From: Natronorubrum texcoconense
GTDB lineage: Archaea > Halobacteriota > Halobacteria > Halobacteriales > Natrialbaceae
Direction: 5' to 3'
DNA length: 64,000 nt
Assembly (NCBI RefSeq): GCF_900100335.1
Contig: NZ_FNFE01000002.1
Span: 248,001 to 312,000, forward strand
The notes beneath the pieces were generated by a model. That model did not search any database and was not told where the DNA came from. It saw only the letters and a program-made list of their open reading frames with translations. Positions 1 to 64,000 of the stretch are shown here, one piece after another; within the stretch, counting starts at the first letter, position 1, and every line of letters begins with the position of its first letter. The translations under genes were made by a program, and so were the position numbers.

Positions 1-593
1 TCGACGTCCACTTCGTCGTCCTCGTAGCCGTCCGCGCTCGCGGTGACCGTATAGTCGCCGTCCTCGAGTTCGAACTCGGCCTCGCCGTCGTCGACCGCTT
101 GCTCTTCACTCGAGCCGATACCGCCGTCGACCTCGACGGTGGCGTCGTCGATCTCGTCACCGTCGTCATCCTCGACGATCGTGGTCAGGGTGTGGGTCTC
201 GTCGTCGTCCTGGTCGTCGTCACCGTTCTGGTCGTCATCGCCATTCTGATCATCACCGTCGTCCTGGTCGTCACCCGTATCGTCCCCGTCACCGCTATCT
301 GAATCCCCGTCGTCCGTGTCGGAGCCCTCATCACTGTCTTCGCCGTTCTCGTCTTCGCCGCCGTTTTCGTCGTCGGACCCCCCGTCGTCGTCCGAGCCGA
401 CGTCGTCGGCCGATCCATCGGTGTCTCCCCAGTCGTCGTTGACCGCACCGAGCGCGCTCCCGAGGGAAGCGCCGCTGGCGGCGAGTGCGAGCCCGGCCAC
501 CAGGAAGACGATTCCGCTGACGGTGAGCAGTACCTGTACGCCGCGCTGGGTGGACCGCGTCCGTGTCGGTTGCTGGTTGACGTTGGGGCACAT
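1..593 (-). CDS. Asp-rich membrane-anchored protein, C-terminus cut by window edge
   Basis: The reading frame starts at the ATG at 593-591 and runs off the left edge, so at least 197 residues are seen and the C-terminus is missing. Residues about 21-45 form one hydrophobic segment (signal or anchor). About 75 residues dominated by D, G, S, N and E follow, with repeated DDQNGD-type units. Then comes a folded-looking segment (TLTTIVEDDDGDEIDDATVEVDG, ending near EDGDYTVTASADGYED) that resembles a carboxypeptidase-regulatory-like or PEGA beta-sandwich. The likely picture is an extracytoplasmic domain on an acidic stalk, a common haloarchaeal surface layout. No enzymatic motif is seen. The function is unknown and the domain assignment is by resemblance only. 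Confidence 0.7.
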   Translation of the reverse strand, partial: MCPNVNQQPTRTRSTQRGVQVLLTVSGIVFLVAGLALAASGASLGSALGAVNDDWGDTDGSADDVGSDDDGGSDDENGGEDENGEDSDEGSDTDDGDSDSGDGDDTGDDQDDGDDQNGDDDQNGDDDQDDDETHTLTTIVEDDDGDEIDDATVEVDGGIGSSEEQAVDDGEAEFELEDGDYTVTASADGYEDDEVDV

Positions 594-1234
594 TGGTGAG
601 AGTTGAATGACAGTCTGAGTTACGTACTCGGTGCGTCGTCCGTTCGTGACGTCTCCGACTGCTTCGCAGCCGGTCGTCGTCGGCTCGCACTCCGGCTGAG
701 CGCCGTGTCTGCGAACTGATTCGGTTGCGTAGCTGCGGGTCGGTTCGCCGGAAATCGAACCGGACGGTCGGTCTGTGTACGCTGGCGAGCGGAATACCCA
801 CCGCGTACGAGAGAGATGACGTTCACTACCCGTTCGTTTCGTCTTTCGGCGGTTCACTATACCGCAGATAAGACCGTTTCGTCCGATGAAACAGTCCGAA
901 ACGATACCGGAGCGAGCGGAACGATCACGGCGATACTGCCGTTACGACGCTACTCGAGAACGGACACGCCGGCGAGCCCCACCGTCTGTAGCAGTCGAGA
1001 GCCGGACCGACGTAAGGTCACACCGAACGTGTCGATGCGTTGGCGTCGAGCGTATCCGTCGATCGTCGATCCGAATACACGAGTGGCGCTCCGCCTCGTA
1101 CAGCCCTCGAGCGGAGTACGGTCCGTCAGACCGGCCCGATCGAGTTCGAATCCGAGGCCGCTCGAAGGCGATTATCAGGTGGATAACGGCTACGACGGAC
1201 CCGCTTCGTCGCGCGGATCGGAGCGGAGCGCGGG
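594..1234. other. No gene seen
   Basis: About 640 bases without a convincing coding frame. Frames open here are arginine/serine-rich and unlike acidic haloarchaeal proteins. Near the right end, 1210-1232 can fold into a stem CGCGC/GCGCG with a 13-nt purine-rich loop just beyond the stop codon of the minus-strand glycosyltransferase, a possible terminator or repeat-family member. Nothing else is recognised. Confidence 0.5.
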
Positions 1235-2218
1235 TTATTCGGCGAGTCGGTTGTCGTTCACCCGGTCGAACTGGGTATGTAAAATAGTGTCACGAGCGGT
1301 TCGAACCAGGTCGAGTGCCGACGAGCCGAGAACGGCGAAACAACAGATCGCCAGGCTAGCAAGTGACGGTCGGTTTTTCGTGGCCTCCCACCCGTACCGA
1401 AGCGCCCGCCGTCGGTTGTTGCGCTCGATCTCCGTCCACCCCCACGAGAGGTGTCGGTCGTACTGCAGTTGCCGTTCGATCTCGGGGTGACGTTCGATCT
1501 CATCGCGGTACTTCGACCAGATCTGCCCGAAGATATCCGCGGTCCCGTCGAGTTCGAGTTGCAGGCGATCCGTCCGCTCGATCGCGGCCGCCGCCGATAC
1601 GTTCGAGTCGTGGAAGTGCCGAACGACCAGCGGCTCGTCCACGTACTCGTACTCGTACTCGCGGGCGATTCGAATCGCGTGATCCCAGTCTTCCCCGCAA
1701 TCGAAATTCGTATCGTAGTCACCGACCGTCTCGAAGCACTCGGCGCGGATCATGTGACTCGAGTAGGGCTTGAGATCGAAGTGGGCGAGGATCTCTGGAT
1801 AGATTTCGCCGCGGATCGACGGCGTGTAGGTGCCGGCCGTTCGGCCGTTCTGTCGGACGAGACCGCCGGTGTAGACGACGCCGCAGTCCGTGTTCGCCTC
1901 CATGACGGCGAGCTGTTTTTCGACCTTCTCGGGGTCCCAGCGATCGTCGTCGTCCAGAATACAGACGTACTCGCCGCGGGCCCGCGCTATCGCCAGATTT
2001 CTGCTCGCCGCGATGCCGAGTCGCTCGTCGTTGTAGAACGGCCGAACGCGCTCGTCGTCCTCGTACCGCTCGAGGACGGCCCGCGTCTCCTCGACGGGCG
2101 GATCACAGACGATCACGACTTCGATCTCGTCGTGCGTCTGCTCGAGCGCCGTCTCGACCGCGCCCTCGACGAACGATGGCCGGTCGTAGGTGGGGATGAT
2201 CACGCTGACGAGCGTCAC
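1235..2218 (-). CDS. Glycosyltransferase family 2
   Basis: 327 residues from a GTG start at 2218-2216. The N-terminus (VSVIIPTYDRP) is the classical GT-A nucleotide-binding strand. Residues 89-92 are DDDD within CILDDDDRW, the metal- and nucleotide-sugar-binding DXD-type motif, and the GEDWDHAIRIA stretch near 195 fits the acceptor/catalytic region. The C-terminal 50 residues include a hydrophobic patch (SLASLAICCFAVLGSSALDLV) that may associate with the membrane. It probably transfers a sugar from a nucleotide donor during glycoprotein or surface glycan synthesis. Donor and acceptor cannot be read from sequence. A second GT2 gene lies divergently 345 bases away. Confidence 0.88.
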   Translation of the reverse strand: MTLVSVIIPTYDRPSFVEGAVETALEQTHDEIEVVIVCDPPVEETRAVLERYEDDERVRPFYNDERLGIAASRNLAIARARGEYVCILDDDDRWDPEKVEKQLAVMEANTDCGVVYTGGLVRQNGRTAGTYTPSIRGEIYPEILAHFDLKPYSSHMIRAECFETVGDYDTNFDCGEDWDHAIRIAREYEYEYVDEPLVVRHFHDSNVSAAAAIERTDRLQLELDGTADIFGQIWSKYRDEIERHPEIERQLQYDRHLSWGWTEIERNNRRRALRYGWEATKNRPSLASLAICCFAVLGSSALDLVRTARDTILHTQFDRVNDNRLAE

Positions 2219-2478
2219 GATCGTGACTCACCCGCTGACCGGCTGTAGTGGAGAGTGGTGTACCTACGCGCAACTGGACACATATTGTGAACGATCGGCC
2301 AGAGACACTTATCCATGGACTGAATTCTCAGGCGTTGATGATCTCTCGCTGCGAGTATCTTCCGACTTAGGTTGAAAGTCGGCATAATTGGTATTGATTT
2401 GGTCACAACCGATTCGGGCGGTCGTACAGTGACTGTGGCCCCGTTTCGAACCGGCTACGATCCGAGTTCGGTGACTGT

Positions 2479-2521
2479 CTCGAGAGGAATGTTGTCGCTA
2501 CTTTTTACGGTCCCTCTCGAG
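2479..2521. promoter_or_regulatory. 9-bp inverted repeat enclosing a TATA-like box
   Basis: CTCGAGAGG (2479-2487) and CCTCTCGAG (2513-2521) are perfect reverse complements. They flank a 25-nt spacer containing CTACTTTTTACGG (about 2499-2511), which has the composition of an archaeal TATA box. The site lies upstream of the second glycosyltransferase, whose preferred start is 2563. It could be an operator or a hairpin over the promoter. Function is inferred only. Confidence 0.4.
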
Positions 2522-2562
2522 TGACTGAACAGCGACCGAAACGGACGGTATTTCGAATAGCG

Positions 2563-3549
2563 ATGAACGAACACAGCACACACGACGAGCCGCGAGGAAC
2601 TGGCGCGGAGAGCGGGGAGCAGGACGTGGATGCGGGCGAGCGGCCGCAGGTCTCGGTCGTCGTCCCCGTCTACAACGATCCGACGGGGCTCCGAGAGACG
2701 CTCGCTTCGCTGGCTGAACAGACGTATCCGACCGACGCTCACGAGATACTCGTCGTCGACAACGGTTCGACGGACGAAACGCCGGCCGTCGCAAGGGAGT
2801 TCGCGGACGATCACGACCGGATAACCGTTCTCGTCGAAGACGAGATCCAGAGCTCTTACGCGGCGCGAAACAGGGGTATCGAGCACGCGGACGGTGAGAT
2901 CCTCGCGTTCGTCGACGCGGACATGATCGCCGAGGACGAATGGCTCGTCGACGCCGTCGACGCGTTCGAGCGGACCGACGCCGAGTATATGGGTTGTAAC
3001 GTCGAGATGGTACCCTCTGAGAACAGTGGCTCGCTCGCGGAACGGTACAACTTGCGGACCGGGTTTCCCATCGATCACTTCATCGAAGACCTCGGATTCG
3101 CACCGACGTGTTGCCTGTTCGTCCACCGGTCCGTGATCGACGACGTCGGCCCGTTCGACTCGCGACTGATCTCCGGTGGTGATCGGGAGTTCGGTCACCG
3201 GGTTCGCGACTCCGGCCGAGCGCTCCAGTTCGCGCCGGAGGCAACGATATACCACCCGACGCGGTCGACGGCCGAGGCGATTCTGCGAAAGTCGCGACGC
3301 GTCGGCCGCGGCGTCTACCAGCTTCGCGTGTTCCACCCCGATCGATACGACAGTACGGTTCCGGTCGCGCTCAATCCCGTTCCGTACCTCCCGCCCCGAC
3401 CCGAGCGAGTCCGCAGCGTCGACGGCTGGAGCGACCTCTCTCGACGCGAGAAAATGGGGTTCTACCTGTTGTCCTACGCACGGGGGGTCTGCAACGGGCT
3501 GGGTCGGCTCGAGGAGACGCTCCGGAGACGCGCGAGCACGTCGCGGTGA
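2563..3549 (+). CDS. Glycosyltransferase family 2
   Basis: 328 residues from the ATG at 2563. A GTG at 2521 is also in frame, but the ATG lies a normal distance from the TATA-like box and the conserved domain begins about 28 residues later. The GT-A fold is visible: QVSVVVPVYNDPTG, then ILVVDNGSTDETPAVAREF, then the DXD motif in ILAFVDADMIAEDEW. The region GFAPTCCLFVHRSVIDDVGPFD and SGGDREFGHRV is typical of GT2 acceptor loops. The tail is basic and lacks a clear membrane segment. Role: sugar transfer in surface glycan assembly, inferred from the family and from the neighbouring GT2 and FkbM genes. Confidence 0.88.
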   Translation: MNEHSTHDEPRGTGAESGEQDVDAGERPQVSVVVPVYNDPTGLRETLASLAEQTYPTDAHEILVVDNGSTDETPAVAREFADDHDRITVLVEDEIQSSYAARNRGIEHADGEILAFVDADMIAEDEWLVDAVDAFERTDAEYMGCNVEMVPSENSGSLAERYNLRTGFPIDHFIEDLGFAPTCCLFVHRSVIDDVGPFDSRLISGGDREFGHRVRDSGRALQFAPEATIYHPTRSTAEAILRKSRRVGRGVYQLRVFHPDRYDSTVPVALNPVPYLPPRPERVRSVDGWSDLSRREKMGFYLLSYARGVCNGLGRLEETLRRRASTSR

Positions 3550-3574
3550 GTTCGGACTGACGGTCGGACGCCGC

Positions 3575-4756
3575 TCACGTCGATGGGTGCATATCGGTCG
3601 CCTCGCGGCGGTGCTCGCCCGCGGCCGGGAGCGCGACCGAGAACGTCGCTCCTTCGTCGGGCTCTGAGTCGACCCAGATGTCGCCGCCGTGGCGCTCGAC
3701 GATTCGCTGACAGAGCGCGAGTCCGATGCCCGTTCCCTCGTACTCCTCGTGGCTGTGCAGTCGCTGAAAGATCCGGAAGATACGCTTCTGATCGGCGGAG
3801 TCGATGCCGATTCCCTCGTCACTGACCGACACGATCCACTCGTCGCCGTCGCGTTCGGCGGTAACGGTGACTCGTGGCGGCTCCTCGCCGCTGTACGCGA
3901 CGGCGTTGGAGAGGAGATTCTGGAACAGTTGCTGTAACTGGCTCGCATCTCCCTCGACGCGAGGGAGGTCTTCGACTTCGAGGTCGGCGTCGGTCTCTTC
4001 GAGTCGAAGTTCGAGATTCTTGCGAACGTCGTCCATTACGCCACCGAGGTCGACCGGTTCGAACGGCTCGCCCCGCGTCTCGATGCGGGAGTACTCGAGG
4101 AGGTCGTCGATCATCTCGCGCATGCGTTCCGCACCGTCGACGGCGTACTCGAGGAACTCCTCGCCCTCCTCGTCGAGTTCATCTGCGTACCGGCTGTCGA
4201 CGAGCTGGAGGTAGCTCGAGACCATCCGCAGCGGCTCTTTTAAGTCGTGGCTAGCGACGTACGCGAACTGTTCGAGGCGTTCGTTGGACTCCTCGAGTTG
4301 GGTTTGCACGCGCTCGAGCGTCCGATTTTGCTGTTGGAGTGTGTGCGTGGCCGTCCTCGCTCGCGCGTCGTACGTCCCGACTCCGAACCCGGCGGCGGAG
4401 GCGAACGCCGTGAGTATCGGGATCGATCGTTCCGGTTCGGTCAGCCCCGTATCCGGCTGGACGTGATAGAGCGCGAGCATCCCGAGGATGGCGCCGATTC
4501 CGCCCAAACACCACCAGGCGATCGTCGAGTAGAACTGCGGATGGATCTCGTCGTTCGGCAGTCGATAGCCGCCGACGACGAGGACGGCTCCCGAGCCGGC
4601 GATAAAGGCGAAGACGATCGCGACCGACGCGATCGATCGGTCCAACGGTAGCTGCGTGAGCACACGCGCGGTACCGAGTGCGACGTACAGACCGCCGATA
4701 CCGATGACGACGTGTCGCCCGTCGACCGCCGACACGACGTCCTTCGAACGGGCCAT
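3575..4756 (-). CDS. Membrane sensor histidine kinase
   Basis: 393 residues. The first 125 residues contain about four hydrophobic helices (for example VVIGIGGLYVALGTARVL and VAIVFAFIAGSGAVLVVGGY), an integral membrane sensor with little extracellular sequence. A coiled linker (HTLQQQNRTLERVQTQLEESNERLEQF) leads into the HisKA domain with phospho-acceptor H170 in VASHDLKEPLRMVS. The HATPase domain shows the N box (LLSNAVAYS), G1 (SDEGIGID), F box (IFRIFQRLH) and G2 (GTGIGLALCQRI). All catalytic boxes are intact, so it should be active. No response regulator gene adjoins it, so the partner is unknown. Transcription appears leaderless. Confidence 0.93.
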   Translation of the reverse strand: MARSKDVVSAVDGRHVVIGIGGLYVALGTARVLTQLPLDRSIASVAIVFAFIAGSGAVLVVGGYRLPNDEIHPQFYSTIAWWCLGGIGAILGMLALYHVQPDTGLTEPERSIPILTAFASAAGFGVGTYDARARTATHTLQQQNRTLERVQTQLEESNERLEQFAYVASHDLKEPLRMVSSYLQLVDSRYADELDEEGEEFLEYAVDGAERMREMIDDLLEYSRIETRGEPFEPVDLGGVMDDVRKNLELRLEETDADLEVEDLPRVEGDASQLQQLFQNLLSNAVAYSGEEPPRVTVTAERDGDEWIVSVSDEGIGIDSADQKRIFRIFQRLHSHEEYEGTGIGLALCQRIVERHGGDIWVDSEPDEGATFSVALPAAGEHRREATDMHPST

Positions 4757-4777
4757 TGGAATATTGCAGATCAGAAC

Positions 4778-4786
4778 GATAATAAA
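4778..4786 (-). promoter_or_regulatory. TATA box of the histidine kinase gene
   Basis: Read on the minus strand this is TTTATTATC, preceded by CAACC. Its centre lies about 26 nt before the ATG at 4756, the spacing expected for a leaderless haloarchaeal transcript. Inference from spacing and composition. Confidence 0.55.
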
Positions 4787-4830
4787 GGTTGAGATTGGAC
4801 GCTCGAGACCGTACCGACGGTTTCCGAGAC

Positions 4831-5922
4831 TTACTTCCGCGCGATCAGTTCGATCGAGTGATCGCTCTCGGCCATCGCCCGTCGAAGGTCGTCGAAGCTC
4901 TCGACGTCACACTCGAGGCCGTGCCAGCGCCGCGCGTCCGGCACACCGGCGGCGGCGTCCGTTCGAACCGCCGAGACGATTTCGAACCCGTTCGTCGCGA
5001 AGCGGTCGATAACCCCCGCCTTCGCCGATGACGAGAGATCGAGCGGGTGGAGTTCGACGTAGACGACCGTCGGCCCCGGCGCTTCGAGGACGTCCGTCAG
5101 CCCCTCGAGCACCGCGGACTCGTAGCCTTCGACGTCGAACCGGACGACGTTGATGGAGGCGGGATCGACGTCTCGATCCGCGAGGTACCGATTTCCGGTG
5201 GTCTGTTCGACCGCGACCGTCTCGCTCTCGCCGTCCTCGAGCGTCGCTGTCGACGAGGTGCTGTCCGCAGCCGACGAAACGCCGCCCGCCGCCGAAACGC
5301 TATCCGTCGCTGTGGAGCCCGCGCGAACCTGGTGTTGGTTCGAGTGCGTACTCAACTGCATCTCGACCGGCCGCTCCTCGTCGCCGAACGCGAGTCGCTC
5401 GACGTCAGCGAGGTCGGCGTAGCCGTTGCGCTCGAGGTTGTGCTCGAGGAGGGCGACGTTCGACGGAATCGGTTCGACCGCGTGGATCCGCGCTCGATCG
5501 CCGAGAATTCCGGCTTCGATGGTACAGAAGTAGCCGATGTTCGCGCCGACCTCGAGCACGCGAACGGGACCGTCGATGGCCGCGGCGAGGCGCTCGAGTT
5601 CGCGCTCGAAGGCCGTCGACGAGCGGTACTCGTGGACGCCGTAGGCGAGCAACGTCCGCGAGATGCCGGCGTCGGTGGTGTCGACCACCAGTTCGTGGTC
5701 GCCGACGGAAACGGGCTGATAGCGTCGGTCCTCGAGTCGGAAGGCGTAGTAGGGATTGCGGCCGGTCGCCAGTTCTGCAATCGAGCCGACGGCCGCACCG
5801 GGTCGCCCGGCGCGCAGGAGGCGGGCCAGCTTTCGAGTCTCTAGCCCCAGAAACTGCGCGATCTGGGGTGCGTCGTCGAGCACCGACCGGACGCGTTTCG
5901 CGGGCGTTCGCGTCGCGGTCAT
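4831..5922 (-). CDS. FkbM family methyltransferase
   Basis: 363 residues. SAM-binding motif I is VRVLEVGANIGYF (about 120-132), with the acidic post-motif residue in IHAVEPIPSNVALLEHNLERNG, as in FkbM-type O-methyltransferases. The characteristic late motif is VVRFDVEGYESAVLEGL, followed by VVYVELHP. A low-complexity insert rich in S, T, A and D (about residues 200-230) separates the two halves and is probably a surface loop. Haloarchaeal FkbM proteins often sit among glycosyltransferases and may methylate glycans. The two GT2 genes upstream agree with that role, but the substrate is not established. Confidence 0.85.
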   Translation of the reverse strand: MTATRTPAKRVRSVLDDAPQIAQFLGLETRKLARLLRAGRPGAAVGSIAELATGRNPYYAFRLEDRRYQPVSVGDHELVVDTTDAGISRTLLAYGVHEYRSSTAFERELERLAAAIDGPVRVLEVGANIGYFCTIEAGILGDRARIHAVEPIPSNVALLEHNLERNGYADLADVERLAFGDEERPVEMQLSTHSNQHQVRAGSTATDSVSAAGGVSSAADSTSSTATLEDGESETVAVEQTTGNRYLADRDVDPASINVVRFDVEGYESAVLEGLTDVLEAPGPTVVYVELHPLDLSSSAKAGVIDRFATNGFEIVSAVRTDAAAGVPDARRWHGLECDVESFDDLRRAMAESDHSIELIARK

Positions 5923-6150
5923 CGGTCCGGTGGGGCAGGTTTCCGCATCGGTCGAGTACCCGTTCCTGAGTCAGCCATCGATGGTTCGCGGTAATTCACG
6001 AGCGCGGATAAGTCTCGAGGCGTCTTTCGGTTCGTGAGAGTGGCTCTCGATCGGGACTCGAGAGTTGGCACGGCGACGGCTCGGCACACAACTCGGAGCG
6101 GAGTACAGACACGCGAACGGCGGCGATAGGCTGTCGGGCCCGATCGCTTA

Positions 6151-6852
6151 TCAGTCGTCGAACGGTCCGCCATCGTCGAACGGACTGTCTGGTCCGTCAC
6201 CATCGAACGGCCCACCGTCGTCAAACGGACTCCCGGGACCGTCATCGTCGAACGGGCCGCCGTCGTCGAACGGCCCACCGTCCCCACTATCGGTATCGTC
6301 GTCACCAGCGTCGTCGCCACCGTTCCCACTATCGGTATCGTCGTCACCAGCGTCGTCCTCACCCTCGACGTCGTCGAACGGAGTATCGGGTTCGTCGGTC
6401 CCATCATCATCCTGTCCGGGCGGGCCGTCATCGCCGTCCTGTCCAGGCGGGCCGTCGTCGTCCTGTCCGGGCGGCCCGTCACCGTCCGGCCCCGGTGGAC
6501 CGTCACCATCGTCCGAATCGTCTGGCGACTCGGTCTCGTTCGGTTCGTCCACATCCGACCCCTCGTCTGATGCGAGATCCGACTCGGTCGACTCGTTGTC
6601 GTCCGATGCGTTATCGTCGGAGTCGTTGTCGGGATCGAGGTCGGTCGACGGCGTCTCGGTAGCCGAGTCGTTCGCCGACGAGTTCTCCGACGACTCTTCA
6701 CCCGGGCCGAGCATCCCCGGCCCCATACCGGGGTTGAAGACCATTGCCAGCGCTGCGAACGTGACCAAGACGATGAGGACAGTTACGAGCAACGTCGACG
6801 CTGCCGGTATCGGATCGTCGTCCGGCGCCGGACCGTCGTCTGAACGAGCCAT
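6151..6852 (-). CDS. Asp-rich membrane-anchored repeat protein
   Basis: 233 residues from the ATG at 6852 (MARSDDGPAPDDD). An in-frame start at 6900 would add 16 basic residues and is less likely. Residues about 18-40 form one transmembrane helix (STLLVTVLIVLVTFAALAMVF), followed by a GPGMGPGML hinge. The rest is low complexity: D/S/N-rich, then tandem GPPGQDDD-type units, then two DDTDSG units, then GGPFDDDGPG-type units to the stop. It is very acidic and probably disordered outside the membrane. No known domain is recognised. Repeat number is likely to vary between strains. Confidence 0.7.
   Translation of the reverse strand: MARSDDGPAPDDDPIPAASTLLVTVLIVLVTFAALAMVFNPGMGPGMLGPGEESSENSSANDSATETPSTDLDPDNDSDDNASDDNESTESDLASDEGSDVDEPNETESPDDSDDGDGPPGPDGDGPPGQDDDGPPGQDGDDGPPGQDDDGTDEPDTPFDDVEGEDDAGDDDTDSGNGGDDAGDDDTDSGDGGPFDDGGPFDDDGPGSPFDDGGPFDGDGPDSPFDDGGPFDD
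6283..6366. repeat. 42-bp tandem duplication inside the Asp-rich gene
   Basis: Units 6283-6324 and 6325-6366 are identical over their first 33 bases and encode near-identical 14-residue blocks (AGDDDTDSG core). The duplication is in frame and looks recent, a sign of slippage-driven length change in this coding region. Confidence 0.75.
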
Positions 6853-7068
6853 TCGACCGACCGTTTGGGCCCGACAAGCTTTGTTAAGCCCAGCCCACAT
6901 CGATCGTCATCGACCCGTGAGAATGGTATCGAGTGGATTCGGTCCCGCGGGAGCGGACAGCCGACGCCGTCGAGCGGCCCGCACTGCCGCGCGGGCGGAC
7001 GATCCGTCGCGATGGCCGAACAATGATATAGCCGGCTCACCCACTATTCGCCAGGAACGCCCGCTACA

Positions 7069-9852
7069 ATGACGAAACACTACGATCACGCGCAGGTCCA
7101 GGAGTTCTGGCAGTACGTCTGGGAGCGCGACGACGTTTACACGTTGGCCGAGGACGCCGAAGACCCGACCTACGTGCTCGGGATGTTTCCGTACACCTCC
7201 GGGACGCTCCACATGGGGCACGTTCGAAACTACGCGATCACCGACGCCTACGCTCGGTATCGCCGCATGCAGGGCGACGACGTCCTCCACCCGATGGGCT
7301 GGGACGCGTTCGGACTCCCCGCGGAAAACGCGGCGTTCGAGCGCAAGACCGATCCCCGCTCGTGGACGGAGGCCTGTATTCGTCGGATGCGCGAGGAACT
7401 CGAGACCATGGGCTTTGGCTACGACTGGTCTCGAGAGATCACCACCTGCGAGCCCGCGTACTACCGGTGGAACCAGTGGCTGTTCAAGCGCCTCTACGAG
7501 GCGGGTCTCGTCGAGTACGAGGCCGCGTCGGTCAACTGGTGTCCCGACTGTGAGACGGTGCTTGCGGCGGCGCAGGTGGAGGAACGCGAGGTCGAGCGAA
7601 GCGAGACCTCGGAAAGAGCGAGCGGCGACGCCGCGAGCAGCGGGCACGAACGGAGTGAGACCTCAGGTCGAGAGAGCAGCGGCGCTGCGGATCACGAGCA
7701 CGAACGGGTCTGCTGGCGCTGTGAGACCCCCGTCGGCCGGCGCGAACTCGATCAGTGGTTCTTCACGATCACCGACTACGCGGAGGAGCTCCACGACGAT
7801 CTCGAGGCCCTCGAGGGCTGGCCCGACGGCGTCCGCGAGATTCAGCGCAACTGGATCGGTCGGCAGGAAGGGACTCGTATCTCGTTCGAAGTGGCGGACT
7901 ATAGCGAGGGGGCGGTTGACGTCTTCAGCACTCGTCCGGAGACGGTCTACGGCGCCACGTATCTCGCCGTCTCGCCGGGCCACGATCTCGCGCGGGAACT
8001 CGCCGAAACGGACGACGACGTCGCGGCGTACGTCGACGCGGTTCGCGAGCAGGATCCGAGCGAGGTCGGGTTCACGGGCGTCGAGACGGACGCGACGGCG
8101 ACCCATCCGCTCACCGACGAAGAACTGCCGGTTTACGTCGCCGGCTACGTTTTAGAGGACGTCGGCACCGGGGCCGTCATGGGCGTCCCCGCGCACAACG
8201 AGCGCGATCACACGTTCGCCGCGGAACACGACCTCCCGATCGAACGGGTCGTCATTCCCAGTACCCCGGACGAACGAACCAGCCTCGAGGACGGCCCCTA
8301 CACCGACGACGGCATTCTCGAGCACAGCGGCGAGTACGACGGGCTCGAGAGCGACGTCGTCCGCGAGCGGGTCGTCGCCGAGCACGACGCGCTGACGGAA
8401 GACGTCACCTACCGCCTGCGCGACTGGCTGATCTCCCGGCAGCGCTACTGGGGGACGCCGATCCCGGTCGTCCACTGTGAGGACTGCGGACACGTCCTCG
8501 TGCCCGACGAGGAGCTTCCGGTCGAACTGCCCGAGTTCGTCCGGACGACGGGGAACCCGCTCGAGGCCCACGACTCCTTCCGCGAAACCGAGTGTCCCGA
8601 CTGCGGCGGCCCGGCCCGGCGCGAGACGGACACGATGGACACCTTCGTCGACTCCTCGTGGTACTTCCTGCGATTCCTCTCGCCACAGCTCGAGGACGCG
8701 CCGTTCGACACCGAGCTGGCCGACGAGTGGCTGCCGGTCGACGTCTACGTGGGCGGCGAGGAACACGCCATCCTCCACCTGCTCTACACGCGATTCTTCA
8801 CGAAGGCGCTGGCCGACCTGGATCTGCTCGATCGGCGCGAACCGATTACGGAGCTCAAGAGTCAGGGGACGGTGCTGTACGACGGCGAGAAGATGTCCAG
8901 TTCGAAGGGAAACGTCGTCGCCCCACAGGAGTACGGCGCGGAGACGACGCGGCTGTTCGTCCTCTCGGCGGCCCATCCCGAACAGGACTTCGAGTGGACC
9001 GCGAACAACGTCCGCGGCGCCTACGATCTTCAGCAGACGCTGTACGGGATGGCTACCGCGTTCGTCGCGGAAGGCGATACGCGAGTCGAGCGGTTGGATC
9101 ACGACGAGTACATCGCCCGCGAGATCGACCGAACGATCGCCGCGGCCACCGAGGAGTACGACCGGTTCCGGTTCCACCGGGCGGCCACGGAGATTCAGGA
9201 ACTGGCGCGAGTGCTTCGGCGCTACCGCGAGTACGACAGGCCACACGGCGAGGTCTACCGCCGCGGGCTGTTGGCGCTGGCCGCGCTGATCGCGCCGATG
9301 GCGCCCCACCTCGGCGAGGAGTGCTGGAACAAACTCCGGGGCGACGGCCTGGTCGTCGAAGCCGACTGGCCCGAACCCGAGACCGAACTCGAGGACTACC
9401 GACGCGAGCGCCAACTCGTCGAGACCACCCTCGCGGACGTTCGGGATATCGTCGACACCGCCGCGATCGACGATCCGGAACGGATCGAACTCGTCGTCGC
9501 TCCGGCGTGGAAGTACGACGTGCTCCGAATCGCAGCCGACTACGCCGACGAAGAGCTCGCGGACGGCGATCCCGGTTCGCTCGTCGATCGAGTCCTCGAG
9601 ACCGACGCCGTGGCCGAACTCGCGGTCGGCCGCGAACCCGTCGCGACGTTCGTCACCGATCTAGCCGGCCGGGACGACCGCGCGGATTTCGAGTCCGTGC
9701 TCGCAGCAGCCGACGAACTGGCGATCTTAGAGCGCAGTAGCTGGCTCGTCACCGACGAGTTCGACGCCGATGTCGTCGTCCGCAGTGCGAGCGACGACGA
9801 CGAACTGGCAGCGCGGGCACGACCGGGAAAACCCGCGATCCGGATTCGGTAA
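7069..9852 (+). CDS. leuS: Leucyl-tRNA synthetase, bacterial type
   Basis: 927 residues. It charges tRNA-Leu with leucine in the cytoplasm. The class I signatures are HMGH (48-51, in YTSGTLHMGHVRNY) and KMSSS (608-612). The block HPMGWDAFGLPAENAA and the editing-domain segment HPLTDEELPVYVAGYVLEDVGTGAVMGVPAHNERD follow the bacterial LeuRS pattern. Zinc-knuckle cysteine pairs are seen (CPDC and CWRC; CEDC and CPDC). Between the first two pairs, residues about 174-211 form an S/E/G-rich insert encoded by palindromic DNA. The C-terminal region after the anticodon-binding domain is long. Haloarchaeal LeuRSs of bacterial origin with archaeal-style tails have been reported, and this one fits. It is a single gene with its own promoter region. 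Confidence 0.96.
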   Translation: MTKHYDHAQVQEFWQYVWERDDVYTLAEDAEDPTYVLGMFPYTSGTLHMGHVRNYAITDAYARYRRMQGDDVLHPMGWDAFGLPAENAAFERKTDPRSWTEACIRRMREELETMGFGYDWSREITTCEPAYYRWNQWLFKRLYEAGLVEYEAASVNWCPDCETVLAAAQVEEREVERSETSERASGDAASSGHERSETSGRESSGAADHEHERVCWRCETPVGRRELDQWFFTITDYAEELHDDLEALEGWPDGVREIQRNWIGRQEGTRISFEVADYSEGAVDVFSTRPETVYGATYLAVSPGHDLARELAETDDDVAAYVDAVREQDPSEVGFTGVETDATATHPLTDEELPVYVAGYVLEDVGTGAVMGVPAHNERDHTFAAEHDLPIERVVIPSTPDERTSLEDGPYTDDGILEHSGEYDGLESDVVRERVVAEHDALTEDVTYRLRDWLISRQRYWGTPIPVVHCEDCGHVLVPDEELPVELPEFVRTTGNPLEAHDSFRETECPDCGGPARRETDTMDTFVDSSWYFLRFLSPQLEDAPFDTELADEWLPVDVYVGGEEHAILHLLYTRFFTKALADLDLLDRREPITELKSQGTVLYDGEKMSSSKGNVVAPQEYGAETTRLFVLSAAHPEQDFEWTANNVRGAYDLQQTLYGMATAFVAEGDTRVERLDHDEYIAREIDRTIAAATEEYDRFRFHRAATEIQELARVLRRYREYDRPHGEVYRRGLLALAALIAPMAPHLGEECWNKLRGDGLVVEADWPEPETELEDYRRERQLVETTLADVRDIVDTAAIDDPERIELVVAPAWKYDVLRIAADYADEELADGDPGSLVDRVLETDAVAELAVGREPVATFVTDLAGRDDRADFESVLAAADELAILERSSWLVTDEFDADVVVRSASDDDELAARARPGKPAIRIR
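7588..7688. repeat. Palindrome-rich insert inside leuS
   Basis: Three perfect hairpins lie in about 100 bases of coding sequence. GAGGTC/GACCTC (7588-7610) has the 11-nt loop GAGCGAAGCGA. GCGGC/GCCGC (7622-7634) has a 3-nt loop. GCAGC/GCTGC (7676-7688) has a 3-nt loop. The frame is kept open and translates to an S/E/R/G-rich loop between zinc-binding cysteine pairs. The same two hairpin types recur near the tRNA-Gly island. Confidence 0.75.
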
Positions 9853-10013
9853 CGATCGATTACACTGTCAGATCGTCAATATCAACTGGTGACTTCCGAC
9901 GGTAGCGATTCACTCACTCGATCAAAATCGCCAGGGGATAGTTTCGTCACTATTCCTTCGATATCGAAGGTGACTAGCCGTATTTTTGTCAGAATCGAGA
10001 TCAAGAAGGACAG

Positions 10014-10020
10014 TTTTATT
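10014..10020 (+). promoter_or_regulatory. TATA box of the HalOD1 gene
   Basis: TTTTATT lies with its centre about 29 nt before the ATG at 10046, consistent with a leaderless transcript. Inference from spacing. Confidence 0.45.
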
Positions 10021-10045
10021 CCATCGGATTCGGTAGGGTACCAGT

Positions 10046-10342
10046 ATGACGGAGGGGGATGGCGACAGTGTCGATACGTCGTGTGACCAAGTGCCAAGTC
10101 AGAACGTTATTAGGGCTATCGCTGCGGCCGAAGGAATTCCACCCGAGCAGTTGCACCCGCCGACGTACGAATCGCTGCACACGGTCGTCGATCCGGAAGC
10201 ACTCGATGCGCTCTTTGCGCGCCGCTCCGACGGCGCACCCCGGCCCGGCGGTGAGGTGACGTTTTCGTTCTGTGACTACGACGTAACCATCGAGCGAGAC
10301 GGCTCGGTCGTCCTCGAGGAGCGCGCCGACTCGTCGGAGTAG
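10046..10342 (+). CDS. HalOD1 output domain protein
   Basis: 98 residues, no membrane segment. The stretch NVIRAIAAAEGIPPEQLHPPTYESLHTVVDPEALDALF, then VTFSFCDYDVTIERDGSVVLEE, matches the haloarchaeal output domain (HalOD1), a small domain found alone or attached to haloarchaeal signalling proteins. Its molecular action is unknown. It stands alone with its own TATA box, in front of a J-domain gene 121 bases downstream. Family identification is by resemblance to the pattern I know for this domain. Confidence 0.75.
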   Translation: MTEGDGDSVDTSCDQVPSQNVIRAIAAAEGIPPEQLHPPTYESLHTVVDPEALDALFARRSDGAPRPGGEVTFSFCDYDVTIERDGSVVLEERADSSE

Positions 10343-10463
10343 CGATAGTTGACGCGCTAGTCACGTATTACGGGCCTCGAGCCACGGTGCTCGCTACCCA
10401 GGATCGACGTGACGCTCGTCGGACGGAAAGACTCTTTTCGTCGAAGGGGCGTAGTACGGAACG

Positions 10464-11255
10464 ATGGAGAGCCACTACGAGGCCCTCGGGCTACCACCGA
10501 CCGCCGACGAGCGGGCGGTTCGGCGAGCCTACCGGACCTTGTTGAAAGAACATCATCCGGACCAGGGTGGCTCTCGAAAACGCTTTCTCCGGATCAAGAC
10601 CGCCTACGAAGCGATCGTCGGGGAACAGCCACCCGACGATCCCGAAACCGACGGCGGCGCGATTCCACACCTGCACGATGCCGCGAGCAGTCCCCGTCAA
10701 ACCACGCCGACGTACGACCCCGACGCGTGTTCGGCCGACGAGTCGCCCGTCGACAGTCACGAGACGCTGACGGTCGGCGGCCAGTATCTCACGCTCACCC
10801 TCTCGGCGTTGGTCCACGACCTCTCCCTCGCCGACCTCGTCGACGAGCACGTCCCCGCTGCGACCGATCGAACGGTCGCCTTCTTCCGCGTTCACAACAC
10901 GAGCTCCCAGCCCCGTTGCTGGCGAGGCAAGGCGAACACGAGTTTCATCGGCGACGACGGCTTTCTGTACGAGGGCTCGAGTATCGTCACGCCACACGCC
11001 GAGCAGTTGCCCGAGCGGTGGTGTGGAACCGACGTCGAGATCCAGCCCGGTCGGGCGCTCGATGCGGTCGTCATCGCCCAAGAGATGCCAGCCGACGTCA
11101 CCGTCGAAAAGGTGCTGTACACCCAGCATGCGGGCGAAACTGGCGATGACGCACTCGGGGACGGTGACGAGACCGTCGGAGACACCGAACGATATCTCTT
11201 CGAACTCCGGCCGCTCGTCCGCGAACGACTCGATAGGCTCCCGTTTCGGACGTAG
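10464..11255 (+). CDS. J-domain (DnaJ-like) protein with unknown C-terminal domain
   Basis: 263 residues. Residues 1-55 are a J domain: YEALGLPPTADERAVRRAYR, then KEHHPDQGG with the HPD tripeptide at 31-33 that stimulates Hsp70 ATPase, then FLRIKTAYEAIVG. There is no G/F region, no zinc-finger domain and no DnaJ C-terminal domain, so it is not the canonical DnaJ. After a polar linker, residues 95-260 form a distinct domain with beta-rich segments (TVAFFRVHNTSSQPRCWRGK, SFIGDDGFLYEGSS) that I do not recognise. It probably recruits DnaK to a specific client. Confidence 0.82.
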   Translation: MESHYEALGLPPTADERAVRRAYRTLLKEHHPDQGGSRKRFLRIKTAYEAIVGEQPPDDPETDGGAIPHLHDAASSPRQTTPTYDPDACSADESPVDSHETLTVGGQYLTLTLSALVHDLSLADLVDEHVPAATDRTVAFFRVHNTSSQPRCWRGKANTSFIGDDGFLYEGSSIVTPHAEQLPERWCGTDVEIQPGRALDAVVIAQEMPADVTVEKVLYTQHAGETGDDALGDGDETVGDTERYLFELRPLVRERLDRLPFRT

Positions 11256-11356
11256 CGATGCCGCCGTCTGACGGCCGAGACGGGTTCGCCGGCCTCCGCG
11301 ACCGTCGGAGAGCCGGAACAGCAAGACAAATACGGCCCCTATCCTAACCCCCGATA

Positions 11357-11962
11357 ATGGCAACCGCCGACGCGAAACGACGGCTCCGAGAGCAGCCGAT
11401 GGGTGTTACAATCGTCCTGTCGATCGTCGGCTACGCCCTCGTCATCGGGACCTTCGTGCTCGACTTGCCGATCTATCCGGACCTCACGCTCTCTCAGGTC
11501 GACTTCCTCACGCACGCGATTGCCGTCATCAACGCGGCCACGACGGTGTTGCTCGTCGCCGGCTGGTACTGGATCCGCGTCGACGAAGTCGAGAAACACC
11601 GGAAAGCGATGATCGGTGCGTTCGTGTTAATCTTGGTCTTCCTCGTCACCTACCTGACCCGTGTCGGCGGCGGCGACGGCGAGAAGCTGTTCGTCGGTCC
11701 CGACCCGGTCTACTACGCCTACCTGATCATGCTCGCGATCCACATCCTGCTCTCGATCGTCGCCGTCCCGGTCGTGCTCTACGCGCTGATCCTCGGGCTG
11801 ACGCACACGCCCGCGGAGCTTCGGCAAACTTCCCACGCCAAGGTCGGACGCATCGCCGCCGCCTCGTGGGTCCTGAGCCTCGTCCTCGGCGTCGTCACCT
11901 ACCTGCTGCTCAACCACATCTACAGCTACGAGTTCGGGATCGTGATCGCGCCGCTGTTCTGA
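11357..11962 (+). CDS. DUF420-like membrane protein
   Basis: 201 residues with about five transmembrane helices: GVTIVLSIVGYALVIGTFVL, HAIAVINAATTVLLVAGWY, KAMIGAFVLILVFLVTYLT, YYAYLIMLAIHILLSIVAVP and AASWVLSLVLGVVTYLLL. Conserved-looking histidines occur at helix ends (FLTHAI, EKHRKAM, AIHILL, TSHAKVGR), the pattern of the DUF420 family often found near heme-copper oxidase assembly genes. The histidines suggest heme or metal binding, but no function is demonstrated. Short upstream A/T tract, no operon partner. Confidence 0.75.
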   Translation: MATADAKRRLREQPMGVTIVLSIVGYALVIGTFVLDLPIYPDLTLSQVDFLTHAIAVINAATTVLLVAGWYWIRVDEVEKHRKAMIGAFVLILVFLVTYLTRVGGGDGEKLFVGPDPVYYAYLIMLAIHILLSIVAVPVVLYALILGLTHTPAELRQTSHAKVGRIAAASWVLSLVLGVVTYLLLNHIYSYEFGIVIAPLF

Positions 11963-12114
11963 CCCGGGTCGATAGCCGTGAGAAACCACCGTTTCTAGCC
12001 GAGTGATGCGGAGACGGTGGCCTGATTCGCCGCCAAATCGGGGCGTCGATGCAGTACCGCCGAAGGCACGAATTCACACGTTCGAACTCCGCGTAGCCGT
12101 CGGCTTCGAGGATG

Positions 12115-12717
12115 TCACCCCGTTTCGTTCACGTCGCCGTCGACCTCCGCGGAATCGGCGACGTCGACGGACTGGCCGGTGACGTCGCCGTCGACCTCAG
12201 CATCGTCCTCGAGCACGACGTCCCCGTCGGCGTCGACGTTCCCGCCGACTTCAGCGTCCTCCTGAACCAAGACGTCGCCGCCGGCTTCGACGTCCCCGTC
12301 GACTTCCGCGTCGGGACCGAGAACGACGTGTCCGCCCGCAGCCACGTCCTCGGCTTCCGTGTCGTCCTCGAAGCGGACGTGTTCACCGGCGTCGACGGCG
12401 CCATCGACTTCTGCGTCGTCCTCGAGCACGACCGAACCGCCGGCGATAACGCTTCCATCGAGGAGGAACTCCTCGGGGACGACGACGTCGTCGCCCGTCT
12501 CCACGTCTCCGATCTCCTCCTCGACGGTCACGGCGTCGCGGTCCTCGATCGGCCAGGACTCGTCGATTTCGCCGTCGGCGTCGAGCGGACTGTAATCGTC
12601 GTCGATGGCGTCGTCTTCGTCGTCTTCCTGTGCACTCACCGCGCTAGCCGTCGCTCCAACGGCGAGTGTTCCACCCGTTACCTGTAGAATACGTCGTCGA
12701 GTCGTCTCTCGTGTCAT
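12115..12717 (-). CDS. Tat-exported bactofilin-like repeat protein
   Basis: 200 residues from the ATG at 12717 (MTRETTRRRILQVTGG). An upstream in-frame extension to 12993 is rejected because it is Arg/Pro-rich and crosses the next gene. The N-terminus has a twin-arginine-like stretch (RRRILQ), a hydrophobic core and an SAQED cleavage region. From about residue 70 it consists of short repeats of the kind VVLEDDAEVDGDV, VRFEDDTEAEDV and VLVQEDAEVGGNV, each about 16-18 residues, as in right-handed beta-helical polymer-forming (bactofilin-like) domains. The fold is inferred from this periodicity. It is extracytoplasmic and extremely acidic; role unknown. Confidence 0.72.
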   Translation of the reverse strand: MTRETTRRRILQVTGGTLAVGATASAVSAQEDDEDDAIDDDYSPLDADGEIDESWPIEDRDAVTVEEEIGDVETGDDVVVPEEFLLDGSVIAGGSVVLEDDAEVDGAVDAGEHVRFEDDTEAEDVAAGGHVVLGPDAEVDGDVEAGGDVLVQEDAEVGGNVDADGDVVLEDDAEVDGDVTGQSVDVADSAEVDGDVNETG

Positions 12718-12826
12718 CACTGGTTGCTGGCTACCGGGAAACAAGTAAAAGGCACACCAGCAGTTCCACACTATCACGGACGGCAACACGACGTGGTGTG
12801 GCCGTCCCGTTGGACAGGACGGGTGC

Positions 12827-13975
12827 TTACAGGTAGCCTTCGTCGGCCAGTCGCTCGATCCCTTCCTCGAGTCGCTCCTCGCTCGCGGCGTAGGAGATCC
12901 GCGCGTAGCCGGGCGTCCCGAACGCGCTGCCGGGGACGGTGGCGACGTGGGCGTCCTCGATCGCCCCCTCACACCAGGCCTGATCGTCGTCATCGACAGG
13001 AAGCATCATGTAGAACGCGCCGTCGGGGACGGCGACGTCGACGTCGTGTTCATCGAGCAGGTCGACGACCAGATCCCGACGTTCCTCGAACGCTTCGGTC
13101 ATCTCCGAGACGGCCTCGTCGGTGTTCTCGAGCGCCTCGATGCCGGCGTGCTGGACGAAGTTCACAGCTGAAGAAACCGAGTGGCTGTGGAGTTTTCCGG
13201 CCTGGTCGATTAGCTCCTCGGGGCCGGCAAAGTAGCCCAGTCGCCAGCCGGTCATCGAGTACGCTTTCGAAAAGCCGTTGACGGTGATCGTCCGGTCGGC
13301 CATCCCCTCGAGCGTGCCGAGGCTCGTCGGCTCGACGCCGTAGGTGATCTCCTTGTAGATCTCGTCGGAGATGACGGTGATGTCGTGTTCGACGGCGAGG
13401 TCGCGGACGCCCTCGAGGGCTTCGTCGGAGTAGACCGCACCGGTCGGGTTCGACGGTGAGTTGACGATCAACAGTTCAGTGTCGTCGGAGACGGCGTCCG
13501 CGAGGTCGTCGAGTGCGGGCTCGAGCTGGAAGTCGGCGTCGGAGAGGTCGACGCGGGTCAGATCCCCGCCCGCCATCTTGACCATCGCCTCGTAGGAGAC
13601 CCATGCGGGGTCGAGCAGGGCGACTTCGTCGCCGTCCTGAATTAGGGCCTGCACGATCTCGTACAGCGCCTGCTTCGCGCCGGGGGTGACGATGATCTCC
13701 TCGGGGCCGTGGTCGAGTCCGTCGGCGGCGAGCTTTTCCGAGATGGCCTCGCGGAGGTCGATGATCCCTGCGGAGGTGGTGTAGCCGGTGTGGCCGGCGT
13801 CCATCGCGTCCTGGCCGGCGTCGACGATGTTCTGGGGCGTCGGGAAGTCGGGTTCGCCGACGGAGAGGTCGACGACGTCGGCGCCGTCGTTCTCGAGTTC
13901 GGTTGCGAGCGCGGAGATGGCCAGCGTTGCGGACGGTTCGACTCGGGTCAAGCGGTCGGTGAATTCCATAGACAT
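12827..13975 (-). CDS. Pyridoxal-phosphate-dependent aminotransferase (aspartate aminotransferase family)
   Basis: 382 residues, class I/II fold. Visible signatures are DLSVGEPDFPTP (substrate carboxylate region), GYTTSAGIIDLREAI, NSPSNPTGAV, VISDEIYKEITY, the PLP Schiff-base lysine K237 in NGFSKAYSMTGWRLGY, and the C-terminal YARISYAAS arginine that binds the alpha-carboxylate. It most likely transfers amino groups between aspartate or a similar amino acid and 2-oxoglutarate; substrate preference is not readable. It starts 18 bases after ribH on the same strand, so the two are probably cotranscribed. Downstream, around 12800-12820, CCGTCC/GGACGG could form a terminator hairpin. Confidence 0.9.
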   Translation of the reverse strand: MSMEFTDRLTRVEPSATLAISALATELENDGADVVDLSVGEPDFPTPQNIVDAGQDAMDAGHTGYTTSAGIIDLREAISEKLAADGLDHGPEEIIVTPGAKQALYEIVQALIQDGDEVALLDPAWVSYEAMVKMAGGDLTRVDLSDADFQLEPALDDLADAVSDDTELLIVNSPSNPTGAVYSDEALEGVRDLAVEHDITVISDEIYKEITYGVEPTSLGTLEGMADRTITVNGFSKAYSMTGWRLGYFAGPEELIDQAGKLHSHSVSSAVNFVQHAGIEALENTDEAVSEMTEAFEERRDLVVDLLDEHDVDVAVPDGAFYMMLPVDDDDQAWCEGAIEDAHVATVPGSAFGTPGYARISYAASEERLEEGIERLADEGYL

Positions 13976-13993
13976 TGTGCTGAATTGGTGCTG

Positions 13994-14419
13994 TTACGCT
14001 GAATCTGCGTCGGGGTCGGGAAGTTCGTCCACGAGGTCGAGCGCGCCGTCGACGGCTTTCGCCGCGTTCTCGACGCGTTCGCGGGATTCGGCGGCGGACA
14101 TGCCGGGGCCCGTCACGCCGAGTGTGACCGGGGTGTCACGCTCGAGGCTCACGTCGGCGAGCCGCTGGGCGGCCGCGTCCGTGATCACCTGATCGTGATC
14201 GGTGTCGCCGGTGATCACCGTCCCGATGACGGCGACGGCGTCGACGGTCTCGAGGCGGGCGAGTCGATCCGCCGCGAGGGGCGCGTCGTACACGCCCGGA
14301 ACGGTGACTGTCTCGTACACCTCGGCGCCCGCGGATTGGGCCGCCTCGAGTGCCTCCTGCTCCATCTGCTCGGTGATCGGACGGTTGAACTCCGCGACCA
14401 CCAGTCCGAGCGTGGTCAT
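13994..14419 (-). CDS. ribH: 6,7-dimethyl-8-ribityllumazine synthase
   Basis: 141 residues, close to the archaeal family length. It condenses 5-amino-6-ribitylaminouracil with 3,4-dihydroxy-2-butanone 4-phosphate in riboflavin synthesis. The substrate loops are recognisable: [11 protein letters not shown] (first binding loop), TVPGVYDAP, and [15 protein letters not shown], where the family usually has G-x-V-I-x-G-x-T-x-H with the catalytic histidine. It is the first gene of a probable two-gene unit with the aminotransferase and is divergent from the aEF-1alpha gene. Confidence 0.9.
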
Positions 14420-14596
14420 ATGCCAGCGGTGGAGAGGCTGCGTAAAAGAGGTACCGTTCTCGGCGGACGAATCGGACCGTCGTGGGTGAATCGAACGCGG
14501 GGTATCGACGCGAGCACGCTCTCAGTTTTCGAACGGTCAGGAAGTGCTGGACGAGGGTTTACGAGCGAACGCGAAGTAGTTACTAGCCGATCACAG

Positions 14597-15868
14597 ATGA
14601 GCGCAGACAGCCAACACCAGAACCTGGCCATCATCGGCCACGTCGACCACGGGAAGAGTACGCTCGTCGGACGGCTCCTGTACGAGACGGGGAGCATCCC
14701 CGAACACGTCATCGAGCAGCACCGCGAGGAGGCCGAAGAGAAGGGCAAGGGCGGATTCGAGTTCGCCTACGTCATGGACAACCTCGCCGAGGAGCGAGAG
14801 CGCGGCGTCACCATCGACATCGCTCACCAGGAGTTCTCGACCGACGAGTACGACTTCACCATCGTCGACACGCCCGGTCACCGCGACTTCGTCAAGAACA
14901 TGATCACCGGTGCGAGTCAGGCCGATCACGCCGTCCTCGTCGTCGCGGCCGACGACGGCGTCGCACCGCAGACCCAGGAACACGTCTTCCTGGCCCGAAC
15001 CCTCGGGATCGACGAACTCATCGTCGCGGTCAACAAGATGGACGTCGTCGACTACGAGGAGTCGACGTACGACGAGGTCGTCGGCGAAGTCGAGCAGTTG
15101 CTCGAGCAAGTCCGGTTCCAGACCGACGACGCCTCGTTCATCCCGATCTCGGCGTTCGAGGGCGACAACATCGCCGACGCCTCCGACAACACGCCGTGGT
15201 ACGACGGCCGTACGATACTCGAAGCACTCAACGACCTCCCCGAGCCCCAGCCGCCGACGGACGCGCCGCTCCGACTCCCGATTCAGGACGTCTACACGAT
15301 CTCGGGGATCGGTACGGTCCCGGTCGGACGAATCGAGACGGGCATCATGAACGTCGGCGACAGCGTCTCCTTCCAGCCCAGCGACGTGGGCGGCGAAGTA
15401 AAGACGATCGAGATGCACCACGAGGAAGTCCCGGAAGCGCGACCGGGTGACAACGTCGGCTTCAACGTCCGCGGCATCGGCAAGGACGACATCCGCCGCG
15501 GCGACGTCTGCGGCCCGGCCGACGATCCGCCGAGCGTCGCCGAAACGTTCCAGGCCCAGATCGTCGTCATGCAACACCCCTCGGTCATTACGGCCGGCTA
15601 CACGCCGGTGTTCCACGCCCACACGGCCCAGGTCGCGTGTACGATCGAGTCCATCGACAAGAAGATGGATCCCGCGAGCGGCGAGGTCGCCGAGGAGAAC
15701 CCCGACTTCATCCAGTCGGGTGACGCTGCGGTGGTCACCATCCGCCCACAAAAACCGCTCAGCATCGAGCCATCGAGCAAGATCCCCGAACTCGGGAGCT
15801 TCGCCATCCGCGATATGGGCCAAACCATCGCGGCCGGCAAGGTTCTCGAGGTCCACGAACGGGAGTAA
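14597..15868 (+). CDS. Translation elongation factor aEF-1alpha, isolated locus
   Basis: 423 residues from the ATG at 14597. The upstream in-frame extension overlaps ribH and is rejected. G1 is [10 protein letters not shown]3 is DTPGHRDF, G4 is NKMD and G5 lies in the SAFEG region. Domains 2 and 3 follow ([37 protein letters not shown]). It delivers aminoacyl-tRNA to the ribosome. Two things are unusual. It does not sit next to rpsJ or other str-operon genes, where the main haloarchaeal copy usually lies. It also has DTPGH where I expect DCPGH, and QTQEH where I expect QTREH. It may be a second, diverged copy. Confidence 0.92.
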
Positions 15869-15997
15869 CGCTCGCGAGACCGGATAGCGGAGTCGCCCCA
15901 CAGCGGCCGTGACGGCGACGATCGAGGCGCGCGCGAAGCCGAGCGGAGACCGTACTCGACGAGGCGTCGATCGTCGAGACCGGTCGCGGATTACCAA

Positions 15998-16006
15998 TTC
16001 TTAAGC
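15998..16006 (+). promoter_or_regulatory. TATA box of purK
   Basis: TTCTTAAGC is centred about 29 nt before the purK ATG, the usual haloarchaeal leaderless spacing. Inferred. Confidence 0.45.
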
Positions 16007-16030
16007 GCAATCGCTGTCAACGAGCGCGCA

Positions 16031-17197
16031 ATGACAACGCTCCGAACGCCAGGCCCGACGATCGGTGTCGTCGGCGGGGGACAGCTCGGTCGGATGCTCG
16101 CCGAGGCGGCATCGCCGCTGGGCGTCGAGGTCGTCGTGCTCGATCCGACGCCCGACTGCCCGGCCGCGCCCGTCGTCCGCGACCAGATCGTCGCCGACTT
16201 CGGCGACGAGGCCGGGATCCGCGAACTCGCCGCCCGCGCGGACGTGCTCACGTTCGAGATCGAACTCGCCGACCAGGACGTCTTAGAGCGCGTCAGCGAG
16301 GACTCGGGAACGCCCGTCCACCCGAAGCCGTCGACGCTGCGGACGATCCACGACAAACTCGTCCAGAAACGGGAACTCGAAGACGCCGGCATTCCCGTCC
16401 CGCCGTTCCGCGCGGTCGACGACGCTGACGACGTTCGCGACGCCATCGACGACTATGGCGCGCCGGTGATGCTCAAGGCTCGCACGGGCGGCTACGACGG
16501 CCGCGGAAACGTCCCCGTCGAATCGAAAGACGAGGCCGAGGAGGCCCTCGAGTCGGTCGCCGGCCCCGCGATGGTCGAAGCCTTCGTCGAGTTCGAGCGC
16601 GAGGTGTCCGTCATCGCGGTGAAGGGGGACGACGAGGTCGCAACCTTCCCGCTCGGGGAGAACATCCACGTCGACGAGATCCTTCGGGAGACCATCGTCC
16701 CCGCGCGCTCGAGCGAGGCGGCAACGGAACGAGCCTACGAAGTCGCGCGAGACGTGCTCGAGGTCATGGACGGGCGCGGAGTGTATGGAATCGAGCTCTT
16801 CGAAACGCCAGACGGCGAAGTTCTACTCAACGAGATCGCCCCGCGCCCGCACAACTCCGGCCACTGGACCATCGAGGGCGCACACAGTTCGCAGTTCGAA
16901 CAGCACGCGCGGGCCGTTCTCGGCTGGCCGCTGGGGTCGACCGAACTCCGCTCGCCGACCGCGCTGGCGAACCTGCTGGCCGACGTCGAGGAGAACCGTG
17001 ACGCGCAGTTGCGACACGTCGACCGCGTGCTCGAGACCCCCGGTGCGAACCTCCACTGGTACGGCAAGCGCCAGGCCCGACCGGGGCGCAAGATGGGACA
17101 CGTCACGGTCTCGGGGCGGGACGAGGATGCGGACGTAGAGGAACTGCTCGAGACTGCACGGGAACTCGAGGACGCGGTAACGTTCCGTTCCGAGTGA
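16031..17197 (+). CDS. purK: 5-(carboxyamino)imidazole ribonucleotide synthase
   Basis: 388 residues. It carboxylates AIR to N5-CAIR using ATP and bicarbonate in purine synthesis. The ATP-grasp architecture is clear: N-terminal IGVVGGGQLGRMLAEAA, central VMLKARTGGYDGRGN (ATP-binding lysine and glycine-rich loop), acidic metal site GIELFETPDGEVLLNEIAPRPHNSGHWTIE, and the PurK-type C-terminus LHWYGKRQARPGRKMGHVT. Its length is normal. purE follows 91 bases downstream on the same strand, so the pair supplies the two-step N5-CAIR route to CAIR. Confidence 0.95.
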   Translation: MTTLRTPGPTIGVVGGGQLGRMLAEAASPLGVEVVVLDPTPDCPAAPVVRDQIVADFGDEAGIRELAARADVLTFEIELADQDVLERVSEDSGTPVHPKPSTLRTIHDKLVQKRELEDAGIPVPPFRAVDDADDVRDAIDDYGAPVMLKARTGGYDGRGNVPVESKDEAEEALESVAGPAMVEAFVEFEREVSVIAVKGDDEVATFPLGENIHVDEILRETIVPARSSEAATERAYEVARDVLEVMDGRGVYGIELFETPDGEVLLNEIAPRPHNSGHWTIEGAHSSQFEQHARAVLGWPLGSTELRSPTALANLLADVEENRDAQLRHVDRVLETPGANLHWYGKRQARPGRKMGHVTVSGRDEDADVEELLETARELEDAVTFRSE

Positions 17198-17288
17198 GTG
17201 CCACGCGGTAACGTTCCGATCGGCGTGAGCACCGGCACGCCGTAACGGTCTCGGCGGTTTGAAGTCCTCCGGCCGACCACTGACAATC

Positions 17289-17921
17289 ATGAGCGACAGC
17301 GTCGCCGAGCTAATCGACCGGTTACACCGCGAGGCCGAACAGGACCGTCCGACCGAGGAGACGCCAGACGTTGGCATCGTCATGGGGAGCGACTCGGATC
17401 TCGAGGTCATGATGACCGGCGGGAAGCGTCGCGGGGCCTACGACGCGTTCGTCGACGAACTCGGCTTCGCCGAGCAGACCGATTTCGAGGACCCGCCCGC
17501 AGAGCGCTTTACCTTCGAGACGTACGTCACCTCCGCCCACCGAACGCCGGACTTAATGACGGCTTACGCCGAGACGGCCGAGGATCGCGGGCTCGAGGTG
17601 ATCATCGCCGGCGCGGGCGGGAAGTCCGCGGACCTGCCGAACATGACGGCCTCGATCGCCTATCCGCTGCCCGTGATCGGCGTCCCCGTCCAAGAGAAGT
17701 CCGTCGACAGCGTCATCGGAATGCCCACCGGGGCGCCGCTCGTGGCGGTCGACGCCGGGAAATCGTTCAACGCGGCGCTCTCGGCGGCCCAGATTCTCGC
17801 GCGCCAGTCCGACGAGGTTCGCGACCGACTCGTCGCCTACCACGAGGGGCTCCGCGAGGGGGTCGGGTCGGTCTCTCGAGCGCTCCACGACGAGGGAACG
17901 GTCGACTTTTCGAACCGGTAA
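17289..17921 (+). CDS. purE: 5-(carboxyamino)imidazole ribonucleotide mutase
   Basis: 210 residues from the ATG at 17289. It converts N5-CAIR to CAIR. The class I PurE signatures are present: GIVMGSDSDLEVM, then SAHRTPDLM with the catalytic histidine, then IIAGAGGKSADLPNM, and PVIGVPVQEKSVDSVIGMPTGAPL. An extra stretch of about 30 residues (GGKRRGAYDAFVDELGFAEQ onward) sits between the first two motifs, making the protein longer than the roughly 160-residue bacterial form. It is probably cotranscribed with purK. Confidence 0.94.
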   Translation: MSDSVAELIDRLHREAEQDRPTEETPDVGIVMGSDSDLEVMMTGGKRRGAYDAFVDELGFAEQTDFEDPPAERFTFETYVTSAHRTPDLMTAYAETAEDRGLEVIIAGAGGKSADLPNMTASIAYPLPVIGVPVQEKSVDSVIGMPTGAPLVAVDAGKSFNAALSAAQILARQSDEVRDRLVAYHEGLREGVGSVSRALHDEGTVDFSNR

Positions 17922-18237
17922 ATTTCGGTTCGATCTCGAGTTCGAACAATCGATCGGATAGCAAAGTGTACTCTCTCGAAAATTGAACATCCGTTTGGTT
18001 ACCCTCACCGCTGCACGCGGTCCTCTGTCGTTCTACTGCGTCTCCCTCTTGCGGTTTCCTCTATCGAGTAATCCTGGGATACCGATTCGTTCAATCACGA
18101 AATGTACATATGTAGTTTACAGTGATTATTCGAGAAGGTTCGATACGGCGGAAGTCGCCGGTATGGCCCGTCTGCGGCCGAAAAACGAACAATCAACCCT
18201 TATATGCGTGGGGTATGAATCTCCGAACGTTACGGAG
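17922..18237. promoter_or_regulatory. Promoter region of the nuo operon
   Basis: No gene is seen in these 316 bases. The core promoter is CTTATATGC at 18199-18207 preceded by an AATCAACC BRE-like tract, giving a predicted start near 18228 and about 10 nt of leader. An inverted repeat CTCCG/CGGAG (18221-18225, 18233-18237) covers the predicted start and touches the ATG. A perfect palindrome TACATATGTA lies at 18105-18114. These are candidate operator sites; no regulator is identified. Confidence 0.55.
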
Positions 18238-18651
18238 ATGAACGACTGGATCGCTATCGGGATGCTGGCGCTCGTGGGGTTGTCGATACCACTCGGTATG
18301 ATGGTGGTGTCCTACCTCATTCGACCGTCGGTTCCCGAAACGAGTAAACGTGCCACCTACGAGAGTGGCGAGATCCCGACCGGCGGAACGCGTATCCGCT
18401 TTAACATTCAGTACTACATGGTCGCGCTTCTGTTCGTGGTCTTCGATATCGAGACCGTCCTCCTGTTTCCGTGGGCGGTCGTCTATCAGGATGCGCTGGC
18501 CTCGCCGGAGTACGGGCTTCTCGAGGCGCTCGGTCCAATGTTGCTGTTCGTCGCCATCCTCATGATTGGACTCGCGTGGGCGTGGCGCACTGGTGCAGTA
18601 CAATGGGCACAGACACGAACGCAAGCAGCGTCCGACACTGACCGACAATGA
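18238..18651 (+). CDS. nuoA: NADH-quinone oxidoreductase-like subunit A
   Basis: 137 residues from the ATG at 18238, chosen because it follows the TATA box at normal spacing and removes an unrelated 85-residue extension. Three transmembrane helices are seen: IAIGMLALVGLSIPLGMMVVSYL, YYMVALLFVVFDIETVLLFPWAV and LGPMLLFVAILMIGLAWAW. The signature KRATYESGEIPTGGTRIRFNIQYYMVALLFVVFDIE includes the conserved acidic pair. It belongs to the membrane arm of a complex I-type proton pump. Its end overlaps nuoB by 4 bases (ATGA), so translation is coupled. Confidence 0.94.
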   Translation: MNDWIAIGMLALVGLSIPLGMMVVSYLIRPSVPETSKRATYESGEIPTGGTRIRFNIQYYMVALLFVVFDIETVLLFPWAVVYQDALASPEYGLLEALGPMLLFVAILMIGLAWAWRTGAVQWAQTRTQAASDTDRQ

Positions 18652-19355
18652 GTAGTGACAATCCACGGCAATCGATCTACGACAGCACCGCACCGTCGAC
18701 GGACACCCGCGACTCGCGGATCGGCGAGGGTCCCGACGACCGGTTCAACTCCAAACTGCGGGAGGCGTTCGGTTCGACGCCGTTCATCCTCACGAAGTTC
18801 GACAAGTTCATGAACTGGGTGCGGGGGAACTCGATGTTCATGCTGCAGTTCGGAATCGCCTGTTGCAGCATCGAGATGATTCACACGTACGCGATCAAAC
18901 ACGACCTCGATCGCTTCGGTGCCGGGGTTCCGCGCGCTTCGCCGCGACAAGCCGACGTGATGATCGTTCCCGGAACGATCGTCTCGAAGTTCGGCCCCCG
19001 CATGAAGCGCGTCTACGATCAGATGCCCGAACCCAAGTTCGTCGTCGGGATGGGATCGTGTACGATCTCCGGCGGTCCGTTTCAGGAAGGGTACAACGTC
19101 GTCAAGGGCGCCGAGGAGATTATTCCGATCGACATCCACGTTCCCGGCTGCCCGCCGCGACCGGAGGCGCTGGTCTACGGCGTCGCCAAACTCCAAGAAC
19201 GAATTCGAAACGGCGAGTCCTCGCCCGTCGTCGTCAAACCCTACGAACTCGAGCAGTTCGGCGACTTGGAGAAGGACGAACTCGTCCAGAAACTCGCGAG
19301 CGAGATCGACGAGGACGATCTCGTCATGCGCTACAACTGGGCTGATTCACCATGA
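18648..19355 (+). CDS. nuoB: NADH-quinone oxidoreductase-like subunit B
   Basis: 235 residues. It carries the N2 iron-sulfur cluster, the last electron carrier before quinone. Ligand motifs are visible: the CC pair in [12 protein letters not shown], then [11 protein letters not shown], then [11 protein letters not shown]. The N-terminal 40 residues are polar and specific to this lineage. It overlaps nuoA upstream and nuoCD downstream by 4 bases each. Confidence 0.96.
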
Positions 19356-21007
19356 GTTCGGGACTCGAGCGAACGCGACCGGTGGAGACCACCGAGGACG
19401 ACCTCGAGGCGCTGTTGGGTGATCGCGCGCTCGCACGCGACGACCACCTGAACGCGCCGGGGTTCGTCATCCGACCGGACGACGTCCAGGACGTCCTCTC
19501 GGATCTGCGCGACGAGGCGGGGTTCGATCATCTCTCCTGTCTCACCGCACAGCAGTACGAGGATCGGTACGAGTCGATCTACCACATGAAGAAGTACGCC
19601 GATCCGACCCAGGAGGTCTCGATCGTCGTGCCGACGACGACCGACGACCCCGTCAGCGAGTCCGCCGCGCCGGTGTTTCGGACGGCGGACTGGCACGAGC
19701 GCGAGGCGTTCGACCTCGTCGGGATCGACTACGAAGGTCACCCCGATCCGCGACGGATCCTCCTACCTGAAACCTGGCAGGGCCACCCGCTCTCGCTGGA
19801 TTACGACCAGGAGAAGCCACAGCTCGTCACCCTGTCCGAACACGCCAACCCGATTCAGCCGGACCACCACGACGCCGAGTCGGACACGATGTTCTTGAAC
19901 ATCGGTCCACATCACCCGGCGACCCACGGCGTGCTCCACGTTAAAACCGTGCTGGACGGCGAGACGGTCGTCGACGTCGATCCCGACGTCGGCTACCTGC
20001 ACCGCTGTGAGGAGCAGATGTGCCAGCAGGGCACCTACCGTCACCAGATCATGCCCTACCCCGACCGCTGGGACTACGTCTCGGCCGGGCTGTTGAACGA
20101 GTGGGCGTACGCCCGCGCGGCCGAGGACCTGGCCGACATCGAGGTCCCCGAGTACGCTCAGATCATCCGGACGATGGGCGCCGAACTCTGTCGGATCGCC
20201 TCCCACATGCTCGCGCTCGGAACCTTCTGCCTGGACGTCTACGGCGACTTCACCGCCGTCTTCCAGTACGCGTTCCGCGACCGCGAGGTCGTCCAGGACA
20301 TTCTCGAGGATCTCACCGGCCAGCGGCTGATGTTCAACTACTTCCGCCTCGGCGGGGTCGCCTGGGACCTGCCCGAACCCCGCGAGGAGTTCATCGCAAA
20401 GACGCGGGACTTCCTCGACGAACTCCCGGCGAAGGTCGACGAGTACAACGACATGGTCACCTCGAACGAGATCTTCCAGGTCCGGTGTATCGACACCGGA
20501 GTTCTGGAACCCGAGGTCGCCAAGGACTACGGCTGTACCGGACCCGTCGCCCGCGGGTCGGGCGTCGACTACGACATTCGACGCGACGACCCCTACGGCT
20601 ACTACTCCGAACTCGACTGGGACGTCATCACCGACGACGGCTGTGACAATTACAGCCGCGTCCTCTGTCGGATGCGGGAGGTCGAGGAGTCCGCGAAGAT
20701 CATCGAGCAGTGTCTCGACTTACTCGAGGACTGGCCCGAGGACGAACGTGAGATCCAGGCCAACGTCCCGCGGACGCTGAAGCCGGACGCGGATACGGAG
20801 GTCTACCGCGCGGTCGAGGGTGCGAAGGGCGAACTCGGCATCTACATCCGATCCGACGGAACGGACAAACCGGGTCGGTTCAAGATCCGCAGCCCGTGTT
20901 ACCACAACCTCTCGGCGCTCGGCGAGATGACCCAAGGGGAGTACATCCCCGATCTGATCGCTTCGCTCGGCAGTCTCGACATCGTTCTCGGGGAGGTGGA
21001 TCGGTAA
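19352..21007 (+). CDS. nuoCD: NADH-quinone oxidoreductase-like fused subunits C and D
   Basis: 551 residues. The first 165 residues are the NuoC (30-kDa) domain, with VFRTADWHEREAFDLVGIDYEGHPDPRRILLPETWQGHPL. From about residue 185 comes NuoD (49-kDa), with MFLNIGPHHPATHGVLHVKT, VGYLHRCEEQ, ELCRIASHMLALG and the C-terminal KIRSPCYHNLSAL. Together they form the quinone-site scaffold next to the N2 cluster. The C-D fusion is common in several archaeal and bacterial lineages. nuoH begins 2 bases after its stop. Confidence 0.96.
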   Translation: MSSGLERTRPVETTEDDLEALLGDRALARDDHLNAPGFVIRPDDVQDVLSDLRDEAGFDHLSCLTAQQYEDRYESIYHMKKYADPTQEVSIVVPTTTDDPVSESAAPVFRTADWHEREAFDLVGIDYEGHPDPRRILLPETWQGHPLSLDYDQEKPQLVTLSEHANPIQPDHHDAESDTMFLNIGPHHPATHGVLHVKTVLDGETVVDVDPDVGYLHRCEEQMCQQGTYRHQIMPYPDRWDYVSAGLLNEWAYARAAEDLADIEVPEYAQIIRTMGAELCRIASHMLALGTFCLDVYGDFTAVFQYAFRDREVVQDILEDLTGQRLMFNYFRLGGVAWDLPEPREEFIAKTRDFLDELPAKVDEYNDMVTSNEIFQVRCIDTGVLEPEVAKDYGCTGPVARGSGVDYDIRRDDPYGYYSELDWDVITDDGCDNYSRVLCRMREVEESAKIIEQCLDLLEDWPEDEREIQANVPRTLKPDADTEVYRAVEGAKGELGIYIRSDGTDKPGRFKIRSPCYHNLSALGEMTQGEYIPDLIASLGSLDIVLGEVDR

Positions 21008-21009
21008 CT

Positions 21010-22101
21010 ATGGTCGGCGCAATCACACGGACGCCGCTCCAGAACGACGACACCATCCTGCTCCCCGAACGGATCGGGGATCTGACGGGGCTCGACGCGT
21101 ACGGAACCGGTGGCGAACTGCTCGCCATCTTTCTGGCGGCCTTCCTCATCGGAAACTTGATGCTGGCGATGACCGGCGTCGCCGGCCCGTGGGCGAAACG
21201 GAAGATCACCGCGGCGTTCACCGACCGTATCGCGGTTAACCGACTGGGACCGGCCGGCATCCTGATCATCGTCGCCGACTCCGTGCGGCTGCTCTCGAAG
21301 GAGCTGATTATCCCCGAGAATGCCGATCGACCGGCCTACGACCTCGCGCCGATCGTCATCGCCTCGTCGGCGCTGCTCGGCTTCGCCGTCATCCCGATGG
21401 GAAGCGGGATCCACCTCGCCGACCCCGAAGTCGGGCTGGCGTACGTCTTCGCGGTGGCCGGCATCGCGAGCATCGGTCTGGTGATGGCCGGCTACGCGTC
21501 GTCGAACAAGTACTCGATGCTCGGCGGCCTGCGAGCGGTGGCACAGAACGTCGCCTACGAGATCCCGCTGGTCGTCACCGGGATGTCGGTCGTCATCTTC
21601 GCCGGCTCCCTGCAGATGAGTACGATCGTCGAGGCGCAGGCGGCAACGTTCGATCTCGGCATCGTCTCGATTCCGGCGTGGTACGCGCTCGTCAACCCGT
21701 TCGCGTTCGTCCTCTTCCTGGTGGCGAACTTCGCGGAAGTCGGTCGGAATCCCTTCGACACGCCCGAAGCGCCGACAGAGATCGTCGCCGGCTACCAGAC
21801 CGAGTACTCCTCGGTCTACTTCGTCCTGATCTACCTCGGGGAGTTCCTCCACATCTTCCTCGGCGGGGCGATCATCGCGACGATCTTCCTCGGCGGTCCG
21901 GCGGGGCCGGGCCCGGCCGAGCTCGGCATCGTCTGGTTCCTCATCAAGATCTGGGCGGTGTTCCTGCTGACTCAGTGGCTCCGATCGGCGGTGCCTCGAG
22001 TCAGGATCGACCAACTGATCGAGATCGGCTGGAAGGGACTGCTCGTCCTCTCCTTTGCGAATCTCGTACTCACTGCGGTAATTGTGGGGCTGATAGCATG
22101 A
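21010..22101 (+). CDS. nuoH: NADH-quinone oxidoreductase-like subunit H
   Basis: 363 residues from the ATG at 21010; a longer frame from 20896 overlaps nuoCD and is rejected. It is a polytopic membrane subunit linking the quinone site to the membrane arm. Conserved loops are present: AFTDRIAVNRLGPAGIL, DSVRLLSKELIIPENADR, GGLRAVAQNVAYEIPL and ANFAEVGRNPFDTPEAPTEIVAGYQTEYSS, the last being the acidic quinone-chamber loop. It overlaps nuoI by 4 bases. Confidence 0.95.
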   Translation: MVGAITRTPLQNDDTILLPERIGDLTGLDAYGTGGELLAIFLAAFLIGNLMLAMTGVAGPWAKRKITAAFTDRIAVNRLGPAGILIIVADSVRLLSKELIIPENADRPAYDLAPIVIASSALLGFAVIPMGSGIHLADPEVGLAYVFAVAGIASIGLVMAGYASSNKYSMLGGLRAVAQNVAYEIPLVVTGMSVVIFAGSLQMSTIVEAQAATFDLGIVSIPAWYALVNPFAFVLFLVANFAEVGRNPFDTPEAPTEIVAGYQTEYSSVYFVLIYLGEFLHIFLGGAIIATIFLGGPAGPGPAELGIVWFLIKIWAVFLLTQWLRSAVPRVRIDQLIEIGWKGLLVLSFANLVLTAVIVGLIA

Positions 22102-22559
22102 TCGGGTTACTCAAATCGATGGCGACGACGATGAAGCACGCACTGGACGGCTCGACCTTCACGGTCGAGTATCCCGAGACAGCTCCGGACGTCTCCCCGC
22201 GGTTCAGGGGCGTCCACAAGTTCAGCCAGGAGCGCTGTATCTGGTGTCGCCAGTGTGAAAACGTCTGTCCGAACGACACGATTCAGATCGTGATGGACGA
22301 CCAGCGCAACGGCGAACAGTACAACCTCCACATCGGCCAGTGTATCTACTGCCGGCTCTGTGAGGAGGTCTGTCCGGTCGACGCCATCCTGCTCACCCAG
22401 AACTTCGAGTTCACGGCGGATACGAAACACGACTTCGTCTACAACAAAGAGCAGCTGAAAGCCGTACCGTGGTACAAGGATATCGACCCGCTCGAGTCAC
22501 GCGAACCCGACCGGAGCGCGTGGATCGGCGAGGGGGAGGGGGACGTCGATTACCAGTAA
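22098..22559 (+). CDS. nuoI: NADH-quinone oxidoreductase-like subunit I
   Basis: 153 residues. It is a two-cluster ferredoxin-type subunit. The two 4Fe-4S motifs are CIWCRQCENVCPND and CIYCRLCEEVCPVD, both complete with the CxxCxxCxxxCP pattern. They carry electrons toward NuoB. With NuoEFG absent in this cluster, NuoI or NuoCD is the probable entry point for an external donor. nuoJ starts 2 bases after the stop. Confidence 0.96.
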   Translation: MIGLLKSMATTMKHALDGSTFTVEYPETAPDVSPRFRGVHKFSQERCIWCRQCENVCPNDTIQIVMDDQRNGEQYNLHIGQCIYCRLCEEVCPVDAILLTQNFEFTADTKHDFVYNKEQLKAVPWYKDIDPLESREPDRSAWIGEGEGDVDYQ

Positions 22560-22561
22560 CA

Positions 22562-22831
22562 ATGTTGGAAACGATTGCGTTTGCGGCGTTTGCGTTCGTG
22601 ACGCTCGCCAGCGCGCTGGCTGTGGTCCTGCTGAAGGATCCGTGGCACTCGGCGCTCATGCTCGGCGTGGCGCTGACGAGTATCGCGGTACACTTCGTGA
22701 TGTTGGCGGCCGAGTTCGTCGCCATGATGCAGGTCCTCGTCTACGTCGGCGGGGTGTTGGTGCTCATCACGTTCGCCGTGATGCTCACCCAGCGTGACGA
22801 CGAGGCGTCCGACGAGGTGGTACAGGCATGA
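22562..22831 (+). CDS. nuoJ1: NADH-quinone oxidoreductase-like subunit J, N-terminal half
   Basis: 89 residues from the ATG at 22562. Three helices are seen: TIAFAAFAFVTLASALAVVLL, SALMLGVALTSIAVHFVMLAAEFVAM and VLVYVGGVLVLITFAVMLT. The pi-bulge helix motif LVYVGGVLVLITFAVML is the hallmark of NuoJ. The protein stops after helix 3; the remaining part is encoded by the next frame, which overlaps by 4 bases. Split nuoJ is usual in haloarchaea. Confidence 0.9.
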   Translation: MLETIAFAAFAFVTLASALAVVLLKDPWHSALMLGVALTSIAVHFVMLAAEFVAMMQVLVYVGGVLVLITFAVMLTQRDDEASDEVVQA

Positions 22832-23322
22832 CGACCGGACCGAAACTTCGACTCGGAAGGACGCTCGCTCCGGGGCTGCTCGCCGTCGCCCTCTTCGGGC
22901 TGATGGCGCTGATCGTCCTCAATACGTCGTTCCAGCCGATGGCCGACGGCGGCTTCGAGGCGGAGTCGATCACCGCCGCGATCGGCTACGCGATGTTCGA
23001 TTTCGCGACGCTCCAGGAGTCCGACGGCGTGACGGGAACCGAGCCGTTCCTCGCCGCGTTCCTGCTGATCGCGCTCACGCTCGACGCGGCGCTCGACGCC
23101 TCGCTCGTCCTCGCAAAACGCGAGGAAGACGGCGAGCCGGTGTCGGCGCTCGGGAGTACGGGCCCAAGCGACGCCGCACCCGGCACCGGTTCCGGCGACT
23201 CGAGCGGCTTCGGTCCGGTCGGGCCGACGGCGACGGACGGCGGGTCCGCCGCCGAAAGCGCGAGTTCCGAGGACGGGACGACCGACGCCGACGCGGAGTC
23301 GACGGGAGGTGACGACCGATGA
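22828..23322 (+). CDS. nuoJ2: NADH-quinone oxidoreductase-like subunit J, C-terminal half
   Basis: 164 residues. There are two hydrophobic helices (LAPGLLAVALFGLMALIVLNTSF and EPFLAAFLLIALTLDAALDASLVLA), corresponding to the last helices of full-length NuoJ. They are followed by a lineage-specific G/S/D-rich tail of about 70 residues that looks disordered. It lies in the position expected for the second nuoJ piece and overlaps nuoK by 4 bases. Confidence 0.82.
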   Translation: MTTGPKLRLGRTLAPGLLAVALFGLMALIVLNTSFQPMADGGFEAESITAAIGYAMFDFATLQESDGVTGTEPFLAAFLLIALTLDAALDASLVLAKREEDGEPVSALGSTGPSDAAPGTGSGDSSGFGPVGPTATDGGSAAESASSEDGTTDADAESTGGDDR

Positions 23323-23624
23323 CGGTCGGCGTCGAGTACTACGTTCTCCTGTCGATGGCGCTGTTCTCGATCGGGCTGTTCGGCGTGTTGACGCGTCGTA
23401 ACGCACTGATGTTCCTGATGTCCGTCGAACTGATGTTGAACGCGGCGAACATCAACCTGATCGCCTTTGCGTTCTATCACGGCAACCTCACGGGGCAGGT
23501 CTTCGCGCTGTTCGCGATGGCGCTCGCCGCCGCCGAGGTCGCCGTCGGTCTCGGGATCATCCTGGTGCTGTACCGCAACTTCCGTGACGTCGACGTCACG
23601 GTTCCGACGACGATGAGGTGGTAA
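23319..23624 (+). CDS. nuoK: NADH-quinone oxidoreductase-like subunit K
   Basis: 101 residues with three transmembrane helices and the NuoK signature GVLTRRNALMFLMSVELMLNAANINLIAF. The membrane glutamate of SVELMLNA is retained, as is the second acidic residue in ALAAAEVAVGLGIILVLYR. It is part of the proton path of the membrane arm. nuoL starts 1 base after its stop. Confidence 0.95.
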   Translation: MTVGVEYYVLLSMALFSIGLFGVLTRRNALMFLMSVELMLNAANINLIAFAFYHGNLTGQVFALFAMALAAAEVAVGLGIILVLYRNFRDVDVTVPTTMRW

Positions 23625-23625
23625 G

Positions 23626-25656
23626 ATGGAAGGTGCATTCTCCTACGCGCCGGCGATAGCGGCGTTCCCGCTCGCGGCCTTCGTGGTCGCGCTCACCTTC
23701 GGCAAGTGGATGCCGAGGAAGGGCGCGATCGCGGGCATCGCGGCGACGGCAGGCTCCCTGCTGTTCTCGCTGTGGATGCTTGCGGCGGTCGCGAGCGGCG
23801 AAGTGTATCACGAGACGCTCTACGAGTGGACGGCCGGCGAGGCCGCGGGCGAGGTCGGCGACGGGATCGAATTCACGTTCGGCATCCTGATCGACCCGCT
23901 CTCGGCGCTCATGCTGGTCATCGTCTCGCTCGTCGCGTTCCTCGTGCACATTTTCAGTCTCGGCTACATGAACGCCGAGGGCGAGACCGGTCTCCCGCGG
24001 TACTACGCCGGACTCGGCCTCTTTACGTTCAGCATGCTCGCGTTCGTCTACGCGGACAACCTGCTGATGGCGTTCATGTTCTTCGAACTGGTGGGTCTCT
24101 GTTCGTACCTGCTGATCGGCTTCTGGTTCCGAACGCGATCCGCGCCCTCGGCCGCGAAGAAGGCGTTCCTGGTCACCCGATTCGGTGACTACTTCTTCCT
24201 GATCGGGGTCGTCGCCATCGCCGCAACCTTCGGCACGGTCGCCTTCGCGGGCGACGACTCGTTCGTCGCGGCCGCCGAGACCGCGATCGCCGACGGCGAC
24301 ACGCTGTTCGGCTTCGACGCCCAGACCTGGGTGACGATCACCGGACTGCTCGTGCTGGGCGGCGTGCTGGGCAAGTCCGCCCAGTTCCCGTTCCACACCT
24401 GGCTGCCCGACGCCATGGAAGGCCCGACGACCGTCTCCGCGCTCATTCACGCGGCGACGATGGTCGCGGCCGGCGTCTACCTCGTCGCGCGGATGTTCGG
24501 CTACTACGCGCTCAGCCCGACCGCGCTGGCGATCATCGCCTTCGTGGGCGGTTTCACCGCGCTCTTCGCGGCCACGATGGGCGTCGTCAAAGACGACATC
24601 AAGCAGGTGCTGGCGTACTCGACGATCAGCCAGTACGGTTACATGATGCTCGGACTCGGCGTCGGCGGCTACGTCGCCGGGGTCTTCCACCTCATGAACC
24701 ACGCCTTCTTCAAGGCGCTGCTGTTCCTGGGTGCCGGTGCCGTCATCATCCTCATGCACCACGAACAGGACATGTGGAAGATGGGCGGCCTGAAGGAGAA
24801 AGCCCCGGTTACCTACTACACGTTCCTCGCGGGCGCGCTCGCACTCGCCGGGATCATCCCGTTCTCGGGCTTCTGGTCCAAAGACGAGATCCTCTACGAC
24901 GCGCTCATCGTCGGCCTGAACGAACCGGTGATCATGGCGGCGTACGCGATGGGGCTCGTCGCCGTCTTCTTCACCGGCTTCTACACCTTCCGGATGGTCT
25001 TCCTGACCTTCCACGGCGAGCCGCGTTCGGAGGCCGCCGAGGACCCACACCCGGTCGGCTGGGCCGTCAAGGTCCCGCTGCTCACGCTGGGCGTCCTCGC
25101 GTTAGTCGCCGGCGTCGCGAACCTCGCTCCCGTCGCGAAGATTCTGGGCGTTGACATCGTCTTCCTCGAGCACTGGCTCGACGGCGAGTACGGTGCCGTC
25201 GAGGGGCTGACCTACAGCGCCTACGGCGAGCTGTTGGCCTACGAGACCGGCGTCATCGGCTCCGAACAGCTGACGATCCTGGTCGCGGCCGGACTCTCGC
25301 TCCTGCTCGCGTTCTCCGGAGCCGGACTCGCCTGGAAGCTGTACAACGTTCCGGAACCCGTCGCCCACAAAGAACGGCTGGGCAGCGCCCGCCGGACGAT
25401 CGAGAACAACTACTACCAGGACGAGTACCAGGTCTGGCTCGCACGCGGCTTCACGCTGCCGCTCTCTCGAGCGGCCGACCGCTTCGACCAGACCGTCATC
25501 GACGGCTCGGTCAACGGCATCTCGACCGCCAGCCTCTTCGGCAGTAGCTGGGTGAAACGACTGCAAACCGGTATCGTGACGAACTACGCGGCGCTGATCG
25601 TCGCCGGGTTCATCGCCTTACTGGTCTTCCTCGGCGTCTACGGAGGGTGGTTCTGA
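23626..25656 (+). CDS. nuoL: NADH-quinone oxidoreductase-like subunit L
   Basis: 676 residues, an antiporter-like proton channel subunit of complex I. Core signatures are MFFELVGLCSYLLIGFWF (channel glutamate), GKSAQFPFHTWLPDAMEGPTTVSALIHAATMVAAGVYL, DDIKQVLAYSTISQYGYMMLGLG, and GFWSKDEILYDA. The C-terminal part (ENNYYQDEYQVWLARGFTLPLS onward) corresponds to the lateral helix and last anchoring helix. Its end overlaps the nuoM start. Confidence 0.96.
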   Translation: MEGAFSYAPAIAAFPLAAFVVALTFGKWMPRKGAIAGIAATAGSLLFSLWMLAAVASGEVYHETLYEWTAGEAAGEVGDGIEFTFGILIDPLSALMLVIVSLVAFLVHIFSLGYMNAEGETGLPRYYAGLGLFTFSMLAFVYADNLLMAFMFFELVGLCSYLLIGFWFRTRSAPSAAKKAFLVTRFGDYFFLIGVVAIAATFGTVAFAGDDSFVAAAETAIADGDTLFGFDAQTWVTITGLLVLGGVLGKSAQFPFHTWLPDAMEGPTTVSALIHAATMVAAGVYLVARMFGYYALSPTALAIIAFVGGFTALFAATMGVVKDDIKQVLAYSTISQYGYMMLGLGVGGYVAGVFHLMNHAFFKALLFLGAGAVIILMHHEQDMWKMGGLKEKAPVTYYTFLAGALALAGIIPFSGFWSKDEILYDALIVGLNEPVIMAAYAMGLVAVFFTGFYTFRMVFLTFHGEPRSEAAEDPHPVGWAVKVPLLTLGVLALVAGVANLAPVAKILGVDIVFLEHWLDGEYGAVEGLTYSAYGELLAYETGVIGSEQLTILVAAGLSLLLAFSGAGLAWKLYNVPEPVAHKERLGSARRTIENNYYQDEYQVWLARGFTLPLSRAADRFDQTVIDGSVNGISTASLFGSSWVKRLQTGIVTNYAALIVAGFIALLVFLGVYGGWF

Positions 25657-27179
25657 TGATGATCGAAGCACTAATCGCTGTCGCACTGATCGGCGCGCTC
25701 GTCACGTTTATGGCGCCGAACCGCATCGCGGGCAAGCTGGCGTTCGCCATCAGCCTGGTGCCGGCCGCGCTCAGCATCTGGATGTTCACGGCGTTCGACG
25801 GCAGCGGTAACGCCTTACTCGACGGCACGCTCGCCTTCGAGTCCCACCTCGAGTGGATCCAGCTGGGCGAGTACTCGATCTCGTGGTTCGTCGGCGTCGA
25901 CGGCATCAGCCTGCCGCTCGTCGTGCTGACGACGATCCTGACGTCGCTGGCGATCATGAGTTCGTGGACGCCGATCGACGACCGCGAGTCCCAGTTTTAC
26001 GGGCTCATCCTCTTTATCGAGGCCAACCTGATCGGCGTCTTCACCGCGCTGGATTTCTTCCTCTGGTTCATCTTCTGGGAGGCCGTGCTGATCCCGATGT
26101 ACCTGCTGATCGGTATCTGGGGCGGCCCGCGCCGGAAGTACGCCGCGATCAAGTTCTTCGTCTACACGAACGTGGCGTCGCTCGTGATGTTCGGTGCGTT
26201 CATCGCGCTGATCTTCGGCCTCGGCGACGGCGTGACGAGCTTCGCGCTGCCGGAGATCGCGAACGCGATGCTCAACGGCGGTCCCGAGGGACTGTTCGGC
26301 CTCGAGGGAACCACCCTCGCGTCGGTCGTCTTCATCGCGATGTTCCTCGGCTTTGCGGTGAAAGTCCCGGTCGTCCCGTTCCACACGTGGCTGCCTGACG
26401 CTCACGTGCAGGCGCCGACGCCCGCCTCCGTGCTGTTAGCGGGCGTCCTGCTGAAGATGGGAACGTACGCGCTGCTCCGGTTCAACTTCACGATGTTCCC
26501 CGACCAGGTCGAGGCGTACGCCGTGCCGATCGCCGCCATCGCCGTCATCAGCGTGATCTACGGCGCGATGCTGGCGCTGGCACAGACCGACCTGAAACGG
26601 ATCGTCGCCTACTCCTCGGTGTCCTCGATGGGCTACGTGATCCTCGGACTCGTCGCCTACACCCAGTTCGGAGTCGGCGGCGCGACGTTCCAGATGGTCA
26701 GCCACGGCCTCATCTCGGGGCTGATGTTCATGGCCGTCGGCGTCATCTACAACGCCACCCACACCCGGCTCGTCACCGACATGTCCGGGATGGCCGACCG
26801 AATGCCCGTCGCCGTCGGCATCCTCGTCGCCGGCGCCTTCGGCTACATGGGGCTGCCGCTGATGTCCGGCTTCGCCGCGGAGTACTTCATCTTCTTCGGC
26901 GCGTTCGGGGCCGACTTCCCGTACGCCCCACTGTTCACGTCGCTGGCGATGTTCGGCATCGTCATCGTCGCCGGCTACCTGCTCTTCGCGCTCCAGCGTG
27001 CCGTCTTCGGACCGTACGAACTCGAGACCGACTACGAGGTGAGCCGCGCCCCGCTGCACGACATCGCGCCGATGTTCGTGCTGCTCGGGCTCATCATCGC
27101 CCTGGGCGTAGCTCCCGACCTGATCTTCCAGATGATAACCGACGCAGTCGATCCGATCCTGAGCGGAGGTGACCTGTGA
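25656..27179 (+). CDS. nuoM: NADH-quinone oxidoreductase-like subunit M
   Basis: 507 residues from the ATG at 25656, which overlaps the nuoL stop as TGATG; a GTG 9 bases upstream is possible but less likely. It is an antiporter-like subunit. Signatures: FFLWFIFWEAVLIPMYLLIGIWGG (channel glutamate), KVPVVPFHTWLPDAHVQAPTPASVLLAGVLLKMGTYALLRF, and DLKRIVAYSSVSSMGYVILGL. Normal length. Confidence 0.96.
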   Translation: MMIEALIAVALIGALVTFMAPNRIAGKLAFAISLVPAALSIWMFTAFDGSGNALLDGTLAFESHLEWIQLGEYSISWFVGVDGISLPLVVLTTILTSLAIMSSWTPIDDRESQFYGLILFIEANLIGVFTALDFFLWFIFWEAVLIPMYLLIGIWGGPRRKYAAIKFFVYTNVASLVMFGAFIALIFGLGDGVTSFALPEIANAMLNGGPEGLFGLEGTTLASVVFIAMFLGFAVKVPVVPFHTWLPDAHVQAPTPASVLLAGVLLKMGTYALLRFNFTMFPDQVEAYAVPIAAIAVISVIYGAMLALAQTDLKRIVAYSSVSSMGYVILGLVAYTQFGVGGATFQMVSHGLISGLMFMAVGVIYNATHTRLVTDMSGMADRMPVAVGILVAGAFGYMGLPLMSGFAAEYFIFFGAFGADFPYAPLFTSLAMFGIVIVAGYLLFALQRAVFGPYELETDYEVSRAPLHDIAPMFVLLGLIIALGVAPDLIFQMITDAVDPILSGGDL

Positions 27180-28717
27180 TGGCGGTGTTCCAACTCGCGG
27201 AGTGGACCGCGATGGCGCCGGCGTTGATCCTGGCGGGGACGGCGCTCGCGCTGTTCGTCTTCGACAGCATCTCGCCGCACTCGACCAACCGCTCGCTACT
27301 CGCGGGCACCGCGGCCGGCGGCGCGCTCGCGTCGCTTGCCGTCGCGGTCTGGTTCATCGTCGCCGGCGTCGGCACGCCGACGGTCGACGGCGGACTCGGC
27401 GAGATCACGGTTCTCAGCGATCAGTTCGTCGTCGATCAGATGGCGCTGTACTTCATGATCATCGTGGCCATCGTCACGGCCCTGATCGTGGTGGCCAGCT
27501 ACGACTATCTGGTCGGTCACGCCTACCAGGCCGAGTACTACTCGCTGGTCGTCCTCGCGGCGACCGGCATGTCGATGATGGCCGCCGCTAACAGCCTCGT
27601 AACGATCTTCATCGCCCTCGAGCTAGCGAGTCTTCCCTCGTACGCGCTCGTGGCGATCCTGAAGGACAATCGCGGCAGCGTCGAAGCGGGACTGAAGTAC
27701 TTCCTGATCGGCGCGCTGTCGTCGGCGATCTTCCTCTACGGAATCTCGCTGGTCTACGGCGCCACCGGCCACCTGCAACTGGACAACATCGCCGAGGTTA
27801 TCGCCGCGGGCGATGCCGACCCCTACGGCGGCCTGCTCGGGCTCGGCATCCTCATGCTGATCGGCGGCTTCGCGTTCAAGACGGCCAGCGTCCCCTTCCA
27901 CTTCTGGGCGCCGGACGCCTACGAGGGCGCGCCCGCACCGATTAGCGGGTTCCTCTCGTCGGCTTCGAAGGCCGCCGGCTTCGTCATCCTCTTCCGCGTC
28001 TTCACGGAAGCCTTCCCGCTCGGCGACCAGATGAACGCCCTGATCGGCTTCGACTGGACGGTCGCGTTCATCATCCTCGCGATCGTCACCATGACGGTCG
28101 GGAACTTCGCCGCGGCGACCCAGAACAACGTCAAGCGGATGCTCGCGTACTCCTCGATCGGCCACGCCGGCTACGCGCTGATCGGAGTCGCCGGCCTCTC
28201 CGCCGACGGCGGCGAACTCGTCATGGGTGCGGCGATGATGCACCTGCTCGTCTACGGCTTCATGAACACGGGGGCGTTCCTGTTCGTCGCCCTGGCCGAA
28301 CACTGGGGCGTCGGTCGCACCTTCGAGGACTACAACGGGCTCTCGAGGCAGGCGCCGATCGCCTGCGCCGCGATGGCCGTCTTCATGTTCAGTCTCGCTG
28401 GGATCCCGCCCTTCGGCGGCTTCTTCAGTAAGTTCTTCCTGTTCATGGGGGCGCTCGAGGCCTCGGCCGCCAACACGGCGATGCTCGCGGTGGCCGCCGC
28501 GCTCGTCGTCAACAGCGCGCTCTCGCTGTACTACTACTCGCGGCTGGTCAAGGCGCTCTGGATCGAAGAGCCCGCGACTACCCGCGACCGACTCGCCCGG
28601 CCGACCGGGCTCTACGCGGCGATCGTCGTCGCCGCCGTGATGACGGTCCTCATCCTCCCCGGCTTCGGGCCGGTCGTCGACGCGGCGCTCGACGCCGCGG
28701 TGGCCGCCCTCGGCTGA
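27179..28717 (+). CDS. nuoN: NADH-quinone oxidoreductase-like subunit N
   Basis: 512 residues from the ATG at 27179 (overlapping the nuoM stop); a GTG one codon earlier is equally placed. It is the third antiporter-like subunit. Signatures: IFIALELASLPSYALVAI (channel glutamate), FAFKTASVPFHFWAPDAYEGAPAPISGFLSSASKAAGF, and NVKRMLAYSSIGHAGYALIGVAG. It is the last gene of the cluster; 127 bases follow before the next start. The complete set A, B, CD, H, I, J1, J2, K, L, M, N lacks the NADH-oxidising module E-F-G. Confidence 0.96.
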   Translation: MAVFQLAEWTAMAPALILAGTALALFVFDSISPHSTNRSLLAGTAAGGALASLAVAVWFIVAGVGTPTVDGGLGEITVLSDQFVVDQMALYFMIIVAIVTALIVVASYDYLVGHAYQAEYYSLVVLAATGMSMMAAANSLVTIFIALELASLPSYALVAILKDNRGSVEAGLKYFLIGALSSAIFLYGISLVYGATGHLQLDNIAEVIAAGDADPYGGLLGLGILMLIGGFAFKTASVPFHFWAPDAYEGAPAPISGFLSSASKAAGFVILFRVFTEAFPLGDQMNALIGFDWTVAFIILAIVTMTVGNFAAATQNNVKRMLAYSSIGHAGYALIGVAGLSADGGELVMGAAMMHLLVYGFMNTGAFLFVALAEHWGVGRTFEDYNGLSRQAPIACAAMAVFMFSLAGIPPFGGFFSKFFLFMGALEASAANTAMLAVAAALVVNSALSLYYYSRLVKALWIEEPATTRDRLARPTGLYAAIVVAAVMTVLILPGFGPVVDAALDAAVAALG

Positions 28718-28844
28718 GGCGGCCTGCCGTACCGATCTGATAGCGCGACAACGGACGATTCGCGGTTGCGTCGAAACTGACTTCTTGCAGTCGCCGAGCG
28801 CCGACCCGGTAGCTTTTCCCGCACGGGGTTGCAAACCGGCACGT

Positions 28845-30392
28845 ATGGTTTTCCGGCTCGTGCTCGGGTGCGGAACGGTGGGCCGCCAGGTGGTCGAACA
28901 GATACCCGAGCGCACCGGTGACGCCCGCGACCGACTGCTCGTCGTCACCGAGGACGAGAGCGTCGTCGAGACGCTTCGCGACGAGAGCATTCCGGCCTGG
29001 TGTGCCGACCCGACCGATCCGGCGGTGATCGCGAACATCGAACAGCCCGACGTGATATTCGTCGCCAGCGACCGCACTGACGTTAATCGGGCCGCCCTCG
29101 AGCGAGCGCGCGAGCGGTTTCCGACGGCGTCGATCGTGGCCTATCTGGGCGGGAACGTGGCGTCGTCGGATCGAACGCAGTTCGAGAGGTTCGCGGACCA
29201 CGTCGTCGACGCAAAACGTGCAATGGTCGATCACATTATCGACGGCGTCGCGCGACCCTCTGCCGGTGCGGCGATCGGCCTCCGAAAACAGCTCTCGACG
29301 ATCGACGGCCGGCTGGCCGTCGTCATGCACGACAACCCGGATCCGGACGCGATCGCGAGCGCCGTCGCGCTGGTCGATATCGCCGCGGAGGTCGGCGTCG
29401 ACGCCGACGCCTGTTACTTCGGAGACATCTCCCACCAGGAGAATCGCGCGATGGTCAACTTGCTCGAGCTCGACCTTCGGAACCTTTCGCACGAGGACTC
29501 GCTCGAGGAGTACGACGCGTTCGCACTGGTCGACCACTCTCGGCCCGGAGTCAACGACCAACTCCCCGAGGACCTCCACGTCGACATCGTCATCGACCAC
29601 CACCCGCCCCGCGGTCCCGTCCCCGGCGAGTTCGTCGACCTGCGCGAACACGCCGGCGCGACCAGCACCGTCATGACCGACTACCTCGATCGGTTCGGTC
29701 TCGAGCCCCGACGGGCGACCGCCACGGCATTGCTCTACGGCATCCGAATCGACACGAACGACTTTACGCGGGAGGTCTCGCCGGCCGATTTCGAGGCGGC
29801 GTCGATCCTGTGGCCCCACGTCGAGACGTCCGTCCTGCGCCAGATCGAGCAGCCGACGGTCGAAGGGGAGACCCTGGATACGATCGCTCGAGCGATCAAG
29901 AACCGGATCCAGCGCGACTCTGTCGCTGTCGCCAGTGTCGGCCAACTCGCCAACCGCGACGCCTTGCCACAGGCGGCGGACCAATTACTGTCGATCGAAG
30001 GCGTCGAGACGACGCTCGTCTTCGGATTCAGAGACGAGATGGTGTTTCTCTCCGCTCGATCGCGGGCGAGCGACGTCGACCTCGGCGAGACGCTCCGGGA
30101 CGCGTTCGATCGGATCGGGAGCGCCGGCGGCCACGCCGACATGGCCGGTGCCCAACTCGAGATCGGCATTCTGGGGAGCGCCGACGACGAAGACGAGGTC
30201 GAGTCGATCGTCAGCGTCGTCGAGGAGGTGATCACGAATCGGTTTTTCGAAGCGATCGAAAGCCGACCGGGAGTCTCCGTCGGGGCCTACACCCAGACCA
30301 GCGAGTGGCTGTTTTCGGTCGACGAGGACGGAGTGAGCGAGCCGACACAGTCCGAGGACGAGGGTGAACTGGAAGGCGGGGAATCGGCGTAA
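28845..30392 (+). CDS. DHH family phosphoesterase fused to a TrkA_N-like domain
   Basis: 515 residues from the ATG at 28845. Residues 1-115 are a Rossmann-type nucleotide-binding domain (VLGCGTVGRQVVEQI, then IFVASDRTDVNRAAL), as in TrkA_N. Residues 150-330 carry the DHH motifs: VVMHDNPDPDAIASA, YFGDISHQENRAM, DHS, and VIDHHPP with the DHH-type histidines that bind Mn. The C-terminal DHHA1 motif is GSAGGHADMAGAQ. Relatives hydrolyse small phosphodiesters such as cyclic dinucleotides or nanoRNA. The TrkA_N fusion suggests a ligand- or redox-sensing input. Substrate unknown. Confidence 0.88.
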   Translation: MVFRLVLGCGTVGRQVVEQIPERTGDARDRLLVVTEDESVVETLRDESIPAWCADPTDPAVIANIEQPDVIFVASDRTDVNRAALERARERFPTASIVAYLGGNVASSDRTQFERFADHVVDAKRAMVDHIIDGVARPSAGAAIGLRKQLSTIDGRLAVVMHDNPDPDAIASAVALVDIAAEVGVDADACYFGDISHQENRAMVNLLELDLRNLSHEDSLEEYDAFALVDHSRPGVNDQLPEDLHVDIVIDHHPPRGPVPGEFVDLREHAGATSTVMTDYLDRFGLEPRRATATALLYGIRIDTNDFTREVSPADFEAASILWPHVETSVLRQIEQPTVEGETLDTIARAIKNRIQRDSVAVASVGQLANRDALPQAADQLLSIEGVETTLVFGFRDEMVFLSARSRASDVDLGETLRDAFDRIGSAGGHADMAGAQLEIGILGSADDEDEVESIVSVVEEVITNRFFEAIESRPGVSVGAYTQTSEWLFSVDEDGVSEPTQSEDEGELEGGESA

Positions 30393-30511
30393 CGCGACTG
30401 GCGAGAGGGAGACGACCGGCGAAAGTCGGAGCGATCCAGGACCGAGCGGTCAGTGTCGGCAGTCACCGACGGGAGGACACGCTTTTGCGCGCGGAGTCCC
30501 TCGAATGACGT

Positions 30512-31318
30512 ATGGAGGTCGCGTCGGACAGAAGCAAACCCCAGGTCCACGAGTACATGACGCGCGACGTGGTAACGGTCGCCCCCGACGAGACCGTCGG
30601 CGACGTCGCGGCACGGATCGCCGAGAGCGACGAGCACAGCGGCTTTCCAGTCTGCGAACGGCGACGGGTGGAAGGGTTCGTCAGCGCCCGCGACCTGTTG
30701 CTGGCCGACGACGGCGAGCCGATTTTCAAGGTGATGACGACGGACCTGCTGGTCGCCCACCCCGACATGAAAGTGACCGACGCCGCGCGCGTCATCCTCC
30801 GGTCGGGGATCCAGAAGCTTCCCGTCGTCGACGACGCCGGGAACCTCGTGGGGATCATCTCGAACGCCGACGTCATCCGCAGTCAGATCGAGCGCGCCAC
30901 GCCCGAGAAGGTGGGGAAACTGATGCGAACGCTCGAGCAGATCCACGACACCGAACTCGAGCAGGAACGACGAACGGTCTCGCTCGCGGCGCTCACGCCG
31001 ACGCAGGGCCGGGTCTACGCCGACGAACTCGAGGGACGACGGTACGAACTCGAACACGGGCTGGCCGAGCCGCTGGTGGTCATCGACAACGGCGGCACGC
31101 TGTTGCTCGCCGACGGCCACCACCGCGTCATGGCGTCGGATCGACTGGGTATCGACGAGATGGACGCCTACGTCATCGTCGTCGATCAGGCGATCGAACT
31201 CGGGATGGCAGCCACCGCGGAGAAAGAGGAACTCGAGCGGATCGACGACATCGAGGTCGTCGACTACGCCCGCCACCCGCTCGTCGAGACGACGAAACGG
31301 TTGCAGTCTGGAAAGTAG
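30512..31318 (+). CDS. CBS-pair protein fused to a ParB-like domain
   Basis: 268 residues. Two CBS motifs span about 10-135: VHEYMTRDVVTVAPDETVGD and VMTTDLLVAHPDMKVTDAARV, each followed by the GFVSARDL or GIISNADVI strand. They usually bind adenosine nucleotides. The second half (VSLAALTPTQGRVYADELE, then LVVIDNGGTLLLADGHHRVMASDRLG) has the ParB/Srx-type ADGHHRVMA signature, which in ParB relatives binds or hydrolyses nucleotides. The fusion suggests a nucleotide-sensing switch. It stands alone, with no partition partner beside it. Confidence 0.82.
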   Translation: MEVASDRSKPQVHEYMTRDVVTVAPDETVGDVAARIAESDEHSGFPVCERRRVEGFVSARDLLLADDGEPIFKVMTTDLLVAHPDMKVTDAARVILRSGIQKLPVVDDAGNLVGIISNADVIRSQIERATPEKVGKLMRTLEQIHDTELEQERRTVSLAALTPTQGRVYADELEGRRYELEHGLAEPLVVIDNGGTLLLADGHHRVMASDRLGIDEMDAYVIVVDQAIELGMAATAEKEELERIDDIEVVDYARHPLVETTKRLQSGK

Positions 31319-31443
31319 CCGACTCCTGTTCTTCGGCCGGAGATTGTCGCCGAATGTAACTTATACGACGGGTCCCCGGACACGACTGTCGGGCGTGCTG
31401 TCTACTGGTGAAGGTTATCCGTCCCCGGACAGTAGCCCGGTCG

Positions 31444-32211
31444 ATGGCAGGTACCCCCTCCGGACTGACGGCTGCCGACCGCGTTCTCGTCGCCGGTGCG
31501 AGCGGAGAGACTGGCCACGAACTCCTCTCAGTGCTCCGGCCGACCGATCTCACCGTCCGCGCGACGACGCAGTCGTACGCGAACGTCGATACGCTCGAGC
31601 GACTCGGCGCGGACGAGGTGATCGTCGCCGACTTCTTCCAGTCGGCCGACGCCGTCGCCGCTGTCGAAGAGTGCGACGTCGTTTACTGCGCGCTCGGCAC
31701 GCCGGCGGGCGTGCGCCACACGCTCGGCGGAAAGCTGGTCGACCGGACCGGCGTTATCAACCTCATTACGGCCGCGATGGGGGCTGACGTCGACTACTTC
31801 GTCCACGAGAGCGCGATCGGCGTGGGCAGTTCGAAGACGGGAATGGCGCTCCCCGCGAGACTTCTGCTTCGGGGCTCGCTCCGTGCCAAGCGAGACGCCG
31901 AGGCGGCGCTGCGTCGGTCGGGGCTGGGACACACGATTATTCGCCCCGGCAAACTCACCAACGCGCCGCCCACTGACGACCCCGTCGTCGGCGAGGGTGG
32001 CGACTCGGTGTCGGGATCGATCCCGCGGGCCGACGTCGCCCGCCTGATGGCCGCGGCACCGTTTACGCCCGACGCACGGAATCGCACGCTCGAGGTCGTC
32101 TGTCGCCGCGGCCTGAACGAACCGCCCCGGAACCTCGTCGACATCGACTGGGCGTTCGACCAACTCGAGGAGGAACGGGAGCGAACGGAACGGGATCGCC
32201 CACAACGCTGA
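31444..32211 (+). CDS. NAD(P)-binding atypical short-chain dehydrogenase-like protein
   Basis: 255 residues from the ATG at 31444. The N-terminal Rossmann motif is VLVAGASGETGHELLSVL, with DVVYCALGTPAG and the YFVHESAIGVGSS region, as in NAD(P)H-binding atypical SDRs (NmrA or SDR_a5-like). LGHTIIRPGKLTN is the usual downstream strand of this group. The classical YxxxK catalytic pair is not obvious, so it may be a redox sensor rather than an enzyme. No operon partner. Confidence 0.78.
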   Translation: MAGTPSGLTAADRVLVAGASGETGHELLSVLRPTDLTVRATTQSYANVDTLERLGADEVIVADFFQSADAVAAVEECDVVYCALGTPAGVRHTLGGKLVDRTGVINLITAAMGADVDYFVHESAIGVGSSKTGMALPARLLLRGSLRAKRDAEAALRRSGLGHTIIRPGKLTNAPPTDDPVVGEGGDSVSGSIPRADVARLMAAAPFTPDARNRTLEVVCRRGLNEPPRNLVDIDWAFDQLEEERERTERDRPQR

Positions 32212-32349
32212 CGGGCACAAAAGGCCATTTTCGCGTCGCCGACGGCTATCGTCCCCTCGTCGAGCCGAACGGTGTACACCTCGAGCACGAACGAGATTTC
32301 GATATCGATCGATTCCTCGCTGGACCGTGGCTCACAGTTCTTCGGCCGT

Positions 32350-33279
32350 TTACAGCACCAGCGTGGTGAGCAGGCCGACGATCCCCGCGAGCGTAAACCC
32401 AACGCCCGGGACGGCGATCAGCCCGCCGAAGATGAGATACAGCGACCCGGACCGACGGTTATCCGAGAGCACCGTCTGCTGTCCGCCGGCCGAGATTTCG
32501 AACCAGTCGCCGCCGGTAACGGTCACCGAACGGTCTGACGCCCGCTCGGTACGACTCGAGTCGACGACGGTCCCGCCGAAGACGTGGACGTCGTCCCCCG
32601 CCTCGAGGCGCAGTTCGCGGTACTGGCGGCGAGCGGAACCGCGCTCGTCGGTCTCGTCGTCGACACCGGACAAGCCGACGGCGCGCAGACGATCTAGCGC
32701 GTCGCGCTCGAGCCCCGAACCGTCTGTCCACGCGGTCTCGGTCGCCCAGTCCTCCAGCGAGAGGACGGCGTTCGTGGGGTCGACCGCGATACGATCGGTG
32801 CCGTCTTCGACCGCGAAGGGAACGCTGGCCGACGCACCGCCGTCGAACGACCAGCGATCGTCATCGGTGTCGGTGCCGGCGGTTTCGGCCGTTTCGACCG
32901 CCCCGGCGTCGACGTCGGGAGTCGTGCCAGCCCCGGTGTTCGTGTCGGTAGCCGCGCCAGTCCCGCCGCCCACCGCGTCGCTATCGCTCCGGCCAGTCTC
33001 GTCCGCCCGAGACCGAGCCTGTACCGTGTACGCCAGACACGGCGTGCCGGTGACGGGGGCCTCGAGGGTCCCGTCGTCGTCCTCGCGTACGGTCCCTTCG
33101 AACGCGACGAGTCCGGGTTCCCCGGCAACATCGCACAGCGCCGTCGGACCGGTCTCGCGGAGCGCTCGAGCGGTCCGGATCCGGCCCGCACCGATCGAAG
33201 CGATGTAGAGTCCGACGCCGAGGATCGCGAGTCCGACCAGCGCGACGGCCCCGACGACGAACACGTCCGTCGACAACAT
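32350..33279 (-). CDS. GIDE-like membrane protein
   Basis: 309 residues from the ATG at 33279. The N-terminal helix is VFVVGAVALVGLAILGVGLYIASIG, and a C-terminal hydrophobic region (SGSLYLIFGGLIAVPGVGFTLAGIVGLLTTLVL) suggests two more segments. Between them: LVAFEGTVREDDDGTLEAPVTG, TPCLAYTVQA, SVPFAVEDGTDRIAVDP, then YRELRLEAGDDVHVFG. This is the layout of haloarchaeal proteins related to the GIDE domain of mitochondrial MUL1. A T/G/D-rich insert of about 50 residues interrupts the domain. No RING motif is seen. Function unknown. Confidence 0.62.
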   Translation of the reverse strand: MLSTDVFVVGAVALVGLAILGVGLYIASIGAGRIRTARALRETGPTALCDVAGEPGLVAFEGTVREDDDGTLEAPVTGTPCLAYTVQARSRADETGRSDSDAVGGGTGAATDTNTGAGTTPDVDAGAVETAETAGTDTDDDRWSFDGGASASVPFAVEDGTDRIAVDPTNAVLSLEDWATETAWTDGSGLERDALDRLRAVGLSGVDDETDERGSARRQYRELRLEAGDDVHVFGGTVVDSSRTERASDRSVTVTGGDWFEISAGGQQTVLSDNRRSGSLYLIFGGLIAVPGVGFTLAGIVGLLTTLVL

Positions 33280-33395
33280 ACCGGTCGATTGCGGTCCGGG
33301 AAGGATAACTCCCGCGACACCGACCGGAGACGCCGCGGTTGCCACGCTCGCATCGCTCGGCGAACGGTTCGGGAACGGGCGCCGTCTCGCGGCGC

Positions 33396-33662
33396 TCACA
33401 CCGCGTTCTCGTCGAACCGCGAGATCACCTGGACGACCACCAGCAGCGTCACCAGAAAGACGCCGATCGTCACGCCGCCGTAGAGTCCGAACGTCACCGG
33501 CGAGACGGGAACGGTCATTTCGAGGACGGTGAACTCCTCGAGCCCGGTCCACGCGGGGAGCACGAAGCCCAGTAGGGCGCCGAAGGCGGCGGTGACGGCG
33601 GTCAGCGCGGCGACGAGACCGACGACGACGCGCCGGCCGCCGAGTTCTCGATCGTCAGTCAC
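33396..33662 (-). CDS. Small haloarchaeal membrane protein
   Basis: 88 residues from the GTG at 33662 (VTDDRELGGRRVVVG). The longer frame up to 34031 adds Arg/Ser-rich sequence and is rejected. Two helices: VVVGLVAALTAVTAAFGALLGFVL and VTFGLYGGVTIGVFLVTLLVVVQVIS. It resembles small haloarchaeal membrane families annotated as DUF7520, an uncertain match from memory. It lies 116 bases upstream of the GIDE-like gene on the same strand. Confidence 0.6.
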   Translation of the reverse strand: MTDDRELGGRRVVVGLVAALTAVTAAFGALLGFVLPAWTGLEEFTVLEMTVPVSPVTFGLYGGVTIGVFLVTLLVVVQVISRFDENAV

Positions 33663-34015
33663 GCGTGACCGTTCATCGGGCGGGACCGAGGCTGTTGCGT
33701 TTTCGTCGCGAGTCCGAACGCGGACACTCGAGCGGCCGCGCGGTCGTGTTTCCCAGCTGAAATACCAAATTCGTTTGGAGCCACTGGTATTTCCGGTGTC
33801 CGTATACGTAGGGACACGGCAGTTCGCGGGCACGGACCGTGTCCCACCCCTGCCGTCGCACTCCCACTCCACCCCCACCCCCATCCGCCGGGTACTGCCC
33901 GGTTCGTGTCTGTGGGAGTGTCGACCGACGGCGCTCGGGCCCGATATCTGTGGCGTTCGAGTGACCGTCACACCGTTTTTTGATCGTCGCCCCCGTAGCT
34001 TCGCGGAGAGCATTC
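33663..34015. other. Intergenic, no gene seen
   Basis: About 350 bases between a minus-strand and a plus-strand small gene. A hairpin GTGTCC/GGACAC surrounds a TATACG centre near 33797-33820. A T-rich tract at 33975-33982 could serve the 44-residue gene that follows. No convincing reading frame. Confidence 0.4.
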
Positions 34016-34150
34016 GTGGATTCCGATCCAACCGACTCAGACGACTCGAGGAGCCGACGAGGACTCGCCGAGAAGGAGCTGTTCCTCTTGCTCCTCGTCG
34101 GAATCGCCCTCCTGATGGGACTGACCGGCTTCGTCCTCATCGTCAACTGA
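34016..34150 (+). CDS. 44-residue single-helix membrane protein
   Basis: A GTG-started frame encodes VDSDPTDSDDSRSRRGLAEK and then ELFLLLLVGIALLMGLTGFVLIVN before TGA. The acidic N-terminus followed by an RSRR patch and one strongly hydrophobic helix is the design of a real small haloarchaeal membrane protein, and codon third positions are GC-rich. It is divergent from the 88-residue membrane protein. It is supported by composition only; no family is recognised. Confidence 0.5.
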   Translation: MDSDPTDSDDSRSRRGLAEKELFLLLLVGIALLMGLTGFVLIVN

Positions 34151-34235
34151 CGCGGAATCGAGTGCATCGCGGTCGCGGATCGCGTTCGGTTCGCACGCCG
34201 ATTCGCCATCTGCTATCGACGCGACTGCGCTGCCG

Positions 34236-34472
34236 TCACTCGCGCCTCGTCTGTTCGTCGCCCTCGATCGCGCGCGCTGCGATGAGGGTGACGAGCGCGA
34301 GCAGTCCCGCCGTGAGCAGCAGGATAGCGAACTGGAGCGTCGACTGCAACAGCGAGAACCCCCACGGGTTGAACGCCGCGAAGAGGACGACGAAAAAGAG
34401 GATGATCAGGAACGGGATCAGGTTCACTGCCAGGTCGAGGGCGACTTCCGCGTCGAATGCGCGTCGGCTCAT
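34236..34472 (-). CDS. DUF6684-like small membrane protein
   Basis: 78 residues. An acidic start (MSRRAFDAEVALDLAVNLIP) leads to two helices (FLIILFFVVLFAAFNPWGF and LQFAILLLTAGLLALVTLIAARAI) and an EGDE tail. The pattern LD-VNLIP, NPWG, AIEGDE is what I know as DUF6684, usually found beside haloarchaeal heme-copper oxidase genes, though none is in this window. It lies 22 bases downstream of the next membrane gene on the same strand. Confidence 0.68.
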   Translation of the reverse strand: MSRRAFDAEVALDLAVNLIPFLIILFFVVLFAAFNPWGFSLLQSTLQFAILLLTAGLLALVTLIAARAIEGDEQTRRE

Positions 34473-34494
34473 GAGTGGGAGTGGGCTGTGTCGA

Positions 34495-34890
34495 TCAGTG
34501 GATTCGGCTTCGAGAGCGGAGGATCGCGCTTCCGACGACGATCACGACGCCGGCGACGGCGATGGCGAGACCGCGACTCGCGAGTCCGACGAGTCCGTCG
34601 GCCACGGGGACGGCGACCGCGCCGGTTCCCAGCGCGTAGAGCGCCGATCCTGCGGCGACGAACAGCACGCCGAACCCGATCACGAGCGGCCACGGGCTCG
34701 AGACGTGGCTCGATTCGGCCAGTATGCCGGCGACGCTCGCGGCGAACAGCACGAGCCCGCCGACGGCGATCGGGAAGAGATCGACGACGATGCCGACCTC
34801 CGAGAGGACGAGTCCGACCGCGATAAGGACGGGCCACGGGCTCGCCGTGGTCCGCTCTCGGTCGTTCGCACTCGAGTGATCGGCCGTCAC
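34495..34890 (-). CDS. Four-helix haloarchaeal membrane protein
   Basis: 131 residues. A polar N-terminus (MTADHSSANDRERTTASPW) is followed by four helices: PVLIAVGLVLSEVGIVVDLF, IAVGGLVLFAASVAGILAES, PLVIGFGVLFVAAGSALYAL and LASRGLAIAVAGVVIVVGSAIL. It is probably cotranscribed with the DUF6684-like gene and may be related to the small DUF7541-type proteins of oxidase clusters (uncertain). No catalytic motif. Confidence 0.62.
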   Translation of the reverse strand: MTADHSSANDRERTTASPWPVLIAVGLVLSEVGIVVDLFPIAVGGLVLFAASVAGILAESSHVSSPWPLVIGFGVLFVAAGSALYALGTGAVAVPVADGLVGLASRGLAIAVAGVVIVVGSAILRSRSRIH

Positions 34891-35058
34891 TGGCGACGGC
34901 TACCACGTCCGACAAGTAGTAGCTAGGGCTCGGCGTCAGGTCCCGTGACTGTGATCGACCCGTGACGGTTCGTCGATGCAGCAGCGGTTCGTCGCCGCCG
35001 GAAGTGTCGTCGCTGCTGGACGGTTCGTCGCCACCGGACGATCCGTTGCTGGCCGCCG

Positions 35059-36123
35059 TCAGTCCTCGCGGTCGACGACGAACTCGGTGAACTCGCGGAG
35101 CTTTCGGGTCGTCTCCTCGTCGAACTCGAGACCGTCGATCCGCTCGCGGGCCTGCGCCGCGAGCCCGAGGGCGTGCTCGCGGGCGTACTCGAGGCTGCCG
35201 GCGTCCTCGATGATCGCGAGGGCTTCGGTGATCTCCTCGTCGGTGTTCTCGTCGGCGCTGAGAATGTCCTGGAGTCGTTGGGCCTGTTCGGGGTCGCTCT
35301 CCTGGATCGCGTGGATGACCAGCAGCGTCTGCTTGCCCTCGCGGATGTCGTTGCCGAACTCCTTGCCGAAGTCGCCGGCCCGGCCCAGCGAGTGTTCGAC
35401 GTCCAAGATGTCGTCGCCGATCTGGAAGGCGACGGCGGTCAGTTCGGCGTACGCCGCGACGGCTTCTTCGACCTCGTCGGGCTGGTCGGTGACGATCGCC
35501 GCGAGTCGGGCGACGATCCGGGCGAGACAGCCGGTCTTGCACGCGCACATCTCGAGGTACTGCTCGGGCGTGATCCGAACGTCGCGTTCGTTGTGCCAGC
35601 AGATGTCCATCCCCTGGCCGAGGTGGGTCCGGTTGAGTTCGCACATCAGCATCTCGTAGGCCGCGAGGCGTTGCTCCGCCGAGAGGTCGGCGGGGTTCTC
35701 GGTCAACACCTTCAGCGGCAGGAAGTACAGCGCGTTACCGGCGTTGAGTGCGATATCCTGCCCGTAGAGGTGGTGCAACGCGCGTTCGCCCCGCCGGATC
35801 GTGGCTCCATCCTCGACGTCGTCGACGATGATCGTCCCGTTGTGGAGGATCTCCGGGATGCAGGCGTAGTGGACGTACTCCGCCGGATCCTCGCCGAAGC
35901 CCTCGACGAAGACGAGAAAGAGCACCGCGCGCCAGCGTTTCCCGCCCCGATCGAGCAGCTCCCACAGCGGCGTCGAGAGGGCCCGCTGAATGCCGGTCGG
36001 ATCGTACTCGTAGGTGGGGGCGCCGAAGAACGACTCGAGGTAGTCGGCGTCGATTTCGCGTGGGACCAGGTCGGCGATCGCCTCGTCGATGGCCGGCCGC
36101 CAGTCGGCAAGCGTCTCCCGCAT
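35059..36123 (-). CDS. Polyprenyl diphosphate synthase
   Basis: 354 residues from the ATG at 36123; a start at 36168 would add 15 residues. It condenses isopentenyl diphosphate onto an allylic diphosphate. The first aspartate-rich motif is DDVEDGATIRRGE and the second is FQIGDDILDVEH, both intact. The region before the first motif (EILHNGTIIV) lacks the bulky residue typical of short-chain archaeal GGPP synthases at -5, so the product may be longer. It could supply the menaquinone side chain, but the product cannot be decided from sequence. Divergent from the M28 peptidase gene. Confidence 0.9.
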   Translation of the reverse strand: MRETLADWRPAIDEAIADLVPREIDADYLESFFGAPTYEYDPTGIQRALSTPLWELLDRGGKRWRAVLFLVFVEGFGEDPAEYVHYACIPEILHNGTIIVDDVEDGATIRRGERALHHLYGQDIALNAGNALYFLPLKVLTENPADLSAEQRLAAYEMLMCELNRTHLGQGMDICWHNERDVRITPEQYLEMCACKTGCLARIVARLAAIVTDQPDEVEEAVAAYAELTAVAFQIGDDILDVEHSLGRAGDFGKEFGNDIREGKQTLLVIHAIQESDPEQAQRLQDILSADENTDEEITEALAIIEDAGSLEYAREHALGLAAQARERIDGLEFDEETTRKLREFTEFVVDRED

Positions 36124-36264
36124 ACTCGACTCGAGAGGGAGGGGACTCAAAAAGATTCCCAGTTCCACCTGTCAGTATCGAAAGCATGTCAACACGGAAC
36201 GTTCTCCCGATAGAACAGTTCCGCGAACGGTACAGTTACCCACGCGTACGTTCACCGCTCGAGT

Positions 36265-37575
36265 ATGAGCAACTGGATCGGCGACGTCTTCACGAGCGAC
36301 GTCGGCTGGGACCACCTCGAGCGACTGGTCGATATCGGCAACCGAATGGCTGGCAGCGACGGCGAGCGCGAGGCCGCCGAACTGACGCGCGACGCGTTAG
36401 TCGAGGCCGGGGCGCGAAACGTCCGCCTCGAGTCGTTCGACGTTCAGGGGTGGACGCGTGGTGAGAGTTCGATCACCGCCCGCGAGACGACCCAGGAGTG
36501 TATCGCGCTGCCGCGCAGTCCGGCCGACCGCGTCACCGCACCGCTGGTCGACCTCGGCTACGGCCTGCCCGAGGATTTCGAGGACCGCGACCTCGAGGGG
36601 AGCGTCGTCATGGTCCGCAGCGACATTCCGGACCACTACGATCGGTACCTCCACCGCCGGGAGAAGTACTACCACGCCGTCGAGAACGGAGCCGTCGGCT
36701 TCGTCTACCGCAACCACGTCGCGGGCTGTCTGCCACCGACCGGGAGCGTCGGAACGGACGACGAACCGATCGGCGAGATTCCGGCCGTCGGCGTCTCGAG
36801 CGAGGTCGGCGCGCGACTGGCTCGGCGCTTCGACGGCGACGAGATCGAACTCACGGTCGAGGCGGAGATCCACCCGGCGGAGAGCCAGAACGTCCACGCC
36901 GAGCTCGGACCCGACACCGACGAGCGCGTGCTCGTGACGAGCCACGTCGACGCCCACGACATCGCGGAGGGCGCACTCGACAACGGCGCCGGCACCGCGA
37001 TGGTCGTGGAACTCGCGAACGCGCTCGCAAACCGGGAGGCCGAGCTCGAGACGCGCGTCGAGTTCGTCGCCTACGGCGCGGAGGAGGTCGGCCTGGTCGG
37101 CTCCTCGTACCACGCCGAGACGACTGACCACGAGACGATCGCAGCGATCGTCAACAGCGACGGCGTGGTCCGCGATCGAACGCTCTCCGTGACGACCCAC
37201 GGCTTCGACGAACTCGAGGCAGCGGCGACCGAGATCGCCGAGCGCTACGGTCACCCGATCGAGACGGTGCCGAAGATGGGGCCCCACAGCGACCACTGGC
37301 CGTTCGTCCGGTGGGGCGTCCCCGGCTACCACGTCAAGTCGACCTCCGACGACGTCGGCCGCGGCTGGGGCCACACCTTCGCCGACACGTTCGAGAAACT
37401 CGAGCAGCGGACGTTCCGGGAGCAAGCCATCCTGCTGACTGACCTCGTCGTCCACCTCGCGCGCGAGAACGTGACCGTCGAGCACCGGGCACCCGAGGAG
37501 ATCGCGGCAGCCCTCGAGGACCAGGGGCTTGCAGAGGGGATCCGAATTACGGGCGACTGGCCCTACGACGAGTAG
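36265..37575 (+). CDS. M28 family zinc aminopeptidase with PA-type insert
   Basis: 436 residues, no signal peptide. Metal ligands fit the M28 pattern: H227 (VTSHVDAHD), D239 (GALDNGAGTAM), the catalytic and metal pair E273-E274 (YGAEEVGL), D299 (VNSDG) and H370 (GWGHTFADT). Residues about 90-205 (VDLGYGLPEDFEDRDLEGSVVMV, then GAVGFVYRN, then IPAVGVSSEVG) are a protease-associated domain inserted before the catalytic core. It should remove N-terminal residues from peptides, apparently in the cytoplasm. Single gene. Confidence 0.9.
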   Translation: MSNWIGDVFTSDVGWDHLERLVDIGNRMAGSDGEREAAELTRDALVEAGARNVRLESFDVQGWTRGESSITARETTQECIALPRSPADRVTAPLVDLGYGLPEDFEDRDLEGSVVMVRSDIPDHYDRYLHRREKYYHAVENGAVGFVYRNHVAGCLPPTGSVGTDDEPIGEIPAVGVSSEVGARLARRFDGDEIELTVEAEIHPAESQNVHAELGPDTDERVLVTSHVDAHDIAEGALDNGAGTAMVVELANALANREAELETRVEFVAYGAEEVGLVGSSYHAETTDHETIAAIVNSDGVVRDRTLSVTTHGFDELEAAATEIAERYGHPIETVPKMGPHSDHWPFVRWGVPGYHVKSTSDDVGRGWGHTFADTFEKLEQRTFREQAILLTDLVVHLARENVTVEHRAPEEIAAALEDQGLAEGIRITGDWPYDE

Positions 37576-37648
37576 GGGGCGGTCGAGGAGGAGGGCAACA
37601 CGGACGGCTAACCCCACGCTTTTCTCCGATCCGCGCCAACGCCACGGC

Positions 37649-38470
37649 ATGGACGCCGCGTGGTCGGGAGCCGAGCAGCCGGTCGTCGGTATCGTCGACT
37701 CGAGGACAGCGACGCCGTCGGACGTCGAACCGGCCGCGAGCGACCGCGGCGCGACGACCGTCCGCGGCGACCTCGAGACCGTCCTCGCCGCCGAGCCGTC
37801 CCTGTTGGTGACCGCGGGCGAAACCGACCTCTCGGCCGTCGCTCGCGCCCACCCCGGCGTTCCCGTCTTACCGATCGGCGACGTGGACGGGATCGACACC
37901 GTCTCCGCGGTCCGGGCTCCGGCCGCGCTCGAGGCCGTCCTCGAGGGGGATGCTACCGTTCGTCGCCACTCGGTGCTGGGGATCGAGATCGAAGACGACG
38001 AGAGCGCAGACGACACCCGGAGCGCGGACGACGACGGGAGTAACTGCACCCGCGAGCGCGCGCTGTTCGACGTGACGCTCGTCACCGACGAACCGGCGCG
38101 GATCTCCGAGTACGGCGTCGAGAGTCGCGGCGAATCCGTCTCGACGTTTCGTGCCGACGGCGTCGTCGTCGCGACGCCGGCGGGCAGTTACGGCTACAGC
38201 AGCGCGCTCGAGGCCCCGCACCTCGCCTCGAGTATCGACGCGGTCGTCGTCTCGCCGATCGCCCCCTTTGCGACGCGGACGCGACGGTGGGTGCTCCCCG
38301 ACGACGAGGTCGCGCTCACGGTCGAGCGCGACGAGGGGGACGTGACCTTGGTCGTCGACGATCGATCCGTCCGGACGGTCGGCGTCGGCTCGCGGGTTCG
38401 CCTCGGCGTCGACGGTGCGCTTTCGACGTTCGTTGTCTCGGATGACGGTGTGAGCACGAACGGGGAGTAG
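37649..38470 (+). CDS. NAD kinase-like protein with degenerate GGDG motif
   Basis: 273 residues from the ATG at 37649. The C-terminal half resembles ATP-NAD kinases: FRADGVVVATPAGSYGYSSALEAP aligns with the TPTGSTAY region, and SPIAPF and the beta-strands after it follow. The N-terminal domain is short, and the catalytic GGDGT loop is replaced by AGETD (LLVTAGETDLSAVARAHPG). A D/S-rich insert (about 115-130) separates the halves. It probably binds nucleotide but may not phosphorylate NAD; a paralogue elsewhere should do that. Confidence 0.7.
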   Translation: MDAAWSGAEQPVVGIVDSRTATPSDVEPAASDRGATTVRGDLETVLAAEPSLLVTAGETDLSAVARAHPGVPVLPIGDVDGIDTVSAVRAPAALEAVLEGDATVRRHSVLGIEIEDDESADDTRSADDDGSNCTRERALFDVTLVTDEPARISEYGVESRGESVSTFRADGVVVATPAGSYGYSSALEAPHLASSIDAVVVSPIAPFATRTRRWVLPDDEVALTVERDEGDVTLVVDDRSVRTVGVGSRVRLGVDGALSTFVVSDDGVSTNGE

Positions 38471-38531
38471 CGCTCGAGTGCGCACACGAGTTCCGAAAAG
38501 ACCTATCCGGGTTCGCCCCGAAGCCGCGGCT

Positions 38532-38885
38532 ATGTCACTCGAGGGACGGCTCGAAGCGGACGTCTCGGGACCGGACGGCGAATCTGAACTGGTAACGTTC
38601 GCGTTTACCGTTATCAACAGGGGGCCGGAGTCGGTCGATCTGCAGTTCTCGGACGCCTGCAAGGCGGAGTTCGTCGTGGAAGAGGACGGCCGCGAGGTCT
38701 GGCGGTTCAGCGAGGGCCGGATGTTCGCACAGATGCTCAGCACGGATCGACTCGAGGCGGGAGCGGCGGAGACCTACGAGGCCGAGTGGACGGCTCCGCA
38801 GCCGGGCGGCTACATCGTTCGCGCCGAATTACAGGCCCGGGAGCAGGTGTGTGCGGCGCGAACCGACTTCGCCGTGTCAGCGTAG
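38532..38885 (+). CDS. BsuPI-like (intracellular proteinase inhibitor) domain protein
   Basis: 117 residues from the ATG at 38532. The protein is one beta-sandwich domain: LVTFAFTVINRGPESVDLQFSDACKAEFVV, then VWRFSEGRMFAQML, then WTAPQPGGYIVRAEL. This order matches the BsuPI family, first known from a Bacillus intracellular proteinase inhibitor. No signal peptide. It lies alone between the NAD kinase-like gene and the chelatase gene; function in archaea is unknown. Confidence 0.75.
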   Translation: MSLEGRLEADVSGPDGESELVTFAFTVINRGPESVDLQFSDACKAEFVVEEDGREVWRFSEGRMFAQMLSTDRLEAGAAETYEAEWTAPQPGGYIVRAELQAREQVCAARTDFAVSA

Positions 38886-38991
38886 GCACGCGAAACGACG
38901 AGTCCCAGAGCACGCGAGGAGACGATCCGAGGAGGCGGCGACGAGGGCCGACAGCGAAGTTGCTAAACCGTCCCCATCCTAACGGGCGACC

Positions 38992-39903
38992 ATGCAAGCG
39001 CTGGTTATCGCGGCGCACGGCTCGCACCTGAATCCGGACGCCTCCAACCCTACCTACGCCCACGCGGATACCGTCCGCGAGACGGGCGCGTTCGACGAGG
39101 TTCGCGAGGCGTTCTGGAAGGAAGAACCGCACTTTCGCGAGGTGATTCGAACCCTCGAGTCCGACGAGGTGTTCGTCGTTCCACTGTTCATCAGCGAGGG
39201 CTACTTCACCGAGCAGGTGATCCCCCGCGAGCTCCGACTCGAGGAGTGGGATCCGGACCGCTGGGACTCCGACGGAACGGACGCCTCGCAGGCGACGCTC
39301 GAGGCCGACGACGTCGGGAAAACGATCCACTACTGCGGCCCGGCCGGCACGCACGACGCGATGACGGACGTCATCGTCCAGCGCGCCGAGTCCGTCACCG
39401 AGGATCCGAACGTCGGCGAGGGCGTCGGGCTGGCGGTCGTCGGCCACGGCACCGAGCGCAACGAGAACTCGGCGAAGGCCGTCGAGTACCACACCGACCG
39501 GATCCGCGAGATGGATCGGTTCGACGAGGTCGAGGCGCTGTTCATGGACGAAGAGCCCGAGGTTGACGACGTCACGGACTTTTTCGAAAGCGAGGATATC
39601 GTCGTCGTCCCGCTGTTCATCGCCGACGGCTACCACACCCAGGAGGACATCCCCGAGGATATGGGACTGACCGAGGATTACCGCCTCGGCTGGGACGTCC
39701 CCGCGGACGTCGACGGCCACCGCATCTGGTACGCCGGCGCGGTCGGCACCGAGGGGCTGATGGCCGACGTCCTCTTAGAGCGCGCGGCGGACGCCGGAGC
39801 CGACATCGGCGGCGCACTCGAGGCCGTTCGCGACGAGGTAACGCTCTCGAGCGAGACGGATCGCGACGCCGGATCGGAGCCGGGCGCAGAGGCGGGGGAC
39901 TGA
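38992..39903 (+). CDS. CbiX-type sirohydrochlorin chelatase-like protein, two domains
   Basis: 303 residues with two tandem chelatase-like halves. The first begins LVIAAHGSHLNPD, with VVPLFISEGYFTEQVIP; the second begins LAVVGHGTERNENSA, with VVPLFIADGYHTQEDIP. The histidines in AHGS and GHGT are metal or porphyrin ligands in CbiX and SirB. It probably inserts cobalt or iron into a tetrapyrrole, toward cobalamin, siroheme or heme. The next gene, starting 3 bases later, is an iron-sulfur DR2241-family protein, so they form an operon. Confidence 0.84.
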   Translation: MQALVIAAHGSHLNPDASNPTYAHADTVRETGAFDEVREAFWKEEPHFREVIRTLESDEVFVVPLFISEGYFTEQVIPRELRLEEWDPDRWDSDGTDASQATLEADDVGKTIHYCGPAGTHDAMTDVIVQRAESVTEDPNVGEGVGLAVVGHGTERNENSAKAVEYHTDRIREMDRFDEVEALFMDEEPEVDDVTDFFESEDIVVVPLFIADGYHTQEDIPEDMGLTEDYRLGWDVPADVDGHRIWYAGAVGTEGLMADVLLERAADAGADIGGALEAVRDEVTLSSETDRDAGSEPGAEAGD

Positions 39904-39906
39904 CGC

Positions 39907-41091
39907 GTGTCGGTGACGGCAGCCGAATTTCAGTCGCTGCTCGACGCCGTCGACACCGAGTCGGGGATCGACTGCGACGGGCTTCGAATCAGCCGCGAGG
40001 ACGGTGCCTACATCCTCGCGACGCCGGACGGCGTCCGAACGGGGCTCGACGAGGACGACCTCGAGCAGGCGATCGAGCCGATCGCGGAGTACGTCACGAA
40101 CTGGCACTACTGGCAGCAGTCGGTCGGCGGCGAGGGCACCGCTCGACGCGCGTTCCTCCGGTGGTGTGAACGCGCGCCGCTCGAGGACGGTGGGACCGAT
40201 GCCGACGACCACGTGGGCGGCGAGGACACGGACGCGAGAGTCACGTCAGCCGACGACGAGTCGCTCGCCGTTCCGCTGCGGTACGACGCCCTGCGCGATG
40301 GGGTCGACCGCGAGTGGGGACAGCTCTGCATCACGGCCCGGCTGGTCGACGACGTCGACGAGCCCGCGGGCGACCGAGTCTACGACTGCTGGCACGTCGA
40401 CGACGCCGACACCGATCTCACCGACCTCGAGGTCTACGACGACCCCCTCGACGCCCGCGAGATCGCGACCTACGACGAGGACGGTCGCTACCGGCCGCTG
40501 AAGACCGCACCCACGCTCGTCTCGGGCTGGGCCTTTACCGGGCTCTCTGGTTCGGAACTCGTCGAGACTGTCGAGTTCTTCTACCCCGCAACGGTCGCCA
40601 ACTGGCACCGGGAGCAGCGGGGTGCACTGGACATCGACCACTGGCTCGAGACCGCCGAGCGTCAGACCGGCATCTACGACGTGATCGACGAACTCCCCCG
40701 CGAGGCCGTCGACTGGATGGCCGAAGCGTGTTGCGTCGACTCGCAGTGTCTTCGCCGTCGCGAGTGGCAGTACGAGGAGGGCGACGACCTCGACGTCGAC
40801 GGCGGCGACGGGACCTTCCCCTGCCGGGAGCCCTGCTCGCTCGTCGTCGCCGCCGCCCGCAAGTGGACCATCCTCGAGTCCGAACAGGAGCACAGCTACG
40901 AACTCGAGTTGACCACCAGCGAGTTCAACCAGCTCGCGGAGCTGATCGACGCCGTCGCGGAAGGCCGAACCGACGAGATCCGCGAAGCGGACGTCAACGA
41001 CGGTGCGAACCGCTTTCGCGCGCGATACCTCCGAGCGAAGCGATTCGACGAAGAAGGGAGCCTCGAGGCTCGAGAACGACGGGACGACTAA
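39907..41091 (+). CDS. DR2241 family protein with Cys-rich C-terminal region
   Basis: 394 residues from a GTG start 3 bases after the chelatase stop. The N-terminal region (FQSLLDAVDTESGIDCDGLR onward, with YVTNWHYWQQ) matches the DR2241 family as I know it. A middle domain contains WAFTGLSGSELVETVEFFYPATVANWHREQRGALDIDHW. The C-terminal cysteines in ACCVDSQCLRR and CREPCSLVVAAARKW fit a 4Fe-4S site. Coupling to a CbiX protein suggests a redox role in tetrapyrrole metabolism. Function is unproven. Confidence 0.72.
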   Translation: MSVTAAEFQSLLDAVDTESGIDCDGLRISREDGAYILATPDGVRTGLDEDDLEQAIEPIAEYVTNWHYWQQSVGGEGTARRAFLRWCERAPLEDGGTDADDHVGGEDTDARVTSADDESLAVPLRYDALRDGVDREWGQLCITARLVDDVDEPAGDRVYDCWHVDDADTDLTDLEVYDDPLDAREIATYDEDGRYRPLKTAPTLVSGWAFTGLSGSELVETVEFFYPATVANWHREQRGALDIDHWLETAERQTGIYDVIDELPREAVDWMAEACCVDSQCLRRREWQYEEGDDLDVDGGDGTFPCREPCSLVVAAARKWTILESEQEHSYELELTTSEFNQLAELIDAVAEGRTDEIREADVNDGANRFRARYLRAKRFDEEGSLEARERRDD

Positions 41092-41106
41092 CCGACTCGA
41101 GCCGCG

Positions 41107-41682
41107 TTACAGAACCAGCAAGGCGACCGCGACGCAGAACCCGATCGCGACGATTCCGACGCCGACCATGGCGAGCGGCCCGCCGATCGCGGCTGCCGTC
41201 GTCGTCGCGATTGCGACGGCGACGATGCCGAGCGCGACGACGACGAGCGTCGCCGGCTCGAGACCGGTCGCGGTGACCGCGCGCTCGAGGGCGCTCGGCT
41301 CCGGCTCCCGCTGGGCGGGCTCGGCGAGCGAGTCGTCGACGTCGACTTCGCCCGGCGCCGGTTTCGCGACGACGGGGATCGACAGCGACTCCGAGCCGTA
41401 GCCGGTCAGCACTTCGAGGGTGCCTTCGACCGGGCGATCGATCGCCTCGGACGCGACGTGGACGGGAACGTACGTTTCACCCTCCGATTCGACGTAGTAG
41501 TTCGATGTCTCGAGCGACGCGATCCGCTCGAGGTCGCCGCCGAGCCGACAGTGGACGTGTGCGGGCGGGCCGTGGCTCTCGAGAAGCAGACCGAACGACT
41601 CTCGCGTCTCGAGGGTACCGACGGCTGTCTCGAGCGAATCTGCGGACCCGCGATTGACGTGGACGGTGACCTCTCGAGACAT
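41107..41682 (-). CDS. Haloarchaeal membrane-anchored protein (DUF7524-like)
   Basis: 191 residues. The N-terminal 110 residues are a beta-rich domain (EVTVHVNRGSADSLE, SFGLLLESHGPPAHVHCRL, SNYYVESEGETYVPVHV, EGTLEVLTGYGSES). An acidic linker with SLAEPAQREPEP follows, then two hydrophobic helices (TLVVVALGIVAVAIATTTAAAI and LAMVGVGIVAIGFCVAVALLVL). It resembles a haloarchaeal family I recall as DUF7524, with a cytoplasmic or exposed domain on a tail anchor. It lies 15 bases downstream of the Trm112-like gene on the same strand. Confidence 0.6.
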   Translation of the reverse strand: MSREVTVHVNRGSADSLETAVGTLETRESFGLLLESHGPPAHVHCRLGGDLERIASLETSNYYVESEGETYVPVHVASEAIDRPVEGTLEVLTGYGSESLSIPVVAKPAPGEVDVDDSLAEPAQREPEPSALERAVTATGLEPATLVVVALGIVAVAIATTTAAAIGGPLAMVGVGIVAIGFCVAVALLVL

Positions 41683-41697
41683 CGTGAATCGGGCCGC

Positions 41698-41913
41698 TCA
41701 GGCCGGGGTCTCCTCGCGCATATCCGGCGGCAGCAGGTTCGGGATCCCGTCCTCGATCGGGTACCGTTCGCCACACTCGCTACAGACGAGGACGCCGGCG
41801 ACGATTTCGTCGGTCTCGTCGCCGTCGTCGTCGGTCGCGTATTCGGCGTCCTCGAGTTCCAGATCGTGTTTGTCGAGCGGACAGCAGAGGATCTCCAGCA
41901 GCGACTCCTTCAT
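41698..41913 (-). CDS. Trm112-like methyltransferase activator
   Basis: 71 residues from the ATG at 41913; a start at 41940 is less likely. The zinc-ribbon layout is LLEILCCPLDKHDLELED, then VLVCSECGERYPIEDGIPNLLPP. The second half is the Trm112 family signature. Trm112 is an obligate partner that stabilises several SAM methyltransferases acting on tRNA, rRNA and release factor. A Trm9-like enzyme, a known kind of client, is encoded at 54.3 kb in this window. It may share a transcript with the membrane protein downstream. Confidence 0.85.
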   Translation of the reverse strand: MKESLLEILCCPLDKHDLELEDAEYATDDDGDETDEIVAGVLVCSECGERYPIEDGIPNLLPPDMREETPA

Positions 41914-41991
41914 AGTACGTAGGCTGGCCGCATGCAGCAAAAGGTTTCGGGAACGCGTCGGAGTGCGAGTGGCGGTCCCGACTCCGGGGCG

Positions 41992-43362
41992 TTAGGCCGA
42001 TTCGTACGGATTCTCGACGATGACGGTCTCCTCGCGGCCGGGACCGACGCCGATCGCGTAGATCGGCGTGTCGAGTTCGTCGCTGACGTACTCGAGGTAG
42101 GTTCGAGCGTTCTCGGGGACGGCGTCGTACCCCTCCGCGGCGACTTCGGCCCAGTCGACCTCCGGCCAGCCGTCGAACGTTCGGAACGTCGCCTCACAGC
42201 GGCCCCACTGCTCGGTTGTCGGGGGCATCGTGAAGATCTCCTCTCCGTCGAACTCGTAGGAGTGGCCGACTTTCACCTCGTCCAGTCCGGCCAGCACGTC
42301 GATGTGATTGATTGCGAGCCCCGTAAAGCCGTTCGCGCGGGCCGCGTGACGGAGCATCGGCATGTCGAGCCACCCGACGCGGCGCGGTCGGCCGGTGACG
42401 GTGCCGTACTCGCCGCCCTCGTCGCGAATGTACGTCGCGAGTTCCTCTTCTGCGTCGTCCGCTCCCTCCGCACCGTCGTAGTTCGGCGTCTGATCCTCGA
42501 CGCCGCCGAGTTCGGTCGGGAGCGGGCCGGTGCCCACCCGCGAGAGGTAGGCCTTGACGATGCCGACGACTTCTCCCTTTCCGACGACGGTCGGTCCGAG
42601 GCCGGTGCCGACGGTCGCACCGCCCGACGTCGGGTTCGAGGAGGTGACGTAGGGGTAGACCCCGTGGTCGATGTCGAGCGACGTTCCCTGCGCACCCTCG
42701 AGCATGACGTTGTCGCCGTCGTCGATGTGCTCCTGGAGGAAGGTCCCGCAGTCCACGGTCATGTTCTCCTCGGCGAGTCGTTCGCCGTACTCGCGGTAGG
42801 TCTCGTAGAGGTGGTCGATGTCGAACTCCTCGCCGGTCTCCTTGCCGAAGACGTCCTCGGCGAGGGCCTTCTTCTGGGGCACGACGTACTCGAGGCGCTC
42901 GCGCAGGACCTCGGGGTCGAGCAGGTCGCCGATCCGGACGCCGCGGCGGCCGGCCTTGTCCTCGTAGGTCGGACCGATACCGCGTTTGGTCGTTCCGGCC
43001 GCGAGATCTTCCTTCTTTTCTTCCTCGATGCCGTCGAGGGCCCGGTGGTAGGGGAGGATGACGTGTGCGCGTTCGGCCACGCGCACATCGGGTTCGAGTC
43101 CCCGGTCGCGGAGCGTGTCGATCTCGTCGAACAGCGTCTCGGGGTTGACGACGCAGCCGTTCCCGAGGACGCCGACCTTCCCCCGGACGGCGCCCGACGG
43201 CACGAGCGATAGTTTGTACTTCTCACCGTCGTCCACGACGGTATGTCCAGCGTTGTCGCCGCCCTGATAGCGGGCGACGACGTCGGCGGCGTCGCCGTAG
43301 AGGTCGACGACTCCACCCTTGCCTTCGTCGCCGAGTTGCGACCCGACGATTGTGACGGTCAT
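41992..43362 (-). CDS. purA: Adenylosuccinate synthetase
   Basis: 456 residues from the ATG at 43362; an upstream extension is Arg-rich and rejected. It joins IMP and aspartate using GTP on the way to AMP. The signatures are VGSQLGDEGKGGVVD (GTP-binding P-loop and catalytic aspartate), YQGGDNAGHTVV, GTTKRGIGPTYEDK, and EGAQGTSLDIDHGVYPYVTSSNPTSGG. A lineage-specific acidic insert (GAEGADDAEEE) lies in the last third. Single gene with its own promoter. Confidence 0.96.
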   Translation of the reverse strand: MTVTIVGSQLGDEGKGGVVDLYGDAADVVARYQGGDNAGHTVVDDGEKYKLSLVPSGAVRGKVGVLGNGCVVNPETLFDEIDTLRDRGLEPDVRVAERAHVILPYHRALDGIEEEKKEDLAAGTTKRGIGPTYEDKAGRRGVRIGDLLDPEVLRERLEYVVPQKKALAEDVFGKETGEEFDIDHLYETYREYGERLAEENMTVDCGTFLQEHIDDGDNVMLEGAQGTSLDIDHGVYPYVTSSNPTSGGATVGTGLGPTVVGKGEVVGIVKAYLSRVGTGPLPTELGGVEDQTPNYDGAEGADDAEEELATYIRDEGGEYGTVTGRPRRVGWLDMPMLRHAARANGFTGLAINHIDVLAGLDEVKVGHSYEFDGEEIFTMPPTTEQWGRCEATFRTFDGWPEVDWAEVAAEGYDAVPENARTYLEYVSDELDTPIYAIGVGPGREETVIVENPYESA

Positions 43363-43385
43363 AACAGCGACGGGTTCTTGCCCGG

Positions 43386-43396
43386 CCGATAAACAG
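43386..43396 (-). promoter_or_regulatory. TATA box of purA
   Basis: On the minus strand CTGTTTATCGG is centred about 29 nt before the purA ATG, fitting a leaderless transcript. Inferred. Confidence 0.5.
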
Positions 43397-43728
43397 ATTA
43401 CGGTATGGCCGGGTCTAACGCGTCGAGATATACACGGTCGTGGATACGTTCGCCCCTCGAGACCGACGATACCCTCGTCTCGATGTCGACCGATTCGGTG
43501 ACCACTTTCCCCGAACGACCCGAAACGATCGGCGGAAATGCGGCCGCGCTCGAGCGAACTCCGAGCCTCCCCATCCCTCAAGCAATTCGTCGCCGAACAT
43601 CATCGGTCCCGACGACGGGTGGCGATTCGACCGCGAATCGTGCGGCCAGTCTCTCCGTGAACGGAAGCGTTAACTACTGACAGGAACGAACATCGAGTTG
43701 ACAGTGGGCCGCCGAATCGGCAGGAGTA
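43397..43728. other. Intergenic, no gene seen
   Basis: About 330 bases between the divergent purA and HTH genes. Frames open here are short and of non-haloarchaeal composition (S/R/P-rich). No repeat or RNA gene is recognised. Confidence 0.4.
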
Positions 43729-43740
43729 ACTTTTAAAAGG
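43729..43740 (+). promoter_or_regulatory. TATA box of the HTH regulator gene
   Basis: ACTTTTAAAAGG contains the near-palindromic CTTTTAAAAG, centred about 30 nt before the ATG at 43765. A strong A/T box in otherwise GC-rich DNA. Confidence 0.55.
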
Positions 43741-43764
43741 CCCAACGACAAGTTAACAAATGCC

Positions 43765-44070
43765 ATGATAGACCGACTTGAGAAAGAAGTCGATATGTTG
43801 GAACGACATCTGCAGGTCCTGAAGATGGTTATCGAAAACGAACCGATCGGGATCGTCAAGATGTCGAACGAGACTGGCTACCCCCACCACAAGGTCCGCT
43901 ACTCGCTGCGCGTCCTCGAGGAGGAGAACCTCATCGAGCCCTCCAGCCAGGGTGCGATCAAGACCGAGCGAACGGCGGAGTTCGTCGACGAGCTCGACGG
44001 CAAGCTCGACGACATTATGGACAAACTCGACGGCATGAAGATCGAAGACGTCGCCGAGATCGAAGGCTAA
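43765..44070 (+). CDS. Winged-helix/HTH DNA-binding protein of haloarchaea
   Basis: 101 residues. An N-terminal amphipathic helix (DRLEKEVDMLERHLQVLKMVIE) can form a coiled coil and dimerise. Then a helix-turn-helix appears as GIVKMSNETGYPHHKVRYSLRVLEEENLIEPSSQGAIKTE, where KVRYSLRVLEE is the recognition helix and NLIEPSSQGAIKTE the wing. A second helical region (FVDELDGKLDDIMDKLDGMK) closes it. It is conserved in architecture with small haloarchaeal regulators. No ligand domain is seen; targets are unknown. Confidence 0.82.
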   Translation: MIDRLEKEVDMLERHLQVLKMVIENEPIGIVKMSNETGYPHHKVRYSLRVLEEENLIEPSSQGAIKTERTAEFVDELDGKLDDIMDKLDGMKIEDVAEIEG

Positions 44071-44359
44071 CCTCCCCCACTCGTCTGACTCGAGACCGAC
44101 AGCGGCTCTCGAGCCGTCCTGGGGTACGGGGGACCAGTCCCCGCCGAATCGAATCGCAGACTATCGCCGCTGCCGCCCGTCCTCGTTCGACCGACGTCGG
44201 TCGACAGCCGGCGGATAACTGCTGTTCTGGCGCTTTTGTATCGTCCTCGAGACGCATCTCGGACCGACCGGCTTCACAGACGAGGTCCCCCTAGACACGC
44301 CTGAGACGACGAACGACGGGGACGCGCACGGCGTACCGAACAAAAGCGAGGCGCCGAAC

Positions 44360-47128
44360 TTAGAGTTCGGGAACGTTCATGTGGAACCCTTCGGAGCGCG
44401 ACTCGACCAGACAGAGGTGATACCCCTCCTTTCGCGAGAGGTTGACGTAACTCAGCTTCGAGCCGCGACTGAGGAATCCGCCGCTCGTCGCCTGGTCCGC
44501 CACTTCGAGCGCGCCGGGTTCGAAGTAACTCGAGGTGACGACGACCGACGCCGCGAGGTCCGGGTAGTTGGCCTTGACCGCCGAGGCGGCTTCCTCCATC
44601 TCCTCGAGCATCCCCTGCGTCGCGGGATCGCGCGAGTCGTTCAGATTCGCGACGACGAGCGGGTTCCCCATCTTGTCGAACGCGACGACGTCGAACGTTA
44701 CCTCGTCGGGGACGTCTTCGGTCTCGTCGTCCGCGAGCGAGATCGACGCGCCCAGTTCCGCGCGGTCGATACGCGGAATCGCGTCGTAGAGGTCGCCCAG
44801 CGCGTCGCCGTTGCCCGTATCCCGGATCTCGTAGAGGACCGTCTCGGTCAGCCAGTCGACGAACCGGTACTCCATGGTGGCCGACAGGAACTCCTCGTAG
44901 GGATCGCCGTCGACGGCCACGTCGGCCGCGTCGAAGCTGGTGTGGTGCTCGAGTTGCAGGTTCGAGGCCACCTCTGCTTTGTCGGCATCGCCGTCGTGAG
45001 CCGTCTCCAGGGTCGGCTGGCTCTTCGAGCCGTACCTGACGAAGAGGTTCGTCTCGGCTAACGCCCGTTGGGGTGGGAGCTGCGTGCTCGCTGCCGGCGT
45101 GTCCGATCCCGTGCCGGTGGTAGCCGCCGACTCGCGAGCGCGTTGCAGTTCGGCTTCGAGCTCCTTGATCCGGCTCTGGAGTCGGTCGACCGTCGAGGTC
45201 AGCTCCTGGTTCTCCGACCGGAGTTGATCGCGTTCGGTCTCGAGCTCCTCGGCTTTCGTCACGAGCGCGTCGCGTTGCTCCTGCAGCGTCTCGAGTTGTT
45301 GGGTGAGCGTGGCGATTCGCTGTTGCTGTTCGGTGCCGGTAGCGCTCGTGATTCCGCGGTTCGAGCCGGACTCGGTACTCGTTTCCCCTGACTGTCGCTG
45401 CTGAGCGCCGTGCTGTTGGCTCGATCCGTTCGACGTCGAGCGCGAGGATGAGCTCGCACTCGAGTCGTCGGTCGACGCGGACGTCTCGCGAGCACTGCTC
45501 TCCGATTCGCCGGTCGACGAGTCGGACCGGCCGCGACCGCTTGCACTCGTTCGCGCGCTCGCTCCACGGCCCGCGGTCGACTCCCGTTTCGCGTCGGTCG
45601 ACTGGCTGTTGTCGGGGTCGATCGACGGAATGCTGCGCGTTTCGCGCCACTGCGCTTCCTCCTCGAAGCGTTCGTCCTCCGGATCCGCCTGCTGTTTCGA
45701 TTCAGCATTCGGTCCGTCCGCCGACTCGGTCGGCTCAGCCGGTTCCGATTCCTCGGACGCGTCGTCGGCCGAGTCGACGTCGTCCTCGGTCCAGGAGATA
45801 TCGTTCTGATCCAGCTGTTCCGCGGCCGCCTCCACCTCCGCGAGGTCGGGGCTGGTGCGTTCGCTAGTGTCCGACTCGGCCGACGACGGCTGTTCGTCGG
45901 CGTCCGTCCCTTCGTCGATCGACTCCGACGCTGCATCCGGTACGACGGTCCGGTCCGCCGCCGCCTCTCCCGCCCGCGCTGACGATACCGACTCCGTCGG
46001 CGAGTCGACGGGTTCCGAGTCGGTCTCCGGCGACTCCGTCGCGGCTTCGTCGAACGAGGTCGACACCGACTCGTCGGGTGCGGTTCCGCTCGAGTCGAAC
46101 CCGGTGCTCGGTTCGGTCTCCACACTCGAGTCGGTTCCCGCGTCGAGGGAGTCTTCGCTCGACGCGTCGGGTTCGGACTCCGGCGCGGTGATGCCGCTCG
46201 AGGATGCGTCCAGCGCCGACTCATCGGCCGTGGTGATCCCCGACGGCTCGCCGGTCTCCTCGGGAGCCGACGACTCGCCAGTCACGTCGTCGAACGCGAC
46301 GTCGTCGATCAGCGAGTTGGTGGTCGTCTCGTCGGCCGTCGTGGTCGGCTCCGACCCCGAGATGTCGATCGATTCGATAGCGGACTCCGTCGGGTCCGCC
46401 GACGGTTCGGCGTGGGTGTCGGGGCCCGTACCGGGTTCGGTACCCGTTAGCGCCTCCGAAGCGGAGTCGGCATCCGATGCTGTTTCCGGTGCGGGATCGG
46501 CGCCCGAGACGTCCGTCGATGCGGAGTCGGCGTCGGTGGGAGACGCGGTAGTAGTCGTCCCGGCACTCTCGTCGGCGTCGGCACCAGCCGTCCCCGGCAC
46601 GTCCGTCACGTCGATATCGACGTCGCGGACCTCGTAGATTCCGACCTCGTCGTCGGCTCGGTCGAACGCCTCGTCGCCGGTGAGCAGCCGTTCGGCGTTG
46701 CCGATGTAGGCAGCTGCCATTCGACGGCCGCCGTAGTAGACCGCGTAGTAGTCGCCGCTGAGCACGTTCTCGCTCAGTTCGACGTAGCCGGTGAACGAAC
46801 CCTCCTGGAGCGTCCCGTCGACCTCCCGGAGCGGCGTCTCGTTGGTGTAGTACTTCGCTCTCGTCTCGCCGCCCTGTGTTTCCATCGCACAGAGCAGGGG
46901 GAGAGAGGGGTGTGGGGCCTCGTAGACGGTCCCGGAGGCGGTCTCGAAGTCCTCGATCGTGCCGTCGACGACGCCGACGATGCGGCCGTTGAGCATGAAC
47001 AGCCACGTTCCGGCGGCAGCGACGGCTCCCGAGAACTCAGAAGCAGCGAGATCAGTAAGACCGTCGTAACCGCCACTGAACGGGCGAGAGTCCCATTGTT
47101 CGGCGCGCTCTTGCGTGCGCGAGTCCAT
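44360..47128 (-). CDS. Large haloarchaeal protein: N-terminal domain, acidic S/T-rich linker, coiled coil, C-terminal domain
   Basis: 922 residues, no signal peptide. Residues 1-170 form a conserved-looking domain (GTWLFMLNGRIVGVVDGTI, then YYTNETPLREVDG, then GDYYAVYYGGRRMAAAYIGN). About 400 residues of S/T/D/E low-complexity linker follow. A coiled coil of roughly 75 residues comes next (QQQRIATLTQQLETLQEQRD and on). The last 230 residues form a folded domain (NLFVRYGSKSQPTLE, YEEFLSATMEYRFVDWLTETVLYEIRDTGN, VVAFDKMGNPLVVANLNDSR). It resembles a family I recall as DUF7527. Role unknown; the layout suggests an oligomeric scaffold. Leaderless promoter. Confidence 0.72.
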   Translation of the reverse strand: MDSRTQERAEQWDSRPFSGGYDGLTDLAASEFSGAVAAAGTWLFMLNGRIVGVVDGTIEDFETASGTVYEAPHPSLPLLCAMETQGGETRAKYYTNETPLREVDGTLQEGSFTGYVELSENVLSGDYYAVYYGGRRMAAAYIGNAERLLTGDEAFDRADDEVGIYEVRDVDIDVTDVPGTAGADADESAGTTTTASPTDADSASTDVSGADPAPETASDADSASEALTGTEPGTGPDTHAEPSADPTESAIESIDISGSEPTTTADETTTNSLIDDVAFDDVTGESSAPEETGEPSGITTADESALDASSSGITAPESEPDASSEDSLDAGTDSSVETEPSTGFDSSGTAPDESVSTSFDEAATESPETDSEPVDSPTESVSSARAGEAAADRTVVPDAASESIDEGTDADEQPSSAESDTSERTSPDLAEVEAAAEQLDQNDISWTEDDVDSADDASEESEPAEPTESADGPNAESKQQADPEDERFEEEAQWRETRSIPSIDPDNSQSTDAKRESTAGRGASARTSASGRGRSDSSTGESESSARETSASTDDSSASSSSRSTSNGSSQQHGAQQRQSGETSTESGSNRGITSATGTEQQQRIATLTQQLETLQEQRDALVTKAEELETERDQLRSENQELTSTVDRLQSRIKELEAELQRARESAATTGTGSDTPAASTQLPPQRALAETNLFVRYGSKSQPTLETAHDGDADKAEVASNLQLEHHTSFDAADVAVDGDPYEEFLSATMEYRFVDWLTETVLYEIRDTGNGDALGDLYDAIPRIDRAELGASISLADDETEDVPDEVTFDVVAFDKMGNPLVVANLNDSRDPATQGMLEEMEEAASAVKANYPDLAASVVVTSSYFEPGALEVADQATSGGFLSRGSKLSYVNLSRKEGYHLCLVESRSEGFHMNVPEL

Positions 47129-47150
47129 ACGTCAACAAGCGAGAACCGCA

Positions 47151-47159
47151 CTAAATACG
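47151..47159 (-). promoter_or_regulatory. TATA box of the 922-aa protein gene
   Basis: On the minus strand CGTATTTAG is centred about 27 nt before the ATG at 47128. It lies in the 48-base gap after the UPF0058 gene, so this gene has its own promoter. Confidence 0.5.
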
Positions 47160-47176
47160 TTTCGCCTAGATACTGT

Positions 47177-47455
47177 CTATATTTTTGACTCGGCGTCCTC
47201 GGCGAGCTCCTTCATCCGCTTACCGATCCGGCCCGCGCTCGAGAACTCGTCCTCGCTCATCCCCTTCGCGAGGGCGTTGCCGAGCACGAAGACCGCGTGT
47301 TTGTGTTCGCTCTTCGATTTGTGGACGTGCGAGGGGTCGACGTCGAGCTGGTGGTACGGCTCGAAGAGCGCCTCGTCGACGTCCTCCCGCTGGGAGAAGT
47401 ACTCCATAATGACGACGAGTTCTTCGTGGAGCTCGAGGAGTTCGTCTTTATGCAT
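47177..47455 (-). CDS. UPF0058 family protein
   Basis: 92 residues from the ATG at 47455 (MHKDELLELHEELVVIMEYF). The start is chosen because a TATA-like GTTTATGCC lies about 28 nt upstream. The sequence (HQLDVDPSHVHKSKSEHKHAVFVLGNALAKGMSEDEFSSAGRIGKRMKELAED) is the compact helical UPF0058 family of archaea. The histidine-rich centre (HVHKSKSEHKHAV) might bind metal. Function unknown. It precedes the 922-aa protein on the same strand. Confidence 0.85.
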   Translation of the reverse strand: MHKDELLELHEELVVIMEYFSQREDVDEALFEPYHQLDVDPSHVHKSKSEHKHAVFVLGNALAKGMSEDEFSSAGRIGKRMKELAEDAESKI

Positions 47456-47524
47456 GGACGCCCGTACGAACGGTTTCGGCATAAACGTTGTGTGCAACCC
47501 GGAAACAAGACCGTTCGAGCGAAC

Positions 47525-48172
47525 TCAGGTTGCCGGTTCCGTGCGGGACCGAGCGTCTTGCCGGTACTGACCGAACGCGAGAACGAGAATCCAGCAGCCG
47601 AAGGCGAGGGCGGCGACCATCTCGGGGACGGCGAACCACGCCATCGGGTCGCTCGCGCCGTTCCGGGAGAGTAGCCACCCGAGCCACGCGAGTGGGTGGA
47701 CGATTCCGAGCCAGATCGAAACGAGCCCCAGCCGTCGCTCGTCGGCGAGGATCTGCCCCGTACCGTAGACCCACTGGGCGAACGGCGCGAGCCCGAAGTA
47801 CACCAGCGCGGCCGGCGCGTGCAGATCGGTGCCGAGGTAGAACTCGGTGTGGCCGATGAAGAAGACGCCAACGCCGACCAGCCCGACGGTCGCGATCCAG
47901 AGGACGACGCCGAGGCGCTCGAGTCCGCTTCGACTCGCGACCCAAAGCCGCCAGGCGAAGGGGATCCCGAGCAGCCCGCCGAGGATCAGTCCGCCGTTGA
48001 ACAGACGGAACGTCCGGGCCTCGTAGCGACCCATATCCGAGAGCGCTCGGCCGCGCCAGGTGAACGTCTCCGGCGCGGCGAGCAGCGTCGCGAGGAGGAT
48101 TGCACCGAGCGCGACGACCGGAGCAGCGAGCCCACACGCCGTCGCGACCTGTCGCCAGTTCCTGCCGGTCAT
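47525..48172 (-). CDS. DUF998-like membrane protein
   Basis: 215 residues from the ATG at 48172; starts at 48199 and 48211 are also possible. Six or seven helices are seen, for example LAAPVVALGAILLATLLAAP, GLILGGLLGIPFAWRLWV, VVLWIATVGLVGVGVFFIGH and FAVPEMVAALAFGCWILVLAFG. Loops contain ALSDMGRYEARTFRLFNGGL and GHTEFYLGTDLHAPAALVYFG, the pattern of the DUF998 family. Transport or enzymatic function is not known. Confidence 0.68.
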   Translation of the reverse strand: MTGRNWRQVATACGLAAPVVALGAILLATLLAAPETFTWRGRALSDMGRYEARTFRLFNGGLILGGLLGIPFAWRLWVASRSGLERLGVVLWIATVGLVGVGVFFIGHTEFYLGTDLHAPAALVYFGLAPFAQWVYGTGQILADERRLGLVSIWLGIVHPLAWLGWLLSRNGASDPMAWFAVPEMVAALAFGCWILVLAFGQYRQDARSRTEPAT

Positions 48173-48305
48173 TATCTGAAAGTGGATACTCTCGGTCATC
48201 AACCCGTTCATCGAGCGCTATCGCTCGCACGTCGCCCTCGAGGCGCTGGCTCGAGGAGACTGGGGCAGAACACGGACGTAGGGGGAGCGACTTGCCCGAC
48301 GGCAA

Positions 48306-49460
48306 TCAGTCGGCGGCGACCTGCGTGGTCCCGTCGCGCTGGCCGGCCGGGAACCACGCGAGTTCGTGGTCGGCGGTGACGCGGACGGCGACGCGCTCGT
48401 CGAGGTCGATCCGGTCGGAGTGGTTGTGCATGCACTCGATGGTCTCGCCGGAATCGAGTTCGACGCGGTAGAGAACGGTGGGACCGAGATAGCGGCGATA
48501 GACCACGGAGCCGTTGGCCTCCTTGCCGTTCGCCGGGAAGGCCGTTACGTCGTCGGGGCGGACGAGCAGGTCGATGTTGGTCCCGTCGTACTGGTGGGCG
48601 AGGCCGTTGACGTCGTCGCGGAGGACGCGGCCGAGCGCGGTGTCGACGCTATCGCCGTGAACCTCCGCCGAGAGGAAGCTGGCGTGACCGAGAAAGCCCG
48701 CGACGAAGCGAGATTCGGGCTGCTGAAAGACCTGCTGGGGCGTGTCGATCTGCTCGATGTCGCCTTCGTTCATCACGGCGACGCGATCGGAGATCGACAG
48801 CGCCTCCTCCTGATCGTGGGTGACGGAGACCGCGGTGACGCCCGCTTCCTTGATGATTCGGCGGACTTCCTCGCGCATCTCGACGCGCAGATCGACGTCT
48901 AAGTTCGAGAAGGGTTCGTCGAGCAACAGCATCTCCGGCTCGGGGGCGAGCGAACGGGCGAGCGCGATCCGCTGTTGTTGCCCGCCGGAGAGCTCTTCTG
49001 GATAGCTATCGCCCTGATCCTCGAGCCCGACGAGTTCGAGCAGTTCGTCGACCCGATGGTCGCGTTCCTCGTCGGCCCACTCCTGTAAGCCGAAGGCGAC
49101 GTTCTCGCGGGCGGTCAGGTGTGGAAAGAGGGCGAACTCTTGAAAGACGACGCCGACGCCCCGTTCCTCCGGCGGAACGAATCGGCCGTCGCCCGCGACG
49201 GCGTCGTCTCGGAGTCTGATCTGGCCGCCGTTCGGTTTCTCGAGTCCGGCGATCAGGCGCAGCGTCGTCGTCTTGCCACAGCCAGAGGGGCCGAGTAACG
49301 TGAGAATCTCGCCGTCACAGACCGACAGCGAGAGGTCTGGGATGACCTCTTCGGTGCCGTACCGTTTGGCGACGCTCTCGAGTTCGAGTACCACGTTCTC
49401 CGCGTTTGGCTCCGATGGTTGTTCCTCGGCCGCCGTCGTGAGTAGTTGTCCGTTCCCCAT
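48306..49460 (-). CDS. FbpC-type ABC transporter ATP-binding protein
   Basis: 384 residues. Walker A is GPSGCGKTTT (57-66), followed by the Q-loop GVVFQEFALFPH, signature ELSGGQQQRIALARSLA, Walker B MLLLDEPFSNLD, and H-loop SVTHDQEEAL. The last 130 residues are a TOBE-type regulatory domain (VRPDDVTAFPANG, then YLGPTVLYRVELDSGETIECM). This is the layout of iron, spermidine or sulfate importer ATPases (FbpC/PotA-like). No permease or binding protein gene adjoins it, so it works with components encoded elsewhere. An iron-repressor-like operator in its promoter supports an iron role. Confidence 0.9.
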   Translation of the reverse strand: MGNGQLLTTAAEEQPSEPNAENVVLELESVAKRYGTEEVIPDLSLSVCDGEILTLLGPSGCGKTTTLRLIAGLEKPNGGQIRLRDDAVAGDGRFVPPEERGVGVVFQEFALFPHLTARENVAFGLQEWADEERDHRVDELLELVGLEDQGDSYPEELSGGQQQRIALARSLAPEPEMLLLDEPFSNLDVDLRVEMREEVRRIIKEAGVTAVSVTHDQEEALSISDRVAVMNEGDIEQIDTPQQVFQQPESRFVAGFLGHASFLSAEVHGDSVDTALGRVLRDDVNGLAHQYDGTNIDLLVRPDDVTAFPANGKEANGSVVYRRYLGPTVLYRVELDSGETIECMHNHSDRIDLDERVAVRVTADHELAWFPAGQRDGTTQVAAD

Positions 49461-49496
49461 CGATCGACCCTCCGGCGTCTGCCGGCGTTCGTTTGG

Positions 49497-49522
49497 TTTA
49501 GGCGTCCCTAAAACACTTATAG
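49497..49522 (-). promoter_or_regulatory. Promoter with DtxR/Idr-like palindrome
   Basis: On the minus strand a TATA box CTATAAGTG lies at 49522-49514. Immediately downstream is the perfect palindrome TTTAGG-N4-CCTAAA (49497-49512), placed between the TATA box and the predicted start near 49493. TTAGG/CCTAA half-sites are the core of DtxR-family and haloarchaeal iron-dependent repressor operators. Binding is inferred from sequence only. Confidence 0.6.
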
Positions 49523-49600
49523 CTACCGGTCGGTTCCAGCGGAGTGGGAAGACCGATCGCCGGGTGGACGGTCGATGCCCAAGCGGTGGTCGAACGCGGC

Positions 49601-50071
49601 CTACAGTTCGACGCCGCTGGGGATCAGACTGTGCTGGCGAAGCAGGTTCCCCTCGTCGTCGTAGACCAGAAACGTCCGTTTGTCGTAGGTAACGTGGTGC
49701 TCGCCGTCGAGGGTGATTTCGACTTCATAGCGGCCCTCGTCCTCGGTGGCGTCCTCGCCGTAGCCACGGGCGGCCCGAATAAAGGTGAGGACGTCGTCGG
49801 CCGCCTCGTTGAGTTCGAGAATGAACTCGCCGGTGACCCGGTTCGTGACGCTAACGACACCCGCGGCGTCGCTGCCTAGCGGTTCCTGGAGTCGAAGCGC
49901 AACGTCCGTTTCGCTCGCTTCGAGAACGTCTCCGTCGGAGCCGGTAAGGCGCTCGCGGAGCATCGTCGCCGGGCCGGTAAAGTTAATCGATACCGAGGGT
50001 TTGCTCGGTTCGCCGTCGGTCTCGACCCAGTCGACATTGCAGACATCTAGTGTGAAATGCTCGCGCCTCAT
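49601..50071 (-). CDS. DUF5793-like haloarchaeal protein
   Basis: 156 residues from the ATG at 50071 (MRREHFTLDVCNVDWV). The start is opposed to the pilB gene. The protein is soluble and beta-rich: KPSVSINFTGPATMLRERL, TDVALRLQEPL, GVVSVTNRVTGEFILELNEAADDVLTFIRAARGYGE, RYEVEITLDGEHHVTYDKRTFLVYDDEGNLLRQHSLIPSGVEL. It matches the haloarchaeal family I know as DUF5793. Function unknown. Its divergent neighbour encodes a pilus ATPase, but a shared role is only suggested by position. Confidence 0.75.
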   Translation of the reverse strand: MRREHFTLDVCNVDWVETDGEPSKPSVSINFTGPATMLRERLTGSDGDVLEASETDVALRLQEPLGSDAAGVVSVTNRVTGEFILELNEAADDVLTFIRAARGYGEDATEDEGRYEVEITLDGEHHVTYDKRTFLVYDDEGNLLRQHSLIPSGVEL

Positions 50072-50278
50072 TCCGTACTCGAGGGTTCGCACTCATACCG
50101 TATCAACGTGACGCACCCCGCGGCGGTATTCGTCCAGTTTGCATACCAGTTCGTGACTGATCGTTCGGCCATCTCACTTATCAGGGTTCGCGCCCGACTT
50201 GCCAGCGACCCGCCACTCTGCGAGTCGACCGTTCACGTAACCGCCGAACGCTGCATCGCTCGCGGGGCAACACCACAG

Positions 50279-52096
50279 ATGGAAGATCAGACCGACCCAG
50301 CCGCGACCGACCGCGCAGATTCCGACGGCGACGACGGCCGTCCCGAGTCGACCCTCGAGACGGCCCGCCGGACGGTCCGTCGCGTCCTCGAGACGCTCCG
50401 AGGGTCGGAGATCGACGTTTCCAACTACGACCCGACAGTTCACGGCCCGTTGCTCGAGTTCGACGGGATCGACGGTCTCGAGGAGGTCGACCGATACTGG
50501 GTGAACGCGCCCTTCTCGTTCGTCACGATCGGCCACGATCCGGAGACGAACCAGTACCGGTACCACACCGTCGAGCCGACGCTTCGCGAGGACGAGCGGG
50601 TGTTACTCGAGACGCTGTTCGAGGATATTCGCGATCCCCTCCTGTACCGCGAGGACGAGGCTACCGACGTCGAGTCGCTCCTGCGGGAGACGGTCCACGA
50701 GTACCTCGAGCGCTACGGCGCGGACGTCGAGATGACGACGTTCTATCGACTCTTCTACTACGTCCACCGGAACTTCCGGGGCTACGGCCGCCTCGATCCG
50801 ATCGTGCACGACCCCCACGTCGAGGACATCTCCTGTGACGGCTACGAGCTGCCGATCTTCGTCTACCACGACGAGTACACCGACATCGAGACGAACGTCT
50901 CCTTCGCGAAGGACGACCTCGACGGCTTCGTCGTCCGACTCGCTCAGCACTCGGGCCGGCACATCTCCATCGGGGACCCGATGGTCGAGACGACCCTGCC
51001 CGATGGCTCTCGCGCGGAACTCGCCCTCGGCGAGGAGGTCACTCCGCGCGGCTCGGCCTTTACCGTCCGCAAGTACGCCGACGAGCCGTTCACACCGGTC
51101 GACCTGCTCGAGTACGGCACGTTCAGCGTCGAGCAGATGGCCTACCTCTGGCTGGCGATCGAGCACAACAAGAGCCTGGTCTTCGCGGGCGGCACCGCGT
51201 CGGGGAAGACGACCAGCATGAACGCCATCTCGATGTTCATCCCGCCGCGCGCGAAGGTGTTAACCATCGAGGACACCCGCGAGCTGCAGCTGTACCACGA
51301 CAACTGGCTCTCCTCGGTCACCCGCGAGCGCATCCACGAGGGGACGGACGTCACGATGTACGACCTGCTGCGCTCCGCGTTGCGCCACCGTCCCGAGTAC
51401 ATCGTCGTCGGCGAGGTCCGCGGGGAGGAAGCCATGACGCTCTTTCAGGCGATGAACACCGGCCACACGACCTACTCGACGATGCACGCCGACTCGGTTC
51501 AGACGGCGATCAACCGCTTAGAGAACGAGCCGATCAACGTCCCCCGGCCGATGGTCCAGAGCCTCGATATTCTCTCGGTTCAGACACTCACCCGCCTCGA
51601 GGACGGCCGCGTCCGGCGGAACAAGGTGCTCGCCGAAATCGAGGGAATCGACCAGCGCACGGGTGAACTCGACTACTCGACCGCGTTCACCTGGGACGGC
51701 AACACCGACAGCTTCCGCTCCAGCGGGAGCCAGGTGCTCGAGGCCGTTCGCGACGACCGCGGCTGGAGCCAGGCGGAACTGCTGGCCGAACTCGAGAACC
51801 GCGAGCGCGTTCTCGAGTACCTGCAGGCGAATGGGATCTCCGACTACCGGCGCTTTACCGCGCTGGTCAACGAGTACTACGCGGATTCGGCGGGCATTCT
51901 CGAGACGATCGCGGACGCCAGCGACGATGACGCTACCGACTCGGACGGCGGTGGTGACGTGGGCGTCTCGTTTGCCGAGAGCGGCGCGGACGGCACCGGG
52001 AACGATGCGAACCGCACCAAGGACGGTGCGGGGGGCGGGGACGAGCGTCGAAACGGTCGCGAGCACACGCACGTTGACGGGAGCGATCACGGCTAA
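50279..52096 (+). CDS. pilB: Type IV pilus / archaellum-type secretion ATPase
   Basis: 605 residues from the ATG at 50279; an upstream in-frame extension lacks similarity. The core has Walker A GGTASGKTT (304-312, K310), an acidic box in LTIEDTRELQL, Walker B in IVVGEVRGEEAMTLFQAMNTGH and the His box STMHADS. The N-terminal 250 residues form the usual archaeal N-domain (FYRLFYYVHRNFRGYGRLDPI, DPHVEDISCDG). The C-terminal 60 residues are a G/D/N-rich disordered tail. It hexamerises at the membrane and powers pilin assembly. pilC follows after 8 bases. Confidence 0.94.
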   Translation: MEDQTDPAATDRADSDGDDGRPESTLETARRTVRRVLETLRGSEIDVSNYDPTVHGPLLEFDGIDGLEEVDRYWVNAPFSFVTIGHDPETNQYRYHTVEPTLREDERVLLETLFEDIRDPLLYREDEATDVESLLRETVHEYLERYGADVEMTTFYRLFYYVHRNFRGYGRLDPIVHDPHVEDISCDGYELPIFVYHDEYTDIETNVSFAKDDLDGFVVRLAQHSGRHISIGDPMVETTLPDGSRAELALGEEVTPRGSAFTVRKYADEPFTPVDLLEYGTFSVEQMAYLWLAIEHNKSLVFAGGTASGKTTSMNAISMFIPPRAKVLTIEDTRELQLYHDNWLSSVTRERIHEGTDVTMYDLLRSALRHRPEYIVVGEVRGEEAMTLFQAMNTGHTTYSTMHADSVQTAINRLENEPINVPRPMVQSLDILSVQTLTRLEDGRVRRNKVLAEIEGIDQRTGELDYSTAFTWDGNTDSFRSSGSQVLEAVRDDRGWSQAELLAELENRERVLEYLQANGISDYRRFTALVNEYYADSAGILETIADASDDDATDSDGGGDVGVSFAESGADGTGNDANRTKDGAGGGDERRNGREHTHVDGSDHG

Positions 52097-52104
52097 CGCA
52101 CGTC

Positions 52105-54216
52105 ATGTCAGTTTCAAACTTCCTCCCGTTGCTCATCGCCCTCTGCTGTTTTTCGCTCGTAGCGGCCGCCAGGTACTCGAGTCGAGTCGACCGCGCGCTC
52201 ACCCGCACATCGATTCGGCTTTTCGGCGACTACGTCGACGAGTTCCGCAGCGAACATCCCCGGAGGCAGTCGGCGCTCCGGGCCGCGCAGTTCCCGGTAA
52301 CGTACCGCGAGTACGGTGCGACGACCCTGCTGTACACCGGGCTGTTCGCGATCCTCGGCTCGGTGCTCGGCATCTACGTCATCTGGGGCGTGTTGCTCGT
52401 GCTCTCGATCGATCCCGCGACGTTGCGCGAGGCGCTTCCGGGGGCCCTCGAGTTCCTCGCGAACCTCGGCGGCGTTCCGGCGCTGGCGCCCCTCGAACTG
52501 TTCGGCCTGCTGTTCGCCTCCTGTCTCACCCTCGGTGCGATCACGGGCGGCGTCGCGTACTGGCTGCGCTGGTGGTATCCCGGCTACGTCGCCGACAACC
52601 GCGCTCGCCGAATCGAGGCGGCGCTCCCCTCGACGGTCGCGTTCGTCTACGCGCTCTCGCGGAGCGGGATGGCGTTCCCGAAGGTGATTCGGATCGTCGC
52701 CGCACAGGAGGACACCTACGGCGAGGCCGCCGCGGAGTTCGAGGTCGCGGTGCGCAACATGGACACCTTCGGAATGGACGTCGTCACGGCGCTGCAGACG
52801 ATGGGGCGTCGGTCCCCGAGTCCGCAGTTCGCCGAGTTCTCGCAGAACCTCGTCAGCGTCCTCCAGAGCGGCCACAGCCTCTCGGCGTTTCTCGAGCGCC
52901 AGTATCACGACTACCAGGAGGAAGCCGAATCCCAGCAGGAGCGTACCCTCGACCTGTTAGCGACGCTCGCCGAGGCCTACGTGACGGTGCTCGTCGCCGG
53001 GCCCCTCTTTCTCATCACGATTCTCGTCGTTATCGGCATCGCCGTCGGCGACACGCTCGATCCGCTGCAGGCGCTCGTCTACCTGATCCTCCCCTTCGGC
53101 AACCTCGCGTTCGTGATCTATCTGAGCGTGGTCACCGACAAGATCACGCCCGGAACGGCGGCCGACGGCCCGGTGGGCGCTGCTGAGAGCATCTCCGGCG
53201 CGGATGCGGCTACTCGCGCCCCCCTCGCTGACGGTGGGAAGCCAGCCGCGACGGGAGCGACCGTCATCTCGAGCACGCACCCGAACGTCGAGCGCGTTCG
53301 CTACTACCGACGGATCGAGGGGCTCCGCGAACGATTCGGCAACCCGACGCGGGCGCTCCTCGAGCGCCCGTCTCTGTCGCTGGCGATCACCGTGCCGATC
53401 GCCCTCGCGGGAATCGGCTGGCAGCTTCCGGGAGCGCTCGACGGGGGGTTCGACGTCGCGGCGATCGACGACGCCGTCGCACTCGGGCTGTTACTCGTCG
53501 TCTCGGTGTTCGCGATCTGTTACGAGGGCCATCGGCGCCGGATCGACGCCATCGAGGCGGCGATCCCCGACCTGCTCGATCGACTCGCGAGCGTCAACGA
53601 GGCGGGGATGCCGCTGGTCTCCGCGTTCGACCACGTCCGCGGCTCGGATCTCGGCCCGCTCGGGGTCGAACTCGACCGCGTCTGGGCGGACGTCCAGTGG
53701 GGGGCCGACTTACAGACCGCCCTCGGCCGGTTCGAGACGCGAGTGCGCACGCGGTCGACCTCCCGGGTCGTCACCCTGCTCACCGAGGCGATGAACGCCA
53801 GCGGAACCCTCTCGACCGTCCTCCGGATCGCGGCGCGACAGGCCGCGGCCGACCGACGCCTCGAGCGCGAGCGCCGGGAGCGGATGGTCGAGTACCTGAT
53901 CGTCGTCTACGTCTCGTTTCTCGTCTTCCTGTTCATCATCACCGTCCTCGCGGCGTACCTCCTGCCGAATCTGCCGACGGGAGGCGCCGATATCGCGACC
54001 GATACCGCCGGGAGTGCCGCCGTCGACGGACTCGGTGGCTTCTCGGAGGGCGAGGGTCTGGCTTACGGTACGCTGTTCTATCACGCGACGCTCATTCAGG
54101 GGCTGCTCTCCGGACTGATCGCCGGGCAGTTGAGCACGGGCGACGTTCGCGGCGGCGCGAAACACGCGGCCGTCATGATCGGGCTGACGATCCTCCTCTT
54201 CGCGATCATCGTCTGA
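52105..54216 (+). CDS. pilC: Type II secretion system F / PilC-type membrane platform protein
   Basis: 703 residues. It has two T2SF domains. The first (RRIEAALPSTVAFVYALSRSGMAFPKVIRIVA, residues about 168-320) and the second (IDAIEAAIPDLLDRLASVNEAGMPLVSAFDHV, about 475-600) are each followed by hydrophobic helices; further helices lie near the N-terminus and at the C-terminus. A low-complexity stretch (about 350-390) separates the halves. This duplicated form is typical of archaeal TadC/PilC platform proteins. It partners the upstream ATPase; no pilin gene is nearby in the window. Confidence 0.92.
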   Translation: MSVSNFLPLLIALCCFSLVAAARYSSRVDRALTRTSIRLFGDYVDEFRSEHPRRQSALRAAQFPVTYREYGATTLLYTGLFAILGSVLGIYVIWGVLLVLSIDPATLREALPGALEFLANLGGVPALAPLELFGLLFASCLTLGAITGGVAYWLRWWYPGYVADNRARRIEAALPSTVAFVYALSRSGMAFPKVIRIVAAQEDTYGEAAAEFEVAVRNMDTFGMDVVTALQTMGRRSPSPQFAEFSQNLVSVLQSGHSLSAFLERQYHDYQEEAESQQERTLDLLATLAEAYVTVLVAGPLFLITILVVIGIAVGDTLDPLQALVYLILPFGNLAFVIYLSVVTDKITPGTAADGPVGAAESISGADAATRAPLADGGKPAATGATVISSTHPNVERVRYYRRIEGLRERFGNPTRALLERPSLSLAITVPIALAGIGWQLPGALDGGFDVAAIDDAVALGLLLVVSVFAICYEGHRRRIDAIEAAIPDLLDRLASVNEAGMPLVSAFDHVRGSDLGPLGVELDRVWADVQWGADLQTALGRFETRVRTRSTSRVVTLLTEAMNASGTLSTVLRIAARQAAADRRLERERRERMVEYLIVVYVSFLVFLFIITVLAAYLLPNLPTGGADIATDTAGSAAVDGLGGFSEGEGLAYGTLFYHATLIQGLLSGLIAGQLSTGDVRGGAKHAAVMIGLTILLFAIIV

Positions 54217-54261
54217 GCCGGTTGCGAACGCTTTTTGCACGTTCCCCGAGGAGAGCCGACG

Positions 54262-54975
54262 ATGGCCGACCAGCAGGACCGACCCGACGCGCGCGACGTG
54301 GACCGCCGGGTCGCCGTCCGCGACACCTACGACCGGATCGCCACGCACTTCGCCTCGACCAGGGAGTACGCCTGGCCCGAAGTGGAGTCGTTCGTCGAGA
54401 CGCACGCGGGCGCGGCGGGGACGGACTCGAACGAGGACGCCGTCGGTTTGGACCTCGGCTGTGGCAACTGTCGCCACGCCGAACTGTTGGCTCCACACTG
54501 CGAGCGCGTCGTCGGTCTCGACGTCAGCCGCGGACTGCTCGAGACGGGCCGCGAGCGCGCGGCCGAGCGCGGATTCGACGTCGCGCTCTGTCAGGGCGAC
54601 GCCGCACGGCTGCCGCTTTCGTCCGATTCCATTGATATCGCCGTCTACGTCGCGACGTTGCACCACCTTCCGACCCGACGAGCGCGTCGGGATAGCCTCG
54701 ACGAACTCGCGCGCGTGCTCGACCCCGACGGTCGCGCGGTCCTCAGCGCGTGGTCGACCGCCCACGAGACGTTCGACGAAACCGAGGGCTTCGATACGAC
54801 CGTCGATTGGACGCTGCCGGGCGGAGAGACCGTCGATCGGTTCTACCACATCTACGCTCCCGACGAGTTCGAGGCCGAACTCGCGGCGAGCGCGCTCGAG
54901 GTGGTCGACTGGGAGGTCTCGAGCGGGAACTGCTACGCGACGGTGGCTGGCTCTGGGGCGGAATCCGAGTTCTGA
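54262..54975 (+). CDS. Trm9-like SAM-dependent methyltransferase
   Basis: 237 residues from the ATG at 54262. RDTYDRIATHFASTREYAWPEVESFVE matches the start of Trm9/ALKBH8 methyltransferases (YxxIAxHFSxTRxxxWP). SAM motif I is GLDLGCGNCRHAELL, the acidic post-I residue lies in RVVGLDVSRGLL, and the segment AVYVATLHHLPTRRARRDSLDELARVLDPDGRAVLSAWS is characteristic. In eukaryotes Trm9 with Trm112 methylates wobble-uridine modifications in tRNA. In archaea the substrate is not fixed. A tRNA gene starts about 106 bases downstream. Confidence 0.85.
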   Translation: MADQQDRPDARDVDRRVAVRDTYDRIATHFASTREYAWPEVESFVETHAGAAGTDSNEDAVGLDLGCGNCRHAELLAPHCERVVGLDVSRGLLETGRERAAERGFDVALCQGDAARLPLSSDSIDIAVYVATLHHLPTRRARRDSLDELARVLDPDGRAVLSAWSTAHETFDETEGFDTTVDWTLPGGETVDRFYHIYAPDEFEAELAASALEVVDWEVSSGNCYATVAGSGAESEF

Positions 54976-55049
54976 CCAGGGAGTTCGCACCGCTCGCGAT
55001 CGGGCGCGTATAAGTGGCCGACTCGAGCGGGTTGACCGAAAACGGAAGG

Positions 55050-55061
55050 GCCTTAAACACC
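55050..55061 (+). promoter_or_regulatory. Promoter of tRNA-Gly
   Basis: GCCTTAAACACC contains a TATA-like TTAAA centred about 27 nt before the first base of the tRNA, the expected archaeal distance. Confidence 0.5.
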
Positions 55062-55081
55062 GAGCCAGAATCGAAGAATGC

Positions 55082-55152
55082 GCGCGGGTGGTCTAGTGGC
55101 AGGACCTGAGCCTTCCAAGCTCATGGCCCGGGTTCAAGTCCCGGTCCGCGCA
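55082..55152 (+). tRNA. tRNA-Gly (anticodon UCC)
   Basis: 71 nt. The cloverleaf is complete. The acceptor stem GCGCGGG pairs with TCCGCGC (last pair G-T), followed by discriminator A and no encoded CCA. D stem GTCT/GGAC; anticodon stem TGAGC/GCTCA with loop CTTCCAA, anticodon TCC; T stem CCGGG/CCCGG with loop TTCAAGT. It reads GGA and probably GGG codons. Its 3' end is copied three more times in the next 6 kb, marking it as an integration target. Confidence 0.95.
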
Positions 55153-55396
55153 CTTTTCGAGGAACGGACGTGACGAGAAAATGCGCGAGAGGGATTTGAA
55201 GCACGCGAGTCGCAGCGTCCGAACGAAGTGAGGACGACCGTCTCGCAGTCGGGTTCAAGTCCCGGTCCGCGCATTTCTGTCGCGAGCAAACTCGCGAGCG
55301 ACAGCAATCGTACGAGGGGCTTGAAGTAGAGAAGTCGCAGCGCGTGAGCGAAGCGAACGCGACCGTCTTCGCGTGGTTCAAGTCCCGGTCCGCGCA
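55153..55396. repeat. Two tandem 121-123-bp units ending in copies of the tRNA-Gly 3' end
   Basis: The core TTCAAGTCCCGGTCCGCGCA occurs at 55133-55152 (in the tRNA), 55254-55273 and 55377-55396, spaced 121 and 123 bases. Each unit also carries GTCGCAGCG, a hairpin, and CGACCGTCT. The hairpins are CGTCC/GGACG (55216-55236) and CGCGT/ACGCG (55341-55361), with 11-nt loops GAACGAAGTGA and GAGCGAAGCGA. The stems differ but both pair. The copies are pseudo-att sites, not functional tRNAs. Confidence 0.8.
55277..55310. repeat. 34-nt repeat with hairpin, left copy
   Basis: Identical to 60954-60987. It contains TCGCGAG-CAAA-CTCGCGA, a perfect 7-bp stem with a 4-nt loop, flanked by CTG and CAGCAATCG. 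The paired copies at the two ends of the island extend the att duplication. Confidence 0.8.
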
Positions 55397-55599
55397 CACG
55401 CAACTCCGTTATCGCGGATATTCCGACCGAGAACCGGCACATGAGCTGGTACACGATCCGCCACTCTGTCGGGACCTACATGACTCGAGAAGAGGACCTG
55501 GCCGCTGCACAGGCACAGCTTCGCCACAAGAGCCCTGAGACGACCATGCGGTACGATCAGGCTCCGGTCGAAAATCGCCGAGGCCGCTCAACAATGTGA
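55397..55599 (+). pseudogene. C-terminal remnant of a tyrosine recombinase (integrase)
   Basis: The open frame reads NSVIADIPTENRHMSWYTIR, then HSVGTYM, then LAAAQAQLRHKSPETTMRYD, with a stop at 55597-55599. It retains the HxxR-type region (WYTIRHS), the LRHKS motif and the nucleophile tyrosine of TTMRYDQ, which are the end of haloarchaeal phage-type integrases. The frame enters directly from the third tRNA-Gly 3' copy at 55396, so the N-terminal three quarters are missing. The only internal ATG (55441) would give 52 residues. It cannot be an active enzyme. The abutment with att sequence may reflect an integrase gene split at its own attachment site. Confidence 0.8.
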
Positions 55600-55649
55600 C
55601 TATTGAGCGTCCACGTACTTGGTTCGTGCATACAGAGTATAGTCTATTA

Positions 55650-55680
55650 CTTGGCCAAGAGGCATACCACTACTTGGTAT
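55650..55680. promoter_or_regulatory. Palindromes upstream of the restriction-modification gene
   Basis: CTTGGCCAAG (55650-55659) is a perfect palindrome, and ATACCA-N5-TGGTAT (55664-55680) a perfect inverted repeat. Both lie about 110-140 bases before the RM start, in AT-rich DNA. They could be operators that limit expression of the nuclease; no controller gene is seen. Confidence 0.4.
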
Positions 55681-55788
55681 AATGAGTGTTACAGAGTAAC
55701 CACGAATTACTCTCTTACCAGCAGGTTTGGAAATCGTCGTGTGAGTGAACCATACCCTTTTTGACCTACTACTGTCTCGGGACAATCC

Positions 55789-58700
55789 ATGACCGACGCT
55801 GCCGAGTTCGTTGATATTCTCTACGGGATCTCGGAACGGATCAACGAGGAGATGAGCGAGAAAGACGTCGAAAACGCCTATCTCAACGAAGGATTTTACA
55901 ACGATCTCGGCTACCGGGGAGCTGGCTACGATCTCCGTAGCGAGTGGTCTCTTCCTGATAACCGACGCCCGGACTACGTCACGCTCGACGAGAACGAGTC
56001 AGTTACAGCTGTCTACGAGTTCAAGACATCGGGCGAGGATCTTGACTCACACACTGATCAGCTGTTCCACTACGTCGATGTGCTGAAAGCGGATTACGGT
56101 GTATTAACAAACGGAGAGGAATTCCACTTGTATCGACGGGACGGGAGCGGGCCACTTCTCGAACTAACCCTTGCCGACGCGACCGAGGCCCACGCTCGAG
56201 ATTTAATCGCTGCGCTCGAGAAACCGGACTGGGATATTACGAACCCCGAGAGCGTCAACGACTATCTGACTGGTCTCGATCCGGTTGGACTCGACAGCGA
56301 ACTGGGTCAAGAGCACTTCTTCGATACCTTCCGGTTGGAAGAGGGGAGTCCCTTCGCCGACCTCGTCGTCGCTTCGATGGATCTGCTCGAGGAGCTACGC
56401 GACGGGCAGGAAGCCAAGTTCGTGAAAGGCGCGTACGACTTCTGGGATGCCAGCTACGCCAGCGAACCGGACGAAGTCCCCGATTCGTGGGACACGTTCG
56501 TCGATGGTAACGGCGATCTCAAGGACTTCATGTTCTGCCTCGAGAGCGGGCACGCCCTTCTAGCCCGGTTACTGCTCGCCAAGGCGACGGAGGATCACGA
56601 CTTCTTCCCGGATGATCGCGGTCTCCGACGCTACTTTGACGAGTTGCAGGGCTTCAGTGACGAGATCAACCTCGACGCCTATCCCGTCGCAGCGAACGGG
56701 CTGATGGAAGATATGCACCAGCAGCTCGTGGAGAGCCTCTTCGAGGACGACATCTTCATCTGGTGGACGGACGGCTACCAGGAGGAGACGTCTCGGCTCC
56801 ACGCCAACCCGTACAATCGTTTCCGCGACGTTGCCCAGGAAGGCAGTAACATCACTCGAGTCAGTCCTGCGACCAAGGAGCGGTTCAGCCGTGCAATTGC
56901 TCACGTCTTCTTCTCGGTGTTGAAGTTCGATTTCGCCGCTATCGAAGGCGACCCGCTGGGCGATCTGTACCAGCGCTATTTCGACCCAGAGACGCGCAAG
57001 GCACTCGGGGAGTTCTACACCCCACAGCCGGTGATCGAGTACATCATGGACGGCGTGGGGTACGACGTCGGTGTCTCGAACGAGCGACTGATCGATCCCT
57101 CGTGTGGGTCGGGGACCTTCTTGGTGGAAGCCGTGAATCGGTATCTCGAGGACGTCCGTCGCTACGAGGACGATCCCGATTGGGAAGAGCATCTAACGGA
57201 GCTATGTACTCGACCCCGTATCGTCGGTCTCGACATTCACCCCTTCGCAGTCCTGATGGCACAGATTCGGTTCATGGTCGCGATCCTGCCTGAATATCGT
57301 AATGCCAAACGTCAGAACTCTTCGTTTACGATCCGCCGGCTTCCGATCTTCCGTACGGACACGCTGCGGAACGAGCGTGAACTGACGGGCACCGATCTCG
57401 GTGACGACGGAAGCAAGCAGATGACGTTCGAGGCACTGACCGAGGACGAGCAGGACGTTTTGGTCCCTGTTCCGCTCCCCGTTGAGGTTGATAACGAGGA
57501 CGTCCCCGAAACAGAGCGTGACGGAGACTTCTTGCTCCAACGAGTTCGGATGCCTAAGTTCGATACGATCCGTTTGGAAGCAGGAGTCCCCAATTTCGGA
57601 GAGTACTTCGCTGCGCTTCAGGGTGTCCTCGACGTGGTAAAGTACCACATGACCGAAAGCCTGTGGGAATACCACGGTGGTCTCGAGGAAGGGGTCAATC
57701 GTTACACCTCACAGGAGTACGAGGGTATTGAGGAGTTTTTTGAACCGTATGTAGACAACATCCTCGAGACAGTGCAGTATCTCCGGGAGGAGCATGGAGA
57801 CGGGCGGCTGTTCAAAATGTTCGAGGACAGCGTTCTCGCACTCGTCGTGAAGAACTACATGGAGTACGAGTACGTCGTCGGAAACCCGCCATACGTTCGT
57901 ATCCAATATCTCCCCGACGATCAGAAGGAGTACCTCGATACGCTCTACGATTCCGCGACCGGGAATTACGATCTCTACTGCCCCTTCTATGAACGTGGCT
58001 TAAACTGGTTGACAGAGGGAACTGGGAAGCTTGGGTATATTACGCCGAATCAGTTTATGGTCACCGATTACGGCGAGGGTCTTCGAGAAGTCATCTTAGA
58101 ACGATCACAGATCAACGAAGTTTACGACTTCCGCGATTCGGGCGTTTTCGAGGACGCGACGAACTATCCTGCAATTCTCATTCTCGAAGACGAATCAGAC
58201 GAGTCGGCTCGAGAAGAAAACGATGTTCGCTGTGTCCGAGTAAAAGCAAACGTAGACGACGACAGTGGCCGTGAATTAGATGAAGCAATCATCAAGTCTG
58301 TCCGCGATCATCGGAGAGACCCAGGCTACAGTGATGATTATATCGATGTATTCGATTTTCCCCAGAAAGAGCTTGACGATGGCTACTGGGCACTCATGCC
58401 ACCGGAGGAGTTACAAGTATTCAACAAGTTAGAGGACAAATGCGACAAGAAAGTTGAAGATATTACTGATGCAGTGTTCCAAGGTATCCGAACCAGCTCA
58501 AACAAGGTGTATATTGTCGATGTACTTGATGCAGACAGGGTTGAATCGAGCGATGAAGGAGAAACGGTCACTGTTGCACCCATTGGTGGATCTGGCGAGT
58601 TTGAAATCGAGACCGATCTTTTGCGCCCGTTCCTACAGGGTGACGAAGTAACTCGTTGGCGAGGAGATTGGTCTGGGTTACACGTTGTCCACCCCTACTA

Positions 58701-59667
58701 TGCTGAAGAGGTAAACGGAGAACTCAAATCGGGGTTGTATTCGCAAGAACACCTTCAAGAAAATCTTCCGAAAACATGGGACTTCTTCTTAGCCCACAAG
58801 GAAACGCTTGAGAGTCGTGAAGGTGGGCGTAAAGAAGGCGAGGAAGATTGGTACGGATACATCTATCCCAAGAACTTAGGTAAATTTGAGGTCCCTAAGA
58901 TCATCCAAGCCCATATCTCTGAACACGCCGCGTTCATGATCGATGAGCAGGGCACATGGTATTTCACAACCGCCTATGGCACTCTTCTGACCTCTGAATA
59001 TCGTGACTTAACAGAAGAGATCGCGTGTGAACTCAATTCGAAGGCTCTTGACTATTATTTCAAGCATATTACAACAGTCAAGGCAGGAGGATACTATGAA
59101 TATCGTTCACAATATGTTGAAAAACTCCCATGCGTGACAAACGGAACGGAAGATCAATTTACTACATTACGAGAGACAGCCAGCGAGATCACTAATGTGA
59201 TTGATTTGGAAAGCAAGACGGAAAGGTTCCCTGAGGCATATCTGGGAGACTTCGATGGGGAACTCGAGTATATCGACTATGAGTGGCAGACTCGACGGTA
59301 TCCCGTGAACGCCAGCGTAGACGAAATTGATGACGACCGCTTCGCTGTGACCGCAGGAAGGTCTGACGAGATCACTGATCCTCGGATGGAAGCCTCTACG
59401 AAGGATGTGCGAGAGCAGCGAGCGAAGTATGTTCACGCCGCAGTAGATGGTCGTAAGGTGAAGAAAGGCGAAGAGACTTCGATACCGATCCCGCGTGACG
59501 ATGACGACGTACTGGCGCTTCTTGACCGATGGGAGACGGACAAGCAGACCGTGGAGGAAACGAATATCGAAGAACTCGAGGCAGAGATAGACGGGACAGT
59601 GTATGATCTCTTCGATCTTACCGATGAGGAGCGCAAAGTGATCGAGGACTACTTGGAAGTGTTCTAA
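55789..59667 (+). CDS. Type IIG-like restriction-modification protein (nuclease, N6-adenine methylase, specificity in one chain)
   Basis: 1292 residues. The N-terminal nuclease has a PD-(D/E)xK site: D62 (RRPDYVTLDENE), E77 and K79 (AVYEFK). A helical spacer (about 200-380) follows. The gamma-class methylase has motif X-like GEFYTPQPVIEYIM, motif I DPSCGSGTF (from D436), and motif IV NPPY (699-702). Target recognition occupies about 880-1180 (EELQVFNKLEDKC, then GIRTSSNKVYIVD, then AYGTLLTSEY and YEYRSQYVEKLP, as in TaqI/Eco57I-type C-terminal domains). It should methylate adenine and cut near its site. DNA recognition sequence unknown. All catalytic motifs are intact. Confidence 0.9.
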   Translation: MTDAAEFVDILYGISERINEEMSEKDVENAYLNEGFYNDLGYRGAGYDLRSEWSLPDNRRPDYVTLDENESVTAVYEFKTSGEDLDSHTDQLFHYVDVLKADYGVLTNGEEFHLYRRDGSGPLLELTLADATEAHARDLIAALEKPDWDITNPESVNDYLTGLDPVGLDSELGQEHFFDTFRLEEGSPFADLVVASMDLLEELRDGQEAKFVKGAYDFWDASYASEPDEVPDSWDTFVDGNGDLKDFMFCLESGHALLARLLLAKATEDHDFFPDDRGLRRYFDELQGFSDEINLDAYPVAANGLMEDMHQQLVESLFEDDIFIWWTDGYQEETSRLHANPYNRFRDVAQEGSNITRVSPATKERFSRAIAHVFFSVLKFDFAAIEGDPLGDLYQRYFDPETRKALGEFYTPQPVIEYIMDGVGYDVGVSNERLIDPSCGSGTFLVEAVNRYLEDVRRYEDDPDWEEHLTELCTRPRIVGLDIHPFAVLMAQIRFMVAILPEYRNAKRQNSSFTIRRLPIFRTDTLRNERELTGTDLGDDGSKQMTFEALTEDEQDVLVPVPLPVEVDNEDVPETERDGDFLLQRVRMPKFDTIRLEAGVPNFGEYFAALQGVLDVVKYHMTESLWEYHGGLEEGVNRYTSQEYEGIEEFFEPYVDNILETVQYLREEHGDGRLFKMFEDSVLALVVKNYMEYEYVVGNPPYVRIQYLPDDQKEYLDTLYDSATGNYDLYCPFYERGLNWLTEGTGKLGYITPNQFMVTDYGEGLREVILERSQINEVYDFRDSGVFEDATNYPAILILEDESDESAREENDVRCVRVKANVDDDSGRELDEAIIKSVRDHRRDPGYSDDYIDVFDFPQKELDDGYWALMPPEELQVFNKLEDKCDKKVEDITDAVFQGIRTSSNKVYIVDVLDADRVESSDEGETVTVAPIGGSGEFEIETDLLRPFLQGDEVTRWRGDWSGLHVVHPYYAEEVNGELKSGLYSQEHLQENLPKTWDFFLAHKETLESREGGRKEGEEDWYGYIYPKNLGKFEVPKIIQAHISEHAAFMIDEQGTWYFTTAYGTLLTSEYRDLTEEIACELNSKALDYYFKHITTVKAGGYYEYRSQYVEKLPCVTNGTEDQFTTLRETASEITNVIDLESKTERFPEAYLGDFDGELEYIDYEWQTRRYPVNASVDEIDDDRFAVTAGRSDEITDPRMEASTKDVREQRAKYVHAAVDGRKVKKGEETSIPIPRDDDDVLALLDRWETDKQTVEETNIEELEAEIDGTVYDLFDLTDEERKVIEDYLEVF

Positions 59668-59694
59668 TACGCAGTATCAGCGGAACACGACGAG

Positions 59695-60426
59695 TTATCG
59701 AAGCTCGTTCAGACACAATTCTTCGATCGATGTCTCGTATATTGGCACCACTCCGAGCCGGCTATAGAACTCATCAATGAGTTGGAGAACGGATTGGGCA
59801 GCCCACTCTGCATAGCCGTGACTGAAAAACTCGAAGAGAGGAGCGTTACTGTACGGGTTCTTTGCCGCTTTTCCCTGTAGAGCGCCCTGAAGGCTCTGAT
59901 ACTCACCGTAGGTAGGTGTATCTCCGATCTCTGCCTGAGTGGTTACGTACTCCGGCTTTGCGTGGATGGCCTGGTTCCGAAGCTTCGTGACGATACTGGC
60001 GTTCTGGTACGGGTTCTGGTGTCTGGTGAACACTGGCGAACCCGAGAACTCGAGGATCTTGTCGTACTTCTTGGGAACCTTTGCATAGATGAAGCTACAG
60101 TCCTTCTCGTCGTAGATCGATTTGTACTCACTTCGAATGTTACTCTGTACTTGTTCTACGTCGAACTCGTATCGCTTCATAGCCGGCGTTCCTTGCTCTA
60201 TATCGAAGATGACGGTGTTTGCTACTGACTCGAGCAGAGCAGCTGAGGAGATGATACACCCTGCTGATTTAGCGGTGTATTCCATCTTCACTGGTTCGGA
60301 CGGCTTCTCGCTCTGATCCGCTTCGATCTGTTCGACGTCACGGAGTAAGCTATCCATCAAGTACAGCGGCCACTTCCAAACAGTGGTCCGAACGTGTACA
60401 TCGACGCTGTCATCAACGGCGACCAT
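59695..60426 (-). CDS. Unknown protein with HEPN-like RNxxxH motif, convergent to the RM gene
   Basis: 243 residues, soluble. No family is recognised with confidence. Helices near 55-80 (AGCIISSAALLESVANTVIFDI) resemble the first long helices of HEPN domains. The sequence IVTKLRNQAIHAKPEY contains R150-N151-x3-H155, the Rx4-6H signature that forms the RNase site of HEPN toxins and defence proteins. Two late helical segments (PLFEFFSHGYAEWAAQSVLQLIDEFY) complete an all-helical impression. It ends 27 bases from the RM gene in convergent orientation, inside the island. A defence or toxin role is inferred, not shown. Confidence 0.6.
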   Translation of the reverse strand: MVAVDDSVDVHVRTTVWKWPLYLMDSLLRDVEQIEADQSEKPSEPVKMEYTAKSAGCIISSAALLESVANTVIFDIEQGTPAMKRYEFDVEQVQSNIRSEYKSIYDEKDCSFIYAKVPKKYDKILEFSGSPVFTRHQNPYQNASIVTKLRNQAIHAKPEYVTTQAEIGDTPTYGEYQSLQGALQGKAAKNPYSNAPLFEFFSHGYAEWAAQSVLQLIDEFYSRLGVVPIYETSIEELCLNELR

Positions 60427-60859
60427 AGGTAGTGATTGATCCGTAACCTGTTAGTGGCTCGGTCTGGCTCAAGAAGGTAGCCTACATCACACTGCATCTA
60501 TTCCTTGCCAGCAGTCATTCACTGAGTACAATTAAGACAGTAAGAGGGAAGACAGCCTTCTCGATCGGGTGATTGTAGAACATCATTGCTCAGTGATGAG
60601 AGTCACTGGTTGACCTACTCATGTCGCTCTACACAGCGTACAATAGACCACCGAATTTCATCTGACGAGCCTTCTCGGCCTAAATAGCACACTCGGTATA
60701 GTTGAAGCGTGAAATCAACTGACCTCACGTAAGCCAGCGGCTCACGTCGTGGGTCTTTATAATTGTAGATCAATAGTACTGAGCTGGGAACCACGAAAAC
60801 ACGCCAAATTGCGCCGTGAAGGCATCTAGGGCACGAAATCGGCGTCACAGCGGCCTGCT
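60427..60859. other. Intergenic end of the island, no gene seen
   Basis: About 430 AT-richer bases without a convincing frame. The minus-strand frames ending in the tRNA-like sequence are artefacts. It may hold the promoter of the HEPN-like gene and decayed island sequence. Confidence 0.4.
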
Positions 60860-60900
60860 GCCTTCCAAGCTCATGGCCCGGTTCAAGTCCCGGTCCGCAC
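60860..60900 (+). pseudogene. Degenerate 3' half of tRNA-Gly (right att remnant)
   Basis: Matches the tRNA-Gly gene from the anticodon stem-loop (GCCTTCCAAGCTCATGGCCC) to the 3' end, with one G missing in the T stem and a CG missing in the acceptor strand. No 5' half is present, so it cannot fold as a tRNA. Position and content fit an attachment-site duplicate of an earlier integration. Confidence 0.85.
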
Positions 60901-60907
60901 ATTGTTT

Positions 60908-60987
60908 CCGAATCCAGCGGATTCGGAAGCCAGCAAATCATCGATTTGCGTTGCTGTCGCGAGCAAACTCGCGAGCGACAGCAATCG
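60908..60987. repeat. Hairpin cluster with right copy of the 34-nt repeat
   Basis: CCGAATCC-AGC-GGATTCGG (60908-60926), GCAAATC-ATC-GATTTGC (60933-60949), then the 34-nt repeat (60954-60987) that also occurs at 55277-55310. The first two are perfect stems with 3-nt loops, the same design as the array at the end of the window. Confidence 0.75.
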
Positions 60988-61033
60988 CACGACGGATTCG
61001 AAGTCCGAAAGACCTACGCTCAGGAGTGAAGCC

Positions 61034-61759
61034 TCACTCGGCACTCTCGAGAACGGCCCGCTCGAGCGCCGCAACCTGTCGCGTGTCGTCGACCCAAAAG
61101 CCGTCGAACACGCCGGGATCGGTTTCGGTCGCCAAGAGGGCGCTGTTCCAGAGTTCGTCGCCGTCGCCGTCGAAGACGAGAAACCAGCACGACCCGATCT
61201 CGTCGCCCGAGTCGGGGTGGATCGTGACGCCCGGGATCGACGGCTGGTCCCACTCGTCGTCGATGTAGACGTGGATCTCGAGGGCCGACTCGGCGGCGAG
61301 GCGATTGTATACCGGGACCATCTTCTCGAGCGCGTCGGCGCGCTGAAAGCCGACTCGGAGGGTGCCGCTGCCGACCCGCCACGCGCGGTTTTCGATCTCG
61401 CGACTGACCGCGAGCAGCCGTCGGCGGTCGAGATCGTGCCACACCGTCGACTCGAAGATATCGATCACGCGGCGGTAGGTCGTCTCGTCTACGCGCTCGT
61501 CCCACGGGTCGTAGACCGGCGGCTCGAGGAACTCCCGGACGGCGTCGAGACCGACCGCCGCGACGAACTCCGCGTCCTCGCGAACGACGAGGAAGGCCTG
61601 GCTAGCCGCCGTCACGCTCGGAAGGGTCCGGTGTTCGACGTCCTCGACGCCGATTTCCGCCTCGAGTCGGTCGACGACCGCCGGTCGCGGTGGCGGCGCG
61701 TAGACGACGATCGACCGATTCGGTCGGGTGTATCGGTCGACGTAGGCGGAGAGTGACAT
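61034..61759 (-). CDS. DICT sensory domain protein
   Basis: 241 residues, soluble. SIVVYAPPPRPAVVDRLEAE, SQAFLVVREDAEFVAAVGLDAVREFLEPP and YRRVIDIFESTVWHDLDRRRLLAVSREIENRAWRVGSGTLRVGFQ fit the DICT domain, found in haloarchaea and in light- or nucleotide-signalling proteins. The C-terminal half (LEIHVYIDDEWDQPSIPGVT, then SCWFLVFDGDGDELWNSALLA, then FDGFWVDDTRQVAALE) is the usual second part of these proteins. It lies 42 bases downstream of an HTH gene on the same strand, so a regulator-sensor operon is likely. Confidence 0.75.
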   Translation of the reverse strand: MSLSAYVDRYTRPNRSIVVYAPPPRPAVVDRLEAEIGVEDVEHRTLPSVTAASQAFLVVREDAEFVAAVGLDAVREFLEPPVYDPWDERVDETTYRRVIDIFESTVWHDLDRRRLLAVSREIENRAWRVGSGTLRVGFQRADALEKMVPVYNRLAAESALEIHVYIDDEWDQPSIPGVTIHPDSGDEIGSCWFLVFDGDGDELWNSALLATETDPGVFDGFWVDDTRQVAALERAVLESAE

Positions 61760-61801
61760 CTGAGAGTTCGTGTGTCGGTAACCGTCGAGTGGGTTCCAGT
61801 C

Positions 61802-62170
61802 TCACATACCGGTTTCGGCCTCGCAGGCTCGAGCGACCATGCCGAGAACCGGTTCGGGACAGGGATCCAGTGAGAGGGTTTCCGCCTCCGCATCGTGTCG
61901 TACCACGCCGGTTTCGACGAGTCGCGGCACGTGGGTGTGGACGAGGTTCGAATACTGGTTGGTCCGACACTGTGGTTCGACGATTCCGCCGTCGGTCGCG
62001 TGGATCCAACCGGTGACGACGTCGCCGACTTCCGACAGCGAGGCCGTCTCGTGCTCGAGCAGGAAGTAACAGACGTAGCGACGCGTCCGGTTTCGAAGCG
62101 CCAGAAACGCGTCGTCGAGCACGTCCGGGCTCGTTTCCGGCCCGGTCGACGGCAGCCGTGGTGGATCCAT
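61802..62170 (-). CDS. Haloarchaeal winged-helix protein (DUF7344-like)
   Basis: 122 residues. DDAFLALRNRTRRYVCYFLLEHETASLSEVGDVVTGWI followed by NQYSNLVHTHVPRLVETGVVRHDAEAETLSL is the ArsR-like winged helix of the large haloarchaeal family often annotated DUF7344. It probably binds DNA as a dimer. It is likely cotranscribed with the DICT-domain gene that follows, suggesting that sensing and transcription control are linked. Confidence 0.8.
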   Translation of the reverse strand: MDPPRLPSTGPETSPDVLDDAFLALRNRTRRYVCYFLLEHETASLSEVGDVVTGWIHATDGGIVEPQCRTNQYSNLVHTHVPRLVETGVVRHDAEAETLSLDPCPEPVLGMVARACEAETGM

Positions 62171-62266
62171 CCTCGTCGCTAGTAGTACCGATAGCGACGG
62201 GAATCTTTCGCCTTCAATCGCCGGTCACGATCGATCCCTGGGTTACGATAGCCGATCGCCGGCGTA

Positions 62267-62821
62267 TCAGTCCTCGAGCGGCCGGTCGGAGGACCGACCG
62301 TGCAAATCGACGGTCGCGGCGAAGACCGCGCCGAGGACGGTTCCGAACAGGAGGTGCCCGACGAGGCTCTCGATCGCGGCCGTCGGAAAGTCGCCGACTG
62401 CGCCGCCACCGCCCGCGGCGTCGGCCCAGACGGGGAGGACGAGGAGCGGGAGTATCGCCCAGACTGCGAGTCCGAAGACGAACCCCGCGCCGACGATCCG
62501 GGCCATCGCGCCGACCCCGGAGACGGCGTCCGTTTCGACGTCCGTCAACAGAATGCCGAGGATCGGATCACGAGTGACGAGGAGGCCGAACACCAGCCCG
62601 AGACCGATCCCGTGAACGACGTGGACTCCCCAACCGACGAGTCCGACGGGCTCGAGCCCGTAAATCGAGGGGATCGCGACCTCGACGATCGCGGGGTCGA
62701 GAACCCACATAAGGACCCCGAACGCGGCGGCACCGATCGCGCCGCCGAGTGCGCCACCGACTAACCAGCCGCTGGCCCCGCTAATACCAAACGCCGTCGC
62801 GTTATCGGACTCGGTACTCAT
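62267..62821 (-). CDS. Haloarchaeal multi-helix membrane protein
   Basis: 184 residues from the ATG at 62821 (MSTESDNATAFGISG). The in-frame extension to 62941 is Arg/Pro-rich and rejected. About four helices: GWLVGGALGGAIGAAAFGVLMWVL, VVHGIGLGLVFGLLV, MARIVGAGFVFGLAVWAILPLLVLPVW and VGHLLFGTVLGAVFAATVDL. Small conserved motifs such as WGVHVVHGIGLG and VGHLLFGTVLG suggest a helix-packing repeat. No function recognised. Confidence 0.68.
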   Translation of the reverse strand: MSTESDNATAFGISGASGWLVGGALGGAIGAAAFGVLMWVLDPAIVEVAIPSIYGLEPVGLVGWGVHVVHGIGLGLVFGLLVTRDPILGILLTDVETDAVSGVGAMARIVGAGFVFGLAVWAILPLLVLPVWADAAGGGGAVGDFPTAAIESLVGHLLFGTVLGAVFAATVDLHGRSSDRPLED

Positions 62822-63009
62822 ACCCCCGGGTACCACGAGCGTCTGCAAAAGGGTTCGACTGGCAACTACAACCTCCGCGGCACCACCTCGATCACGGCCG
62901 GGGAATTCGGGTGGGTCGAGCCGTCGGCCGCCGCGTTTCACTCGCGGTCGTCGCCTCGAGTACCGAGACGACGGTCGCTCGAGCGCGGGTCGATACCCTC
63001 GATCTTAGT

Positions 63010-63627
63010 GTGTTGCGCGCGAACGGTCACAGTGTGGAGTACGAACTACTCGGCTGGCCGCCCGACGGTCCCAAACTCCGACTCGACTACGAGCGCTTCA
63101 GCTACGCCGGGAAGTTCGTCATGACGAACACCGGGAAAGCCGTGGCTCGGGATTCGAGTGCCGCTCTCGACGAGACCGCCACGGCTGCCGAAATCGACGA
63201 CTCCGTCGTCGAGACGCCGATCGTCGCGGCCGTCGCGTTCAACGAGGATCGTACCGACGACGGGACTCTCTGGCTGCGCTACGTGACCGTCGAGCGCGAC
63301 CGGCGCGGCGAGGGAATCGGTCCGGAACTCCTCGCGCTCGTCCGCGACCGCGCCAGAGAGCGCGGCTACGAGCGACTCCGGATCGCGGTCAACAACCCAT
63401 TCGCCTACGAGGCGCTCTACCGAACCGGCTTCGCGTATACGGGCGAGACCACGGGCATCGCCGAACTGGTGCTCGAGTACCCAGTCGCGATCGACGGCTC
63501 GAGCGAGTTCGAACGGTATCAGGCCGGTCTCGAGGAGTTCCGAAACCGCGATCTCAGCGACGAAGAAGAGCAGTTTCTCGGCTCCCAGCGTGACAGTGAG
63601 CCACCCGGCCTCGAGTTCCGCGGCTAA
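63010..63627 (+). CDS. GNAT family N-acetyltransferase
   Basis: 205 residues from the GTG at 63010 (VLRANGHSVEYELLGWPPDG). Other in-frame starts lie upstream at 62911 and internally near 63121, so the start is uncertain. The acetyl-CoA-binding core is LRYVTVERDRRGEGIGPELLALVRDRARERGYERLRIAVNNPFAYEALYRTGFAYTGE, with the R-x-x-G-x-G motif and the final NPxAxxLYxxxGF strand. The N-terminal LLGWPPDGPKLRLDYERFSYAGKFVM is a haloarchaeal addition. Substrate unknown. Confidence 0.85.
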   Translation: MLRANGHSVEYELLGWPPDGPKLRLDYERFSYAGKFVMTNTGKAVARDSSAALDETATAAEIDDSVVETPIVAAVAFNEDRTDDGTLWLRYVTVERDRRGEGIGPELLALVRDRARERGYERLRIAVNNPFAYEALYRTGFAYTGETTGIAELVLEYPVAIDGSSEFERYQAGLEEFRNRDLSDEEEQFLGSQRDSEPPGLEFRG

Positions 63628-63708
63628 GCGCAGTTCGACCGACCGTTGGCGCGCATCGGCGCGGTGAGCGAGACGCGAGGCGCGCCGAAACTCGCGAGGG
63701 ACAAGCGA

Positions 63709-63993
63709 ACGGCCCGTGGCCGTGAGCGTTAGCGCGGAACCTTCGGTTCCGCGAACCATCCAAACGGGCAGTGCGCGGCGTCCTCAGAAGTGCGTAGCAC
63801 TTCTGGTGGGCTGCGAGAATCGCTTTGCGATTCTCGAACGCAACGCGCCGCGACTGTCGGGACGGACGCGGACCCACAGGGTCCGCGAGCAGTCGAACGG
63901 GTGCGACGCACCCGTGAGACGACGGCGGAGCCGTCCCGCAGCGCCCGTAAGGAGAAGTCGGTTGGGGAGGACGTGGCACCCACCGTTGCCACG
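63709..63993. repeat. Array of perfect short hairpins
   Basis: Seven perfect hairpins with 3-nt loops follow one another: ACGGCC/GGCCGT (63709-63723), CGCGGAACC/GGTTCCGCG (63733-63753), CAGAAGTGC/GCACTTCTG (63785-63805), CGAGAATCGC/GCGATTCTCG (63814-63836), CGCGGACCC/GGGTCCGCG (63867-63887), CGGGTGC/GCACCCG (63898-63914) and GACGGC/GCCGTC (63921-63935). CGTGGCA/TGCCACG (63972-63993) has an 8-nt loop. Stem sequences all differ. The region may continue past the window edge. No gene is called in it. Confidence 0.8.
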
Positions 63994-64000
63994 ATCGCTT

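Follow-up and report, generated by a model that had tools for sequence, protein, structure and literature searches.

A conserved iron-box-type operator at a split-off ABC ATPase gene of Natrialbaceae, the putative motor of a dispersed FbpABC-like importer

Haloarchaea reportedly possess an iron regulon of the ferR or Idr type, which is governed by a DtxR-family regulator (work said to be that of Leyn and Rodionov in 2015 and of Schmid in 2011). Among the uptake systems for iron, the ABC importers of the FbpABC/HitABC type combine a binding protein (FbpA), in which a Tyr-Tyr pair serves as iron ligands, with a two-domain permease (FbpB) and a MalK-type ATPase (FbpC). In other ABC systems, the motor is encoded apart from the permeases, as in the case of MsmX, a shared or multitask ATPase. 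The haloarchaeal ATPase gene described here has features of each of these systems. Like the ferR/Idr-type regulon, it involves an operator located in promoter regions of genes for siderophores and iron uptake, a likeness that concerns the class of the operator. Like FbpABC/HitABC, it involves an FbpA relative with the Tyr-Tyr pair, a two-domain FbpB and a MalK-type ATPase, which are encoded side by side in most relatives sampled; here, however, the ATPase gene lies apart from fbpAB, is presumably under regulation of its own and encodes a protein below the cut-off of the ferric ATPase model. Like MsmX, finally, it is an orphan motor encoded apart from a permease, but only one permease of its genome is without a motor within 10 kb.

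We propose that this ATPase is probably the FbpC of a dispersed FbpABC-like importer, united with the fbpAB genes on another contig of the genome (C9) by an iron-box regulon of the DtxR-family, ferR/Idr type. While this class of operator is known, its assignment to a split-off ATPase seems to be new, and no paper on the orphan ATPase is found among the literature matches listed. The proposal would provide a protein that family models leave unnamed with a function and a partner, as well as with a control circuit, throughout an entire archaeal family.

The gene lies on the minus strand of the window, i.e. the whole 64-kb stretch of DNA that was analysed (48306–49460), and encodes a protein of 384 residues with an ABC_tran and a TOBE_2 domain. 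Its promoter (minus strand, CTATAAGTGTTTTAGGGACGCCTAAACC) contains the palindrome TTTAGG-N4-CCTAAA (49497–49512, on neither strand in particular), which reads TTTAGG-CGTC-CCTAAA and, on the minus strand, TTAGG-GACG-CCTAA flanked by T and A. A TATA box, TATAAG (49516–49521, minus strand), stands just upstream of it, and about 37 bases separate it from the ATG (49460–49458, minus strand). Given the usual archaeal distance from TATA box to transcription start, transcription would begin at about 49490–49496, so that the palindrome would lie between TATA box and transcription start; its location between the TATA box and the start of the gene, as the original prediction had read it, is confirmed. 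The predicted 5' leader contains a Shine-Dalgarno-like GGAGG (49469–49473, minus strand) ahead of the ATG and, as a comparison of leaders indicated, an inverted repeat, CCGGC-AGAC-GCCGG (49472–49485, minus strand), which could form a hairpin at the GGAGG. The pattern CCGG-N4-8-CCGG recurs in 32 of 41 ATPase leaders, including that of the window, compared to 1.0% of the window's 40-nt stretches; it may serve translational control or constitute a further protein site.

To assess the conservation of the operator, we collected 46 loci, from which five distant bacterial matches were dropped; 41 are haloarchaeal orthologues, and 40 were usable, as one (L103) comes without upstream DNA. The closest named orthologue is that of Natronorubrum sulfidifaciens (90% identity), from which we took Natrialbaceae as the family for our genome searches. 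Every one of these 40 Natrialbaceae orthologues has an exact TTAGG-N4-CCTAA ahead of the ATPase, with a varying spacer: across 40 distinct rows, one of them that of the window, neither the ten half-site letters nor the base flanking them on either side changes, while spacer positions 6–8 vary. These rows are anchored on the motif, and none had been discarded for want of it. The sites directly follow TATAAG, for which L102 has a closely similar word; this spacing was read by eye, and L102 deviates. Directly upstream of the TATA box, the alignment also contains a conserved ACCGGC-like word. Most of these loci share the gene order DUF5793 – ATPase – (DUF998) – UPF0058, and Natronorubrum bangense carries the ATPase region both on its chromosome and on a plasmid, with identical promoter sequence (L071, L107).

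The operator is the sole exact match in the window, and exact matches are also enriched in the genome (4.64 Mb), with eight sites for TTTAGGN4CCTAAA against one for the reversed control word and twelve for TTAGGN4CCTAA against three. The genome scan that had been suggested as a check thus found the exact word mostly at genes of iron-related families rather than randomly scattered: ten of the twelve sites precede ABC uptake genes of iron or siderophore families, a label assigned by gene family. One is that of the window ATPase, two stand before a FecCD permease, two each before a Peripla_BP_2 protein on contigs C4 and C10, and three before an FbpA-type binding protein and an FbpB-type permease on C9, one of which also faces a methyltransferase gene. 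The other two, one before a 57-residue reading frame beside a DtxR-type gene and one intergenic, with a ferritin-family gene some 0.9 kb away, have no clear iron role. On C10, a one-mismatch site (L028 3075, C10:96074) has a TATA-like box on one side and, on the other, the start of a phosphonate-type binding protein, which also matches the Transferrin profile and is possibly a further iron gene.

Beyond this genome, too, the word is not spread at random: it stands upstream of nearly all fbpAB loci examined. Of 20 siderophore clusters chosen from relatives, 19 likewise carry it, at most 4.9 kb ahead of an IucA_IucC match. In 17 of these 19 it is found at a distance of 3.3–3.6 kb, and 16 clusters have a pair of sites 34–36 bases apart. 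Three control words are absent from the 20 upstream regions, while the operator itself is missed only in G092. For 16 of the 20 clusters, a mechanical search for reading frames called a forward frame no more than 100 bases downstream of the start of a site; none was called within this distance in G031, G093 and G014. The clusters were hand-picked from the rows with a second IucA_IucC match, from the top down and skipping G035, G103 and G131 (a match is present in 42 genomes in total), and the region covered is the 5 kb before that second match. In an earlier form of the comparison, which used the best IucA_IucC match, only 9 of 30 loci had the site, since the best match mostly falls on one of the later genes of its cluster. 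The single IucA_IucC gene of the genome under study (C3:494233–495003) has no exact site near it, which counts against this pattern.

Together, these sites support an iron reading of the operator at the level of sequence. The palindrome would be the iron-box operator of the haloarchaeal DtxR-family (ferR/Idr type) regulon, whose iron-loaded regulator would occupy the stretch between TATA box and start site and thereby block transcription; when iron becomes scarce, the regulator would come off and the ATPase would be produced. A SirR-type regulator has been proposed, in an excerpt of PMC11218638, as a possible controller of iron uptake genes in Haloferax mediterranei. Passages of PMC5605881 and PMC8305020 contribute no information about the operator. 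The genome encodes three DtxR-family proteins (PF02742 above cut-off), none of which is tied to the operator. Directly before the longest of them, which has a FeoA domain, we noticed a variant palindrome, TTTAGGG-N8-CCCTAAA (L030 3010, C2:1170109), through which this gene possibly controls itself.

The same protein (C2:1169698 region) scores best against the MntR model, below its cut-off (215 of 350), and gives some room to the view that the cognate regulator is a manganese-type DtxR relative, or that the site serves activation instead of binding an iron-dependent repressor. This view would also accord with the title of a paper, which invokes positive feedback loops in the iron balance of archaea. 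Likewise, Table 1 of PMC11349517 lists the siderophore protein IucC of Haloferax volcanii as 10.4-fold lower in iron-starved cells, an entry that fits poorly with simple iron repression of siderophore genes. Against this view stand the occurrence of the word at the chosen siderophore clusters and at iron-type uptake genes, as well as its location between TATA box and start site, which would favour blocking. We therefore regard a manganese or activator site as rather unlikely.

A likely partner of the ATPase is encoded on C9, where, at about 12.2–15.3 kb, genes for a ferric-type binding protein (fbpA) and a two-domain permease (fbpB) share the operator and have no ATPase gene near them. The fbpA promoter (CTATATGTGTTTTAGGTCAGCCTAAAAC) is near-identical to that of the ATPase. 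When the 11 best matches to the ATPase in its own genome are compared, only the window ATPase lacks a BPD permease within 5.5 kb, the nearest being 204 kb away. Conversely, the C9 permease is the only one of 47 BPD permease domains in the genome without a listed ABC ATPase within 10 kb; the nearest, at 11.4 kb, is a 38% relative of the window ATPase. Of the 47, 38 have an ABC ATPase within 3 kb and seven more at 3.3–7.1 kb. Once permeases have been paired with listed ATPases, it is the window ATPase and the C9 permease that clearly remain. The expectation that no permease lies beside the ATPase applies locally: tblastn (>60 bits) finds neither the C9 permease nor its binding protein near the ATPase in any of the 41 loci, in flanks of up to 6 kb, or less where contigs end. 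Genome-wide it does not apply, since the likely partner permease is on C9.

This pairing is mirrored across the order. Among 146 genomes, 129 have both permease and ATPase, 15 have neither, and one each has only the ATPase or only the permease (Fisher p 2.4e-18, from counts not corrected for relatedness); the limits applied were 1e-85 and 1e-60, and both single-partner genomes are less than 75% complete. In 82 genomes, the best ATPase match directly neighbours a permease of the same orientation, and two annotated plasmids carry a binding protein, an 'iron ABC transporter permease' and the ATPase in sequence. In 47 genomes, our own included, the two genes are split or divergent, although 'split' may simply mean different contigs where a genome is fragmented; three of these (G029, G071 and G106) have a second, adjacent pair as well. 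Within the family, none of the 19 members that carry the ATPase has the adjacent arrangement.

In a tree of the ATPases, the orphan, split and operonic proteins form one clade (31 rows, support 100/98), with the paralogues from the genome under study outside; four of these paralogue rows are flagged as long branches, and one (L042) repeats the gene of another (L041). Since split and operonic genes are intermingled within the clade, the operon link was probably lost more than once. The designation of the ATPase as FbpC-like is thus borne out by its clade, but not by the curated ferric ATPase model NF008513, whose cut-off it misses (286 vs 496 bits), and none of the 25 models listed, from a total of 186, matches it above its own cut-off.

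The position of the operator follows these changes in gene order. In split genomes outside the family, the ATPase is preceded by an exact operator, at a distance of up to about 440 bases, in 24 of 28, the remaining four having a one-mismatch site only, compared to 4 of 40 operonic genomes, drawn at random from the 82; in three of these four, a gap of 324–338 bases separates fbpB from the ATPase. Upstream of fbpB, by contrast, exact sites occur throughout: in all 18 further family genomes, in 27 of the 28 other split genomes and in all 40 operonic ones. In G013, where no site was found, less than 800 bases of the fbpB region precede the contig end. Four control words are absent throughout this survey. 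In three of the 28 genomes (G010, G012 and G039), the genes for ATPase and permease occupy opposite strands, 1.3–1.6 kb apart, so that the same sites serve both counts. From operon to divergent pair to full split, the genomes form a natural series in which the operator stands at the gene once it is out of the operon. In the genome under study, the operon would have been taken apart with every piece under an operator of its own, whereby the pieces would still be produced together.

Within the family, ATPase and permease differ in their degree of conservation. Compared to our own sequences, the permeases are 74–86% identical in seven genomes and 51–56% in 11, whereas the ATPases are 73–85% identical in 16 of 18 genomes; in the other two (G094 and G100), with 66–68%, the ATPase and permease genes are on opposite strands and separated by less than 2 kb. 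A single clade of the family permeases is rejected by a tree with eight family rows (p 5.7e-12), in which the second type is represented by one row on a long branch and from which L138, matched in two pieces, and L131 were left out. The two permease types would be explained either by an exchange of the fbpAB module or by an old duplication followed by loss. A broader idea, which we put forward tentatively and with somewhat less than even confidence, is that a vertically inherited, independently iron-controlled FbpC drives either of two divergent, exchangeable FbpAB modules in Natrialbaceae, with the shared operator replacing the operon.

That an ATPase which itself varies little is combined with either of two deeply divergent types of permease could also mean that it is a motor shared by several permeases, FbpB among them, with the iron box setting its level for all. 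The MsmX-like precedents and the fact that the ATPase stands alone in all 41 orthologous loci would suit such a role, which we nevertheless judge quite unlikely, as the other permeases of the genome have ABC ATPases nearby, in the numbers given above, and the absence of the ATPase follows that of FbpB.

The dedicated importer that we favour, in which the ATPase would assemble with FbpB and act as the FbpC motor, would carry ferric iron. Among curated models, those that fit the ATPase, the permease and the binding protein best point elsewhere, namely to 2-aminoethylphosphonate (PhnT2, PhnU2 and phnS2 in NCBIfam), so that a related cargo of this kind has to be considered. All three models are far under their cut-offs, however (336 of 457.7, 131 of 593 and 38.9 of 392.75). 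Furthermore, of the 29 distinct solved sequences that FbpA matches, 25 bear the name of an iron or ferric protein; the best value is 7.1e-39, and FbpA keeps the Tyr-Tyr pair in register in the three alignments printed. Genomes of good quality without the transporter also have siderophore synthetases: among those at least 90% complete, an IucA_IucC match is present in 8 of 8 lacking fbpB and ATPase, compared to 32 of 114 with both (p 8e-5, uncorrected for kinship), as if the siderophore route replaced the FbpABC-like route, or the reverse. A cargo other than ferric iron is therefore highly improbable.

The plain scans carry their signal in exact words only, given that looser matching yields no excess: the window has four further matches, each with three mismatches, for a total of five against 3.24 expected, which is near chance, and the genome has 22 sites with one mismatch allowed, against 52 for the control. 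For this reason, one-mismatch sites, such as those near katG, MC1 and others, were left out of the regulon count. That the palindrome is a chance word, as this lack of an excess of loose matches in window and genome might suggest, is hardly credible for a site kept exactly in all 40 orthologues around a varying spacer. Elsewhere in the window (55121–55454, minus strand), overlapping frames with RGPGLEP and CADRDLN repeats appear by eye to be a short DNA repeat rather than genes.

Follow-up and report, generated by a model that had tools for sequence, protein, structure and literature searches.

Covarying hairpin elements with duplicated tRNA 3′ ends downstream from tRNA genes of Halobacteriales: candidate structure-recognized cassettes

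The elements described here have partial likenesses to several known systems. CRISPR arrays and casposon targets have a repeat–insert–repeat organization and grow beside a fixed leader-like end. Casposons use tRNA 3′ ends. Integron attC sites are imperfect palindromes with an unpaired central spacer, extrahelical bases and a variable terminal structure, and one of their strands is favored (PMC8946536). The usual targets of archaeal integrases are tRNA genes, and the att duplications of tyrosine-integrase elements of the SNJ2 and SSV types leave an intact tRNA beside a duplicated tRNA 3′ end (PMC8371274). REP/BIME sequences and the haloarchaeal MITE, PATE and SMR elements are small, noncoding, intergenic palindromic repeats, with many copies per genome, and haloarchaea have many palindromic elements that lack a transposase (PMC3119063). 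Finally, d(GCGNAGC) minihairpins with GNA or GNNA loops belong to a class of extraordinarily stable DNA structures (Hirao 1994 and Yoshizawa 1997, as cited in PMC4686876).

The window is a stretch of 64,000 nt from the genome of Natronorubrum texcoconense (G000), in which an earlier note had pointed to three hairpins at unrelated loci, with differing, perfectly paired stems and a nearly fixed 11-nt loop. All three hairpins are indeed present on the plus strand: one in leuS (stem CGAGGTC, 7587–7593; loop GAGCGAAGCGA, 7594–7604; stem GACCTCG, 7605–7611), and two near 55 kb, in what we term cassette A (CGTCC, 55216–55220; GAACGAAGTGA, 55221–55231; GGACG, 55232–55236) and cassette B (CGCGT, 55341–55345; GAGCGAAGCGA, 55346–55356; ACGCG, 55357–55361). 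The loop is conserved, but it is not simply single-stranded; it folds into a helix of its own, in which positions 3 and 9 covary, and reads GA-RC-GNA-GY-GA, where two covarying pairs separate a GNA triloop from tandem GA/GA mismatches. The sequence CGCGC GGATCGGAGCGGA GCGCG at 1210–1232, proposed as a distant member, does not fit this pattern and was rejected, and the loci at 55216 and 55341 are not unrelated, because they are tandem copies of one element. The leuS hairpin (7587–7611) shares the apical motif but not the rest of the element; it is a relative in shape only. It lies in a linker insertion of the reading frame, where its stem is also coding. Among the congeners (G001–G009), G003 and G006 retain the hairpin with a G-C to A-T change at the inner pair that is compensatory and leaves both codons synonymous, and G001 retains it with the inner and closing pairs changed, while in G002, G004 and G007 the stem pairs imperfectly or is disrupted; only some of these between-species changes are compensatory.

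The two hairpins near 55 kb are the tips of a structured element of ∼70 nt, which is part of a larger unit linked to tRNA-Gly. The tRNA-Gly(TCC) gene is located at 55082–55152 on the plus strand (ARAGORN, which gives 55082–55153, and the Rfam tRNA model), and its last 20 nt, from the T-loop to the discriminator (TTCAAGTCCCGGTCCGCGCA), occupy 55133–55152. On the same strand, cassette A consists of a spacer hairpin (hp1, TTTTC..GAAAA, 55153–55181), which belongs to the spacer-hairpin family whose wobble pairs are considered below, an inverted T-loop arm (GGGATTTGAA, 55191–55200) complementary to the T-arm copy, and a core at 55208–55243 (AGTCGCAG, CGTCC, GAACGAAGTGA, GGACG, ACCGTCT), which includes the hairpin at 55216–55236 and on which covariation and the folding of the sense strand as RNA and as DNA agree. 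A first direct copy of the tRNA-Gly 3′ end, identical in 20 of 20 nt, follows at 55254–55273. Cassette B, also on the plus strand, has the spacer hairpin CTGTCGC-GAGCAAACTCGCGA-GCGACAG, which again contains GA/GA (55277–55304), an inverted T-loop arm (GGGGCTTGAA, 55316–55325), a core at 55333–55368 (AGTCGCAG, CGCGT, GAGCGAAGCGA, ACGCG, ACCGTCT) that includes the hairpin at 55341–55361, and a second direct copy, identical in 20 of 20 nt (55377–55396). The core of cassette B is the best match of our covariance model in G000 (89.8 bits), cassette B being itself among the sequences used to build that model. The element is closed by the inverted T-loop arm, which pairs with the direct copy of the tRNA-Gly 3′ end; through pairing with the T-loop of the next copy, each unit would form one long imperfect hairpin.

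The array is split by a separate integrated island of ∼5.5 kb (55397–60901), which has its own, longer att copy. The island contains a Phage_integrase C-terminal remnant of 66 codons (55399–55596), an Eco57I/type IIG-like restriction-methylase (55789–59667), and on the minus strand an ORF without a Pfam match (59695–60426). Its right attachment site, at 60860–60901 on the plus strand, is a copy of the tRNA-Gly 3′ half starting at the anticodon loop, and the sequence beyond it resembles the region past the array in G003. No linked transposase or RNA-binding protein, for which a search had been suggested, was identified, and the integrase remnant is the only recombinase nearby. That a real island and an integrase remnant adjoin the array, and that archaeal integrases usually target tRNA genes (PMC8371274), could suggest that the units are fossil att sites, in which repeated integration and loss by tyrosine integrases left the tRNA 3′-end copies, homologous recombination and gene conversion among arrays preserved and shuffled the rest, and the hairpins have no present role. 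All downstream copies in G000 have the T-loop variant TTCAAG in common, which indicates that they were homogenized or are recent, as gene conversion would give. However, true integrase att copies begin at the anticodon loop, while those of the units begin at the T-loop, and, different from tyrosine-integrase elements, the insert of a unit is only ∼100 bp long, noncoding and structured, with core families that recur across tRNAs. The att duplication of a tRNA-targeted integrative element is thus present, while an encoded integrase is not, as units of 77–206 bp are too short for one. Moreover, functionless relics should not retain compensatory stems and fixed mismatches, and the units are present at many different tRNAs across the order. 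As this explanation accounts for the tRNA copies but not for the covariation described below, we consider it unlikely.

To describe the apical motif, base-by-base statistics were obtained for 1.66 of the 4.64 Mb (36%) of G000 (C2, 1–1.2 Mb; C3, 1–240 kb and 248–470 kb). On both strands of this sequence there were 89 GARCGNAGYGA loops, 17 of them with a stem of at least 4 bp and 12 with a perfect stem of at least 5 bp, while only 119 of 42,909 other GA-N7-GA loops had a stem of at least 5 bp (odds ratio 56, Fisher p = 7e-17). Eight Markov-1 genomes contained 38–54 such loops each, none with a stem of at least 5 bp, and no similar stem excess was found for alternative triloops or flanks in the same 1.66 Mb. 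Hence, the genome scan gave matches far above a background of like composition, which was the comparison that could have refuted the earlier note. At loop positions 3/9 the 89 sites had G-C, A-T, G-T and A-C in 46, 21, 8 and 14 cases, and 91 tRNA-linked hairpins in 41, 47, 3 and 0 cases, respectively. The base 5′ of GA was a pyrimidine in all 91 tRNA-linked hairpins, and it was paired in 90. A pyrimidine in this position is a context that favors sheared G.A pairs. The stem enrichment, the covariation and the pyrimidine context together indicate that the apical motif is a specific structure rather than a mere string. Genome-wide, 27 of 35 GA hairpins lie between genes, even though a home-made gene prediction assigns 84% of the genome to genes. 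The stems are short (5–7 bp) and lie in a repetitive, GA-rich style of sequence, as could be expected of chance palindromes or of the compositional bias of a GC-rich genome; this explanation is refuted by the stem enrichment, the empty Markov genomes, the covariation controls and model matches that are found throughout the order and not outside it, and its probability is negligible.

To survey tRNA genes, we searched the 400 nt downstream of each gene for a second occurrence of its 3′ end with at most 3 mismatches in 20. Such copies were found for 17 of 28 tRNAs in G000, 17 of 29 in G019, which is of a different genus and has up to three of them at a tRNA, and 3 of 30 in G037, from another family, while the upstream control gave 1, 0 and 0, the single case being a neighboring tRNA repeat. 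The same architecture was found behind other tRNAs of G000, and about 60% of its sampled tRNA genes adjoin such an element together with a duplicate of the tRNA end. The pooled loci, in which the window-type core is over-represented because several were fetched for their resemblance to the unit in the window, comprised 183 units with a mean length of 113 nt (range 77–206 bp), often in tandem. An inverted T-arm with at most 2 mismatches in 10 was present in 166 of the 183 units, compared to 5 for shuffled arms. Along the tRNA strand, each unit comprises, in this order, the 3′ end of the tRNA, a spacer hairpin, the inverted T-loop arm and the conserved core; the tRNA portion is the 20 nt from the T-loop onward (TTCRAAT...discriminator), and the core combines internal loops that are unpaired with a variable stem, on which tandem GA/GA and a GNA triloop form the cap. 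In the commonest core family the variable stem with its GNA tip lies between AGTCGCAG and ACCGTCT, while other families have ACCGAGGTTCTGC..GCAGGTTCTCGG or CAGTCGCGCGCAGCG..GAGCACGTCTG. The units lie at most ∼60 nt from the tRNA 3′ end, and their orientation relative to the tRNA was constant in ∼50 tRNA-adjacent units. At one locus, tRNA-Ser(TGA) of G009 (L111), the core is inverted between the T-arm repeats, the only such unit seen.

The intergenic position of hairpins with mismatches in sets of two, the presence of some cores away from tRNAs, and the many transposase-free palindromic elements of haloarchaea (PMC3119063) are also what would be seen if the units were REP-like, nonautonomous palindromes of an IS200/IS605-type (HUH Y1) transposase that acts on single-stranded DNA hairpins. 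Such elements, however, make no target duplication (PMC3119063), while each unit adds a 20-nt tRNA copy, and IS200/IS605-derived PATE or REP elements are likewise distinguished by the absence of a duplication, which every unit has by construction of the survey. Different from REP/BIME and MITE/PATE/SMR sequences, the units also combine this duplication with conserved internal loops, freely covarying stems and tRNA-matched arms, and no transposase or TnpB gene was recognized near the cores inspected, as judged from their translations only. Hence, a REP-like origin is very improbable.

Several further observations concern cores and insertions outside the typical arrangement. Cores away from tRNAs, without a T-arm, were seen at L150, L165, L172, L149/L192/L214 and L209; those at L150 and L165 are in sense orientation immediately after a stop codon, the two genes concerned being similar, and in Haloparvum a non-tRNA core is present in three near-identical copies. 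In G000, a longer intergenic repeat (CACGTGCGGTGGCGCGCGCTG...) with GA/GNA hairpins of differing stems occurs at C2:680300-680480 and C3:362000-362350, while an identical hairpin stem, TTTGACT/AGTCAAA, occurs at C2:693505 and C2:707436, 14 kb apart and beside similar gene ends. In G001 and G023, units are separated by gene-containing stretches of 2.4 and 3.3 kb, respectively, of which the one in G023 ends like an ordinary tRNA-Gly integrative element. A tRNA-Gly integrative element of G023 (L269, C11) contains a heavy-metal P-type ATPase-like gene, and its right att copy is broken by a hairpin unit exactly at CCCGG|GATTTGAA..core..GTCGG|GTTCAAATCCC.

The pairing was analyzed in 33 gap-free cores selected by conserved ends and length, not by pairing. 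The data showed that 98.9% of cells were paired, compared to 88.2% after shuffling, and that 41 cells were changed on both sides, compared to 10.8. In an alignment of 21 full elements, in which the 3′ arm is the tRNA's own and the unit copies match it within 4 of 20 nt, 13 of 23 pairs were changed on both sides, including all seven apical and four T-arm pairs; 96.5% of cells were paired, while slid structures reached at most 47%, and the observed covariation score was reached by none of 500 shuffles, a control that ignores relatedness. This covariation, beyond that of both shuffled and slid controls, supports the conclusion that the element is a structured nucleic acid under selection. Selection, or copying that recognizes the structure, had been proposed from the stems of the three hairpins; the stems of the larger set covary far beyond shuffles, and core families are shared across tRNAs and genera. 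The T.T mismatch, the CAG/AC internal loop and the tandem GA/GA remain unpaired across units, which argues against a simple copying that corrects palindromes.

The polarity of the units is strong, as 91 GA/GNA hairpins are on the tRNA strand and 2 on the opposite strand. Folding programs returned the same structure for the sense strand as RNA and as DNA, unit A folding better than shuffles with z = −2.6 for RNA and −1.8 for DNA, while the antisense strand folded less well against shuffles. The spacer hairpins contain 10 G.T and 0 A.C combinations (p = 0.002), and the apical alignment of the 33 cores 8 G.U and 0 A.C. A cruciform with both strands folding equally should give equal numbers, so this bias is rather what RNA, or DNA folded as a sense single strand, would show, with transcription-linked deamination as a possible confounder. 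The automatic counts for core hairpins (G.T 8, A.C 8) were disregarded, because A.C cells arise there from the conserved CAG/AC internal loop, and wobble counts for the T-arm helix and its extension were unusable, because one side is almost constant. The sense polarity, the excess of wobble pairs, the better z-score as RNA, the position close to the tRNA 3′ end, and the sense orientation of the L150 and L165 cores just past stop codons could all be explained by a structured 3′ trailer cotranscribed with the tRNA, or by a small RNA that is processed to end at the second tRNA 3′ end; such an RNA might have a role in tRNA processing, termination or protection, and the DNA would be no more than its template. 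On the other hand, the loops comprise 131 GNA triloops and 20 GNNA, compared to only 4 GNRA tetraloops, a choice that favors DNA, as in the stable minihairpins (PMC4686876). The units share with d(GCGNAGC) the RC-GNA-GY tip, while they are natural and genomic, and stand on a tandem GA/GA step with its invariant 5′ pyrimidine. A function in RNA alone would also leave unexplained the duplication of the tRNA 3′ end, the ABAB arrays and the presence or absence of units between congeners described below, and non-tRNA intergenic GA hairpins have no clear sense bias (about 9 same and 5 opposite). We therefore regard a trailer RNA as a serious possibility, though one well short of probable.

Comparison of the same tRNA-Gly locus in ten congeners showed that the composition of the array differs. 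It contains types A and B in G000, B in G001, G004 and G006, C with a decayed B in G002, C in G003 and G007, another type in G009, and a decayed B without a tRNA copy in G008, while G005 has none. On the simplest reading of these sequences, cassettes would be inserted beside the tRNA, duplicating its 3′ end, with older ones displaced outward, where they decay. Arrays of G019 have the orders ABAB and ABA. Among 90 very similar pairs of cores, 34 are from the same tRNA (4.4 expected) and 56 from different tRNAs; for example, a core at tRNA-Ile of G000 and one at tRNA-Gly of G019 score 94%. The cores have spread across tRNAs, while the arms and tRNA copies stay local. No foreign tRNA 3′ ends were found inside the arrays surveyed, although hopping of whole cassettes predicts them.

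When the covariance model was built and scanned as had been suggested, it matched 35 places in G000 at E ≤ 1, the E-values being rough, and 17 of 18 sampled Halobacteriales genomes, with 3–25 matches per genome, while 102 other genomes of the same phylum gave none. G135, the one genome of the sampled Halobacteriales that the model did not match, also had few first-look candidates, which makes it a helpful negative in the search for an enzyme. Among the matches listed from a pattern scan of 84,980 species, there were tRNA-adjacent units in Haloferax, Halorubrum, Natrinema, Halovivax, Haloarcula and others, while the exact bacterial matches among those listed had no tRNA context and look like chance. 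Rfam 15 gave only tRNA families and one weak sub-threshold match for 16 unit-bearing loci, and nothing for 9 loci with non-tRNA cores. Viral carriers were rejected, as of two pattern matches on viral contigs one fell in a coding region and the other in a repeat array, and neither was accompanied by tRNAs. The phage search gave no unit, its sole result being a weak match to a single E. coli phage, and the plasmid search gave a 24-nt match in a Haloarcula plasmid and no unit save one on an 827,667-bp replicon of N. bangense, probably a chromosome-like exception. No description of the element was found in the open-licence literature, and "not described" is meant provisionally.

Taken as a whole, the best-supported statement is that the hairpins are tips of a cassette recognized by its structure, and a role as trailer RNA is nearly as good. 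We tentatively favor, at somewhat less than an even chance, the reading that these folding cassettes, often in tandem behind tRNAs throughout Halobacteriales, are recognized on the sense strand by a recombinase or transposase in an attC-like manner. The sense single strand, exposed in tRNA transcription or replication, would fold, and the putative enzyme would recognize it and act at the border G|TTCRAAT; the cassettes would then behave like attC sites for which the tRNA T-arm serves as the attachment site. This reading is favored by the locus-specific tRNA copies downstream, the inverted T-arms, the two-sided pair changes and the fixed orientation, by the turnover at tRNA-Gly with older B pushed outward, the ABAB arrays and the cores shared by different tRNAs, and by the loop choice of DNA minihairpins and the attC-like shape. 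It is disfavored by the lack of an enzyme near the array, of an established gene-bearing cassette, and of foreign tRNA 3′ ends in arrays, by the failure to find it on viruses, phages or, one probable chromosome-like replicon aside, plasmids, by the tRNA-free cores without a T-arm, and by the excess of G.T over A.C, which fits RNA at least as well.

The likeness to integrons is one of shape, polarity, array topology and breakpoint, and not of homology. The units resemble attC in shape only, as imperfect hairpins with an unpaired spacer, extrahelical bases, a variable tip and one favored strand; the arrays are likewise tandem, fixed in orientation and apparently growing at one end, and the breakpoint likewise follows G and precedes TT. 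On the other hand, the breakpoint G|TTCRAAT has C in the fourth position, where the attC crossover consensus GTTRRRY has R, so that GTTCAAA departs from it, and no integrase was identified; for these two reasons we do not classify the units as an integron. They also differ in having no established cargo genes, in arms that are local to each tRNA, and in an attachment site that would be the tRNA T-arm. Different from CRISPR arrays, their inserts are one conserved structured family rather than varied spacers. It is conceivable, with slightly less confidence than the recognition itself, that they form a new class of mobile or regulatory element: cargo-free, noncoding cassettes defined by a folded single strand, which would spread between tRNA genes and species of an archaeal order, duplicate the 3′ end of the tRNA they join and build integron-like tandem arrays.

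If these conclusions are right, most sampled tRNA genes in two genera, and tRNA genes across the order, bear an unannotated structured element. If the units are cassettes, archaeal chromosomes would contain a recombination system of folded single-stranded DNA, which would have implications for how integron-type recombination arose and for the question why insertions cluster at tRNA genes. If they act as RNA, haloarchaeal tRNA transcripts would carry a hidden structured trailer. Both possibilities are directly testable in model haloarchaea.
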